Positions 1 through 64,000 of a stretch of DNA of 64,000 nt are shown here, one piece after another (position 1 is the first letter of the stretch; the number at the start of each line of letters is the position of its first letter). Below the pieces are notes generated by a model. It ran no database searches, was not told the origin of the DNA, and saw nothing but the letters and a program-made list of their open reading frames with translations. The translations under genes and the position numbers were made by a program. This DNA comes from Rusavskia elegans (taxonomy: Eukaryota; Ascomycota; Lecanoromycetes; Teloschistales; Teloschistaceae), in contig SAUG01000101.1 in the NCBI GenBank assembly GCA_011316305.1, positions 124,001 to 188,000 on the forward strand. Reading direction: 5' to 3'.

Positions 1-3000
1 ATAAAAAATAAATTTAATAGACGATCTAGAATATATAGTTAATAATTTAGACGATATTAACGACGAAAACTAATACTATTACTGATTAACTAATATATAT
101 ATAGCTTATATAATAGTTTTTTATTTTATTATTTCTATTATCTACTTTTTCTTTATCTATAGATAGTCTTTTTTGAATAGTATTCTTTTCTTTTTTTTCG
201 AAGTTAATTTTTATTATACGAGCTTCTTCCGCCTAATATATCTACTTTTAACTAGTTAAACCCCTTCTATACGGTATATAAAATCTTAAATAATAGATTT
301 AATATTTATTATAACGAATAGGAATATCTCTAGAGCTATATTACGGAAAGGTATTATCTAATACTAGACGATAACGAAATAAATCTTATATAATTTAATT
401 TTAGAATTTTAAAACTAATATCGAAATTAGATTATTTTTATTTCTAATAATACTTTTCCGCGAACTCGTATAGTATATTAAAACTCGGATATAGCTTCTA
501 CTACGTCTCTTTCCAACTTTTATCGCCTTATTTAATAAAGTTTTCCAAATCGTACGATTTAATATTCTAATAGAAAATTTTAAGATTTCTAATTTTAGAA
601 GATCTCGTCCTATACGAATTAGCCTATATAGTATTAATTTTAGTCTAAACTCGTTAGAACTTCTATCTAGTAACTATAATTATACGATTTTCTTCTTCCT
701 CTTTTTTTTTTATAACTATCCTCTCGATTAGTAGAATATAAAAATATTAAACGGTTTATAATAGATAGTAAAAAATCAGAGTAAAATAAATAGAAATCTA
801 TTAATTAAATATCTAAAAAAAGAAAAAAAAAAAGAAATCGCTATATTATTTAAATTCTAAATTTATTTCTATATTATCGAAGGCCGAATTTATATTTATA
901 AAAATAGTCGAAAAAAACTATAAGATTCTATTATATTCTACTTTCTATTTATATAATATTTAAACTTTTTTAGATATTTTTTGGATTACGTTTAGTAATA
1001 AAAATATCGATAGCCTATAAAAGCTTATCTATAATATTATTCTAATAACGGTTTATTATTAGATAATCAATATCGAATAAAAAAAGTCGTACGAATCTAT
1101 CTTCGAAATCGATTTTATAACTTTAATATTAGTAAAATATACTGCTATTCGATTTAAAAGAAATAATTATATACGGACTATTATAAAATTTCTAGATAGC
1201 TTTAACTCTATTTCGAACTGCTACTTAATCCATTTAATTATCTACTATATTATCGAAGAAAATCCTTTATTATATAAATAAAGGCTTAAGTTTAAACGGA
1301 TAGAAATATCTTTAGATAAATAAGATATTAAAATAGAGCCGTCGGAAAGCTAGAATTTAAATTTTCTATCGCCGAAAATTAAAATAGAAGTAAAGCTATT
1401 AACTATTAAATAAATTAAAAAAAAGCTTTTAGTATTCCGGATAGACTGGCCGGTTCGGATCGGATTCCCGTCGAACCGTCGGATATCCGACCCGATTTTA
1501 GTAACCCGACTCGGACCCGACCCGATTATATTATATATTTAATATATTATTATTTTAGTATATTAATAAAGGTAATATATCCAGGTAATATATTTAGTTT
1601 TACTACGGACTCTCTAGCTAACGTGGTTAATTAATTAGAATTCTTTTAGTAAAGTCGTATAAAAGTTATACTAGCTTTATACTTTTATACTAGTACTTAG
1701 CGTTTTTTCGGGTCGGATCGGATTAGCTAACCCGGATTCGAAATCCGGCCGGGTCGGATCGAGTTAGTTAACCCGGGTTCGAAACCCGATCCGACGGCCA
1801 GTCTAATTCCGGATTAAAGTAGAACTAGCTACTATATAAAGAAAAAAAACTATAACCGTTAATTCTAAATATCTTCGATTTCTATCGACGAAAGAAGATT
1901 TAGTAAACCTTTTTTCTCTTACTATATAGAATATATCTTAGATTGCTATAGCTAGTATATCTTTAGTATTTTATATAATAAACCTTTTCGTTCTAACTTT
2001 ATTACTTATTAATCTACTAACGAGGTCGATATTACGAGATATTAATAATATAATTAGTAATTTTAGCCATTAGATTAAATAGTAACGTTATATAGAGCTA
2101 GAATAGTAGAAAACCTCTTAGAATTAGATTTTAGACTATAAAGCTTTAGACTACGAGGCTAAAGGAATTTACGACGTTAAAAAACAGATATTTTATACGA
2201 TAGAAGCTTTTATCCGTTGGAATAAACGTTAACGGAAATAAAAGTAATAAAAAAAAGTTATACGATAAAAAGATAATAGAAGAAAACTATAGTTAGACTA
2301 TTTATATTGTACGTAGAAATAAAATTTTAATTTTAATTTCTATTCACTTTAATCTATATTAGTTATATATAGACAAGCAATTTAATATTTATATTATTAT
2401 CGATTTATACTACTAGTTTTAGTTATTATATCGAAGTCTAGATTATTAATTAAATTTCGAAGAGATAGATATACGATAGCTATCTATACCCGATATAAAA
2501 ATTATAAAATAGAAAAAAAGTTCTAAAAATAAAACTATTTATTATCTATTTAACTATTTTTTTAATTTAAATATAATAAACCGTATAATAAAATAGATTC
2601 GAAAATTAGGCCGAAGATCGCCTAACTAGATATTTGAGTTATAATATTAGTAAAACCGCCGTTAATATTCAAAATTCTAGAAAATTTTATATTAATCGGG
2701 CTGCCGTTATCCGATAGACTATTATAAATCTCGCTATTATTATTATTATTATCCGGAGATTCCGATAAATTTAATAATAAAGATTTCTTATCGTTATCGT
2801 CCGAAGATTCGGATAAGATATTACTATATTATACGGTATAACGTATAGCGTAGTTAAACTATTTATAGTTAATATAATACCCGCTATAGTATTCGGATAG
2901 ATAGATATATAACGGGAAAGCCTTTCGGTACCCTAGATTCTAAAAGTTTTAATAGCTTTTATAAAGTTAAACTATCGGTTAGTTTTAAAATTAGATAAAG

Positions 3001-3493
3001 ATAGCCGCTATATATAAAGGACGGAATATTATAATTTCTACTGCTATAATAATCTAGGGGTTATATATAATATTACGTTTCGATAAAGCTAGAATAACGC
3101 GACTTCTATCCGTTTATATAAATAGAACGAATCTTTAGTTAATAATTATAAAGATTAATTAGCTCGAAGATCCGTTAATTTATATAAAAGCGTTTATTTA
3201 TAAAAGTATTATCTATTATATAATTAGTATAAGATCTTTTACTATCGTACGACGGATAGAATATTCTAGAAATAGGAAAAAAAAGTAGAATAGAGATTAA
3301 ATACCGTACGAAATAGAGATTAGATACTGTATATACTTTAAAAAAGTTAGCTTTTAATAAAGAAAAAAAAAGTACTTATATAAAGAATTTTATAAATTTT
3401 TTATTTAGACGAACGCGCGTTTAGTAGCGGCTATCTATATTATTATAATTATTTAAACTTTAAAACCTAATTATACGATAAATATAAAATTAA
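1..3493. repeat. RIP-degraded AT-rich transposon relics
   Basis: The stretch is strongly AT-rich, rich in TA dinucleotides, and has stops in every frame, with no ORF above 60 codons on either strand. This is what RIP (C-to-T change at CpA on both strands) leaves behind. I could not assign the relics to a transposon family; only the small MITE at 1442-1805 and the start of element A at 3494 are defined. No host gene is visible. Confidence 0.8.
1442..1805. mobile_element. hAT-like MITE, 364 bp, with 8-bp target duplication
   Basis: The element starts TAGACTGGCC and ends GGCCAGTCTA, a perfect 10-bp terminal inverted repeat. It is flanked on both sides by the same 8 bases, ATTCCGGA (1434-1441 and 1806-1813). 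An 8-bp duplication with TAG-type ends is the hallmark of the hAT superfamily. The subterminal parts are GC-rich with repeated GGGTCGGATCG-type words; the middle is AT-rich. There is no room for a transposase, so it is non-autonomous. Unlike its surroundings it keeps high GC in its arms, so RIP has barely touched it. Confidence 0.85.
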
Positions 3494-3984
3494 TGTTATA
3501 GAGCTATCGAAGGGGTTTGGTATCTCTAATCGTTAGTTGAGTTTATTAGTATATCTATAAACGGAGGTATAACGAGTAATTATTTAAATTAATATAAAAA
3601 TAAATTAATATAATTACTAGAGCCGTATATAGCGATAATTAATAAATTAAATATAAGCTATAAAAGCGTCGAGTTCGAAGTCTATATAGATAATAAAATC
3701 TTCTATTATTTAAATTACTTATTAATTATAATAATTAAACCAGCTTAATTTTAGTATATTTATTTACTAAAATAACTAAAATTAGAATATTTATAGTACT
3801 AATTTACGAAAACTACTAAAATTAGGGTATTTATAATATTTATTTACTAAAACTACTAAAATACTCTTTAGTACTAATACTAAAGCCGTCCTATATATCT
3901 ATATCTATCGAGATAGAATAGAAAATCTAGCGCTATACTAAATACTATCGCGTTTCCGAAAGTATACCGCCTATATTTATAATA
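3494..3984. repeat. Left LTR of element A copy 1 (491 bp)
   Basis: It starts TGTTATAG, ends with a TATAATA derived from TATAACA, and is preceded by the ATTAA target duplication. It carries tandem units of about 40 bp near 3760-3870 (TTTACTAAAACTACTAAAAT-type words). It matches 20233-20683, 54968-55458 and 61189-61680. Confidence 0.9.
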
Positions 3985-5444
3985 TTAGATTCTCTTTTTA
4001 GATTTTTTGTCTCGAAAAACTATCGTCCCTTCTTTCTTATAAATAAAAGAAAAAGATTATTAACCGAGGATTATCGCGAGAAAGACCTATTATTAGATAT
4101 CGGTATATTAGCTATACGTTTTTATCGGAATTATTTCTAAATAGAAAAATTCTATTATATCGGTAAAGGTTCCGAAAAGAATATTATTTATATAGAGTAA
4201 ATCTATTTTTATGACCTTATTTTATTAGATACTATATATTAGCGTCGTCTTAAAAAGAAATATAAAAAGTTAAAAAAAAAATTAAAAAGTAATAATATTT
4301 ACTTTATTAATTAGATTATATTAAAAAGAAGTAGCGTATTATAGTTAATAAAGAGTTATAAAATATCGAAAAGTTAGAATATACAGGTAGTACGGATCTA
4401 TCTTTTTCTATAGACTTCAATCTTTTTATCGATATAGCTTTTAAATAGATTATTCTGCCTAGCGACTTTAATTAGTCGATAATTTCTTTAATTCCTTTTA
4501 GTAGAACTATTATAGAACTTTCTAGTAGTTTACTAAATATTTTTTAGATTTCTAAATATTTTCCGAAATAAAATAACTTTTTTATTTAATTAGATAGTTT
4601 TAATCTTCCTATTATAAAATCTTTTCGACTACGAAAATATCTTTCTCTTATATTTTAATGTTAAATATCTATTATACTAGCGTTCCGGAATCGGTAAGTT
4701 CTAGAAGAAATATATAGAATACCGGGTATATTTTAATATTTTTAGATAAATTAAATTCGAAATTCTAAGGTCTTTTAATTTATTTAATTAAAAATAGTCC
4801 GATTTTAATATAGTTAAATTTTTTACTTAAAGTCTTTATTTTTAGGTTTTTTATAAAAAGATATACTTTATCCTCTTTTTTTTATTAAAATACTATTTTT
4901 CGCTTTTTATTTTTATAATTACCTGAATATTTTTATATTTTAATAATATTTCCGTAGATTCTTTTCTAAATATCGACTCTTTATATTATTAACTCCGCTA
5001 ATTTATATAGTAGTAATTATCTAAATAGATTTAGATTTCTCTAATTATTAATATAGAACGATATTTCTTTTATTATACTAGATTTTATTGTATTAAATAC
5101 TAATTATATTATTAGTAAAAATAAAATCTAATTAGTTAAAACGTCGTTAATATAATACTTTAGATAGTATTTAAATATTTAATTAGTATATTCTATCTAT
5201 CTATTCGTCTTCGGATAGAAAGCTATTAATATTTTTAATTTAATATTAAATAAAGGAATAAGGGTTTTCTAATAGTTCGAAGTAAAGAATTTATTTCAAT
5301 TATTTATTAATATCTCTAGTAGTCCGTAATATCGAAATAGTCGACCGAGGATAATAAATTCGAGTTATTCTACTATAAAATCTTTTTATAATAAAATTAT
5401 ATAGACGTATTTTATAAACCTGTCTACGATATTTAGTATTAAAT

Positions 5445-5855
5445 TATTACGTCCACGACTTCACAGAAATATTCTAGATAATTAGCCAGTTAAGCGAACC
5501 TAATTATCTATAGCCGCCTATAGCCGCTACAGCCGACTACTATAGCAGGGCCTATTAGCGGATAGCTATCTATTAACTTTATCGGCTATTTTTATTATAT
5601 ATATTATTTCGTATTTCTATTAGATAGCTTCTTTTATTAGTTATTAATATAATTATTAAATATATTACTACTATTTTCTTTTCAATAACTTTATAATAAA
5701 GACGTTTTATAATATCGTAACTTTACTTTTATAGTTATACGGGATTAGTTATAATAATCTATACTAAAACTCCTTTACTATTTAGTAGTTCGGACTATAT
5801 TTATAGCTATAGCTAGGCTTAAATATAACGCCCTCTAATATATAGGGACGTTATA
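5445..5855 (+). repeat. Left LTR of B-i (411 bp)
   Basis: It begins TATTACGTCC (ancestral TGTTACGTCC) and ends GGGACGTTATA (ancestral GACGTTACA). It matches the other B LTRs at 8422-8832, 11343-11754, 16172-16583 and 19781-20192, with conserved GC-containing words such as TATAGCCGCCTATAGCCGCT. Confidence 0.88.
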
Positions 5856-8421
5856 TTTTAATAATTTACTATATCGGTCTCGTTATTCTATCCTATAAAT
5901 AGAAGCGATACTATTGAAACGGTAATATTTAATATCTATAAAAAAAATAAAGGATTTTTAAAACTTTAGATTATCTAGATAAATATATATTTTATATTAT
6001 ACGCGAAATAGTTTTCTAATAAAGTAATTAAAGTTCTATTTATAATATTATATTTAGAAAGGACAGCTTTTAATTAGATATAATATTATATAGAAGACTT
6101 CTTTAATAATCCGAACAGCTATAGAGAAAATAAAATATTATAGATTTTCTATACTTTTAGTAATTTAATTATAGCGATAATAGAAACCTTCGGAAATAAT
6201 AATAAAAATAGAATAATAGAAAAAAGACTAATAGTTTTAAAATAATAGAAATTAGTGGCTATCTATACTATTTAGTTTAGAATATTAGCTTATAAGATAG
6301 ATTAGGAAGATTTAATTTTAAAAATCTATTTCTATAAAAGACTTTATATAAAAGTTAAAGAAGCTATAATAGTAATTAAAAAAATAGATTTACTAGCGTC
6401 TTTTATTAAACTAGCGACTAGAATTAATACTAGATAGTATAAAATTTATTTAGATAAATAGATATTTAGTAAAATAGAATCCGCTAAAAAATAGTTTAAA
6501 GAAAATCTAAAAAAATTTAATACTATTAAAAATAGAAAATTACGGATTGAAGTTTATTATTTATATAGAAAGATAGAATATTTTAAAAAAAATTATCTAA
6601 CTAAAAAAATAATAGAAATTACTAAATATTAATTTAAAATAATAGAAAAATTATTTAAAAAAAAAGTTAGAAAATATATAACTAAAAATTAGATAGCCTG
6701 CTATTATAATAATTACTTTATCTATCTATCGGTTAAAAAAAGATTAGGATAATATCCTATAGAACTAAAAAAAATAAAAAAGAAGTTAATATTAGAATCT
6801 AAATCATATAAAATTAAAATCGGAAAATATAAAATAATCGCTTTTATAAATTAAAAAAAAAAGAAATTATAAAAAGATTATATAATCGAATTAAAAAATA
6901 TATCTAAAAATCTCTATAATAAAATAATAGAATTATAGAAATCGAAATTAAAATAAAAAATAGATTTATCTAAATTTTAGATTTTATAATAATTAAAAGT
7001 ACTAGATAGTATATTATATTTAAATATAAATAAAAAAAATTAATTTTAAAAATCCCGATATAGAAAAGTATAATAAAAGAAATAGAAATATAAATAATAT
7101 AATTTTTTATATATAAAAATCTTCTATATAGAAAATTAGATATCGTATTAAATACGGACTATAAATAAATTAGGGAAATTAATATCCTTTTTAAAAAAAA
7201 AGACGAAATATAGAAAATAAAAATCTAGAAAAAATATTATTATTTATTTTTATAATAAACGCTAAAATATAATAAATTTTAGAAAATTATCTAGATATTA
7301 TAAATAGAAGATATTAAAATAATATATAAAAGTATTATTAAAGGAATAGAAAAAGTTAAATATAATTCTATATTTAAACTAGAAAAATAGCTAAAAAAAA
7401 TATTAAACTCTATACTAAATATATAAATAAAAGATAAATAGTTTCTATTTTTATTATTATAGAATAAAATAGTAACTAAAAAATAAAAATTAGTAGAAAT
7501 TTTAAAAACCTAGATATAATTTATAATATTAATATTTAGTTTAAAATAAATAATATAATATAAAGAAATCTTTAATTAGATACTCTTATATATTTAAAAA
7601 ATCTAGAAGCTAAAAAAAAATAAATTTCTTTAAAAAATAATCTAAATTAACTAAATCAAAATTAAAAATAGATTTAATAAATATCTTTTATATAGCTAGT
7701 ATAAAACTAATAGAAAAATAGAATATAACCGGATTATTAAATTTATTAAAACGAAATAATACGCGATATTTTTAAATAATAGATTTACTTTTATATTTAT
7801 TTAAAATATATTAATAAATAATAAAATACTTTTATTTTTTTAAAAATCGGCGGAAATCTAATTTCTAAATAAAATACTAATTATAAATTTTTTTTTAAAA
7901 TCTAGAAATAATTTAATATAATAGCGTATCTTAATATATTTTTTAAAAATACTTTCGATATCGGAACGAAATTTTTTTTTTATTTTAAATCTATACTTTT
8001 TTAAAAGATTTTAAATATTGAAACTATAAGGAAAAATTATAATAATACTTTTTAACTAAATTCGATAAAAAAATTTTAAATAATTACCTTTTTAAAAATA
8101 TATAATAAAAATATATAAAAAAAAAAAAAAAAAAAAGATTAGATTTTAAAAACCCTATATATAAAAAACTAGATGGAAAATAATATAGAAAAAGCTATAT
8201 TATATTTATATTTCTATAGAAGTATTCTAGATAATTAGCTAGTTAAATAAATCTAATTATCTATAGCCGCCTATAGCCGCTATAGCCGACTACTTTAGTA
8301 GAGCCTATTAGCGGATAGTTATCTATCGGTTCTATCGGCTATTTTTACTATATCTATTAATTTTTACTTTTATTAAATAGTTTCTTTTATTAGTTGTTAA
8401 TATAATTATTAAATACGTTAC

Positions 8422-8832
8422 TGTTACGTCTACAATTCTATAGAAGTATTTTAAATAATTAGCTAATAAAACGAGCCTAATTATCTATAGCCGCCTATAG
8501 TTACTATAGCCGACCGCTATAGTAAAATCTATTAGCGGACGGCTATCTATCGGTTCTATCGGCTACTTTTATTATATATATCGCTCTTTACTTCTATTAG
8601 ATAGCTTCTTTTATTAATTATTAATATAAATAATAAATACGTTTTTACTATTCTTTTTTTAATTATTTTATAATAAAGACGCTTTATAATATTATAATAT
8701 TACTTCTATAGTTATAAGAATATAGTTATAACAATCTATACTAGAACTTTTTTACTATTTAATAGTTCGGACTATATCTATAGCTATAGCTAGACTCGAA
8801 TATAACGTTCTATAATATATAAAAATATTATA
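8422..8832 (+). repeat. Left LTR of B-ii (411 bp)
   Basis: It starts TGTTACGTC, immediately after GTTAC at 8417-8421, and is homologous along its length to 5445-5855. Confidence 0.87.
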
Positions 8833-11342
8833 TTTTAATATTTTATTATATTAGTTTTATTATTCTATTCTATAAATTAAAGTAATACTATTAAAGTAAT
8901 AATATCTAATATCTATAAAAGAAATAAAAGATTTTTAAAATCTTAGATTATTTAAATAAATATTTATTTTATATTATATATAAACCAGTTTCCTAATAAA
9001 GTAATTAAAGTTCAACTTATAATATTATATCTAGAAAGAATAGCTTTTAATTAGATATAGCTTTATATAGAAAACTACTTAAATAATCCGGAAAGTTAAA
9101 AGAAAAATAAAATATTATAATTTTTTATATCTTTAGTAATTTAATTATAGCTATAAAAAAAACTTTTAGAGATAATAATAAGGATAGAATAATAGAAAAA
9201 TAATTAATAGTTTTAAAATAGTAGAAGTCGATAGTTATCTATACTATTTAGTTTAGAATATTAGTTTATTAAACGGACTAGAGAGATTTAGCCTTAAAAG
9301 TTTACTTCTATAAAGGATTCTATCTAAGAATTAAAAAAACTATAGTAATAATTAAAAAAATAGATTTACTAGTATTTTTTATCGAACTAGCGACTAGAAT
9401 CGAAACTAGATAGTAAAAAATATACTTAAATAAATAGGTATTTAATAAAATAGGATCTATTAAAAGAGAGTTTATAAGAGATCCGATAGAATTTAATACT
9501 ATTAAAAATAAATAATCGCGGATTAAAGTTTATTATTTATATAAAAAGATAGAATATTTTAAAAAAAATTATCTAACTAAAAAAGTAACCGAAGTAACTA
9601 AATACTAGTTCGAAATAATAAAAAAATTATCTAAAAATAAAGCTAGAAAAAATATAATAGAAAATTAGATAGTCTATTATAATAATAATTACCTTATCTA
9701 TCTATTAAATAAAAAAAGATTAAAATAATATTCTATAGAACTAAAAATAGCGAAAAAAAAGCTAATATTAGAATTTAAACTATATAAAACCGAAAAATCT
9801 TTTATAGTAGCGTTTAAAGTTAAAATCGGAAAATATAAAATAATTACTTTTATAAATTAAAAAAATAATAAAATTATAAAAGAATTATATAATTAAATTA
9901 AAAAATATATATGAAAATATTTATAGTAAAATAATAGAATTATAAAAATCGAAATTAAAATAAAAAATAAATTTATTAAAATTTTAGATTTTATAATAAT
10001 CGAAAGTACTAGATAGTATATTATATTTAAATATAAATAAAAAAAATCGATTTTAAAAATACCGATATAGAAAAATATAGTAGAAAGAAAAATAGAAATA
10101 TAAATAATATATCTTTTTATATATAAAAATCTTTTATATAGAAAATTAAATTTTATATTAAATACGAACTATATATAAATTAAAGAAATTAATATATTTT
10201 TTAAAAAAAGTAATAAAATATAGAAAATAAAAATCTAGAAAAAATATTATTATCTACTTTTATAGCTAGCGCTAAAATATAATAAAATCTAAAAAATAAT
10301 CTAGAAACTATAGATAAAAGATATTAAAAAAATCTATAAAAATATTATTAAAAAAATAGAAAAAATTAGATATAATTCTATATCTAAATTAGATAACTTG
10401 CTAGAAAAAGTACTAGATTCTATATTAAATATATAAATAAGAGATAAATAGTTCCTATCTTTATTATTATAGGATAAAATGATTATTAAAAAATAAAAAG
10501 TAATAGATACTTCGGAAAACCCGGATATAATTTATAATATTAATATCTAGTTTAAAATAAATAATATATTATAAAGGAATCTTTAACTAGATACTTTTTT
10601 ATATATTTAGAGAATCTAGAAGCTAAAAAAAATCGAATTTTTTTAAAAAATAATCTAAATTAACTAAATTAAAACCGGAAATAGATTTAATAGATACTTT
10701 TTATACAGCTAATATAAAACTAATAGAAAAATAAAATATAATCGAATTATTGAATTTATTAAAATAAAATAATATATACTATTTTAAAATAATAAAAATA
10801 CTTTTATATTTTTCTAAAGCGCGATAATAAATAATAAAACATTTTTACTTTTTAAAAAGTCGGTAGAAATTCGATTTCTAAATAAAATATTAATTATAAA
10901 TTTTTTTTTTAAAATCTAGAAATAATTCGATATAATAATATATTTTACTATTCTTTTTAAAAATACTTTCGATATTAAAACGAAGTTTATTTTTTTTATT
11001 TTTAAAATATTTTTCTATAGATATTAATAGTAAAAATATAAGAAAAAATAAAATAGAAAATATAGATAGTACTAGAAATAAAAAGATTATAATATTTTAA
11101 AGCCCGAATATATTTACTATAAATATTACTTTTTATTTTAATTATATATTCTTTTAAAAAATTATAAATATAAAAGCTATAAAAAAAATATAATAATACT
11201 TTTTAACTAAATTCGATAGAAAGATTTTAAATAATTACTTTTTTAAAAATATATAATAAAAATACTAAAAAGGAAAAAAAATTTGGATTTTAAAAACTTT
11301 ATATATAGAAAAGCTAGATAGAAAGTAATATAGAAAAGATTA

Positions 11343-11754
11343 TATTATATCTATAATTCTATAAAAAATATTTTAGATAATTAGCTAATTAAACGAACCT
11401 AATTATTTATAACCGTCTATAGCCGCTATAGCCGACTATTATAGTAAAGTCTATTAGCGGACGGCTATTTATCGGTTTTATTAGCTATTTTTACTATATA
11501 TATCGCTTTTTACTTCTATTAAATAGCTTTTTCTATTAATCGTTAATATAATTATTAAATATATCTCTACTATTTTCTTTTTAATTATTTTATAATAAAG
11601 ACGTTTTATAATATTATAATCGTAACTTTACGGTTATATATAATTAGTTATAATAATCTATACTAGGACTTTTTTACTATTTAGTAGCTCGAACTACGCC
11701 TACGGTTGTAGCTAGACTCGAACGCAACGCTTTCTGATATATAGAGACGTTACA
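11343..11754 (+). repeat. Right LTR of B-ii (412 bp)
   Basis: It ends GACGTTACA at 11754, followed by the GTTAC duplication and then the remaining 187 bp of the interrupted B-i LTR (11760-11946). Confidence 0.87.
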
Positions 11755-12899
11755 GTTACTACTTTTCTTTTTTTAATTACTTTATAACGAAAACGCCTCG
11801 TAATATTATAACTTTACCTTTACGATTATACGGGATTAGTTACGATAATCTATACTAGAATTTCTTTACTATTTAGTAGTTCGGACTACGCCTAAAGCTA
11901 TAGCTAGACTCGAACGTAACGCTTTTTGATATACAAAGACGTTATATAAATCGTATTTTACGTTCGTTATCAAATTTTTCGATTTTAGAAATTTAATAAT
12001 AAAATCTAATTTAATTTCCTTTTATAGTAAATCCGGTAATTTCTAATATTAGATTTTTCTATAACGAGTATAAATATTATATTTATTTTACTAATAACTA
12101 AAATATTTTTTAATATATATTTCGATATATTATTTTATATTAAAAAATTAATAATTTTATTATAAAAGTTATATTATCTTTATTACGCCTGGATATTTTT
12201 ATAGTATTTTATTATAGTATTTTTTAATATATTCGTCGATTTTATTATCTAGTATTTATAGTTTTCCTTTTTTAATAAAAAATAATTTTTAGTCGTCTCT
12301 AAATATATATAGCGTTATATTTAATTTATATTAATTTATCAATTATAATCTATTTTTATTAATTCCAAAGATACTATTATAAAAAATCTCTTTTATTTTT
12401 ATATTATTATTTCTTCGATTTAGAATATTTATTTTTTTATTTTCTTTATCTAGAATATAGTATATCTTAAATTTATATTAACCGAGGAATTTAAACTATT
12501 ATATTTATCTTCTATTAAATTATTTTATTATTATAAAGTATAGAAGATATTTATAGTCTATAAATATCGTTAATTTTAGTAATCTTTCGGTATATACTCT
12601 CTATTATTCTAGTATAACTACTATAGCTAGTAGTTCTTTATTATAAATATTATAATTTTATTCCGCTAGTAATAATTTTCTTAATATATATACTACTAGA
12701 TACTATTTAATATTATATTATTATAGAAGATAAATATCTATAGCTAGATTTAATAAATCTATTTCTATTTATAATAGTTTTTTTAAATCGAATATTTTAA
12801 GTACTAGGTCCTCTATATATTCTTTTTTAAAATTTTCGAATATTTATTATTTCTTTTTTCTCTAATACTATTTATTAATATCTTTTATTAAAGCTAATA

Positions 12900-13400
12900 G
12901 AATAAGAGCTTTTTTAAAATAGTTTTTTATAAATTTTCGATTATAGTTTATAAATCCGAAAAAGTTTTAGACTTTTTTAATATTTATTAGTATCTCCTAT
13001 TTTATAATTATTTTTAATTTATTAAAGTCGATATATAGTCCGTTTCGCTCTATAATAAATTTTAAAAAGTTAATTTTTTTTTATAGAATTTATACTTTTT
13101 TGGTTTAAGGCGTAAATCTCTTCTCTCTAGATATTCTAAAACCTTACTAATATATTACTTATATTTTTCGAATATTTTAGAAAAAAACGGAATATTATCG
13201 AGGTAGATAATAATAAATATATCCAGGTATTTTCTAAATATATTATTTATTATATTCTAATAGATTACCGGGATATTTATTAGCTTGAACGATATTACTA
13301 TATATTTATAATAATTGTATCGTATATAGAAAGCTGTTTTCTATTCTTTTTCGGCTTTTATATATATAAAATTATATACCTTTCGAAGGTTAAACTTTAT
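12900..13400 (-). pseudogene. Gypsy reverse transcriptase relic of element A copy 1
   Basis: Read on the minus strand this stretch keeps the pattern of a Ty3/Gypsy reverse transcriptase: K-T-A-F-x-x-R-Y near 13345, then F-K-L-x-N-x-P (family F-G-L-T-N-A-P), then Y-L-D-x-F-x-x-x-Y-L-D-N (family Y-L-D-D) near 13190. Several stops at former Trp/Gln codons fit RIP. RNase H and integrase would lie further left, across the B insertion. It cannot encode an enzyme now. Confidence 0.85.
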
Positions 13401-16171
13401 AAAATATCGTATTCTAAAGAATCTATCTTAAAGTTTACTAATATTTAGTAGAAAATATTAATTTTTAATTATAATATCGTTTAGCTTCCTATAATTAATA
13501 TATAGGCGGAATATTCCGTCTTTTTTAAATATAAAAAGGATTAGATATTCTACCGGTAATTAAAATTTCTTAATAAATCTCTTTTTTATATTTTTATCTA
13601 GATATTTACGGAGTATTCTAAACTCTATAGCAGATAATAGATAGATAGATTTAAATATAGATTACTTACCTGGTTTAAATCTGACTTTATAATTCTATAA
13701 TTAATATTTAGATAGAACTTTTATAATTACTTCTTCCTAAAATAAGTTTATCTAATTTTTATATTTATCTAAAATCTTTTCTAATAGATTTTCTTTTAAT
13801 TTTTTATTAGAAAGTACAGGGTTTTTAAAAGATTTATAATTTTCCTTTCTATCTTAATCTTTTTAATCTAGCTAACCTTTACTAGTATCTAATAAATTAG
13901 ATCTAAATAGTTTTTAATCGTCCTTTTTCGAAGCTATAAATTCGCGTTTTATATTTAATTTTTTATCTATCCGAAATTACTATTTCGGCGTAGATTGGAT
14001 ACTTTCTATATAGGAGTATTATTTAAAACTAAATACTCTTTTTTTCTAATTTATTACTAGATTACAATCTTTTAATTAAAGAATTCTAAATACGATTTTA
14101 TAGCTAGCTATTCTAATAATATTAAATTGAAGTTTCTTTTAATATTAATTAATTATTATTTAGAACGATATTATTTTATTTTTAACTCTTCTATCTCTAT
14201 TCGGTATTTTACTTCTATTAATAACTACTAAGTTATATAGCTCCTTCTTTTTAATCTAAAAAAACCCTTTTTTTTTTAACTAAATCTTTTAATATAAAAT
14301 TTCCGGTTATATCTAAATCGATAAATATTTTAACTTTCTATAGTCCGTTATTATTTTCGATAATTATTTTAATTTTAAATATATATATATATAGCTAGCT
14401 AAATTTAGTTACTTCTTTTAAATTATAAAGTTATACAATTATAGTATATCTATTACTATAAGATTCTATCTTTTTTCGAATTATTATTTATATTTTCGTA
14501 TTTCTTTACTTTATAATCTACTTGCGAAATATATCTATAGAATCTCTAATTAAAGATTCTATTTCTTTCCTACTATTCTTTCTAGTATTTATATCTACTA
14601 TATATAATATATCCGGAATAATTATAAATATTATATTTTCCGATTTTAATAGATTTTAAAGGAACGCGTCGGTATAGTTTTAATAAATACTATTCGGCTC
14701 TGTCTTTTTTCGATTTATAGATCTTATAATTATTATTATAGTAAAGACTCTAGTTAAATTATAAATATTAATTTTCTATTATTATATTTATATATTAGAG
14801 CATCGGTTTAGAAATAATTTTATTTTTAGAAACATTATTTCTAAATCCTTTCTCTAATATATCGACGATATTATTTTTTTCTTAGTTCTACTAGTCGTTT
14901 TATAGATACTTATTATTAATATATATCTTATTAACGGTGTTAAATCTTTTATAGATTATTATAAATTCTTCCTTTACTAATTTTTTATTATAGGTTCCTA
15001 GATAAAGGATTTTTAGTCTAATTTATTAAATATCCTCTATTATAGATATCTATCTAGAGACGGCTATCTTTCTAGTTAGTTCTATTAATATTTATAGCGA
15101 AGCGTTTTTTATTATAGCTTTTTATAGTACTTTATTATTTTCTATAAATATAAATTCTTTATCTAAAATAGTTTTCTAGAATTTAAAACTTTTATTATTA
15201 TTTTCTAAAATAATTTTTTATTAATCTTTTAATTTTTATAATATAGCGTTAAGCTATCGTTATTATATTTTACTTTATCGATACTTTTTTATAAAATAGC
15301 CTAGTTTACTATAGTTATAGTACGTTTTAGGATTTTTATTTCTTTTATTATTTCTAGAATTTTTCCCTTTATATTACTATTATATAGAGTCTAATTCTAT
15401 TAGTATAGATTTATAGTAGTTTATTCCGGACTATTTTTTACTTTAGTACTATCTTCTATAAGGCTGTTCTAAATAACGTCTAGTATTATTCCGCGGTCTA
15501 CTATTATAGCGTTTTTCTATATCTCGTTTATATAGTTTATTATTAAGATCGATAGATATTTAAATTAGATTATCTAGTATTTTATATATTCGACTATCGC
15601 GTATAACTTTATCCTTTATTTACTCTTTAAATTTTTATCTATATATTATATATAGAGCGTTATTATTCTATTCTATTAGTAGTACCTATTCTTTAAATCG
15701 TACGGCGTAGTTAGATACTACGTTCTTCTACTAAAAGTATTAAATAAAATATTTAGTAGTTAGAATTTCGTTTAAAAGTCTATAGATATTATAAATAGCT
15801 TTTTTAAATTTTCCGAATTATATAAAGATATATTCCTCGTCTCTATTATTATCTATATACTAATAAAAGAGAGGTTTTATCTAATATTAGGTTCGTTTTC
15901 GAAGATAGAATATAGTAAAGAGAATCTTTTTCTTTATAAATATAGAATAGAATACGAAGTATATATCGAATTATATAAATCAGTCTTCTAGTTTATTTCG
16001 GTCTCTATAGTATTTATTAGATTTATTAACTTTAATATTATAGTTACGATAACTAGTCGTAGGAATACTAACTTTTTTATTACTACTATTATCTTTTATC
16101 TAGATTTCTTTTCTTTTAGATTTCGGTTTCTTTATTATAGAGCTGGAAGTATTTAGAGTAAAGATTTAATA

Positions 16172-16583
16172 TATAACGGCTCTGTATATCAGAAGACGTT
16201 ACGTTCGAGTCTAGCTATAGCCGTAGACGTAGTCCGAGCTATTAAATAGTAAAGTAATCCTAGTATAAATTATTATAACTAATCCTATATACTCGCAGAG
16301 GTACGGTTACGATATTACGAGGCGTTTTTATTACGGAAGTAATTAAAAAGAGAATAGTAGAAACGTATTTAATAATTATATTAACGACTAATAAAAGAAG
16401 CTATTTAATAGGAATAAAAAACGATATATATAATAAAAGTAGCCGATAAAGCCGATAGATAGCTGTCTACTAAAAGGTTTCGCTTTAGTAGTCGGCTATA
16501 GCAGCTATAGACAGCTATAGATAATTAGATTCGTTTAATTAGCTAATTATCTAGAATATTTCTATAGAAGCGCGGATATAATA
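16172..16583 (-). repeat. LTR of B' (coding-strand 3' LTR, 412 bp)
   Basis: Reverse complement of the B LTR. It starts TATAACGG just after TAATA and ends GCGGATATAATA, equivalent to the reversed TGTTACGTCCGC start. Confidence 0.87.
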
Positions 16584-18689
16584 TAATCCTTTTTATAGTA
16601 TTTTTCTAAACTTTTTTAACGTTTTCTAAATCTCTTTAAAGTATTTTCTAGATTTCTATATATTTTTTTTATTAGGAAATCCTTTTTATTTAATTAAAAA
16701 TTCGTCTATTTTTTTCTTTTTACTAATAATTTTTTCGACTTTATATTTTTCTTTTTTTTAGTAGTACTAATCCTTTACTAACGATATTTATTACGAGGCT
16801 TTTTTAAAGAGTCCTATATAGAATTTTAGGAAAATTCCTATTATAGAAAGTTTAAGATATACTATTATTTCTTTAATATCTTAAACTTTAACAGTTCCTA
16901 TATAGAGTTTATCTAGTTTTCTATCTATTAAATTTTTTATCGAAAATAATATTTTATCTTTCCTTTTAATATTATAGTTTCTTTTAGATTTATTAATCTT
17001 TTATTTTACTTTTTTTTTAGCTTTTTAGATTTTTATTTTAGCTTTATCCTAATTTTTTTTATTCGACTAATAAATATCTATACCGCAGGGTTATTTATTC
17101 CCGAAATTACTTTATATTTTAGCTTTTTCTTATATAATATTTTATCTAGGGTTACCTAAATATCATTATTATAAGATAAGTTAATTACTATTTAGGCTAT
17201 CGGGAAAAACTAAATCTAATCTTTTTCTTTTTTAGAATAGTAGATTTTTAAGTAAAATTCTAAAATTTAATTTATCTATTCTATCTATCTATCTATCTAT
17301 AGATAAAACGAAGTTAATATTATCTATTTAATCTCTACTACCTATATTAATCCTTTTATAAAGTTAGAAATAAAGAATTTATTCCGGTTTAATATAATTT
17401 TTTCTATAATTCCGTTTTTATAAAAAACCGCTTGTAGTAGTAAAAATACTAACTATTCCGCTATTATTATTATTTTATATAATATAAATCTTATATACTT
17501 CGTAAAACTATCTATAATTATTACTATTATATTATACGATATTTAAATATAGAAGTTAATAGATTCTAGAAAATCTATAATAAAGTCTATTATAATCTAT
17601 TAGTACGGTTATTCCGGTATTTAAATAAAATATAACTTACTAATGGATTTTTATCTAGTTTTTTTAGATACTATATATTTAGAATAATTTTTTCATTTTT
17701 TTAAATATATTTTTTATTATATTTTTTAATAGATTTATTAATATATTTTTTAATATATTTTTTTAATACTGGTATATTAGTTTTATTTTAAAATCTCTTT
17801 AGTATTTTAGTTGTTTTCTAGTATCTAACTATTCTAGAATCGTATATTTATCGAATAATATTATTTATTTTTTCTAATATTTCTATTCTTTCTAGAACTT
17901 TTCTATTTCTTTTTAATAATAGCCTGTTTATTTTTTCCGCTGCTTTATAATCCGTCTTTCGGTTTAGAATATTTATAACCGTATTATCTGTACCTTTAAT
18001 ATATTTTATTTCGAAGTTATAATAGATAATTTCTTCTAACTATTTTATTCATCTTTAATCAAATTCTTTATCGATTAGAAGTAATAAAAGATTCTTATAG
18101 TTAGTATAGATTATTACTTTTTTTAACGTTTCGATTATATATATTTTCTAACATATAAAGTTTATAATAATAGCTAATATTTCTTTATCCGTAGTCGTAT
18201 AGTTAATTTCGGCTAGTAATAATATTCTAGAATAATAGCTTAATAGCTTACCTTTTTATACTATATATAAATCTAAAGTTTAGTCCGATATATCTATATA
18301 TAGTATAATTTAATCTTATAGATTAAAAATATCTAAAGCTTCCTTTCTAGCGAAACTTTATTTAAATTTTTTAAACGTATCGTTTTTCTTTTATATCTAT
18401 TAGAATATTTTATTATTTTATAGCAAATCTATTAAAGAAACGGTTTTCTTTATATATTTTTCTATTATATTTTAATAGAATTCTATAAAATCTAGAAAAC
18501 TTTAAATATCCTTTTTAGTTTTTAGAACCGATTATTCTTTTATTATTTAGAATTTATTCGCTTTTATAGTAATACTTCCTAGTCTAATTATATATCTTAG
18601 GAATTTAACTTCTTTTTTAAAAAATTCCGATTTTTTTTCTTTAATTCTAAAATTATTATCCCGGAATCTCTATAATACTTTATAGATAT

Positions 18690-18965
18690 ATTATTAATAT
18701 TCTTCTTTTATTTTAGAAAATATTAATACGTTATCTATATAGACTATAATAAAAATATCTAAATAGTCGTATAATACCTTATTGACTGCTTTTTATAAAG
18801 TCGCGGGAGCGTTTATTAATCTAAAAAGTATTATTAAATATTCAAATAACCTGTATTTTATTTTAAATACGATTTTCTATTTATTTCCTTTCCTAATTTT
18901 TAGTAGATTAAAGATATCCTTTAGATCGAGTTTTATAAACTATTTAGCTTTTCTGATTCTATTTT
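18690..18965 (-). pseudogene. Gypsy reverse transcriptase relic of B'
   Basis: The minus strand keeps K-L-D-L-K-D near 18.94 kb, then F-E-Y-L, then R-L-I-N-A-P-A-T (family G-L-T-N-A-P-A-T) and Y-L-D-I-F-I-I-V-Y-I-D-N (family Y-L-D-D) near 18.74 kb. In-frame stops remove any function. The motif spacing is normal for Ty3/Gypsy. An open frame on the opposite strand here (18782-19132) is an accident of AT-rich DNA. Confidence 0.85.
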
Positions 18966-19780
18966 TAAAATCTGCTAAAAGTAATAAAAAATATTTATCT
19001 TTTTATATAATTATATTAAATTATCTAAAATTAATATATAGTCGAAAGTCTCTATATTTTTTTAGAATAAATATTATCGGTTATTCTATTTCTAATTTAA
19101 AATATCGTATATATCTTTATTTAAGATTATAATCGATATACTATTATAGTACTTTCGATTATTTATTATTTAATCTATAGATCGGCCTAACCTTTAGCTT
19201 ATCGGAGTCTATAATAATAATTTCGTAATCTTCCTAAATATAAACCGATAGAAATAACTTTTCTTTCGATTCTTTTAATATATTCTAGAAATTTTTAAAT
19301 AGTTATAGAATTTTATCTATAATAGCTAATTTCTTTTTAATCTACTATTTCCGAATAAAGATATTATATATTTTTTTTATCTCGGCTAACTTTTTCGATA
19401 GACTAAGTAGATAATTTTCTATTTTTACCTATATTATTTTCTAAACGATTTCTAGATTCTATAATATAAGCTATAGGATACCTAGATAGATATCTCTTTA
19501 TATTTTTATAATATCGAAAATAATTCTTTTTTTTATATCTATTATTTTTTATCTATATAGGTTTAGTTTAATATTTAACTTTAACGAACGCTATCCTATT
19601 AATAGTTTCTATAAAATAAAGCTCTATTTTTCTAATTAAAGAGACTTTAAATCTTTTTATATATTTTTTTAATATAATATTCCGAATAGCGCCCGAATTA
19701 ACTAAAATTTCTATAGGTTATCTAAATAATATTAATTAGATAAAAATCCGATTTTTATCTATTTTCCGGAGTTATTAAAA

Positions 19781-20192
19781 TATAATATTTCTATATATTA
19801 AAAGGTATTACGCTCGAGCCTAGCTATAGCTATAGGCGTAGTCCGAGCTATTAAATAGTAAAGGAGTTCTAGTATAGATTATTATAACTAATCCTATATA
19901 TTCGTAGAGGTACGGTTATAATATTATAAAGTATTTTTATTATAGAGATAATTAAAAAGAGAATAGTAGAAACGTATTTAATAATTATATTAACGACTAA
20001 CGAGAAAAGCTATCTAATAGAAGTAAAGAGCGATATATATAGTAAAAATAGCCGATAGAACCGATAGATAGCCGTCCGCTAAAAGGTTTCGCTATAGTAG
20101 TCGGCTATAGCGGCTATAGACGGCTAAAGATAATTAGGCTCGTTTAATTGGCTAATTATCCAGAATACCTCTGTGGAATCGCGGACGTAATA
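19781..20192 (-). repeat. LTR of B' (coding-strand 5' LTR, 412 bp)
   Basis: It ends GCGGACGTAATA followed by the TAATA duplication. This is the least RIP-changed B LTR in places, for example TGTGGAATCGCGGACGTAAT at its right end. Confidence 0.87.
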
Positions 20193-20232
20193 TAATATTA
20201 ACCTGCGATAGATATCCTAAAGGTATTTAAAA

Positions 20233-20683
20233 TATTATAAAACTATCGAAGGAATCTAGTATCTTTAATTATTAGTTAGATATATTAGTATATCTATAAA
20301 CGGAAGTATAACGGGTAAATATTTAAATTAATAAAAAAATAAATTAATATAATTACTAGAATAGTATATAGCGATAACTAATGAGTTAAATATAAGCTAT
20401 AAAAACGTCGAGTTTAAAATCTATATAGATAATAAAATCCTCTATTACTTAGATTATTTATTAATTAAAATAACTAAATCAGCTTTATCTTGGTATATTT
20501 ATTTACTAAAATTATTATTATTAGAGTATTTATAGTATTTATTTATTAAAACTACTGAGATATTCTTTAGTACTAATACCAAGGCCGTTCTGTATATCTA
20601 TACCTGTCGAGGCGTAATAGGAAATCCAACGCTATATTGAATACTACCGCGTTTCCGAAAGCACGCCGCCTGTATTTATAACA
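20233..20683. repeat. Right LTR of element A copy 1 (451 bp)
   Basis: It ends TGTATTTATAACA, an unmutated terminus, followed by ATTAA at 20684-20688. It is 40 bp shorter than the left LTR because it has one fewer internal tandem unit. Confidence 0.9.
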
Positions 20684-21142
20684 ATTAAATATAAACTATA
20701 GAGATTATTAAAATATAGTAGAAGATAGAAAATCTACTATATAACCAGGCATTTATAGTTTTAAAATCCTAGAATCGACGTTCTGCGGCTCAAGGAATTG
20801 TTTTGTCTGGAAGCCCTCTATCGTCCGCTATAGCGACCGCCGGAGGCGGTGGCTGAGTCCCCCACCCAATTGCAGCGCTGCCGGTCGCCAACGCATTCAA
20901 AAGGGCCAACGTCCGCCGCATTTGCTACAGCAACAGCTTAAGTTTTCGTCTGCATATGTTGCCGGCCGAGAAATCTCAACTCGAAAATGACCGACCCACT
21001 CAGCATTACTGCTGCGGTGTGAGCAGGCAGAGGCAGCAGTCATGATGATTGATTGCATGAAGAATGTTGAGCGCCAGGCTCGATCAGGAACACGCTAAAC
21101 CCCTTTAGGGCACATCACGTGATTTCTCATCAGAAAAAGAAA
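20684..21142. other. Transition from RIP block to gene island
   Basis: About 80 bp of RIP-type sequence follows the transposon end; from about 20770 the composition becomes balanced. I see no gene here. The last 100 bases are the likely promoter and 5' leader of the gene starting at 21143. Confidence 0.5.
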
Positions 21143-22134
21143 ATGGGTCCACCACATGTGCCACATGCAGGCTCACATGCGGCAATAGCCACCACTACTG
21201 CTACCATCCAGAGCGTCAAGTTCCTTTATACCACAATTAGCGATATTGAGGATGCTCCTACTGCCCTGGGAGACATCAGATCGGATCTCCAAGCTGTCGA
21301 GCCAGTACTTAGGGATCTGCTTACAAAAATGGAAAGCAAAGACTCTCCAGTGCTCCTGATTGATAACATCAAAGGCGCTGTGGAGAACTGCAATTCAGCC
21401 TGCTCTACATTCCAAAAAACGCTTCATCATTGGATGAGACACGCAACCAAACACAAGGCGTTCTGGGCTGAGTGGACTGATCGAGTGAGAGTCGGTATAT
21501 TTGAGCAGGGGACAATCAAAGTCTTCCGAGGGCGGCTCAATGATTGCAAGAGTACACTAATGGTGGCGCTGAGTACTTCCTCAGTGTAAGTCTATACCAA
21601 AGATACCCGCTACCAAACGTGAACATCTTCAGCTTACTGATTGCTTTTGATAGGCTTACAATGACCCATCAGGAATCCATAATGAAAGAGATGAAAGATT
21701 TGATACTTAAAAGAAATGAAGAAAGCCTTGATAAAGAGAAAGCTCGAGCAAATCGCGATTCAGAAACAATTGAAAGCTCCATAGAACAGCTCTCAGTCAG
21801 TATTCGAGACGAGGTCAACACACAGTCAAAGCGGAATCTAGAACAGCTGCTTGAAGAGATGCAGGAACAAAAAACCTCTAACGAAATCTTTCGAAAGACT
21901 TGCGAGGAAGCGCTTTTGAAAACCAAGAGTGTTCATGAGGGAATTGAGCAAGAAATCAAGAATACTAAAGCAGACAACAACAGTAAGGCTCTGGCTGGAA
22001 TCATCAATACTTCTGGAGCAGTTCGAAACATCAAGCAAAACATTTCGGATACTTCTGCTGGAGGGGGGAGCTTTGCGGGCGCTGGGATCATCCATGATCT
22101 GGACCTTTCGATTCCAAGCTCAAAGAATGAATAG
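21143..22134 (+). CDS. STAND-type N-terminal domain protein with coiled coil and duplicated C-terminal motif
   Basis: Two exons, 21143-21585 and 21654-22134, joined by a 68-nt intron (GTAAGT donor, TAG acceptor), give 307 aa. The upstream in-frame GTG is ignored; the ATG at 21143 has A at -3. Residues 1-148 resemble the fungal N-terminal domain of STAND proteins (PF17111-like): an early helix, then F-Q-K-x-L-x-x-W-x-R-H and V-x-x-F-R-G-x-L-x-x-C-K. Residues about 150-255 are charged and heptad-like (coiled coil). The C-terminus carries two 18-residue copies of one motif (249-266 and 278-295), described in the findings. There is no nucleotide-binding domain, so this may be a partner or adaptor of a STAND receptor. 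It lies 460 bp from a retrotransposon. Function is inferred from domain type only. Confidence 0.8.
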
Positions 22135-23699
22135 CGACGACTCTGGTTTGACTATTCGATGATGCTGCTATGGAGTTTTTGAACTCTTAAACAGATAGAT
22201 TGTTATGTGAGAGATTTCATTAATGAGAAATTACTACATCAAGAGTCAAGTCACGTTAAAAATGACATTTTTAGCACTTCCTTGCACAGCACTGAAATTC
22301 TGATGCTTGTTGAATTATCTGATCACTCTCGCTACCTTGCCTTAGTGCTCAGACTCCCTATATAGGAGCGTTATAGCCATGCCGAGCCAAATTAATTGTT
22401 TATACTAAGGCTACTAGCGGCTAACTAAGACGCTTCTAGTAGAAAGTCTAAGTTTAATTCTTAGATTTCTTACTAGATTTATACTCGTTTTTTTTCTAAA
22501 CTTTCTATTTTCTTCTACGTAGTTATATAGTGTAAATAGTAATATTAAATAAATTAAACCGTTACTATCGATACGTTTTATAAATCTAATTTTTATTTTT
22601 CTATCGATTTTCCTTATTATAATTTTAGTAAAAAATCTTTTTTTTTATTAATATTAATAATAAAAATACGCCCTTTATTTCCTATAATAAAAAGCTTTTC
22701 TAGACCTAGGTCTACGTTCTAGCTAGCGACGCGAAAAAAAATAAAGACGAAAATTTAAAAATCTATTAAGATTTTTAAAAAAACGTCGAAAAAATATAGA
22801 ATACCTTTATTTTTTAATAATAAAAGCTAGGAAAGTAAGAAATTTTTCGAATTTCGCTTTAATTATAACGAGATAGCTCTAGAAATAATAAAAATTTCGC
22901 GATAGAAGGGGTTTATTAAATTTAAAAATATTATTAAATCTATATTATTATATTAAATAAAGAAAATTTCTATAAAATTAAATAAATATTAATTTAACCG
23001 AAATTTATAGTTCTAAATTTAGATTTATAACTAATAAAATTTTTCCGATCTAACTATATAGAATAGCTACTAGATTTTAGTTCGAGTAATATTTAATCTC
23101 GCTTAAATTTCGGCGGTGCAGGTCTGAATTCTGAGGCAATCGCTACTACCTGCGCTGGCACGTTTAGATAGCCGCGCTTGTCAAAAGAGTCCAGCCACAG
23201 TATCGGCTGAATTAGCTTATTTAAATTTTCTTTCACGTTCGTTATTTTTTGAGACGCTGTAGGGCCGTTCTATACTAACCGGAAGTATATCTCCTTAATT
23301 AGCAGATATCGATCAATATACGACGTTGAATAAATAAACGATACTACGATTATTATAAAGCTGAAATTAGTTTTCTATTATTATAACGACTTTTTTCAAA
23401 AGTTTTGATTAGGGATTTTATATTGGATATATATATTATCAATATATCATCCGATAACGAATAGTACGGAAAATCTGCCTACCTAAGTCCATCTAAACGC
23501 GCTAGGCCCGATTGGGGTCCAACATCGCATATCGAGATAGTCTGGTCTAGTCCCACAAGAACCTTTACCCTTGGCGTCCAGCTCTCAAGTCTCAACATCC
23601 AAAACGACAGTCAGCGCATTACGCCCAAGGCAGGCTCGAAGCCAGTACAGAACATATAGATAACCCTCATACCAGCTAAGCTGCGCCCTCCAGGGCAAC
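22135..23699. other. Intergenic region with an internal RIP block
   Basis: 22135-22430 is balanced 3' flank. 22430-23110 is AT-rich, stop-riddled RIP sequence of unassigned origin. 23110-23330 is balanced again, and its minus strand has an open stretch containing W-L-D-S-F-D-K-R-G-Y, vaguely like a transposase DNA-binding segment, but too short to call. 23330-23470 is AT-rich. 23470-23699 is the probable promoter of the complex I gene. Confidence 0.5.
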
Positions 23700-24186
23700 A
23701 TGGGTGTGCCATTCGAAGCGCTCATTCCCGGAGTGATCATCATCGGTGTACGGATAAACCCCCCTCCTTCCCCCAACACACGAGTTGTTGGCTGACATGT
23801 TTGGCGGTAGTTGATGGGAATCACCGGCGCTGGAATGTCCACGATCAGAGCGATGCAGAACGGAGGGAAGCGGGGGAGGCATTCGGTGGATCAATGGGAC
23901 AGGGTAAGCTGCTACCACCTTCATTATACCGGACACCTCGCTGACTTGTGATTAGCAGAGTATTACTTACCGCGCATGTGATCCGATTATCTACGGCGCT
24001 GACGAAGTTCGCAGTGATGGAAAGAGATCGAAGGTTGACGGGAATGCTACGAGGGCAAACGGACAACCCCAAGGCACCGCCAGGATTCGAATTGAACAAC
24101 CCATGGAAGGTGAAAATGCCCCCCCGCCACGTCCATTGCGCGAACGATGATTGACGAAGCGACAGTTGGAAGACCGCTTCACCTAG
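23700..24186 (+). CDS. NADH:ubiquinone oxidoreductase MWFE subunit (NDUFA1-like)
   Basis: Small accessory subunit of mitochondrial complex I, in the inner membrane. Five exons give 86 aa, the usual length: 23700-23747, 23811-23903, 23956-23959, 24015-24109, 24166-24186. Introns are 63, 52, 55 and 56 nt, most with CTGAC-type branch sites. The protein starts M-G-V-P-F-E-A-L-I-P, has a hydrophobic helix (about 9-28), then N-G-G-K-R-x-R-H-S-V-D-Q-W-D-R, M-E-R-D-R-R-L-T-G, L-R-G-Q-T-D and ends N-N-P-W-K-L-E, all as in fungal homologues. The third exon is only four bases, CAGA; it supplies the conserved Gln and the first base of Met in D-R-Q-M-M-E-R. The last intron (24110-24165) replaces a readthrough tail with the expected L-E ending. 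It is convergent with the acetyltransferase gene, 71 bp apart. Confidence 0.88.
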
Positions 24187-24257
24187 ATACATGCCAAAAC
24201 CACAACCAAACAACAGCGACACCCGCTCTCCATTGCCCATCCCTGCTAAATCCCACC

Positions 24258-25340
24258 TCACCCTTTCAGCTCCGTCACCAACCCCCTAATGCCTCTCTCC
24301 TCCTCACCCGTCAACCTCACCCCAAACCACTCCCTCAATATCCCCAACCTATCCTCCTCACTCATACAAAAACGCTCCTCAACCACACCCCCCACCTCCC
24401 TCTTCACCTTCCCATTGAACATCGTCACCCCCCCAACCACCTTCCCATCCTCCATAACCATTTTCGCCATCAAAATCGCCTGCGTAAAAATACTCGTCCG
24501 GCTCTGACTCGTCGAGAAATTCATCATCTCGTAATCCTCGGGCAGAAACTCCGTTTCCGTGAAGCAATACTGCGTTTCCCATTCGCTGTCCCTCGTTTTA
24601 CGAGCTTGATAGAGCCAGAGACGTTGGTGGGGGTCAGTGTGTTGTTTGATACCGGAGCGTATGAGACGCATTTCGCTGGGCGCTATTCGTTCATGGATGG
24701 TATCTTCCTGAAGGGGAAGTGGAGCTGTGGCGCCGTTACCGCCCAAGCCGACGTCGACCATGTATTTTTTGTTGGAGATGGTGATGATGTTGACCATATG
24801 GGACCTGTTTGAGCCACGTCAGCCAGCTGTTTCTCTTGAACGATTGCCACGAGTCTCAAGAAGATGAGATTTCAAATGACTGACCAGCTGCCGAACGTTT
24901 CCCCATCCCCGCCATTAATCCCATTACAGATCCTCGCTCCTACGCTTGTGACATCGTAGCCCATAGTCCTCAACATGGTCCCCAGGAAGGCGTTATTCTC
25001 CATACAATATCCGCCTTTCCCTCTGTCCGCCCCGACGAATTTCTCGAACAAAAGGTCCAGATCGAGGGAGATTGTATGTGTAGTCGAGTAGTGTAGCGAC
25101 AGATTCTCAAAGGGATAAGTTGACAGATGGTGCTGTTGGATAGTTTTGAGTTCGTTGTAATCGAGGGCGAAGCCATGGCGAAAAAGCTCTCCATAATCGA
25201 ACGAGAAGGAGTGCAGGTATTTCGACAGTTGAGAGTCGGTGTATGTTGGGGGGAGAGAGGCTTCACTTAATATTGTTACGTTTCAGTTCCGTGACCTTGT
25301 GTTCTTGACTTCTTAAGCTCACTCACTCTGAATGCCTCAT
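24258..25340 (-). CDS. Arylamine N-acetyltransferase
   Basis: Transfers acetyl or malonyl groups from CoA to arylamines; some fungal members detoxify plant benzoxazolinones. Three exons on the minus strand, 25340-25327, 25265-24885 and 24804-24258, give 313 aa, normal for the family. The catalytic triad is visible: Cys92 in R-G-K-G-G-Y-C-M-E-N-N, His134 in W-S-H-M-V-N, and Asp149 in Y-M-V-D-V-G. F-L-P-E-D-Y-E-x-M-N-F follows. Intron 2 (80 nt, GTCAGT donor, CAG acceptor) splits the Trp before the His motif. The 14-nt first exon is inferred: GTGAGT donor at 25326 and an AAG acceptor, the only join I found giving an ATG in frame, so the N-terminus is the weakest part. The 3' third of the coding strand is strikingly G-rich and C-poor. 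Confidence 0.88.
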
Positions 25341-25549
25341 GTTTGCTGCTTTGTACAATTCAGGATTCAGGAGTTGGAGGTTCACTTATTATACAGACAA
25401 TGGAGCACTGACATCATCGTACAGCACTTTGATCAATACAACGCTACCAGACTTTTCGCTGTGAAGAGCTTGAGTCCTCGAATTGAAACCTGGTTGTGTT
25501 ATCTACACACTTTCGAAATTTGACCTATCCACTCCCAATCCCATTGCGC

Positions 25550-26744
25550 CTAGTCCTCGTCTGCATCATCCTCCTCTTCTTCATCCTTGGCCACAATTCT
25601 CGCTCTTCTCTCTCGCTCCTCCTTCTCAATCTCCTCCATCTGCGTCTCCCTCAGTGCCTTCAACCGATCAGCCGGACCCGGCAACCTGCTGATCTTATCC
25701 GCAATCTGCCCTCGACCAATAAGACTGATCACGATACTCGCGCCCACGACGAAAGTAAGTACGAATCGGTAGGTCATGTACCAGTGCGGTGTCCAGCCTC
25801 TAACGCATGCTCTGGCATCGGCGAAATAAAGGAACGTGAAAGCGGTGAATTGCGAGATGAGGGCGTATTCGATTGGGAGAAGGAGGGTTGGCCATGCCAC
25901 CGCAGGCGCAAAGACGCCGTATGCGTATCTTCGGTAGCCGTGCTCACCTCCGTATTTGGCCCATTCTAACCCCCAGTGGATAGCACCCAGGAAGGAGATG
26001 ATCTGTGCGAAATGTGAGTCTCTTTTGTCGTTTCCAATATTCGGACATGAATACTCACCACAGCTCCATAACCTATCTGCAAAGGCTCGATAATGTGTAG
26101 AAGCAGCTCGGCAGTCTCCCCAGAAAGTAGAAAGCCCTGCCCGTCCATAGCCGCGTGGTTGATGTCCCAAGCCAGATAGACTGTAGATGCGGAAGTTGCC
26201 AGGTATGGGACGACTCCGGCCAGACCGACGAAAAATGCCTCGCGCGGGACTTCGTTGAGGGCGAAAGTCTCCTTGATGGTTTTCTGGGAGATGATATCAG
26301 ATGCGTGAACTTTGCTCCACATTAGAATCTGGACGGGTGACGTCTTACGATGTCCGAGTAAACCCCAGCCAGCATATCCTCATCCTTCTCTGTTTCCGGC
26401 ACGCCCTTTTCCTGGAAGACTTGGTGGACACTGGAGGCCAGGCTTACCTCCTCGGGATGTGGCTCCAGTTCGTCCTTGGCAACATCCTTTTCGTGCTTGT
26501 TGTCGATATTATCATAGGGGTTCTCTGGCTGCTTTGGTGGAGCGACTGCACAACGCTGAAGGGAGGTACTCAGGGGCCGGTACGCGGTCAATGCTAAGCT
26601 TGTGGGTTGATTGAACCTTCCATTGAGAGGGATGAGTGGCTTTGATGTCTGTCGAGTCAATTGTGAGGTGTAGCGGGTGCCACGCAGCGTGTTTGATCGG
26701 AGGAAAGAGCGGGCGAGCGAGCTGGCACGCCCGGAGCGCAGCAT
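25550..26744 (-). CDS. Mitochondrial inner-membrane DUF3429 protein
   Basis: Three exons, 26744-26349, 26283-26059 and 26002-25550, give 357 aa. The ATG at 26744 begins an Arg-rich, acid-free presequence (M-L-R-S-G-R-A-S-S-L-A-R-S-F-L-R), typical of mitochondrial import. A hydrophilic linker ends D-M-L-A-G-V-Y-S-D-I, then exon 2 gives the DUF3429 core (E-V-P-R-E-A-F, D-I-N-H, E-P-L-Q-I-G-Y-G-A-V) and exon 3 I-I-S-F-L-G-A-I-H-W-G-L-E-W with several membrane segments, ending in a charged Glu/Arg-rich coiled-coil tail and an acidic end. Introns are 65 and 56 nt, both phase 0. The molecular role of DUF3429 proteins is not established. It shares a 714-bp divergent promoter region with VPS13. Confidence 0.88.
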
Positions 26745-27458
26745 GGTGCCAATTGACTGTCGAAGACTCTCACTTGGACAGTAGTTAGGCGTTCCTGAGC
26801 TGAGCGAATGCTTGGGTCGCTGACCAGTGATGTAAAGAGAGACTGCTGGTTGTTGCTGTTGCTTGAACTGCGCCTTTGAAGCGTAAGGTACGAGTATCCG
26901 AAGCTCGAGTGCCAAGCCTGGAGCTAGGGTCATGTAGGTCAGCAGCCCTATACGTCATGTTGACTGCCCGAATCTCGAGATGCCTTAGTGACACGGCATT
27001 TCCTGCAGCATCCTGCAGACTGTGAGAAGAGACACACCCCACTGTTTACCTTTTCAACCGTGGCGCCCATTCTTCGACACGCAGCGCTGCTCGAAGTACG
27101 CACTCTCTTGTAGGGGCGTCGCAAGTCAGAATATCACGAAAGCCGTTGGTTCCCCAGAAATCCTACCAACGGTTGCCGCTTGGGCAGGGACAATCAACAA
27201 CAATCATTAAAGATCGCTACTTCGTTGTATGCTGATTCTCCATAGCCACTCGAACCCCATTCTATCCATATTTCGATCCAACACCGGCGTCCTCAAGTCT
27301 ATCGAGACCTCGCTACAAGGAGCAGGCACATCAGAATAGCCATGACTCCAGACAACATACAATTCCTTACCTAAGAGCATCTGTTGCCCAAATTACCCTG
27401 CAACCTACACTCGTCTAGCCATCTTCCCTAGCCAGGGTTACGGCTAGCCCTAGCCAGC
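26745..27458. promoter_or_regulatory. Divergent intergenic region between DUF3429 gene and VPS13
   Basis: 714 bp separate two divergently transcribed housekeeping-type genes, both apparently tied to mitochondria or lipid transfer. No TATA box stands out. Short open frames here lack family features. It must hold both promoters, and co-regulation is possible but not shown by any motif I can see. Confidence 0.45.
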
Positions 27459-30400
27459 ATGCTAGAAGGACTCGTCTCAAACCTCTTGAACCGCTTCTTG
27501 GGGATGTACGTCAAGAATTTCAATCCCCAACAACTTAACGTCGGTATCTGGAACGGCGATGTTAAGCTTCGTAATCTGGAGCTGCGGCGAGAGGCTCTGG
27601 ATCAGCTGCACCTACCTGTCAATGTTGTTGAAGGCCACCTCGGCAGTCTCACCATGTCGATCCCATGGACAAATTTGAGAGGCAAACCGGTCAAAATCAG
27701 CATCGAAGATGTGTTCCTACTCGCAGCCCCAAAGGAGGATGCCAAATACGACGAGGAGGAAGAGGCCAAACGCGCACATGCTGTGAAGATGGAGAAGCTC
27801 GAGAATGCGGAGCTGCTGAAGCAGAGGAACTCCGAAGGACTGAGCCAAGAAGAGCAGCAAAAAAGCCAGAGCTTCACCGAAAGCATGACCACCGCCATCG
27901 TCGATAACCTGCAAATCAGCATCAAGAACATCCACATCCGTTACGAGGACACAATTGCCGCGCCTGGCCACCCATTCGCTCTTGGTCTGACACTCAAAGA
28001 ATTTAGCGCGGTCAGTACAGACCAAGATTGGAGACCGAGCTTCATTCAGTCAACCTCGGGAACAACTCACAAGCTTGCGGTACTTGGGGAGCTAGCCTTC
28101 TATTGGAACACCGATGCTACGCTTTTCGGAACCGGGAAGGGGGAAGAAATCGGTGCCGAAGCACAGAAGACTGATCGCGGCGTCCTTATTGACAAGTTCA
28201 AGCAAGCCGTCCAGGACGGGCAGAACCACCAATACATGCTTAAACCAGTCAGTGGACGCGCGGCTGTGGAGCTCGACAAGACTGGCAAAGTGGAGAAGCC
28301 CAAAGTCAAAGCCAGGCTGCTATTCAATGAGCTAGGGTTTGTTCTCGATGAGGACCAGTACCGAGATGCTTTGATGATGGTCGACCTTTTCCACTATTTC
28401 ATCCGTCACCAGGAATATCAAAAGTTTCAGCCCAAGAGCACACCCAAAGAAGATCCAAAAGCTTGGTTGAAGTTTGCTTTCACCGCTGTTCATAGTAAGA
28501 TCCAAGAGCGCAACCGCAAGTGGACGTGGGGATACTTCCAAGAAAGACGCGATGACCGATTGCGCTACATCGAGCTCTTCAAGAAGAAGAAGAAAGAAGA
28601 GAAGCTGAGTCCAGCAGAGACAAGTGAATTGGATAAGCTCGAACGCAAGCTGACCTACGAGGACCTCCGCTTCTGGCGATCACTTGCTCGCAATCAGCTA
28701 AGAAAAGAAAACTTTGGCGTCAAGAAGGCCCCGCAGAAGCAGACTTGGACACAGTGGGTCTGGGGCGGCGGCAAGAAAACAGAGGAGACACACTCGGAAG
28801 ACGAAGGTACCACCATGACCGAAGAGCAACGGAAAGAGCTTTACGCGGCGATCGATTTCGACGAGAAGAAAGCTATTACCGAGAGTGTCGAAGTACCGCG
28901 AGAGTCTATCAAGCTGCAACTTGAGTCGTCACTCCGCACCGGCAGTTTCACCCTCAAAAGAGATCCCCAAGGCAAATCCATCGAGATTCTAAGTATGATG
29001 TTCGACAACTTCCAAGCAAAGGCCCTACAGCGCCCAGATTCCTTCTTAGCAGATGTCAGTCTTGGTGGCCTTCGGATCAATGATGGCACTACCGAAGGGA
29101 GCCTCTTCCCGCAGATTGTCAACGTCAAGGACATGACTTCCGAGGCTGTCAACAAGTCTATAGAAAAGGTTTCAGAGTCAGCAGAGGATCGGAAGGCGAA
29201 AGAAAAGGCGACCGCGGATTCATTGTTCCATCTCATCTTTGAGCAGAATCCACTGGACGAGAGCGCAGACTCCGCAGTCACGGTCAAGCTCAAGAGCATT
29301 GAAGTCATATACAACCCCCAGTTCATTGTGCAGATAGCCAAATTCTTCCAGCCACCGGAACGGCATATGGAATCTATTGGTGCACTTCTTGAGACGGCGG
29401 GTGCCACAGTCGAAGGTATTCGGCAGCAGACTCGAGCTGGTCTTGAATTTGCCCTCGAAGAACACAAGACGCTGAACGCCAACCTTGATATCCAAGCGCC
29501 ATTGATCATTATCCCCGAGAGCATCACGTCAGAAAGTTCGCTCTGTCTCGTCTTTGACGCTGGCCATGTCAGCCTTAATAGCGAGCTTGTTGACAAGGAC
29601 ACTATGCGAGATATTCAGTCAAAGCAGAAAAAGAAATACAGTGACGAAGATTTCAAGCAACTCGAAGGTCTGATGTACGACAAATTCTTGCTCAAACTGG
29701 ACTCTACCCAGGTCCTGATAGGACCCGGTATGAAGGCTACGAAAGGCCAGTTGAGTGCAAAGGACGATTCCAAGAATTACCATATAATCGATCGTATCAA
29801 TATGGACTTCGTTCTGGAGACATCTATCATCCCAAAAGCCAGCGATCTGACCAAGACTCGTGTCTCAGGGCATCTATCTGTACTGCATGCCTCTATCTCA
29901 GATAAGAAGTACAAGAACTTGATGAAGCTCATCGACATCGCACTTCCCAAGTTTGAGTCGGACGACGGATCTTCCGAGAGCAAGCCTAAGGATGCTCCGA
30001 GGAAGCAAGTGCCAGCCGCAGGACAGTCCAGGGCTGATGAAGCTCTTGGTCGTTCACGGTCTAAGTCTATCAGCGTTCCTGCTCAGAAAGACTTAGTAGT
30101 CGAAGACGAAAGTGACGCCGAAGATGTCCAAGCAGAGCAGACCACGAAACGCTTGGAGGAGGAAGGGATCAATCTCCACCAACGCAATTTCGAATTCAAA
30201 TTTACTGTCGATAAATTGCAAGGATCTCTGTTCCGTGCAGATCCAGATGAAACCAAGCCCGACCAACTTCTCGTGGAACTGGTAGCAGAGCACTTCGAGC
30301 TGGACTTCTACCTACGACCATATGATATGGTAGCCGAGGTTCTTCTGAAGTCGTTGAACGTCGATGACTACATTGATGAAGACCCCAGTCCGGAATTCAG

Positions 30401-33400
30401 GAAGATCATCTCCAGTCGTGGTTTTGGTGCCAAGGAAGACAAGGATCTCTTCAATATTAAGTTCGTCAAAGTGAATAACGATTCTCCGGAGTTCAAGTCA
30501 ACCTATGAAGGGATAGCCACCAATCTCGACGTTTCAATATCCACCCTGAATGTCATCGTCACTCGCAAAACATTGCTTACGCTTCTGGACTTTGTTCTGA
30601 TAACATTTACCGGTGCAGACCAACCGTCTCAACCAGCCAAATCGATTCAAGATGGCCCAGATGGAAAGACTGTAGAAACGCAGGCGTCAGAATCTGGTGG
30701 GAGCTCAGACAAAATTCGTATCAAGGTTGCACTCGAAAGTGTTGCGCTAATACTGAACAACGACGGTATCCGGCTTGCTACACTTAGCCTCAATACGGCT
30801 GATGTGGGAATATTCTTGAGTGGCGAATCCATGAACGTGGGCGCTCGACTTGGGAACTTGCTCTTGCTGGATGATATCAATCAAGGAGCATCGGAAGATT
30901 CTTCCCTGCGTCAATTGATTTCAATTCAGGGCGATGAGCTTGCCGACTTCAAGTACCAGACTTTTGATTCAAAGGCCGCCTCATATCCTGGCTATGATTC
31001 CAAGGTTTATCTCAGATCGGGATCTCTCAAGGTCAATTTTCTAGAAGAACCTTTCCGCAAGATCATCGGCTTCCTTGTCAAATTCGGTCAAATGCAGGCA
31101 ATCTTCAATGCAGCCCGGCAGGCGGCGGCCAACCAGGCGAGTCAGATGCAGGAGACTGCGAACATGATGCACTTTGATATTCTCATCAAAACACCAATCG
31201 TTGTATTCCCACGCGTAATGAAAGTCGAACAAGAACGTGACCTGCTCACAGCGTACCTCGGTGAAATCTACGCAAGCAATGACTTCGAGGCTCTGGAAAA
31301 ATCAGGGACTTCTGCTACCGTGAACAAGATTTCCGCGGGCATACGGCACGTCCGTTTGACATCCGACTTCCATTACGAAGGCGGCAAATCAGAGGAGTTG
31401 GAGATGATCGACAAAGTCGATCTGGACTTCAAAGTGTCTTATGTGGAACATCAGCCTGGCCTCCAAAGACCTGACATGCAGATCGAGGGAAGCATGTCCC
31501 CGATCAATCTTTGCGTAGCGCAAACGCAATTGAAGTTCTTGATGGAGCTGTCAAAGACGATACCAAGTGCATTCGCGAATGACACTGAGCAGGGCGAAAA
31601 CGAGATCATGAAGGAGCTGCCAAAGTCGACTACAGACTCTGCCAAGGAGGTCACCAGTCGCAGCCCAAACGCAGAAACCGCTGCCGCACATCCGTCATAT
31701 CAGGGCCCCGAGCTGAAACCAGATTCCGAGAGCTGGACCAAGCTGGACTTCGTGTTCAAAACTCAAACTATATCGCTGGAGCTTATCTTGGCGGACGAGA
31801 GTGCTCCCGTGGGAAATGTCGCTGATGCTAGCCTATCGAAGTTTGCATTGAACGACACTAGTATCAAATTACGAATGAAGAGCGACGATGCACTTGAGTC
31901 GGAGCTTCTGGTGAACTCATTCACTATACAAGACAGTCGCACAAAGGAGACGAATAAGTTTAGGAAGATCATGTCTTTGATCAATAACGATGTCAAGCAG
32001 CAGTTCATGGCGAGCTTGACTATATCGGGAGGTCAAAAGCGGCACATGATCGCTATGCTCACTATCGACAGTCCTCGCATCATCCTTGCCATAGATTATC
32101 TCTTCGCCGTCCAGGCCTTTGCGAATACCGCTTTTGCAACAGACGAAGCTGAAACGGTCTCCGTTGATGCAGAGGATACTCCCGAAATCGATGAGCAGGA
32201 GAGTGGTAGCAGCACGCCGGTCGATGATAAATCCGAAGTTGCCAAGGAGAAGTCACAAGAAAAAGCTCCGGAAGAAAGCTCAATGACCATGTCTTTCCGC
32301 GTCAACGTCGTGGACGCTCAAGTCATACTCATTGCAAACCCTACAATCTCCAATTCCGAAGCTATTGTGCTTGGGACCAAGCAGGTTTTGCTATCTCAGC
32401 AGAATGCTTCGACTTTGCAAGTCACCAAAGTTGGAATGTTCCTTTGTCGAATGGACAAATTCGAGACAAGTCAGCTGAAACTCCTAGATGACTTTACAAT
32501 GCAAATGTCGATGGACAATCAGTCCAAAGGCTCCAGTTCATCGCTGACCAGTATATCCATCGACATTGAGCCACTTGTCCTACGGCTGTCGCTACGGGAT
32601 ATTCTTCTGGCTCTGCAGATTATTAACAAGGCTTCCGAAACCCTGGGCGGCAACAACAAAGAGGTAGAGGATACTGAGCCAGGTAAGATCAAAGAAATCG
32701 CTGGGGAAGCCAACGCTGGAGCGCCGAAACGAAAATCACTCGCTGCTCAAGCAACGTCAACGAAAGCCAGAAGAGCCAGTAAATCTCTGGCTCCAACAAA
32801 GAGCGACAAGTCACAAGCGAAGAAAGCACCCCAAACATTAATCGTAATGAAGCGCGAGGAGCTGACTGCTACGATGGAAGGTGTTCGTGTCATTCTGATC
32901 GGAGATCTACACGAACTCCCGTTGATCGATTGGAGTGTCAAGAAGTTCAATGTGGACGTACGGGACTGGTCGGCAGCAATGACCGCGGATACAAGTTTCG
33001 ACACATACATCAACGTCTATAACTTCTCGAAATCTGCGTGGGAACCATTAATTGAACCATGGCAATTAGGCTTCCATGTGTCGAAAGACCAAGACCCAGA
33101 GCACTTATCTGTCGATGTGTATTCTCACAAAATGATGGAGCTGACGGTGACTTCTGCAACTATTGCACTAGCTTCAAAATCCGCACGATTCTTGTCTACC
33201 GAAGAGGATGTGCTGTCTAAGCCCCGAGGAGCAGACGCGCCGTACAAAATACGGAATTACACTGGCTTTGATCTCAACGTGTGGGCAGCCGCTGAAGAGG
33301 AAGATCGAGGAAGTGCGGCCAAACTCACGGACGGCGAGGAAGCCCCGTGGCGGTTCCAGGACGCCACGACAATGCGAGAAAACCTGTCACCAGAAGGCGC

Positions 33401-36400
33401 TACTGGCGTCGTTGGCATCAAGCTTGAAGGTAGCGGCTTCGAGAGTGTTGAACGCATTCCGGTCAATCGCGAAGGGGAAACGCTCTACAATCTTAAGCCT
33501 CGGAAAGACAAGGTTCTTCATCGATTACTTGTTGAGGTGAAGCTAGGAAGCGACAACGTCAAGTATATCACGTTCCGGTCACCGCTTGTGGTTGAAAACA
33601 ACACACAGATTCCCGTAGAACTTGGAGTCTTCAGCCCGGAAGAGGGTAACATTCTCAAAATCGAGAAGATTCCGCCTGGAGAGGGACGGCCTGCTCCGGT
33701 TGGTGCAGCCTTCATGCATTCGCTTATCGTTCGGCCTGATCAAGGCTTTGGTTACGCGTGGTCGAATGAGCGTCTGTTCTGGAAAGATCTGATGAAGCGC
33801 TCAACGAGAACCATCACTTGTAAAGGCGAGGGCAACGAACAGTCTCCACCTTTCTACTTCCAAATGAACGCCACTTATGACAAAGTCAACCCTCTGACAA
33901 GGTAAGTCGTGTCAATGGTTACGTGTCCAGGCATTGCTAACAGACGATTGGGTAGTGTCTATCCTTACATGCGCATCAAACTTCATGCCCCTATCGAGCT
34001 TCAGAACTTATTGCCTTATGACTTCAAATACCGCATCTATGACAAGAACACTAAGAAGGACTGGACGAACTTCCTGCGGAAAGGGGGAGTGAGTCCCGTA
34101 CATGTTGTGGAATTATCCCACCTGTTGTTGTTGAGTGTCGATATGCAAGATACGTTGTTCAAGCCAAGCGAGTTTGCGGTGATCAATTCCAACACCCATG
34201 AAGACTTCCGTCGGGAGTCTGTGCTTGCGGTCAAAGACAAGGAGAACAGCCAACTCAACCTCAAGTTGCATTACTTGTGAGTGTCTGAGTGTCCTGGTTA
34301 ATGCAACAACTAATCTCGAGTAGCAATATCCCGGACAGCGGTGGTGCCTTCAAGATCACAGTGTATACGCCGTACTTGGTATTGAATAAGACTGGCCTAG
34401 ACATCAATATCCAGAGCAAATCCATGTTCTCTGCAGCTAAATCAGCCGCTGGGCAAGGCGTCCGGACTGAGTCGGACAGAGGAACCCAGAAAGCTTTGCC
34501 TTATATGTTCTCCTATCCCAGCGATGACAGGAAGAACCGCGCAACGCTTAAGGTCGGAGACTCGTCATGGAGCAAGCCGCAGAGCTTTGATGCAATTGGA
34601 AGCACTTTCGAGGCAGTCCTTCCCTCAACAACATCGAAGTCAGAGCTTAGCGTCGGCGTCTCCGTTGCCGAAGGCGAGGGCAAATACAAGTTGACCAAGG
34701 TAGTCACCGTTGCGCCGCGCTTCGTGTTGAAGAACAAGCTGAAGGAGGAGATCAACATCCGCGAACCTGGATCATCAAACACCATGTCCTTGAAGCATGG
34801 TGAGTTATTGCCATTGCGCTACCTAAAACAGAGTAGCCACAAGCAGCTCTGTCTCTGCTTCCCCGGAGTCAACAACCAGTGGTCATCACCTTTTAACATT
34901 TCAAACGTTGGCACTGTTCACGTCAAGCTCGCTAAGGCTGGTCAACGTCAGACACTCGTGCGGGTCGAGGTAATCATGGAAGCTGCAACCATATTCTTGC
35001 ATCTCAGTGTCGAGACCAAGCATTGGCCTTATTCGATGCGCAACGAAAGCGATATGGAATTCATGTTCTATCAAGTCAATCCAAACCTAGGAGAGGACGA
35101 AGATGACAGAGGCTCCGCGTGGAAACCAATACGATACCGCCTGCCCGCAAGAAGCATCATGCCTTACGCCTGGGACTATCCTGCCTCCAAGAATAAGGAG
35201 TTAGTCTTGACAGCCAACGGCAAAGACCGAAGAATAAAACTCGCAGAGATTGGAAACCTTGTTCCGATGAAAGTACCGGCAGCTCAAGGCTCTAAGCAAC
35301 AGAAGATCATAGACGTCAACATTGCTGCCGATGGCCCAACGCAAACACTGGTCTTGTCAAATTACAAGCCATCGAAGAGCTTGTACAAGCAGAAGACCGG
35401 CCAAAACTCTCAAGGAAGCGTGGCCACCGGCTTCGAGGTCAAGGAGTTGGAATCCGAGGTGACCTTCAAAGCACAGCTGCGTCTTGCCGGTATTGGCATT
35501 TCCTTGGTCAATAAGAATCTTAAAGAATTGCTTTACTTTACGTTCCGAGAAATCGAATTCAAATACAGCGAATCGAGACTGTACCAGACGCTCAACGCTA
35601 CGATCAAATGGATCCAGATTGACAATCAGCTGTACGGTGGTATATTCCCCATACTGCTGTACCCCAGCGTGGTGCCCAAGACCGGCAAGGAGATGGAAGC
35701 TCATCCGATCTTCCATACTATGCTTACCCGCGTCAAAGATGATTCATACGGGGTACTGTATATCAAGTATGCCACTCTGCTGCTACAACAGATGACGCTC
35801 GAGATCGACGAGGATTTTATCTTCGCTATGCTTGACTTCGCCAAGATCCCTGGAGCATCATGGGCAGAAGAGCACGAGGGGAAGTTATGCGACGAAGACC
35901 TCGGCATTCCCGAACCGAAGCAAGAACAACAAGGTCAAGACGTCTACTTCGAGCTGCTCCATCTCCAGCCCATGCAGCTGGATCTGTCCTTCGTCCGGAC
36001 CGAGAGAATTAACGCGGAGGATACGACCTCGTCATCTAATCCCCTGATGTTCTTTGTCAACGTCATGACCATGTCTGTCGGAAACGTCAATGATGCGCCT
36101 CTTCGTCTCAATGCATTAATGTTGGAAAATGCACGTATCTCCATTCCGGCATTGATCGTCAACATTCAGGGTCACTATACACAAGAGGTCATCCGGCAAA
36201 TTCACATCATCTTGGGCTCTGCAGACTTCCTTGGCAATCCAGTTGGACTCTTCAACAACATCAGCTCCGGCGTTGCGGATATCTTCTATGAGCCTTACCA
36301 AGGACTCGTCATGACCGACCGACCGCAGGAGCTTGGTATAGGCATTGCCAAAGGCGCGTCGAGCTTTGTCAAGAAATCCGTCTTCGGCTTCTCTGACAGC

Positions 36401-37156
36401 ATGGCCAAGTTCACCGGCAGTATGTCGAAGGGTCTGGCAGCTGCAACTCTCGACAAGGAGTACCAAGATCAACGACGCATGTCCAAGTCTCGGAATCGAC
36501 CCAAGCATGCTCTTTATGGCGTGACATCTGGCGGCAATGCATTCGCCTCGAGCATGGCCAGTGGCATTGGCGGCCTCGCAAGACATCCACTGCAAGGTGC
36601 GGAGAAAGAAGGGTTGCCTGGGTTTGTCAAGGGAGTCGGCAAAGGCTTCCTTGGGCTGGCAACCAAACCCGCGATTGGTGCCTTTGACCTTGCGTCGAAC
36701 ATGGCCGAAGGAGTGCGGAACACTACGACGGTATTTGACGCCGAGGGCCTCGACCGTGTCCGCTTAACTCGCTTTATTGGCTTGGATGGCATCGTGCGGC
36801 CATATGCTCAGAGAGAAGCCCTGGGACAATTCTGGCTCAAGACCCTTGATGATGGCAAATACTTCCATGAGGACTACATTGCGCACCTAGAACTCCCGGG
36901 CAAAGACATGATGGTCATGCTGACGTACAACCGGATCATGCTGGTCAAGACGAAGAAATTGAAAATGGAGTGGGATATCAAATTGAACGACATCCAGACG
37001 ATCTCGAAGGAACGGACGGGTATGGGAGTGACTCTGAAGGGAGGAACGAACGGACCGTTCATCCCGGTGCAGGAGGAGAGCTCGAGGAATTGGCTGTACA
37101 GACAGATTGGGGTGGCGGTGAATGCGTTTAATGACAAGTATAATGCCAAGGGATGA
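27459..37156 (+). CDS. VPS13: VPS13 bridge-like lipid transfer protein
   Basis: Three exons, 27459-33901, 33956-34276 and 34324-37156, with introns of 54 and 47 nt, give 3198 aa; yeast Vps13 is about 3144. The family moves phospholipids in bulk between membranes at contact sites (vacuole/endosome, mitochondria, ER, prospore membrane). The N-terminus (M-L-E-G-L-V-S-N-L-L-N-R-F-L-G-x-Y-V) is the chorein domain, about 1-110, which opens the lipid groove. Alternating beta-rich repeats fill the middle. The adaptor-binding (VAB/SHR-BD) region starts near residue 1925 (Y-K-I-R-N-Y-T-G-F-D-L). The C-terminus has the ATG2-like region with G-x-x-x-G helices (about 2850-3000) and a PH-like end. Both introns sit in the last third. 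Acidic low-complexity segments near residues 470 and 880 are likely loops. It is the largest and best-defined gene in the window. Confidence 0.96.
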
Positions 37157-37461
37157 GTCATGCAGCGGTTGTTCACACGAGCTTAGCGAGCGTTGCTTCC
37201 TAGATACACACGGCTATCAAATCCATTGACATTTCATTTCGATTCCAACAGTCCACACCATCGATTTCAACTGTCAGGTCGTGTCGTCTCATCGCTCGTA
37301 CAACAGATACCTCGATCCAACATTCCAGAACATCCAACCCATCTCTCAATCGGCGTCATCCCAACATCCACTTAATCTCACATCAATTCAACAGTTTAAC
37401 TCCAACTGCCAAATAACTCATTCCACCACCGCATCAATCTACACCTCAACCGCCACCACCC
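37157..37461. other. VPS13 3' flank and promoter of the Doc-like gene
   Basis: About 300 bp with increasingly C-rich, almost G-free plus strand towards 37461. No gene seen. Confidence 0.4.
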
Positions 37462-38025
37462 ATGACCACCATCGCCACGAAACCACCCATCCGCTTCCTA
37501 ACCCTCACCCAAGTCAAAAAACTCCACCAAATCTACATCGGCACCCTAACCACCTCTCCCAGCCGCGACACCCTTCTAAACTCCGCCCTCGACGCCCCCA
37601 TCAATATCCAGCATTATGAGGGCGAACGGGATGTCGTTAGGCTGGCTGCTGTCTTGGCCACTAGGATTATCAAGAATCATGCGTTTATGGATGGGAATAA
37701 GCGGACGGGGTTGTTGTGTGCGAATGTTTTTTTGGGGTTTAATGGGGGTAGGTTAAGTGAGGGGTTTGGTGGGGGGAAGGATAGTGAGAAGGGGGATGGG
37801 GGGAAGGGGATGGGAGAGTTGGAGGCGGCGCATTGTGCTGTTGCTGTTGGGAGGTTGGATGAGGGTGGGTTGGCGGGGGTTTATAGGCGGTTTGTTGTTG
37901 GTGTTGGGGAGGAGGAGAGGGGGAGGGGGGAGGTGGAGATGGAGATGGGGAGGAAGGGGGTGGAGGGGGTATGGGAGGATGATGGGGTGGATGGGGCATG
38001 GGAGGATGATGGGGCGGATGATTGA
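37462..38025 (+). CDS. Doc-type Fic domain protein
   Basis: Single exon, 187 aa. Fic proteins transfer nucleotide or phosphate groups to target proteins; the Doc branch (death-on-curing, the toxin of the phage P1 Phd-Doc pair) phosphorylates elongation factor Tu in bacteria. The active-site loop here is H73-A-F-M-D-G-N-K-R-T-G, matching H-x-F-x-D-x-N-K-R-T of Doc; the Lys where AMP-transferring Fic enzymes have Gly is the Doc signature. Upstream, L-T-x-x-Q-V-x-x-L-H and a D-V-V-R-L-A-A-V-L-A helix fit the family. The last 40 residues are an acidic Gly/Glu/Asp-rich tail with a repeated D-G-V-D-G-A-W-E-D-D-type unit, outside the family. Coding composition flips from C-rich to G-rich near 37612. 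No antitoxin-like gene is adjacent. The protein target is unknown. Confidence 0.8.
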   Translation: MTTIATKPPIRFLTLTQVKKLHQIYIGTLTTSPSRDTLLNSALDAPINIQHYEGERDVVRLAAVLATRIIKNHAFMDGNKRTGLLCANVFLGFNGGRLSEGFGGGKDSEKGDGGKGMGELEAAHCAVAVGRLDEGGLAGVYRRFVVGVGEEERGRGEVEMEMGRKGVEGVWEDDGVDGAWEDDGADD

Positions 38026-38134
38026 CTTGAGAGGGGAAGGGGTGAGGATTAAGCTGAGGGAATGTTGGTAGCCTTTGAATGATGATGGATCAGGCGGTTG
38101 GGTCTGAGGACGGCGGAGTTAATTGGGATAGGGA

Positions 38135-38570
38135 ATTGTGGTATCGATGTGTAGGACGGGACATACCATCTTTGGAACCGTTGATGGTGACTTAGTGGTA
38201 ACCTCCGTCTGTAGGTATATTGGACCGACCCTCAGCCTACTGAAGCTCCTTTCAATGCCGTCCAAGGCGGTTGCGAAGACCCGGGCTTCGGCTTCTGGAC
38301 ACTCGAATTAACGGATGACAGCAGATCGAGGTATCGATGAGCAGGACGGGACATACCATCTTTGATGTTGAGTGGAGACACAGGCAGCGTATTAGTGATT
38401 ATTGGCTAGAATGTATGCATCAAGCATCCTTGAGCGCATTGAAGCTCCTCTCAATCCCATCCAATGCACCCGCAAAGACCCTCGCTTCGGCTTCTGTACA
38501 ATCGAGTTGACGGATGTCAGCAAACAGTGGTAGCGACTGTCATGACATACCATTCCTAGAGCCTTTGATG
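38135..38570 (-). repeat. Imperfect tandem triplication of an intron-plus-terminal-exon segment
   Basis: Three diverged copies of a unit of about 190-194 bp share a GGTATGT donor-like site on the minus strand at 38550, 38356 and 38166. The first (right) copy is part of the 166-aa gene. The second repeats the intron (38356-38295) and a recognisable copy of the last exon (from 38294 leftwards, E-A-E-A-R-V-F-A-x-A-L-D-G-I-E-R-S-F). The third keeps the end of the preceding exon (T-I-N-G-S-K-D against T-I-K-G-S-R-N) and the donor, but no terminal exon I could recognise. Confidence 0.8.
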
Positions 38571-39043
38571 GTGAGTGTGGAGTTCACGCCAAAGCGAAAC
38601 AAGATGGCTGGTGAAGAGGTCCCATTGGACACGTTGGATGCCAGGTCTCGCCCAATGTACAGCCTTGGGCACGTAGCATCATCGCCTGTAGAGTCATGCT
38701 AATCAGAAGGGGCAAAGCAGAGCAGCACATGAGTCGGTTTGAATCCCTCACCCTTTGCGAAATGCTTTGTCTTGTGGAAGAATTTCAGAGGTACCTCGGC
38801 CTTTTCCCCATCTGCGAATTGCTTTCCAACCAGCTTACTTCCAACCCCAGGCTCGACGATTACGGATGAGGCGCTGTGACCACCGATCGAGATGTCCATT
38901 TCACGTTCTTGTGGCCCATTGGTGATGGTTGGGTCGATGAATCTGGCGCGGGCATCAGATAGCTGACGGATGCTTGCTGAATTGATGGCTTGTGCGTGGC
39001 GGAAAAGTGGCCGGTAGGCGGATAGTTTCAACATGGTATTCAT
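38420..39043 (-). CDS. Unrecognised 166-aa protein, possible mitochondrial presequence
   Basis: Three exons, 39043-38752, 38685-38551 and 38493-38420, with introns of 66 nt (GTGAGG, CAG) and 57 nt (GTATGT, CTGAC branch, CAG), give 166 aa. A naive reading stops at 38699; splicing instead extends the protein through L-Y-I-G-R-D-L-A-S-N and ends R-S-F-N-A-L-K-D-A. The frame holds through both joins, and the downstream duplicated copies use the same splice sites, which supports the model. The N-terminus (M-L-K-L-S-A-Y-R-P-L-F-R-H-A) is basic and amphipathic, suggesting mitochondrial import. I do not recognise the family. A second ATG at 39034 could be the true start. Confidence 0.68.
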
Positions 39044-39994
39044 TATATGCTTGATGGCAATAAATCATGACCCACAGATGTCACCTAGATGAAGTCATGT
39101 CACTGTGAAATGCCACCAGGAGTGATATGTTGTCGAATGGAGTCAGAACATGGATGTTTCTTGGCACTTCTCAGCCCTACTCCGATCTCTTTCGCCCCAC
39201 TCATGCACCTTCCCTTTTTCGGCGATTCTCTCGACGACCTCATTCTCAATCTCAACGTTCAAGGCACATGTTCAGATTCCTCCGATCGCTTCCAGGGAGT
39301 TTTCGCTTCTACACAGGATCTGACTTACAGCCTTGCCCGCCTGAGATCCTTCTACCGACCATCTAGATCTATCTCCAGGCTAAAGACCGCCCGGGTGTGG
39401 CTGAGCAAGTCTCCAGCACTCCCAGTGACAAGGCTGAATGGGAGCTACTGCAAGTAAATGAAGACCGTCGGCTACGGAGTGTATTCCTTTGTGAAAGCTA
39501 GTCGATAGCACAGAGAGATGATCCAATGCTCCCTGATACAAACTCAACTTCCAAGTGATGCCTATGGCACAGTCGCCAGGCTGGCCAGGCATCTGACGAG
39601 AGTTGCAGGCTAGTAACTGCATTCGGAAATGCAAAAGAGGAGGGCTCTTGCCATTTCGAATTGTAGACAAGCGTCGATAGCACCTCCAGGGACATTGAGT
39701 GCACCGTCAAGTGCTTGGTTGGGAAGGTCCGTTTCAAGGCAGTCCCATTGTCTCACAAGGTCGTACGATCCGGAAACAGCGATCCACCATATCCAACTGA
39801 TTCCGGCGGGGGCTTTGTCCACCTGCTTCACTCCTCGCCCCTTCCGGAAAATTCAACCAAGCGGTGACTCTTTATTGCTTTCACTGCCTTCGATCATAAA
39901 ATACTTCCTTTCGGCTGTCAGGATCAGTTCTACGTTTACAGCTACCACGCAACTTGGACATTCCTGTCGACGTAAAACAAGCATCCCATACAAC
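39044..39994. other. Intergenic region, no convincing gene
   Basis: Balanced composition. Several open frames of 70-140 codons on both strands (the longest at 39629-40048 +) show no family features and mutually overlap. The pyrimidine-rich stretch from about 39860 to 39900 is a plausible promoter or leader of the HIT gene. Confidence 0.45.
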
Positions 39995-41243
39995 AGTATG
40001 CCTTTCCTTAACGCTGCCACTCAACCAGCACTGTTGAGAAATGTCTAATATGATCCAGTGAATCCCCTGCGCCTTGGCAATATTGTCCCTGACCAGCAGC
40101 GGTACAATGAACACAAGGACGCCTATCGACGGCAACGTAATGACTTCCGATCCAATCCTCGTGCTTTACCAGAGCTCGAGGCCTGGAGGAAACGTGACAA
40201 CAACTACGACTACCAGCTTCTGTGAGTATACCTGCTGCCCCAACCAGTGATCAACATCCATCAAGTCTTCAGCATGGGCACTCGATTCGACTTGGATCCG
40301 TGGATTGCTCGGTCCACTGACCAAACTGCGATTTGCTGACTTGCTTCAGAAACCAAGGCGGCAAGGCGTTTGTTCCGGCAAGCCTTGTTGGGGGAGGCCT
40401 CTCTGGTTATGCGCCATGGGCGAAGGCTGATACCTTCTTCTCCGTACCGCCGTCCACTATACATCATCCGCAAAACCCTACTAACCCGCAAACCAGGAAT
40501 ACGCACTCCACTACCCCTCCTCCCTCATCCTCAGCGAGAGTAATCATTCCTACATAATCGGCAACAAGGCCTCCTATGACGGCCGTCAATACCCACTCGC
40601 CCTCACCGAAAAACGCCCCGAAGGCCAAGGCTACTGCCATACCCTCGTCATCCCCAAAACCCGTATCTACAACGTCGTCGACCCCCTTGCTACCGAGAAC
40701 CATTGCTTCGTTCTCAAAGAACTCCGCGATCATTTTTTTAAATTCTGGTCCAACATGAGCAACAGAGATGCCATGCTCGCCCGCGCCCAAATAGCCCTCG
40801 AAGAGCGCGAGTCAGCCCTCGCCCACAAAGGCCCACGACACCCCGAATACACGGAATCCGTCTCCAACGCCGTATTTTCCGATTTCGAACGTATGAAATC
40901 CGTGTTCTTGCGGTTGAAGGCCGAAGATTTCGTACTCGGCTTCCATGTTTTCCCCGAAAACTCCATCGGTCATCTGCATATGCATGTTTTCCCGCATGAT
41001 AATTATTTTCGGTTGTACTCGACCAAGGACTATGATTACAAGACTGTGCCGTTGCAAGCGATCTTGGATGTCGAGGAGGAGGATGAGGCGACGTCGGCGA
41101 AGGAGGCTGTGGACTTGACTGCGGACTCGTCGTCTTCGGATGGAAAGGTACCGTTGAACGGAGTGCTGCCATCGAACGCGGAGGTGTCGTCGAACGCGGA
41201 GGTGTCATCGAACGCCTTCGTCGCCGTGAACAAGTCAGGCTAG
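39995..41243 (+). CDS. HIT (histidine triad) domain protein
   Basis: HIT proteins are nucleotide hydrolases or transferases. The triad is H245-L-H-M-H249-V-F in exon 4, preceded by a typical HIT core (Y-I-I-G-N-K, H-T-L-V-I-P-K-T-R). Exons read as 40059-40221, 40350-40443 and 40497-41243, with introns of 128 and 53 nt (the latter with a CTAAC branch), in frame throughout. The N-terminal part (L-R-L-G-N-I-V-P-D-Q-Q-R-Y-N, then N-Q-G-G-K-A-F-V-P-A-S-L-V-G-G-G-L) looks conserved. The start is uncertain: the best model puts the A of ATG at 39995 and TG at 40059, across a 63-nt intron (39996-40058), giving 334 aa. The C-terminus is acidic with an S-S-N-A-E-V repeat. Confidence 0.75.
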
Positions 41244-42148
41244 AGTAAGTGGGCTTCGGAAAGGTGGTATCGTATCGAAACATGGTCAATGGACTATACG
41301 TGGCGTTGATCACAAGCTTATCAAATCAGGTAGGCCAAAGGCGTTACTAGGCGCCTCGTTTGATCCATAAAATTATGGGTTTGGAATCATGCATTATTGA
41401 TAGAGTATGGTATCAGGGCTGCTTTTCATTTTATTAGTGGCAGCAGCAAGCAGGACACTCAGTTTTATTTAGGTAGAGGCTCACAAGGAAGAATCAATAC
41501 CCTGGATCTGTCCCATTTCGGAACTCGAATGTTTTTCGTATGCGCTCGCTTCTCATAGTGTGAACTTGATATCAGCTTGTTTTCGATCCTGCCAGCACCG
41601 AAGGTAGTGGTGAGAGGCTCACAGGACAATCAATCCCAATCGACAACACCATCTCAATACCTCCCCACCAAATATTAAAACAAACCACCACTGCCATCGG
41701 ACATTGATATATACAAGCACCGTCATTACATTACACAATCGCTTACAGTACAACGAGCAAAATAGCCACCAGAGTGAAGGTGTATAATTTCTTCTCCCCC
41801 GCATGTGTTTTTTTGGATACATATCAATTCCCACTACCCATTATGTTAACTGAATCTCTCTAAAAGAGATGAAGTTGACAATCTATCTCAGTCCAGGTAG
41901 GTAGTATTTCTCGATTCCCTTTCAATGGACCGAATCGAAGGATGCAACAAACTTTTTTTTTAATTGAATGTCATCTTAACTACATTCCACTCTCAACTTT
42001 TCCACGTCCATTGAGATGATCTCCACCCCATTGAACGCCTTTTTATTGTGAAAAACGCCACAACGTCGAAAACATCAACAGCTCCAGACTCCCACACCAA
42101 ACCCCTCCCCCCACCCCATCCCCAAAACGCCTTTCGCCCTTCTGAAAC
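41244..42148. other. Convergent 3' intergenic region
   Basis: About 900 bp between the HIT gene and the secreted-protein gene, whose 3' ends face each other. The plus strand becomes C-rich from 41640. No gene or RNA feature was recognised; a short minus-strand frame near 41619-41834 has no family features. Confidence 0.4.
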
Positions 42149-43145
42149 TTAAACAACCATCACCCTCCCCGGCCCCGGCAGGAACTTTTCTAATTCGCAT
42201 TGCGAAACACACGCCGTGTAATCCGTCTATTACCCCCAAATCAAATCAGCATATTGCTTTCGATTCAAGGAAGGAGGGGAGAGAGCCCGGGAGGGGGGAA
42301 GTATGAAAGGACGAACCTTTCCTAGGCATTTCACTTGGCAGTTCCTGGCGACGGAGTTGAGGATGTTTTCTGCTGTTACGGGGGGTGCTTTCATTTGGGG
42401 TCGGGTGGGGAAGGTGGGTGGGAGTGTTGATGGGGAGGATGTTGTTAAGGATGAGGTCGAGGTTGAGGTTGAGGATATAATTGTGGAGGGGGAAGGGAAG
42501 ATGAGGAGGCCCGGGGCATCGAGCTGGATTTGATTGTTGATGATGTGGCAGTTTGAGAGGCAGGTTGGGAGGTCCATTTGCTATACCGGTGGCAGTTAGG
42601 ATTGAGGCTGTAGAGTGGTGGAAAGAGGGTAGGGGGAACACGGGAAGGACAATACGTACGATTTGTTTGCAATATTCTGTACACCTTTCTACATCGGTCA
42701 TGCTACTCGTCGCCGGGACAGAAGTGGGGATGATGGGTATGGTGGTGGTAGAAGATGAAGAGCTCGTCCCTTGACTGGGTACAGTGGGTGGAATAATCGG
42801 TATGGCCACCAGAGTTGTTGGTACGGCTGTTGGGATGATTCCCACTGGTGCTGTCGTTGATGGCAGTGGTGATGCCGTTACGGGTACGAGCGTTGAAGTA
42901 TTAGAGGATGCACCATCGGCGATAGGTGTTGCGGTGACAACGCTGAGTGAGAGGTTGAGATCTGCGGGAACGGCGGTGGGGATTATTGGGACGAAAGGGG
43001 CGGATGAAGAGGTGGTTGTGGAGGTTGTGACGGTGTTTGTGACGGTCACTGTTTCGACTTTTTCCCGGCGATGCGGTTTGAGCGGAGAGGAAAGGGTGGA
43101 GGAGATGAGAGAGGTGAGGAGGGAGAGTATAGTGAGAGTATGCAT
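42149..43145 (-). CDS. Secreted protein with four C-x3-C pairs and IIP-repeat linker
   Basis: Three exons, 43145-42660, 42580-42317 and 42226-42149, with introns of 79 and 90 nt (both phase 0), give 275 aa. A signal peptide is clear (M-H-T-L-T-I-L-S-L-L, cut near residue 20), followed by a dibasic site. Residues 32-145 are Thr/Ser/Pro-rich with four copies of [VI]-[PG]-I-I-P-x-x-V-P. All eight cysteines lie in four C-x3-C pairs: 155/159 with 169/173, and 243/247 with 256/260, separated by a Ser/Thr/Pro linker. No GPI or membrane segment is seen. I do not recognise the family; the spacing resembles helical-hairpin disulfide peptides. Exons 2 and 3 would be missed by reading only the longest frame. 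A cell-wall or effector-like role is inference. Confidence 0.78.
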
Positions 43146-44244
43146 GATTGGTGATTTGGAGGACAAATTGAACTTCAGTGGAACGCGAAAATGCAGCGAC
43201 TGCAGATCTGAGTGACAGTGAGAAATCAGAATGAAGATGGCACGAAGCCTGCGTTGAGTACCGATGATAGTGCGATATGCTGTTTGACTCCGATGTGGAA
43301 GGAGCTCTTTGTACATAAACACCTGCAAACGGATCATACACATGCAAACAGCCCCGCCCACGAATCTGCATCCTTCTGGGAGGCTTGGTGGCAACCATCG
43401 TTAATGTCCCTCGCTACTGCTAGGCTCATGATATTGGAGTCCTAATTATGTGTGCAACATTGGGCTTGGAGAGCGCTTGTTTCGAGTTGCTGTGTGGGGG
43501 TACACAGCCTCGTTCTAGGAAAGATCCCTCCCAGGTTCTCCAAGAGCCCATGCGGTTGTAAATTCTTACGCTATGTTTCAGCAGCCACTTAAAAACCGAA
43601 CCATGATCTTTTGTCGATTGGAGGTGTCCAAGGGAGAAGATGTTGGGGGAGTCTGGGATTCGTACATCGGACGTTCAGGGGCACGTAGCACCTCCACTTG
43701 TACATTTGCGGACACCTTCATCGTCAAGCAATCCGAAAGAGCTCGATAGGTATAGCGCGGTGACAGAGCGTTGGTGCTTGAAGATAGAGATCGTCGGAGT
43801 ACCTGTCTCGTTTGCTGGTTGATCCGAAGGTTGCGAGGCAACTGCCATTGTTCCTCGCACATTCTTTCTGTGCCCCGGAGTCTGCAGTATCAGCCTGAGA
43901 TGATAGCAAGGAAGCGGAAAGGTCACGCGACCATGTGAGAACGGATTGAGCTGGTATTAGATAGGCAAGATGGAGTGATTGTTCGTTGGGGATGATGTCA
44001 TGATCGCCAAGCCTTGCGCGGCCTTGGCAATGATATGGCCACGTCGCTGCCTCCTCTTTCATCGACCTGACAGGCTAACAGACTGACTTCCATCTCATGG
44101 CTGAAAGATCGACGTCATGCTGAGAGATGGACTTGCTCTCGAGTGTGAAAGACATCATGGTGACGACCTCTACCTTGTGCCGCCAGCTTGATGCATAATG
44201 TTGTAGAGGCCAAGAAGACCAGTGAGAGGGACTGAACCATCGGC
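43146..44244. other. Intergenic region, no convincing gene
   Basis: Divergent promoters of the secreted-protein gene (-) and the NACHT gene (+) must lie here. Overlapping short frames on both strands (60-110 codons) show no family features or consistent splice structure. Confidence 0.4.
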
Positions 44245-46512
44245 ATGGCTTCGACAGCCGCAGTCAGCTTGTGGGATAGAGCTGTCGGCTCTTTGACTGA
44301 CGAAGACAAGCAATCCATCGACTTCTCGCGGACCGACAAATCCACCATCCTAGAAGACGTCTTACAAGCTGCCGAGTCGAAGAAGCAGCTGTGCCTGCAG
44401 AAACGGTGGAAGTACACCAAGAAGACGGGCCATGTCATCATCCTCCGTGATCTCTGCGAAAAGATGATCAAATGGGTCCAGAAGTTCAAGGAGATTGGTG
44501 ATATCGCCGTTCAGTATGACCCGTCGCACGCATCCTTACCTTGGGCCGCTGTTCGCTTCTTCTTGCAACTTTCAGTCAATGATGTGCAGATGTTCGGCGC
44601 GATGGCTGAAGGTCTGGAGACGGTGGCCGGTCAGATCACCCGCTGCCACCTGTACGAGCAGCTTTATCTATCTCGGTCCTCCTCCGCTCGAGTTGACTTT
44701 GAGTCGCTCTTGCTGCGTCACTACGCCGGCATTTTGACGTACCTGGCCACTGTAAAGCGATACTACACCAAGAGCACAATTCGTAGACTCGGCGCAAGCG
44801 CCTTCGAGTCATCCGAGTCTGTCGATGCTTCTCTTTGTAAGATCGCTGCCGGACGTGATGAAGTCGAACGCTGCGCACGGCTCATCGACAGCGACCTCCT
44901 CCAAGGTATCGATAGCACCACCCGAGTTATGGATAGCACCATCACGCAGACTCAGGCGTCAGTCAATGCTCTAGCTGATGATCTCAAATCGCTCACGACC
45001 ACTATGTCTATTTCTCAGGATGTCCAGTATCAATCCTTGAAGGCTATGTTGGCGTCATTTGATCAATCAATATTGCGTACAGCTGCTCAGGTATACGACA
45101 TCCATGCCAATTTGAAGAAAACAGAAAGGCTTGGAATCTTGAAATGGCTATCGACTGTCAAGTACAGAGAACACCATAGGACTTCGATCAGTGCTGTTAT
45201 GCCAGGGTCTGGGGCATGGCTGCAACAAAAGCCAGAATTCATCGACTGGAAAACGTCTAGTACTTCGTCAATCCTCTGGATACGTGGTATTCCCGGTTCC
45301 GGAAAAAGCAAGCTGATGTCTACCATAATTCAAACCCTTCTTGACGATAAGTCGCAGAATACGGCCAGTTCAGCTTTTGCCTACTTCTATTGTACTCGGG
45401 ATGAAGCCGAGAAAGCACGTGCAGACCCAGACGAGATCATGCGAGCTGCACTGAAGCAGTTAGCTTGTTTTGATGCCTCGCAGCCAATCCATGCTGCTGT
45501 GTTCCGCGAATATAACAAGAGACAGAAAGATGCCGACGAGGATGGTTCAGACCCCTCGAAACTTACACTCCAGGACTGTAAAGAACTCGTTCTCGAAATC
45601 GCCGATCAGCTACCGATTATTGTCATAATCGATGCTTTGGATGAGTGTGACCCTCTGAGGCGACACGAGCTACTCCAAGCTCTCAGGGATATTGTCCAAA
45701 ATTCCAACAATCTGGTCAAGCTCATGGTATCGAGTCGCAATGATCCAGATATTGTCTGCCGATTGATCAATGTGCCAAACGTCTATATTAGCTCCGACGA
45801 CAACGGTGATGACGTCGATCGGTTTGTAGAGCAAGAACTGGATAAAGCAATCGATGAACAAAGATTGTTACAGGGGCGTGTTTCTGCTTCCCTACGGCAG
45901 CGAATGCTTGAAAATCTGAGAAGTCGTGCTCATGGAATGTTCCTCTGGGCTCGGCTACAGATCCAAAATCTGTGTGATCCGGAGCGAATGATCGTGGTAA
46001 GCGACGTTGAGGATGCCTTGCACCGATTGCCTGCCACACTCTCTGGACTCTATAGTGATATCATGGGTCGTATTGACCGGATAGCTCCTCATGGTCGACT
46101 ACTAGCCATGAATACACTAAGGTGGCTACTCTGTGCTCGAGCACCTCTGCAGCCGTCAACCCTGGTGGAGATGCTGCAGTCGAGTGGATCTGATGATCCT
46201 CCCCATGTACAAGAAGTCTTGGGTCTCTGTTGCAACCTTGTGGTCCTAGACGACTCTTTGGACCTCTTTCGCTTTGCTCATACTTCGGTACGTGAGTATC
46301 TTGAGTTACAGCCAGGGTTTAGCTCCCAAGACACCAATCTTCAGGCCGCACAAGAGTGTCTTCGGCAGGTAGCCAGTACCCCCAAGGCCTCCTCCCTTAC
46401 GAGTTTCACTCGGTACGCTCGTCGCTTCTGGGTTGGTCATTATAGTGCTCTCGATTATCAATTCCGAATAGCGCAGCCACTTGCAAATGAGGTCAAAAGC
46501 TTCTTCATCTGA
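44245..46512 (+). CDS. NACHT-domain STAND receptor, N-terminal part (ends at in-frame TGA)
   Basis: 755 codons from the ATG at 44245 (GGCATGG context) to TGA at 46510. Residues 1-225 match the fungal NACHT_N domain (S-L-W-D-R-A, D-F-S-R-T-D-K, K-R-W-K-Y, A-V-Q-Y-D-P-x-H-A-x-L-P-W-A-A-V-R-F). A helical linker leads to the NACHT ATPase: Walker A G348-I-P-G-S-G-K-S, Walker B 458-469 (I-I-V-I-I-D-A-L-D-E-C-D), and a sensor-like S-S-R-N-D-P at 496-501. A winged-helix-like segment follows to about 720. Such proteins act as NLR-like receptors in fungal self/non-self recognition and heterokaryon incompatibility. The frame continues past the TGA into ankyrin repeats and a USP-like domain (next entry), so this is most likely the first part of one 1255-codon gene. 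If translation stops here, a receptor without its sensor would be made. Confidence 0.88.
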   Translation: MASTAAVSLWDRAVGSLTDEDKQSIDFSRTDKSTILEDVLQAAESKKQLCLQKRWKYTKKTGHVIILRDLCEKMIKWVQKFKEIGDIAVQYDPSHASLPWAAVRFFLQLSVNDVQMFGAMAEGLETVAGQITRCHLYEQLYLSRSSSARVDFESLLLRHYAGILTYLATVKRYYTKSTIRRLGASAFESSESVDASLCKIAAGRDEVERCARLIDSDLLQGIDSTTRVMDSTITQTQASVNALADDLKSLTTTMSISQDVQYQSLKAMLASFDQSILRTAAQVYDIHANLKKTERLGILKWLSTVKYREHHRTSISAVMPGSGAWLQQKPEFIDWKTSSTSSILWIRGIPGSGKSKLMSTIIQTLLDDKSQNTASSAFAYFYCTRDEAEKARADPDEIMRAALKQLACFDASQPIHAAVFREYNKRQKDADEDGSDPSKLTLQDCKELVLEIADQLPIIVIIDALDECDPLRRHELLQALRDIVQNSNNLVKLMVSSRNDPDIVCRLINVPNVYISSDDNGDDVDRFVEQELDKAIDEQRLLQGRVSASLRQRMLENLRSRAHGMFLWARLQIQNLCDPERMIVVSDVEDALHRLPATLSGLYSDIMGRIDRIAPHGRLLAMNTLRWLLCARAPLQPSTLVEMLQSSGSDDPPHVQEVLGLCCNLVVLDDSLDLFRFAHTSVREYLELQPGFSSQDTNLQAAQECLRQVASTPKASSLTSFTRYARRFWVGHYSALDYQFRIAQPLANEVKSFFI

Positions 46513-48012
46513 GGGATACAAGACGATAATACGTTCGACTGGTGCGCAGGAGACGTAGACGTGGACGGAATTTTTTTACTCATCACACGAAAAATCAGAA
46601 TCCGACCACCAATACACCTGGCTTGCGTGTACGGCTTACTCGAAGTTGTGCACACGATGCTTGTCAGTCCAGGTATCGATGTCGACTTAACGGACAGTCG
46701 AGGTGCAACATGCCTCTACCTAGCTGCCTGCCATGGCTACCTAGGTGTTGTGGAGGTCCTACTGATGCGGAGTGCTGACCCTAACATCCTCACTGGTTTT
46801 CACGAAGCTGCGTTACATCGTGCAGCAGAATCTGGCCATGAGGCGATTGCTCTGTTACTGCTGCAGAACAACGCAGACATTACAGTCCAAGATGATCAAG
46901 GGTGGACTGCATTGGATTGGGCTGTAAAAGGGGATCATGAGGCGATGGTTCGGCTGCTGATCTTGAATGGCTCCCGCAGCGAAGCCATGCAAAAGTACGG
47001 ACGACATTTGATCGACTGGGCGGAAGGAAACAGCTCGTCGAGAGCCCAGTATGATGTCCTGAGCATCCTTCATCGAGCTACTGGCTGCGTCGGGATCAAG
47101 TACGAAGGTCAGACAGGTTATCTGAACGCCGTTCTTCACTTATTGTATTCAATATTACCGTTTCACGATCTTCTTAGGCAGGCCTCAGCGGACGAGGACC
47201 AGATATCAGTAGGCAATGCGTTGAAAAGCCTGTTCACGGAGATGGAAACTTCGGTAGAAATAGTCTTGACAAGGGGTCTGCCTGTTGCTTTCGATTGGGA
47301 GTCCTGGCAACTTCACAAGCCCAATGATGCCTTCCGGATGTTTCTCAAACTTATGGCTCTCCTCGTCAATCATTTCAAGAAAGATCGGGTACACGAGCGC
47401 TTCGGGGACTCCCTAACCATAGCTTACAAAAATCTCTTTTGGTCCGAAACAGCAGATCTTCGGTCAGAGGCGGAGTTGGGGATCACTGTCGACGCTAAAG
47501 GCAACGAGACTTTCGAACAAGCTCTTAAGCAATTTGGCAAGGACGAAAACAAAGAGTTGCCACGATACGGTTTCCCCCGTTGGCAACTGAGCTACTCGCC
47601 TCCTGTCATGGTGTTCGAGCTCCGGCGCTGGCAGTACAACATGCAGAATAATGATATGGAGAAGGTCCACGATCGCTGCACATACCCAGCCAACTTGATC
47701 ATCGACCTCACCACCTCCCAGAAAATTCCTTACATCCTGCACGGTGTCATCGTGCACCGTGGCGATTTTTCATTCAGCGCGAAGATCTTCATCTACCTCA
47801 AGTCACACCATACAGGCCGTTGGATCCGTTGCCGAAATGAACTCGTCACATGGGCGACCGAAGAAGAGGTCTTCGAAGGTAATTTCGGTTCCGACACCAA
47901 ACCAGAAAGACTCATCACAAGCTGCACGGCTATAGGCCTGATCTACATTCAGGAAGACAAGATTGATGAAATAGCAAGGGTGATGATACCATATAGTGAG
48001 CCGCAGGAATAG
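46513..48012 (+). pseudogene. Ankyrin repeats plus USP7-like pseudo-deubiquitinase, continuation of the NACHT gene
   Basis: Same frame as the NACHT part, open from 46513 to TAG at 48010, with no ATG near its beginning (46561 is GTG). Numbering continues from 44245. About 787-910 are four ankyrin repeats (P-I-H-L-A-C-x-x-G, A-A-L-H-R-A-A-E-S-G-H, T-A-L-D-W-A). From about 947 the sequence follows the catalytic domain of USP7/Ubp15: V-G-I-K-Y-E-G-Q-T-G958-Y-L-N (family G-L-K-N-Q-G-A-T-C-Y-M-N), then H-G-V-I-V-H-R-G-D (family H-A-V-L-V-H-S-G-D), K1180-I-F-I-Y-L (family H-Y-V-V-Y-L), and T-E-E-E-V-F-E-G-N-F-G. The triad Cys, His, Asp is replaced by Gly958, Lys1180 and Arg1197, so no protease activity is expected. 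Whether the gene is dead, read through, or misassembled at the TGA is open. Confidence 0.82.
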
Positions 48013-49337
48013 CGACACTAGAGAAACCTCGAGCTTCATCTTTCATGCACTTGCTCTCGCTCATCTTCTTAACTCATTAACGTCCAAGTATGAAGCTGAA
48101 CAACCTTGCTCAACCACCATATCAGCCATCGATATCACGATGAACCTTGCGTCGCTTCGAACACACAAAAGTCATCATGACAGAGTCCCAAACAACGATT
48201 CTGCAATATCGCGTACACGTTAGTGGGAACAGCCACACTGCAGCGCAACTCCATAAGTCAGGCTGCCTCTCGATTCGACGGAGACCCCTTTCCAAAGGCT
48301 AGCCAAACAACCGTGGCATGGCGATGGAAGTCCTTGATCATCACCTCGTTCGCTAACTATGGCATCCGAATCAAGCATCAGCCCATACAGCGCCTCTCGT
48401 TGAATCCAAGATACATCAGCCACAAACAAAGCGCCTTCAATCCAAATAGTACCCGGACCGCAGCATCTAGTAGTCGTCAGAACTCAATCCTACATCGTGG
48501 TATCGACTATTACACACCCGTTGTCACGGCTGACTGACAATACACCAAAGCCCTTAAGTCAAAAGCCATGGAGGGGCAAGTGACAGTCTGCAATTCCCTA
48601 TTCGTAAGGTCAGTAAACAATCCAAATGTCAAAAAGACATATCTCGATAGCAGACACATACCAATGCATCCGGCCACCCAACACCAACTTCCTTCCTTAA
48701 GCATGTACTCACCACTCCTCATTCTACGGGAAAACACAAGCCCTCCACCTCTCGACTTACAGTTCCCATCAGTGTTCTTACGTCTCTTCCAATATAGACA
48801 CATGGGCGCAACGGGCTCACACATACTCCTGGTAGAATCCACATTCGCGATCTTCTTCTACAACATCTTTTCCAGCCCACGAAACTATCACGACAACGTA
48901 TTGAATCCTTCATTCTATTCCTCCTTTTGGCCCGAACGATACCCCTTTTTGCTTTGAAACATGCTGTGAGAAAAAAATACGCGAGGAGCTGGTCCTCTCG
49001 CATAGAGCGTGCGAGCTTGCGTGGGATTCTTGCCATGACTGACGTCTCAGGGTTTCCTTCACAACAAATGTGCATGGGAAGAAACATGAACGTGATAAAG
49101 GGGTGTTGGTATTATTGATTGGTATCTCATGAACGGATTCTCAATAACTATATATGACACGCAAGAAAAAGCTTCGGTACGGCAGCAGTCCAGATACAAC
49201 ATCGACAGAGAAGTTCTCAAGAATTTAGGAGATACGCCAAATAATCAAGCACAGGCCAGCAATTGATAGATTTGCCTGCAGGGGTTACCATTGTCCTCCA
49301 ATCCTGAATCCCCCAACCATTCACCCGCTGGTATTTC
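48013..49337. other. Intergenic region, no convincing gene
   Basis: About 1.3 kb of balanced DNA between the 3' ends of the receptor gene and the thioredoxin-like gene. Frames of 100-130 codons at 48568-48957 (+), 48510-48842 (-) and 48719-49087 (-) overlap each other and lack domain features, so none is called. Confidence 0.4.
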
Positions 49338-50221
49338 CTACCTCGCCGCCGGTTCGTTCGCCGGTGGCGCACCTCCAAGCGGCGCAGATCGCTGAGCGCC
49401 TGGCTGTCCCCCACCCGTCCTCTTGCTCCTAAAGCAGCATTAGCATACCCTACTCAAACCGAACCACCAGATGTCTGGGACAAGAAAACTCACATGACGT
49501 AGCGACTGCCCATGCTAATAACGATCATGAATGCCCAGCTCGGTATATTCGCCGTCGCATACAGGACATACCCCAACGGAAGATTCAGCCCGGCCTTGGC
49601 CGCCCAGCCGTCGAAAGGGTGCAACGCCCCTTCATAAACAGGTCGTTTCTCGTACGTTTTCTGCGTGTGGATCTTCACGATATCCGCCGCCGTCACGGTC
49701 GTAGTGTTCAATCCCAATTTACGAATTGTCGTCGCGGGGGTCGATTGGTCCGGCCCTGCGACAGGCAGTTGGATGTGCCAGATAGTCGGCACGCTCGCCG
49801 CCCAGGTGGTGCAAAGAATGGGAGATTGATCGCAATGTACGTATCCGAGGTTCGGCGCCGTGGGGTCAGCGGCCAACAGCGCGGCGGACTCATTCCAGGC
49901 TTTATCGACGACGGCGCAACGCCCGTAGCAGGATTTATTACCGCCGGAGAAAAGGACCATCCATTCTTCTGGGCCTTGGGAGGGTCCAGAGGAGGGGGAG
50001 GGGGAGAGAACGGATTGCCAATTGGAGGAGGTGAGGGTCACGACGTTGTTGGCGGCGGCTTTTGCTGCGGTGGAGGCAACGGGGGCGGTGGCAGCGGAGG
50101 GGATGTAGGATTTTGCTTTTTCGAACCATGATTGGAGGTTTTCGGAGAGAGGTTTTTGTTGTTGTTGGGCGGCTGTGAGGAGGGGGAGGATGGACAGAAG
50201 AGATGAGGTGGTGAGGCGCAT
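49338..50221 (-). CDS. Thioredoxin-like, probably ER, membrane-anchored protein
   Basis: Two exons, 50221-49494 and 49428-49338, with a 65-nt intron (GTGAGT, TAG), give 272 aa. A signal peptide (residues 1 to about 18) precedes an amphipathic helix (W-F-E-K-A-K-S-Y-I-P) and a thioredoxin-like fold, with E-E-W-M-V-L-F-S-G-G-N-K-S-C98-Y-G-R-C102. The two Cys are three residues apart, not two, so ordinary disulfide exchange is doubtful. L-G-Y-V-H-C-D and V-P-T-I-W-H-I fit the fold. A membrane segment lies at about 217-238. The second exon adds a Gly/Pro/Ala-rich tail (S-K-R-T-G-G-G-Q-P-G) as in fungal homologues I recall; reading only the first exon loses it. Exact role unknown. Confidence 0.83.
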
Positions 50222-50821
50222 GTTGGCGATCCTGGAGATAAGGGCGTTTCAAAGGTTATTTTTGGATTGATCAGTTGGTGGTAGGAGGGTGTCTTGGATC
50301 TGGCGGTGGATGAAGCGCGATGATGGATTGAAGATACCAGGAGGATGAGGAACGAGGAAATGACTTTAGGTAGAAGCAATTGGAAGCAAGAGGCCAGATG
50401 CAAGTATTGATGCGACTGCCTTGTTCGGTAGGTGGTCGGGACAAGGACATTGTCTTGGTGCTCTAGTTCCAAATGAGCCTAGCTTATCCGGCGCCAGCGC
50501 TTCGATTGTTTCAGGGGCTCATGTCTTGGCAGTGACAGGGTCTCGAAGTGAACACCTGGAGGCTGTAACATTAAACGACTCGTCCATAAGGTAACAAGGC
50601 CTTCTCAAGCTTGGCTACAGATCCATCCTTCTCATACACATATGAGCCTCTCCACTAAAGGGGATAGCTAAGGCTATGTGTAAAGCGACCATTGTATAAG
50701 TGTCAAGACCATTCAACAACATCCTCAACGGTCGCCCGCCGAGCTTTCAATTCGCCTCGAGTCACCTCAAGCATCTGCAGAAGAACCAGCTAGACACCTT
50801 CCTTCTCCGTTCACCTTAATC
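50222..50821. promoter_or_regulatory. Divergent intergenic region
   Basis: 600 bp between the start of the thioredoxin-like gene (-) and that of the membrane protein (+). No gene seen. The minus-strand open frame at 50038-50472 is low complexity and overlaps the promoter. Confidence 0.4.
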
Positions 50822-52038
50822 ATGCGGACTTCAAGGAGCTCACTCATCTTTCTGCTCTTTGCTATAATGACCGTGGCTTTCGCCAATCCTTTTTGGGCCA
50901 GACAGGATGGTGAGCAGCCTTCGTCGCAGATGCTCGCATCTGCCATTCACTTCACTGAAACCCCAGATCAATGTTAATGTTTCTTGCAGCGCCCGCCGAA
51001 GACCCTACCGCTGCAGCTGCCCTCTCATCCATATCAGAAGCTGAGGCTTCAGCAAGCGCAACAGGTACTGCATCAGCAGCAGCGGAGTCTTCAGCAAGCG
51101 CAACGGAGACTGCACCCCCTGCAGCGCAGACGGACACCAATGGCACTTCAGCAACAACATCTTCTTCCAGTGATACCGCGGCAGCAAGTTCGACCTCAAG
51201 CACAAGTTCTTCGGTCACGCCAACGCCCACCGTGTCTTGTCATAAATCAAGTTCCTCGAGACCAGATGACCATATTCAAAATCCTTTTTGCGAACCAAAG
51301 CCAGGGCAGAAGCTCATGGTCGGACAGACATATCCTCGTGAGCCGATTCCTATTCCTCATTCTTTATCACACAGATGATGCTGACGATATCCAGTAACCT
51401 GGGACCCCACCCTCTTCGAATTTGACAGTACCAATTCCATCAGGCTCAGCCCCGTCACCAGCGCCGACGCCGACGGAATCACCAACAACACAGTAATCTG
51501 GAAGCAAGACGGCGTCCGTAACGAAAACGGCCAAGTTCCAAACTTCCAAATCCACGTCGAAGACATCAAAGACTTTGACCTAAAAAACAACACCAATCTC
51601 ACTCTCTTCATCGAATCCGACCCTTCCAATGGACCAGTATGGTCCGGTCCCACCATGACCCTTATCATCGACGAAAAAACCGCCAACAACGGCACCAAAG
51701 GCGGCAAGGACAGCCATATTGGCGAAAAAGCCGGTATCCCCGTCGGCCTAGGCGTCTTCCTGATCGCTGTCGCTGGTTTGGTATTCTGGTTCCTCCGCCG
51801 AAGAAGGAACAAGAGCGCAGGATACATGGCGAAGCGAAAAGGCACCTCAAGGATGACGGGCGACGAGAGTGGTGTGGGTGGGGGGTTTACGGATGAGCCG
51901 ACGAGAGGGATGGAGTTGCAGGATCGGCAGGGGCATGGGAGACAGGATAGTTGGGAGGCGGGGTGGGATTCGACGAGCAGTCAGGGTGGGGGAGGGAATA
52001 CGTTCCGGGATGAGATTGATCGGCAGAGGAGGAGATAA
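50822..52038 (+). CDS. Single-pass membrane protein with Ser/Thr-rich ectodomain
   Basis: Three exons, 50822-50909, 50990-51337 and 51395-52038, with introns of 80 and 57 nt, give 359 aa. Residues 1-21 are a signal peptide (basic start, L-I-F-L-L-F-A-I-M). Residues 30-105 are Ala/Ser/Thr-rich with A-S-A-x-x-T-type repeats, likely O-mannosylated. A folded ectodomain begins C-E-P-K-P-G-Q-K-L-M-V-G-Q-T-Y and continues T-W-D-P-T-L-F-E, with several N-x-T/S sites. The membrane segment is about 260-279 (I-P-V-G-L-G-V-F-L-I-A-V-A-G-L), followed by R-R-R-R and a Gly/Arg/Asp-rich cytosolic tail. The layout recalls fungal cell-wall stress sensors, but there is no WSC domain. The first two exons are not visible without splicing. 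The gene ends 120 bp from the pogo-like transposon. Confidence 0.8.
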
Positions 52039-52159
52039 AGGAGCGGGTTGCTAGGGGAGGGAGATGCGGGACGGAAGAAAGGGGAAAGGGGGGCGAGGGG
52101 GATGTGTTATATCATGTTGCAGCATGTGTAATTGAGCGAAGCGTCTATGGTATAGTAAG

Positions 52160-52241
52160 GTAGCCGACGGTCAAGACCCCTAAGCTCGCTGGGCTCGCTT
52201 AGAGGGCCTCGGTTCAACGGACCAATCAGCTTAAAGGACCT
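52160..52241. repeat. Left 82-bp terminal inverted repeat of the pogo-like element
   Basis: It begins GTAGCCGACGGTCAAGACC and contains the near-palindrome AGCTCGCTGGGCTCGCTTAG. It matches the reverse complement of 61761-61842 and is not visibly RIP-mutated. Confidence 0.88.
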
Positions 52242-52299
52242 TTTCTTTATAATTATATCTCCTGATTTTAAACCTCTATAATATTATATCTAAAGCTAC

Positions 52300-54950
52300 T
52301 AAAGTCTATTATATATTAGAAAGACGTTACGAAAAAGCAGTTAAAGTCTTCTATAATAACGAATTTAACGATACTACTAAATACGCCCGCTATTATAATA
52401 TTAAAGCTAAAATTCTATAGTAATATATCGTCGGAAGTAACTTTAAATCTATAAAAAATTTTACTAACGAACGTCTAATTAATATTTAATTAAATATCCT
52501 AATATATTATATTAAACGTTTCGATAATATTAACTAGTTACCGAATCTCTAGTTTATCGAAAAAACCGCTAATTATATTCTATATCGCGATAACTAACTA
52601 GTTTTTCCTATTAGTAAATATTAGTTTATACGATTTATAAAACGTTATCTAGAATTTTAACCGATTATCTAACGTTTTTTTAATATTAATAGAAAGAATA
52701 TTAACTATATTAAAATATTAGAAAAGTATTTCGGTAAATTTTAGATAAAAATTGAAAAATATAATATTATATCCGATAATATATAGAATATAAATAAAAT
52801 TAGTTTTCGAATTAATTATATACGCCCCCGTATAGTCGTTATATTCGATAGAAATAAAAGAAAAAAAAATATTATCGCCGATTTATATAATCGCGACTAC
52901 TATATTTCGGTAAAAGTAATTAAATTAATAGTTTTTCTACGATTTAGATTTTATTTTAATTCTTTTTTCTAATACTACCGGCGAGACTATTTTTCTTCTA
53001 TTTATTTTAAAAGTCTATATCAGCCAATTTTGAAATAGATTTTCAGATTAGATCGGCTAACAGCCAAATAATTCAAATAATCTAAATAATCTAAATAATC
53101 TAAAAATCTAAAAAATAGATTTTCGATAGATTAGAATTCTAATAGTATCTATAGTATAAATATCTATTTAGTAATTAGCTAAAAATAGAATCTATATATA
53201 AACCAAAAATAAATCTATATAATCTAATTTAAAAATAAAATTTAGCGGTCGCTACTAAAAGCGGAAATAACGGAAATCGAATATCTATTTAATAAACTAC
53301 GCTAGACCTAATCTAGTTAGATTCTAGTAAGGAAATCTAATATTTTTAATCTAGACGAATCTAGCCTAGTACTATATATAGGCGTATATATATCTACTAA
53401 CTACTAATAAAGATTTAAACGAGTTTAAAATCGAATTTCTAAATTTTCTTAGCTGTTTTAGCTACTTAGCTGTCTTAGCTGTCTTAGCCGCGTAGCTACG
53501 CAGCTTCGGGTATACCCGAAACCGGTTAATAAGCCGTTTATAAACCGCTTTTAGCCGTACCGGCTAAGAACTAGCTAAAACAGCTAAAACAGCTAAAATC
53601 GGCTTTAAATCGGTTTTAGAAAATGCTAATATAGTATATTATATATAAATAGAATATAGAAAACGACTTTAATAACGGTATATTTTTTAAATATTCGATT
53701 ATAAAATATAGTAACGATAACTTTATATTAGATTAGCTATACTATTTTATTAAAAATACGGAAAAAAAAATCGATAAATACTAGCTATTTATTATTAATA
53801 GTTTTAGTTTTTATATTATTTTAGAATTCTTTATTTTAGCCGACGAGTATAATATTAAACTATTTAAATTATCTGTCTATTCTATATATTTTACGTAACT
53901 ATTAGATATAGAAATCTTCTAGCTATATAAAACGAATTACGGTATCGTTATTAAAAAGATAATTTATAATAGCGACAGTAAATTTATCTATCTAGGATTT
54001 TTTATAGTTCTATAAAATTTCCGTAATAAAACGTTCGTTAAAAATATATTAAAGAACTTACAATATTATATTAATATCGATTTTTTTAATTCTAGAATTA
54101 TACTAGCGCTTTTATAAATTATATAAACTAATAATTTTTTCGCTAAAATAGCTATAGTAGTTCGGCTAGTTATATTTTCTTTTATCGATTCCGAAAGTTT
54201 TAATTATATTCCGCGAGAATCTAATAAAATAAAAAAGGCTTTTAAATTTTTTAATTAAATCTAGAAAGAAAATAATAGCTTTTACGTTATTAATTCTATA
54301 TATATAACCAGATTTTTTAAAGCTATTAAACGGAATTAATTTATATTAAAATTATATACTCGCGATTTTAATTAGATATTAGCGAAAATAGCTAAATAAA
54401 AGATATAAACTAATTTTAAAAGTTTTAAAATATCTTTATATAGAGTTATCGAACGGAAGAAATATAGAAAAATATATTTAAAACAAATAAAAAAGGCGGA
54501 AGTAGTAAATAAAAGAAAGGCAGCTAAATTTATTTTAAGGAAAAAAAAATAAATATAAACGTTTAAAAAAGATTATTTAAAAAATAGTAGATTATAACGC
54601 CGAGATAAAACGATTAGCGAATAAATAGAAAAAAAAAGAGGCGATAGAAGAGGTTTTAAAAAAGGAAAGCGATATTAAAATTTTAGAACGTTACTATCTA
54701 TTCGAGCTTTTTTAAAAAATATAGAACTTTAATATTCTAATATTATTATACGCTAAAAAAGCTAAAGTATAAACTATTTATTAGATTTTAAAATCTATAG
54801 TTTTTAAATACGTATTTTATATAGTTATTATTTAGAAATATTTAAAAGATATTCGTATTATAATTATATCCGAGATCCGATAATTCTATCTACGAATAAT
54901 ATAACTATTTTAAATCTAATCGTTCAATATTATATTAATAATATAAAACG
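52300..54950 (+). pseudogene. Pogo/Fot1-type transposase relic
   Basis: The N-terminal DNA-binding region can still be followed: a psq-like helix (A-V-K-V-F-Y-N-N-E-F near 52340), then a CENP-B-like part with F-I-E-K-T-A-N-Y-I-L-Y-R-D-N and F-I-x-R-F-I-K-R-Y (52550-52650). A DDE-type segment is suggested near 53750-53950 (family L-x-D-G-H-x-S-H then H-x-x-x-P-L-D-V-x-x-F, here L-L-D-I-E-I-F). Stops occur throughout. A non-homologous AT-rich insert with a GC-rich foldback lies between about 53.0 and 53.62 kb. Confidence 0.72.
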
Positions 54951-54967
54951 TTAAATTAAAGTTTTAA

Positions 54968-55458
54968 TATTATAAAATTTTTTAAAAATCTGATATTTTC
55001 AAAAATTGGTTGGATTTATTAGTATATCTATAAACGGAAATATAATAGATAATTACTTTAAATTAATATATAAATAAATTAATCTAATTACTAGAAGAAT
55101 TTATAGTAATAACTAATAAATTAAATACGAGTTATAAAAATATCGAGTTCGGAATCTATATAGATAATGAAATTTTTTACTATTTAGATTATTTATTAAC
55201 TAAAATAACTAAGATAGCTTTATTTTAAGATATTTATTTACTAAACCTACTAAAATTAGAGTATATATAGTATTTATTTACTAAAACTACTAAAATTAAG
55301 ATATTTATAGTATTTATTTACTAAAACCGCTAAAATACTTTTTAGTATTAATATTAAACCCGTTCTATATATTTCTATCTATCGAAATACAATAAAAAAT
55401 TCTATATTATACTAAATACTACCGCGTTTCCGAAAGTATATTGCCTATATTTATAATA
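54968..55458. repeat. Left LTR of element A copy 2
   Basis: 491 bp, starting TATTATAAAA (ancestral TGTTATAG) after TTTAA and ending TTATAATA. It holds tandem units of about 40 bp near 55235-55330. Confidence 0.9.
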
Positions 55459-57899
55459 CTAGATATTTTCTTTAGATTTTTTATTCCGAAAAACTATTAT
55501 CCCTTCTTTATTATAGATAAAAAGAGAAAACTAATAACTAAAAATTATTATAAAAAAGTTCTATTATTAGATATCGGTATATTAGCTATATATTTTTATC
55601 GAAATTATTTTTAATCGGGAAAACTCTATTATATTAATAAAGATTCTAAAAAGTATATTAGTTATATAAAATAAATCAATTTCTATAATCTTATTCTATT
55701 AAATACTACGCGCTAGCGTTATTTTAAAAATAAATATAAGAAATTAAATAAAAAGTTATATAAAATATATATAAAATAATAGTATTTACTTTATTAATTA
55801 TATTATATTAAAGAGAAATAACGTATTATAGTTAATAGTAAACTATAAAATATCGAAAAGCTAGAATATAAAGATAATACTATAAATTCGGTTTTTTTTA
55901 TAAATTTAAATTCTTTTATTAATATAGTTTCTAAATAGATTTTTCTATTTAATAATTCCGGCTAGTTGATAATTTCTTTAGTTTCTTTTAATAGAACTAT
56001 TATAGAGTTTTCTAGTAGTTTACTAAATATTTTTTAAATTTCTAGATATTTTCCGAAATATAATAATCTTTTTAATTAATTAGATAATTTTAACTTTTTT
56101 ATTATAGAATTTTTTTAACTATAAAAGTATTTTTCTTTTATATTTCGAAATTAAATATCTATTATAATAGCGTTCCGAAATCGGCTAGTTCTAAAAGAGA
56201 TATATAATATATCGGATATATTTTAATATCTTTAAAAAAAAAAAAATTCGAAGTTCTAGAATCTTTTAAATTATATTATTAAAAATAGTCCGACTTTAAT
56301 ATAATTAAATTTCTTATAAAATTTTTACTTAAAGTCTTTATTTTTAGATTTTTTATAAAAAGGTATATTTTATTTTCTTTCTTTAATTAAAGTATTATTT
56401 TTTATTTTTTATTTTAGTATTTATTTGAATATTTCTATATATTTAAAATATTTCTATAGATTCTTTTTTAAATATCGATTTTTTAGATTACTAATTCCGC
56501 TAATTTATATAGTAGCGGTAATCTAAATAGATTCGGATTTCTTCTATTATTAATATAAAATAGAATTTTTTTTATTATATTAGATTCTCTTACGTTAAAT
56601 ACTAGTTATATTATTAATAAAAGTAAAATCTAATTATTTTAAACGTTATTAATATAATATTTTAGATATTATTTAAACGTCTAATTAGTATATTCTATCT
56701 ATTTATCTATTATCGGATAGAAAGCTATTAATATTTTTAGTTTAATATTAAATAGAGGAATAAAGATTTTCTAATAGTTTAAAATAAAAAACTTATTTCT
56801 ATTATTTATTAATACTTTTAGTCGTCTATAGTACCGAAATAATTAATCTAGGATAATAAATCTAAGTTATTCTATTATAAAATTCTTTTTTAATAGAATT
56901 ATATAGATATATTTTATAAATCTATCTATTATATTAAATATTAAATCGAATTTTATATTTATTATCGAATCTTTTAATTTCGGGAGTTTAATAATAAAGT
57001 CTAATATAACTTTTTTCTATAATAAATTCGGTGGTTTCTAGTATTAGATCTTTTTATAACGAGTATATATATTATATTTATTTTACTAATAACTAAATTA
57101 TTTTTTAATATATATTTCGATATATTACTTTATATTAGAAAACTGGTAATATTATTATAAAAGTTATATTATTTTTATTATATCTAGATATTTTTATAGT
57201 ATTCTATTATAATATTTTTTAATATATTTATCGATTTTATTATCTAATATTTATAGTTTTTCTTTTTTAATAGAAAATTATTTCTAGTTATTTCGGAATA
57301 TATATAGCGTTATATTTATTTTATATTAATTTACTAATAGATATCTATTTCTATTAATTTTAAAAATATTATTATTAAAAATCTTTTTTATTTTTATATA
57401 ATTACTTCTTCGATTAAAAATATCTATTTTTCTATTTTCTTTATCTAAAATATAATATATTTTAAATTTATACTAATCGAGAAATTTAAACTATTATATT
57501 TATTTTCTATTAAATTATTTAATTATTATAAAATATAAAAGATTTTTATAATCTATAAAAATTATTAATTCTAGTAATTTTTTAATATATATTTTCTATT
57601 ATTTTAGTATAACTATTATAGCTAGTAGTTTTTTATTATAGATATTATAATTTTATTCTACTAATAATAATTTTCTAAATATATATACTATTAGATACTA
57701 TTTACTATTATATAGTTATAGAAGATATATATCTATAGCTAAATCTAACGAATCTATTTCTATATATAATAGTTTTTTAGAATTAAATATTTTAAATACT
57801 AGATCTTTTATATATTCTTTTTTAAAAATTTTAAATATTTATTATTCTTTTTTTCTCTATTACTATTTAATAGTATCTTTTATTAAAATTATTAGAACG

Positions 57900-58400
57900 A
57901 AAGTTTTTTTAGAATAATTTTTTATAAACTTTCAATTATAATTTATAAATCCGAAAAAGTTTTAGATTTTTATAATATTTATTAGTATTTCCTATTCTAT
58001 AATAGCTTTTAATTTACTAGAATCGATATATAGTCCGTTTTACTCTATAATAAATTCTAGAAAATCGACTTTTTTTTTATAGAATTTATATTTTTCTAAT
58101 TTAAAACGTAAATCTTTTCTTTCTAGATATTTAAAAACTTTACTAATATATTATTTATATTCTTTAAATATTTTGAAAAAAAATTAAAATAATATTAAAA
58201 TAGATAATAATAAATATATCGAAATATTTTCTAAATATATTATTAATTATATTTTAATAGATTACCGTAGCGTTTATAAATCTAAACGATATTACTATAT
58301 ATTTACAATAACTATACCGTATTTAAAAAGCTATTTTCTATTTTTTTTCGGCTTTTATTTATATAAAATTATATATTTTTTAAAGATCGAGTTTTATAAA
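57900..58400 (-). pseudogene. Gypsy reverse transcriptase relic of element A copy 2
   Basis: Homologous to the relic at 12900-13400 with the same order of motifs on the minus strand, and more heavily mutated. No intact frame. Confidence 0.8.
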
Positions 58401-61188
58401 ATATTTTACTCCAGAAAATCTATTTTAGAATTTACTAATATTCGATAGTAGATATCGGTTTTTAATAATAATATTAGTTAGCTTCTAGTAATCGATATAT
58501 AGGCGGAGTATTCTATTCTTTTTAAATATAAAAAGAATCGGATATCCTATCGGTAATTAGAATTTTCTAATAAATTCTTTTTTTATATTTTTATTTAGAT
58601 ATTTATAGAGTATTTTAAGCTCCGGTATAGATAATAGATAGATAAATCTAAATATAAATTATTTATCTAGTTTAAATTTGATTTAATAATTTTATATTTA
58701 ATATTTAAATAATACTTTTATAGTTATTTCTTCCCGAAATAAATTTATCTAATTTTTATATTTATCTAAAACCTTTTCTAATAGATTTTCTATTAACTTT
58801 TTATTAAATAATATAGGATTTTCGAAAGATTTATAATTTTTCTTTCTATTTTTATTTTATTAATCTAGTTAATTTTTACCGATATATAATAAATCGGATC
58901 TAAATAGTTTTTAGTTATCTTTTTTCGAAGTTATAAATTCGCGTTTTATATTCTATTTTTTATCTATCGAAAATTACTATTTCGGCGTAAACTAGATATT
59001 CTCTATATAAAAATATCGTTTAAAACTAAATATTTTTTTCTTCTAGTCTATTATTAGATTATAATTTTTAAACTAAAGTAATCTAAATATAATATTATAG
59101 CTAATTATTCGAATAATATCGAACTAAAGTTCTTTTTAGTACTAGTTAATTATTTTTTAAAGCGGTATTATTTTTTTTATAACTCTTTTATTTCTATTTA
59201 GTATTTTATTTCTATTAATAACTATTAGGTTATATTGATCTTTTTTTTTTAATTTAAAGGAATCTTTTCCTTTTAATTAAATCTTTTAATACGAAATTTC
59301 CGGTTATATTTAAATTAATAAATATTTTAATCTTCTATAGTCTATTATTAGTTTCGATAATTATTTTAATCTCGGGTATATATATATAGCTAGCTAAATT
59401 TAGTTATTTTTTTTAGATTATAAAATTATATGTTTATAGTATATCTATTATTTTAAGATTTTAATTTTTTTCGAATTATTATTTATATTCTCGTATTTTC
59501 TATTTTTATAGTTTATCTACGAAATATATCTATAGAGATTCTAATTAAAAATTTTATTTCTTTTTTATTATTTTTTTAAATATTTATATCTACTATAGAT
59601 AATATATCCAAAATAGTTATAAATATTATAATTTCCGATTTTAATAGATATTATAAAAATATATCGGTATAGTTTTAATAGATACTATCCGGTTTCTTTT
59701 TTTTTCTAATTTATAAATTCCGTAGTTATTATTATAATAGACGGTTTAACTAAATAGTATATATTAGTTTTCTATTATTATATTTTTCCGTTATAATATC
59801 GGTTTAGAAATATTTTTATTTTTAGAAATATTATTTCTTCGTTTCTTTTTTAATATATTAATAATATTATTTACTTTCTAATTCTACTAATTATTTTATA
59901 GATATTCGTTATCGATATATATTTTATAAATATTTTTAAATTTTTTATAGATTACTATAAATTTTTCTTTTATTAATTTTTTATTATAAAAGGTTTAAAG
60001 ATATACTAGTCTAATATCTTCTATTATTATAATTTTCTATTTAAAAACGATTTTCTTTCTAATAGATTTTACTAATATTTATAGCGAAATATTAATTATT
60101 ATAGCTTTTTAAAGTATTTTACTATTTTCTATAAATATAAATTCTTTATCTAAACTAGCTTTCTAAAATTTAAAACTACTATCGTTATTTTTTAAAATAA
60201 TCTTTTACTAGTTTTTAGATTTCTTTAATATAATATTAAACTATTATTACAATATTTTATTTAATTAATACTTTTTTATAAAGTAGTCTAGTTTACTAGA
60301 ATTATAGTATATTTTAAAATTTTGATTTTTTTTTATTACTTTTAGAATTTTTCTTTTTATATTGCTATTATATAAAATTTAGTTCTATAGATATAAATCT
60401 ATAGTAACTATTTCCAATTTATTTATTTAGTAGCTATCTTTTATATAATTTTCTAAAATAATATCTCGTATTAACTCGTAGTTTTCTATTATAGTATTTT
60501 TCTATATTTCTTTTATATAGTTTATTATCGAAGTCGATAGATATTTTAATTAGATTATTTAGGGTTTCGTATATTCGACTATTATATATAAATTTATTTT
60601 TATTTATTTTTTTAATTCTCGTATATATATTATATATAAGACGTTATTATTCTATTCTATTAGTAGTAATTATTCTTTAAACTATATAACGTATTCTAAT
60701 ACTACGGTTTTCTATTAAAGATATTAGATAATATATTTAATAGTTAGAATTTTATTCGAAATTCTAAAAATATTATAAATAGCTTTTTTAAACTATATAA
60801 ACTATATAAAGATATATTTATTATCTTTTTTATTATCTATATATTAGCGTAGAAAAGATTTTATCTAATATTAGATTTATTTTTGGAAGTAAAATATAGT
60901 AAAAAAAGTCTTTTTTTTTTATTATAAAATAGAATACGAAATATATATCTAATTATATAAACTAGTCCTTTAGTTTATTTCGATTTCTATAGTATTTATC
61001 GGGCTAATTAATTTTAATACTATAACTATAAAAGCTAATAGTAGAAATATTAATCTCTTTATTACTACTATTATTTTTTATTTAGATATTTTTACTTTTA
61101 AGTTCGGACTTTTTTACTATAGAACTAGAATTATTTAGAATAGAAGTTTAATATTAACTTGTAATAGATATTCTAAAAATATTTAAAA

Positions 61189-61680
61189 TATTATAAAATT
61201 ATCTAAAAGTCTAGTATTTCTAAAAATTAATTAGATTTATTAATATATCTATAAACGGAGGTATAATAAATAATTACTTTAAATTAATATAAAAATAAAT
61301 TAATCTAATTATTAAAATAGTATATAGCGATAACTAATAAATTAAATATAAATTATAAAAACGTCGAATTTAGAATCTATATAGATAATAAGATTTTCTA
61401 CTATTTAGATTATTTATTAACGTAAAATAACTAAAATAACTTTATTTTAGGATATTTATTTACTAAAATTACTAAAATTAGAATATTTATAGTATTTATT
61501 TACTAAAACTACTAAAATTAGAATATTTATAGTATTTATTTACTAAAACCGCTAAAATATTCTTTAATATTAATACTATCGCCGTTCTATATATCTCTAT
61601 CTATCGAAACGTAATGGGAAATTCTACGCTATACTACATACTATCGCGTTTTCGAAAACACGCCGCCTGTATTTATAATA
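61189..61680. repeat. Right LTR of element A copy 2
   Basis: 492 bp, ending CGCCGCCTGTATTTATAATA and followed by TTTAA. It is nearly the same length as the left LTR. Confidence 0.9.
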
Positions 61681-61760
61681 TTTAATCCGATTTAAAAATA
61701 TCTAAAATCGGAGTAGTTCTGGCTATATTATAATAATACGCGTAATAATATCCCCTTTTT

Positions 61761-61842
61761 AGGTCTATTAAGCTGATTGGTCCGTTAAGCCGAGGCCCTC
61801 TAAGCGAGCCCAGCGAGCTTAGAGGTCTTGACCGTCGGCTAC
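61761..61842. repeat. Right 82-bp terminal inverted repeat of the pogo-like element
   Basis: It ends GACCGTCGGCTAC and is the reverse complement of 52160-52241 with about five mismatches. Confidence 0.88.
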
Positions 61843-62785
61843 TTCACCAAATGCTGTGTATTGCGAAAATTGAGCAATTGGCTGAGGGCAAGTGCACGGC
61901 GCCACAACACGGTGTACAGAATCTGAAGATGTATTGTGAGTTCTCCCTTTTCACAATTTACCCTTTCAAACTAAAGCACATCATCTGCTCCCTCGTGCCC
62001 TCCACCCATCCGCATTTACCCCTTTCTTTTCTTCGGCCGAAAGCATCTAGCTTAAGATCCCCAACCTTGACATGAGATTCTTAACCCCCCTTAAAGGTCT
62101 TTCTTCACAACGTAGCCACAATTCCCACTTCGCCGACCAGGGCCCCCAGGCATACAGAAAGAGAGCGAACAGCGCTATGAATACCAATAGAGATACCTAT
62201 ACTCCGTCAAATCGTGAGTATCGAAAGAGGGAAACATTCAATGATAGGTAGCCGGTAGCGCAGGGGGCGGTCTGCAGGCTAGCTACAGACATGAGATGCG
62301 CAATCTGCTATCCTCTATCGTTTCGGCGGGAGCGAGATTGGTGAGCGTTGGGAGTCCAGGTTTTGTCCTATGCTGGACGTTGACTTTCGTGAGTCTTTGG
62401 GTTTTCTTTTCTTCAAGGTGTTGCGAAAGATGTTCGAGGGACTTGGTTGGTTTCCGTCGACTGCACGTAGCTTCATGATCTTTGGGAACTGCTCGGAGTG
62501 GTCAAAGTGGTTCTTGGGGGGGAGCTGGTCGATTTTCTTGATGCGTTGACGTTGACAGGACTGTTCCGAGGAGCCGATTTGTCGATTTGACGGGCTGATG
62601 AAGTTGTGTCTTTGATGTAAGTAGGAAGGTCGAAGTTGCTGTTTCGACGTGTGGATTGAATCGGTCCAAGAGGGTGATAAAACTGTTCCTGCCCGTGAAG
62701 AGTGGATTAACAGCAATGCCAGAAAGCCCCTAGGGCACCGGTCTCTTCCCTCTTTACTACAAGAGCTCTTCACGCCGGTCCCCTC
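61843..62785. other. Intergenic region with a possible small gene
   Basis: Balanced DNA. A 59-codon plus-strand frame at 62072-62251 (M-R-F-L-T-P-L-K-G-L-S-S-Q-R-S) contains a GTGAGT that could be a splice donor, and another frame starts at 61851 with a GTGAGT donor near 61936. Neither has recognisable features. A 152-codon minus-strand frame at 62315-62773 is rich in Ser, Arg and Lys and looks non-coding. Confidence 0.35.
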
Positions 62786-63607
62786 TCACAGCAACTTCAA
62801 CCTTCCAGTGACCTGATCAACTACGCTCTTCGGGCCCGGCCCCACGCCCAGCACGGTTGCACTCCCACTCGCAATCTGTGTCCTCCCCGCATCATGTATG
62901 ATTTGCGCGCACAGTCCTAGGCTGAGAGCTTGCGCCTGCAACGTTTCCAACTCTTCTTCGTTCTTGGCTTGCAGGACGACTTTCGCTTGGCCCATGCGCT
63001 CCCACTGTTTCAGGACGGGATTGAGGGAGGAAGGAAAGGTGGAGGAAAGGGCGCGGTAGCAGGCGAGGGTTGCGTGGGAGCATTGGGCTGCTATTTTGCC
63101 TGTGGAGTTGTGAGCGACGTCGTCACCAACGTATGTGTGTGTGTAGAAGGGGTGGTTTTCGTTAGAAGATAAGGGCTGGGGGGATAAAGTACCTTTACCC
63201 ATGCCCAAATCCGTCCTCACGACGAGCACCAGCTTGCATTCCTCCCTGTTTCCCTCGAAGTGATTTAAGCCCTCTTGCTTCTGCCCCAATTCCACTTCGG
63301 CTTCATCACTGCTACTCTCTTTCGATGACTCTTCACTCTCAATGCCAAGGTCGGCTCCACGTATTTGCTTGAAGACCTCTTCGTCCGAGCTGTCCGGGTG
63401 TATGGTGACATCGTAGCTATTCGGCCAGCTTTTCTTAGGATTCTTGCTCTTGGATTTGCTTCTGTTTGGAGGAGCGGTGGAGCCGAAGACGCCTAGAGTT
63501 AAGCCTTGACCTATGAAGTAGCCGAGAGCGATGGCGAAGATGGCAGTTCCGATGACGACGGAGGTCATAGAGGGAGGCGGTCGATCGGACACTATGGGAG
63601 TAGACAT
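62786..63607 (-). CDS. PTH2: Peptidyl-tRNA hydrolase 2 (Pth2 family), membrane-anchored
   Basis: Releases tRNA from prematurely dropped peptidyl-tRNA; the yeast and animal proteins also bind the outer mitochondrial membrane. Two exons, 63607-63193 and 63099-62786, give 242 aa. An N-terminal membrane segment (about 14-42) is followed by an acidic Ser/Glu linker and the Pth2 domain: V-V-R-T-D-L-G-M-G-K-G-K-I-A-A-Q-C-S-H-A-T, ending I-H-D-A-G-R-T-Q-I-A-S-G-S-A-T-V-L-G-V-G-P-G-P. The 93-nt intron (63192-63100) has no stop and a length divisible by three, so an unspliced reading stays open and inserts 31 residues exactly inside the catalytic G-K-G-K-I motif; splicing restores the conserved motif. 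Confidence 0.93.
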   Translation of the reverse strand: MSTPIVSDRPPPSMTSVVIGTAIFAIALGYFIGQGLTLGVFGSTAPPNRSKSKSKNPKKSWPNSYDVTIHPDSSDEEVFKQIRGADLGIESEESSKESSSDEAEVELGQKQEGLNHFEGNREECKLVLVVRTDLGMGKGTLSPQPLSSNENHPFYTHTYVGDDVAHNSTGKIAAQCSHATLACYRALSSTFPSSLNPVLKQWERMGQAKVVLQAKNEEELETLQAQALSLGLCAQIIHDAGRTQIASGSATVLGVGPGPKSVVDQVTGRLKLL

Positions 63608-63968
63608 AGTTGCTCAGAGTTGAACAACTGAGTACGAAGTAGATGTTGCTGGAGAAAGAATTCTCTTTGGTGAAGCAACTTTTTGGCCTCGTAGGGCTGA
63701 CTTCACTTCTCGTCTTCCGAAAGACCTTTTCTCTCATCCAAACATTCGCCAAACGACATCTACAGCTCTAAATCAAGGACCATACTACACAATTGCATCA
63801 ATTGGCAAGAAGTCACGCTGAAAGAATGAACCGAGCAACCGATTGAGCACTCAGAACTCGTTCCAACTGCGCGACACCCCGTATTACCACCCTCATCCGC
63901 CAGCGCAACAATCCCCTACATCTGGTCCGCCTCCAGTATAGGGAGCTTCAAGCTCCCAGCAATAAACC
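63608..63968. promoter_or_regulatory. Divergent intergenic region at the right edge
   Basis: 360 bp between the PTH2 start (-) and a probable start codon at 63969 (+). The minus-strand frame across 63435-63752 overlaps PTH2 and is not credible as a gene. Confidence 0.4.
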
Positions 63969-64000
63969 ATGCATTTCGCATACCCCCCTCGCAAATCTTC
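63969..64000 (+). CDS. Possible 5' end of a gene running off the window
   Basis: ATG at 63969 in an AAACCATGC context opens M-H-F-A-Y-P-P-R-K-S-S before the edge. This start resembles N-termini I recall for fungal GT34-type (Mnn10-like) mannosyltransferases, with a short cytosolic tail before a membrane anchor, but eleven codons are too few to be sure. Confidence 0.35.
   Translation, partial: MHFAYPPRKS

Follow-up and report, generated by a model that had tools for sequence, protein, structure and literature searches.

A NACHT-ankyrin receptor of Teloschistaceae with a USP7/Ubp15-type domain that lacks the catalytic triad, a candidate recognition module

In the window (the whole stretch of Rusavskia elegans DNA that was analysed, 64,000 nucleotides) we observed a gene for a fungal NLR of the NACHT-ankyrin type, behind whose ankyrin repeats there is a domain of the USP7/Ubp15 type with none of the three catalytic residues. 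We favour, with a probability of roughly 0.57, the reading that a Ubp15/USP7 catalytic domain, taken up by a NACHT-ankyrin NLR of Teloschistaceae, became a non-catalytic recognition module. The locus spans positions 44245-48012 of the plus strand and has the following layout.

44245..46509, plus strand: first open frame, 755 aa, with the ATG at 44245; NACHT_N/DUF7708 helical N-terminal domain (approximately residues 1-211), linker, NACHT and winged helix
44245..44877, plus strand: N-terminal helical domain (Pfam: NACHT_N PF17100, residues 20-178; DUF7708 PF24809, residues 72-211)
45205..45741, plus strand: NACHT / NPHP3_N nucleotide-binding domain, residues 321-499 (Pfam); Walker A at 45286, Walker B at 45616
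46087..46305, plus strand: winged-helix domain, GPIID_WHD, residues 615-687 (Pfam)
46510..46512, plus strand: in-frame TGA between the winged helix and the ankyrin repeats; no stop at this place in the full-length relatives aligned
46513..48009, plus strand: second open frame, 499 aa, with ankyrin repeats and pseudo-USP (ORF and Pfam); TAG at 48010-48012
46603..47007 (end approximate), plus strand: ankyrin repeats, four stretches by PF00023 (Pfam)
47080..48009, plus strand: apparently catalytically dead USP7/Ubp15-type domain with thumb, fingers and palm (profile, PDB sequence search, predicted fold, alignment)
47116..47118, plus strand: Gly codon at the catalytic Cys position, Gly958 (alignment)
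47782..47784, plus strand: Lys codon at the catalytic His position, Lys1180 (alignment)
47833..47835, plus strand: Arg codon at the catalytic Asp position, Arg1197 (alignment)

The residues of the receptor are numbered with the TGA counted as residue 756. Walker A (GIPGSGKS) occupies residues 348-355 and Walker B (IIVIIDALDECD) residues 458-469, exactly where the initial annotation, made from the sequence alone, had placed them, and the NACHT_N, NACHT and four ankyrin stretches that it listed were all matched by Pfam. The E-values in the first frame are 5.2e-8 for NACHT_N, 6.3e-12 for DUF7708, 4.3e-36 for NPHP3_N, 8.5e-7 for NACHT and 7.3e-7 for GPIID_WHD; in the second frame, the four ankyrin stretches score 2.1e-22. 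The locus hence has two marks of a fungal NLR (STAND NTPase), that is, a NACHT domain with Walker A and B and C-terminal superstructure-forming repeats, the latter being situated 3' of the TGA in the window copy. As for the N-terminal effector domain, NACHT_N, a profile termed Goodbye-like in the consulted part of PMC9815663, scores above its Pfam cut-off; the model of this domain is helical (pLDDT 75, pTM 0.62), and its fold matches are non-diagnostic. Eight of the 11 positions of residues 1-320 that are invariant among 40 aligned relatives fall in DUF7708 (residues 72-211; 44458-44877, plus strand), whose function Pfam lists as unknown.

The surroundings of the locus include a long frame at 42249-43400 (minus strand) with an internal signal-peptide-like start, repeated proline/threonine motifs and no Pfam match at 0.001, which is perhaps a secreted low-complexity protein beside the NLR. 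The frame at 49493-50248 (minus strand) has a signal-peptide-like start and paired cysteines resembling those of thioredoxin-like proteins, also with no Pfam match at 0.001. A VPS13 homologue is situated at 27432-37153 (plus strand) in two long frames, and the gap in its adaptor-binding domain looks like an intron.

The assignment of the C-terminal domain to the USP7/Ubp15 type, already made in the initial annotation, was borne out by several approaches. The domain matches UCH (PF00443) at 7.6e-18; the genome-wide PF00443 search finds it independently (2.6e-17) as one of 21 UCH places in the 44-Mb genome, a number that includes the window's own place and, in some cases, exons of one gene. USP7 ranks first in the PDB sequence search (2e-26) and is the best match of the predicted fold. 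Profile and structure, proposed earlier as a check on this domain, thus agree on a USP (peptidase C19) fold over its whole length. The MATH (N-terminal) and UBL (C-terminal) domains of full USP7/Ubp15 are absent from the receptor, as judged from the frames and Pfam.

To characterize the catalytic site, we used two alignments. The first combined three Ubp15 with 21 NLR-USP sequences, one of them the window copy; the second comprised 18 NLR rows, with P0003, P0012, P0020, P0024, P0028 and P0030 omitted as gapped or degenerate. At the Cys position, the 21 rows have Gly in 15 cases, Asp in P0003, Pro in P0028, Ser in P0024, His in P0020, Ala in P0030 and a gap in P0012, the alignment itself being unsure in the degenerate rows without Gly. 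As the further relatives P0125-P0127 also have Gly, it occurs in 18 of the 23 sequences with a residue here, and Cys in none. Among the 18 rows, the His position is occupied by Lys (10), Arg (1), Asp (2), Asn (1) or a gap (4), and the Asp position by Arg (8), Gln (4), Leu (1), Glu (1) or a gap (4); the gaps arise because some gene models end or skip early. In both alignments taken together, His was found at its position in none of 17 sequences and Asp at its own in none of 18. At the neighbouring aspartate, which the consulted part of PMC10867860 describes as the fourth critical residue, 10 of 14 rows of the second alignment have Asn and 2 have Asp. The window copy has Gly958, Lys1180 and Arg1197 at the three positions, just as first annotated; one residue is inserted immediately before the His position in the alignment, so that Ala is an alternative to Lys, and the residue is not His either way. 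With no Cys-His-Asp triad, the domain is, by its residues, catalytically dead.

A search with the first frame yielded 181 relatives, of which the best 120 were considered. Where a name is attached, the 38 nearest (49-84% identity) come from lichen fungi, among them Calogaya, Polycauliona, Gallowayella, Xanthomendoza, Squamulea, Variospora, Gyalolechia, Usnochroma and Ikaeria. PF00443 accompanies NACHT-class and ankyrin profiles in 14 of these 38, and four more (P0020, P0024, P0028 and P0030, the Teloschistes and Seirophora rows) show weak USP traces; the rows from Flavoplaca and Calogaya gave no detectable USP, and PF00443 was found in none of the remaining 82 of the best 120 (P0039-P0120). 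The search with the USP part of P0001 gave 15 NLR-USP proteins, two of them new relative to the first-frame matches, and two Ubp15; outside NLRs it matched only Ubp15, although such searches rank by shared words and have limited reach, so that an unrelated fusion elsewhere is possible. When shorter proteins were allowed, the window's own USP part retrieved five more ankyrin pieces, four of them with PF00443, the nearest being a fragment without NACHT from Xanthoria sp. (84%). Overall, at least 16 of the listed proteins, which belong to several genera, show the NACHT-ankyrin-USP order. Squamulea and Xanthoria, Gyalolechia, and Ikaeria, on which the taxonomic placement rests, are Teloschistaceae of three subfamilies; the fusion is thus retained over the family.

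A tree was built from 11 of the 21 NLR-USP rows, the three Ubp15 and, from this genome, five further USP loci. In it, the NLR-USPs form a single clade (support 100/100) and fall with Ubp15, split from the five other USPs at 99/99, with few rows and long branches. By descent, the domain therefore belongs to the USP7/Ubp15 subfamily. The branch to the NLR-USP clade comprises 1.49 changes per column; the Ubp15 rows weakly form one group (67/67), and several rows of the tree are long-branched. A separate Ubp15 on contig 153 has intact GATCYLN, GHYY and FDDD boxes. In the simplest history, the catalytic domain of Ubp15 would have been taken up once, ahead of the split into subfamilies, and catalysis would have been lost afterwards.

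We then compared the constraint on the parts of the domain in the 10 complete NLR rows of the 18 aligned and in the three Ubp15. Among the NLR-USPs, the mean identity of the thumb is 0.55, that of the fingers 0.42 and that of the palm 0.63; the three Ubp15 pairs show 0.58-0.75, 0.52-0.79 and 0.46-0.65, respectively, these figures being rough, as they come from three rows, of which P0124 ends early and this genome's own Ubp15 holds intron residues. The order is thus reversed: the fingers are the fastest part in the NLR-USPs, and the palm changes most in the three Ubp15. Between the NLR-USPs and Ubp15, the mean identity is 0.34 (thumb), 0.15 (fingers) and 0.32 (palm). The fingers of USPs hold the body of ubiquitin, and their divergence here is unlike what would be expected if the domain still held it. 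Among the 135 columns invariant in the three Ubp15, 41 are kept in the NLRs, 30 are fixed (at least 80%) to another residue and 64 vary; the fixed replacements include Cys to Gly and His to Lys/Arg, each in 10 of 10 rows. This pattern suggests that much was replaced and then held, and the 30 columns are hard to reconcile with plain decay, although shared ancestry contributes to them. In the last third, the window copy shows identities of 0.82, 0.82, 0.76, 0.55 and 0.74 to five relatives; for NACHT, the values are 0.87, 0.87, 0.77, 0.75 and 0.72.

The initial annotation described the receptor as one reading frame with a single TGA. Its coordinates and the shared frame are right; strictly, these are two frames, and several relatives also seem broken at or near the junction. 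No further stop occurs in the 499 codons after the TGA, at whose position the full-length relatives aligned are open. The identities to P0011 for the window copy (in brackets, for P0001 and P0003) are 0.59 (0.55, 0.56) in the ankyrins, 0.17 (0.21, 0.18) in the 28-residue junction, 0.49 (0.59, 0.41) in the thumb, 0.45 (0.44, 0.38) in the fingers and 0.76 (0.71, 0.70) in the palm; the thumb compared with P0022 gives 0.49 (0.58, 0.41). The part after the TGA as a whole shows no clear acceleration; the window junction is slightly further from the outgroups than that of P0001, and the distances of the thumb and junction may reflect some loosening of constraint. Since this part is near its relatives and has no other stop, the break is recent, an error, or tolerated; the window copy could represent a null allele, a gene lost recently or an error in the sequence.

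Several relatives seemingly have the receptor split into a NACHT half and an ankyrin-USP half, at differing points, and a two-gene state, introns or repeated breaks are possible. P0004 and P0126 seem to be halves of one gene, split slightly further on than the window TGA; P0129 starts just after the position of the window's break; P0035 and P0128, with consecutive gene numbers in Pyrenodesmia, are split earlier, where an intron is possible; and P0002 has an apparent frame change within the ankyrins. Recurrent loss of the sensing end together with long retention would fit presence/absence variation of receptor genes.

If the domain became a recognition module, it would have been taken up behind the ankyrins once, early in Teloschistaceae. 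The palm would have been held, probably because it maintains the fold and touches the other parts of the receptor; the thumb and, above all, the fingers would have changed fast, as would a surface tracking a changing ligand. With STAND NLRs as the model, reading of the ligand would fall to the pseudo-USP together with the ankyrins, and binding of the ligand (a parasite effector or toxin, or a changed self-protein) would free NACHT to oligomerise, the helical N-terminal domain then being exposed for a cell-death response. On the other hand, the window copy is interrupted, and relatives have lost, broken or degraded the ankyrin-USP end, which would also fit a dispensable part; shared ancestry explains part of the fixed columns, and relaxed constraint could also yield fast fingers. 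It is a tentative possibility that the family senses attack on the fungal ubiquitin system, the pseudo-USP baiting parasite factors that bind USP7-type domains or reading a ubiquitin-like ligand, and triggers fungal cell death inside the lichen.

A strict integrated decoy, the idea raised initially, in which the dead USP would mimic host Ubp15 and be targeted by a parasite effector directed against Ubp15 or ubiquitin removal, seems to us rather unlikely. A dead, Ubp15-derived, C-terminal domain on an NLR, like other proposed decoys, was indeed found, and the source protein persists as a separate gene elsewhere in the genome, active-looking by its motifs; the same proposal was made for the CHK-2-derived kinases of Sordariales NLRs in the consulted part of PMC12258605. 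Close mimicry, however, did not hold up, as the mean identity to Ubp15 by part is only 0.15-0.34, compared to 0.46-0.79 among the three Ubp15, with the fingers fastest and the long branch (1.49). Moreover, the MATH and UBL domains, to which the known viral partners of USP7 bind, were not taken along.

We consider it improbable that the domain, with Gly for Cys, binds ubiquitin or its chains uncut and lets the NLR monitor the ubiquitin balance. The residues that presumably hold the ubiquitin tail are often kept: in the 18 rows, Asn218 in 14, Trp285 in 15, Asp295 in 14 and Arg408 in all 17 with a residue, and with the degenerate rows included (21 rows), Asn218 in 13/21, Trp285 in 13/18 and Asp295 in 13/20. 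For an exchange of Cys to Ala, as distinct from the Gly seen here, the part of PMC6172466 consulted describes a 10-150-fold gain in ubiquitin affinity for Ubp8 and USP4, as a clash is lost. However, ubiquitin hardly varies, whereas conservation is lowest in the fingers (0.42; 0.15 to Ubp15), unlike in Ubp15. PMC7391069 (consulted in part) describes an aromatic residue that immediately follows the catalytic His and makes contact with Gly75 of ubiquitin, stabilising it; at this position, 13 of 14 rows of the 18-row alignment and 14 of 15 of the 21-row one have Ile, Val or Ser. Charged residues stand for His in 13 of 14 rows and for Asp in 9. A ubiquitin-like ligand is the one most disfavoured by the pattern of the fingers and the loss of the aromatic, as compared to a Ubp15-directed effector or a changed self-protein.

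Similarly, we give little credence to a decaying passenger, that is, a fused USP with no present role that is lost stepwise. The interruptions close to the junction, in the window copy as in relatives, the weak or undetected USP in the Teloschistes/Seirophora and Flavoplaca/Calogaya rows, respectively, and a Cys position that is neither Cys nor Gly in 5 of 20 rows would agree with it; retention over three subfamilies, the conserved palm, the 30 columns fixed to new residues, and the stop-free 499 codons with no clear acceleration overall argue against it. An artefact of assembly or gene joining, named beforehand as a possible refutation and suggested by the one TGA in the frame, is refuted for practical purposes by the identical domain order in the relatives, with the proviso that some of them show the gene in two pieces.

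To our knowledge, fungal NLRs are numerous, and the sensed ligand is known for few of them. Here the sensing end would be a recognisable enzyme domain, kept over the family, with a known fold and an intact-looking relative in the same genome, which makes the ligand question directly testable. The setting is the lichen, in which algae, bacteria and parasites live alongside the fungus. The domain adds an enzyme class to those integrated in fungi, beside the CHK-2 kinase of PMC12258605 (consulted in part). In line with the initial annotation, which knew of none, no description of a NACHT-ankyrin-USP protein was found in the literature searched: the main text of PMC12258605 has 'ubiquitin' solely in a reference title, and that of PMC4986451 contains neither 'ubiquitin' nor 'UCH'.

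The domain agrees with the catalytic domain of USP7 and fungal Ubp15 in fold, in length and in where it ends on the C-terminal side, but it lacks the triad Cys, His and Asp and the MATH/UBL domains, its fingers have diverged, and the aromatic after His is replaced in most rows. Like the plant NLRs, receptors with foreign, often inactive integrated domains, it combines a receptor with such a domain, although the receptor here is of the fungal NACHT class. With the fungal NACHT-ankyrin NLRs (the T-NACHT/ANK class in the consulted part of PMC12258605; Dyrka et al. 2014, PMC4986451) it shares the NACHT_N-type N-terminus, NACHT, winged helix and ankyrins, but has the USP domain behind the latter, which was seen in none of the 82 further rows of the best 120 relatives. 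The available part of PMC12258605 reports 185 non-canonical domains in 378 of 4613 Sordariales NLRs, with the CHK-2-derived kinases proposed as integrated decoys at a BLOSUM62 distance of 0.32-0.45 to their source, a measure different from the identities used here. The receptor here differs from these kinase NLRs, as described there, in its enzyme, in that the catalytic residue is missing from every sequence that has a residue at a triad position, and apparently in a greater divergence of the domain from its source (by different measures); in both cases, a conserved host enzyme domain was apparently taken up once, at the C-terminus, and kept over the lineage.
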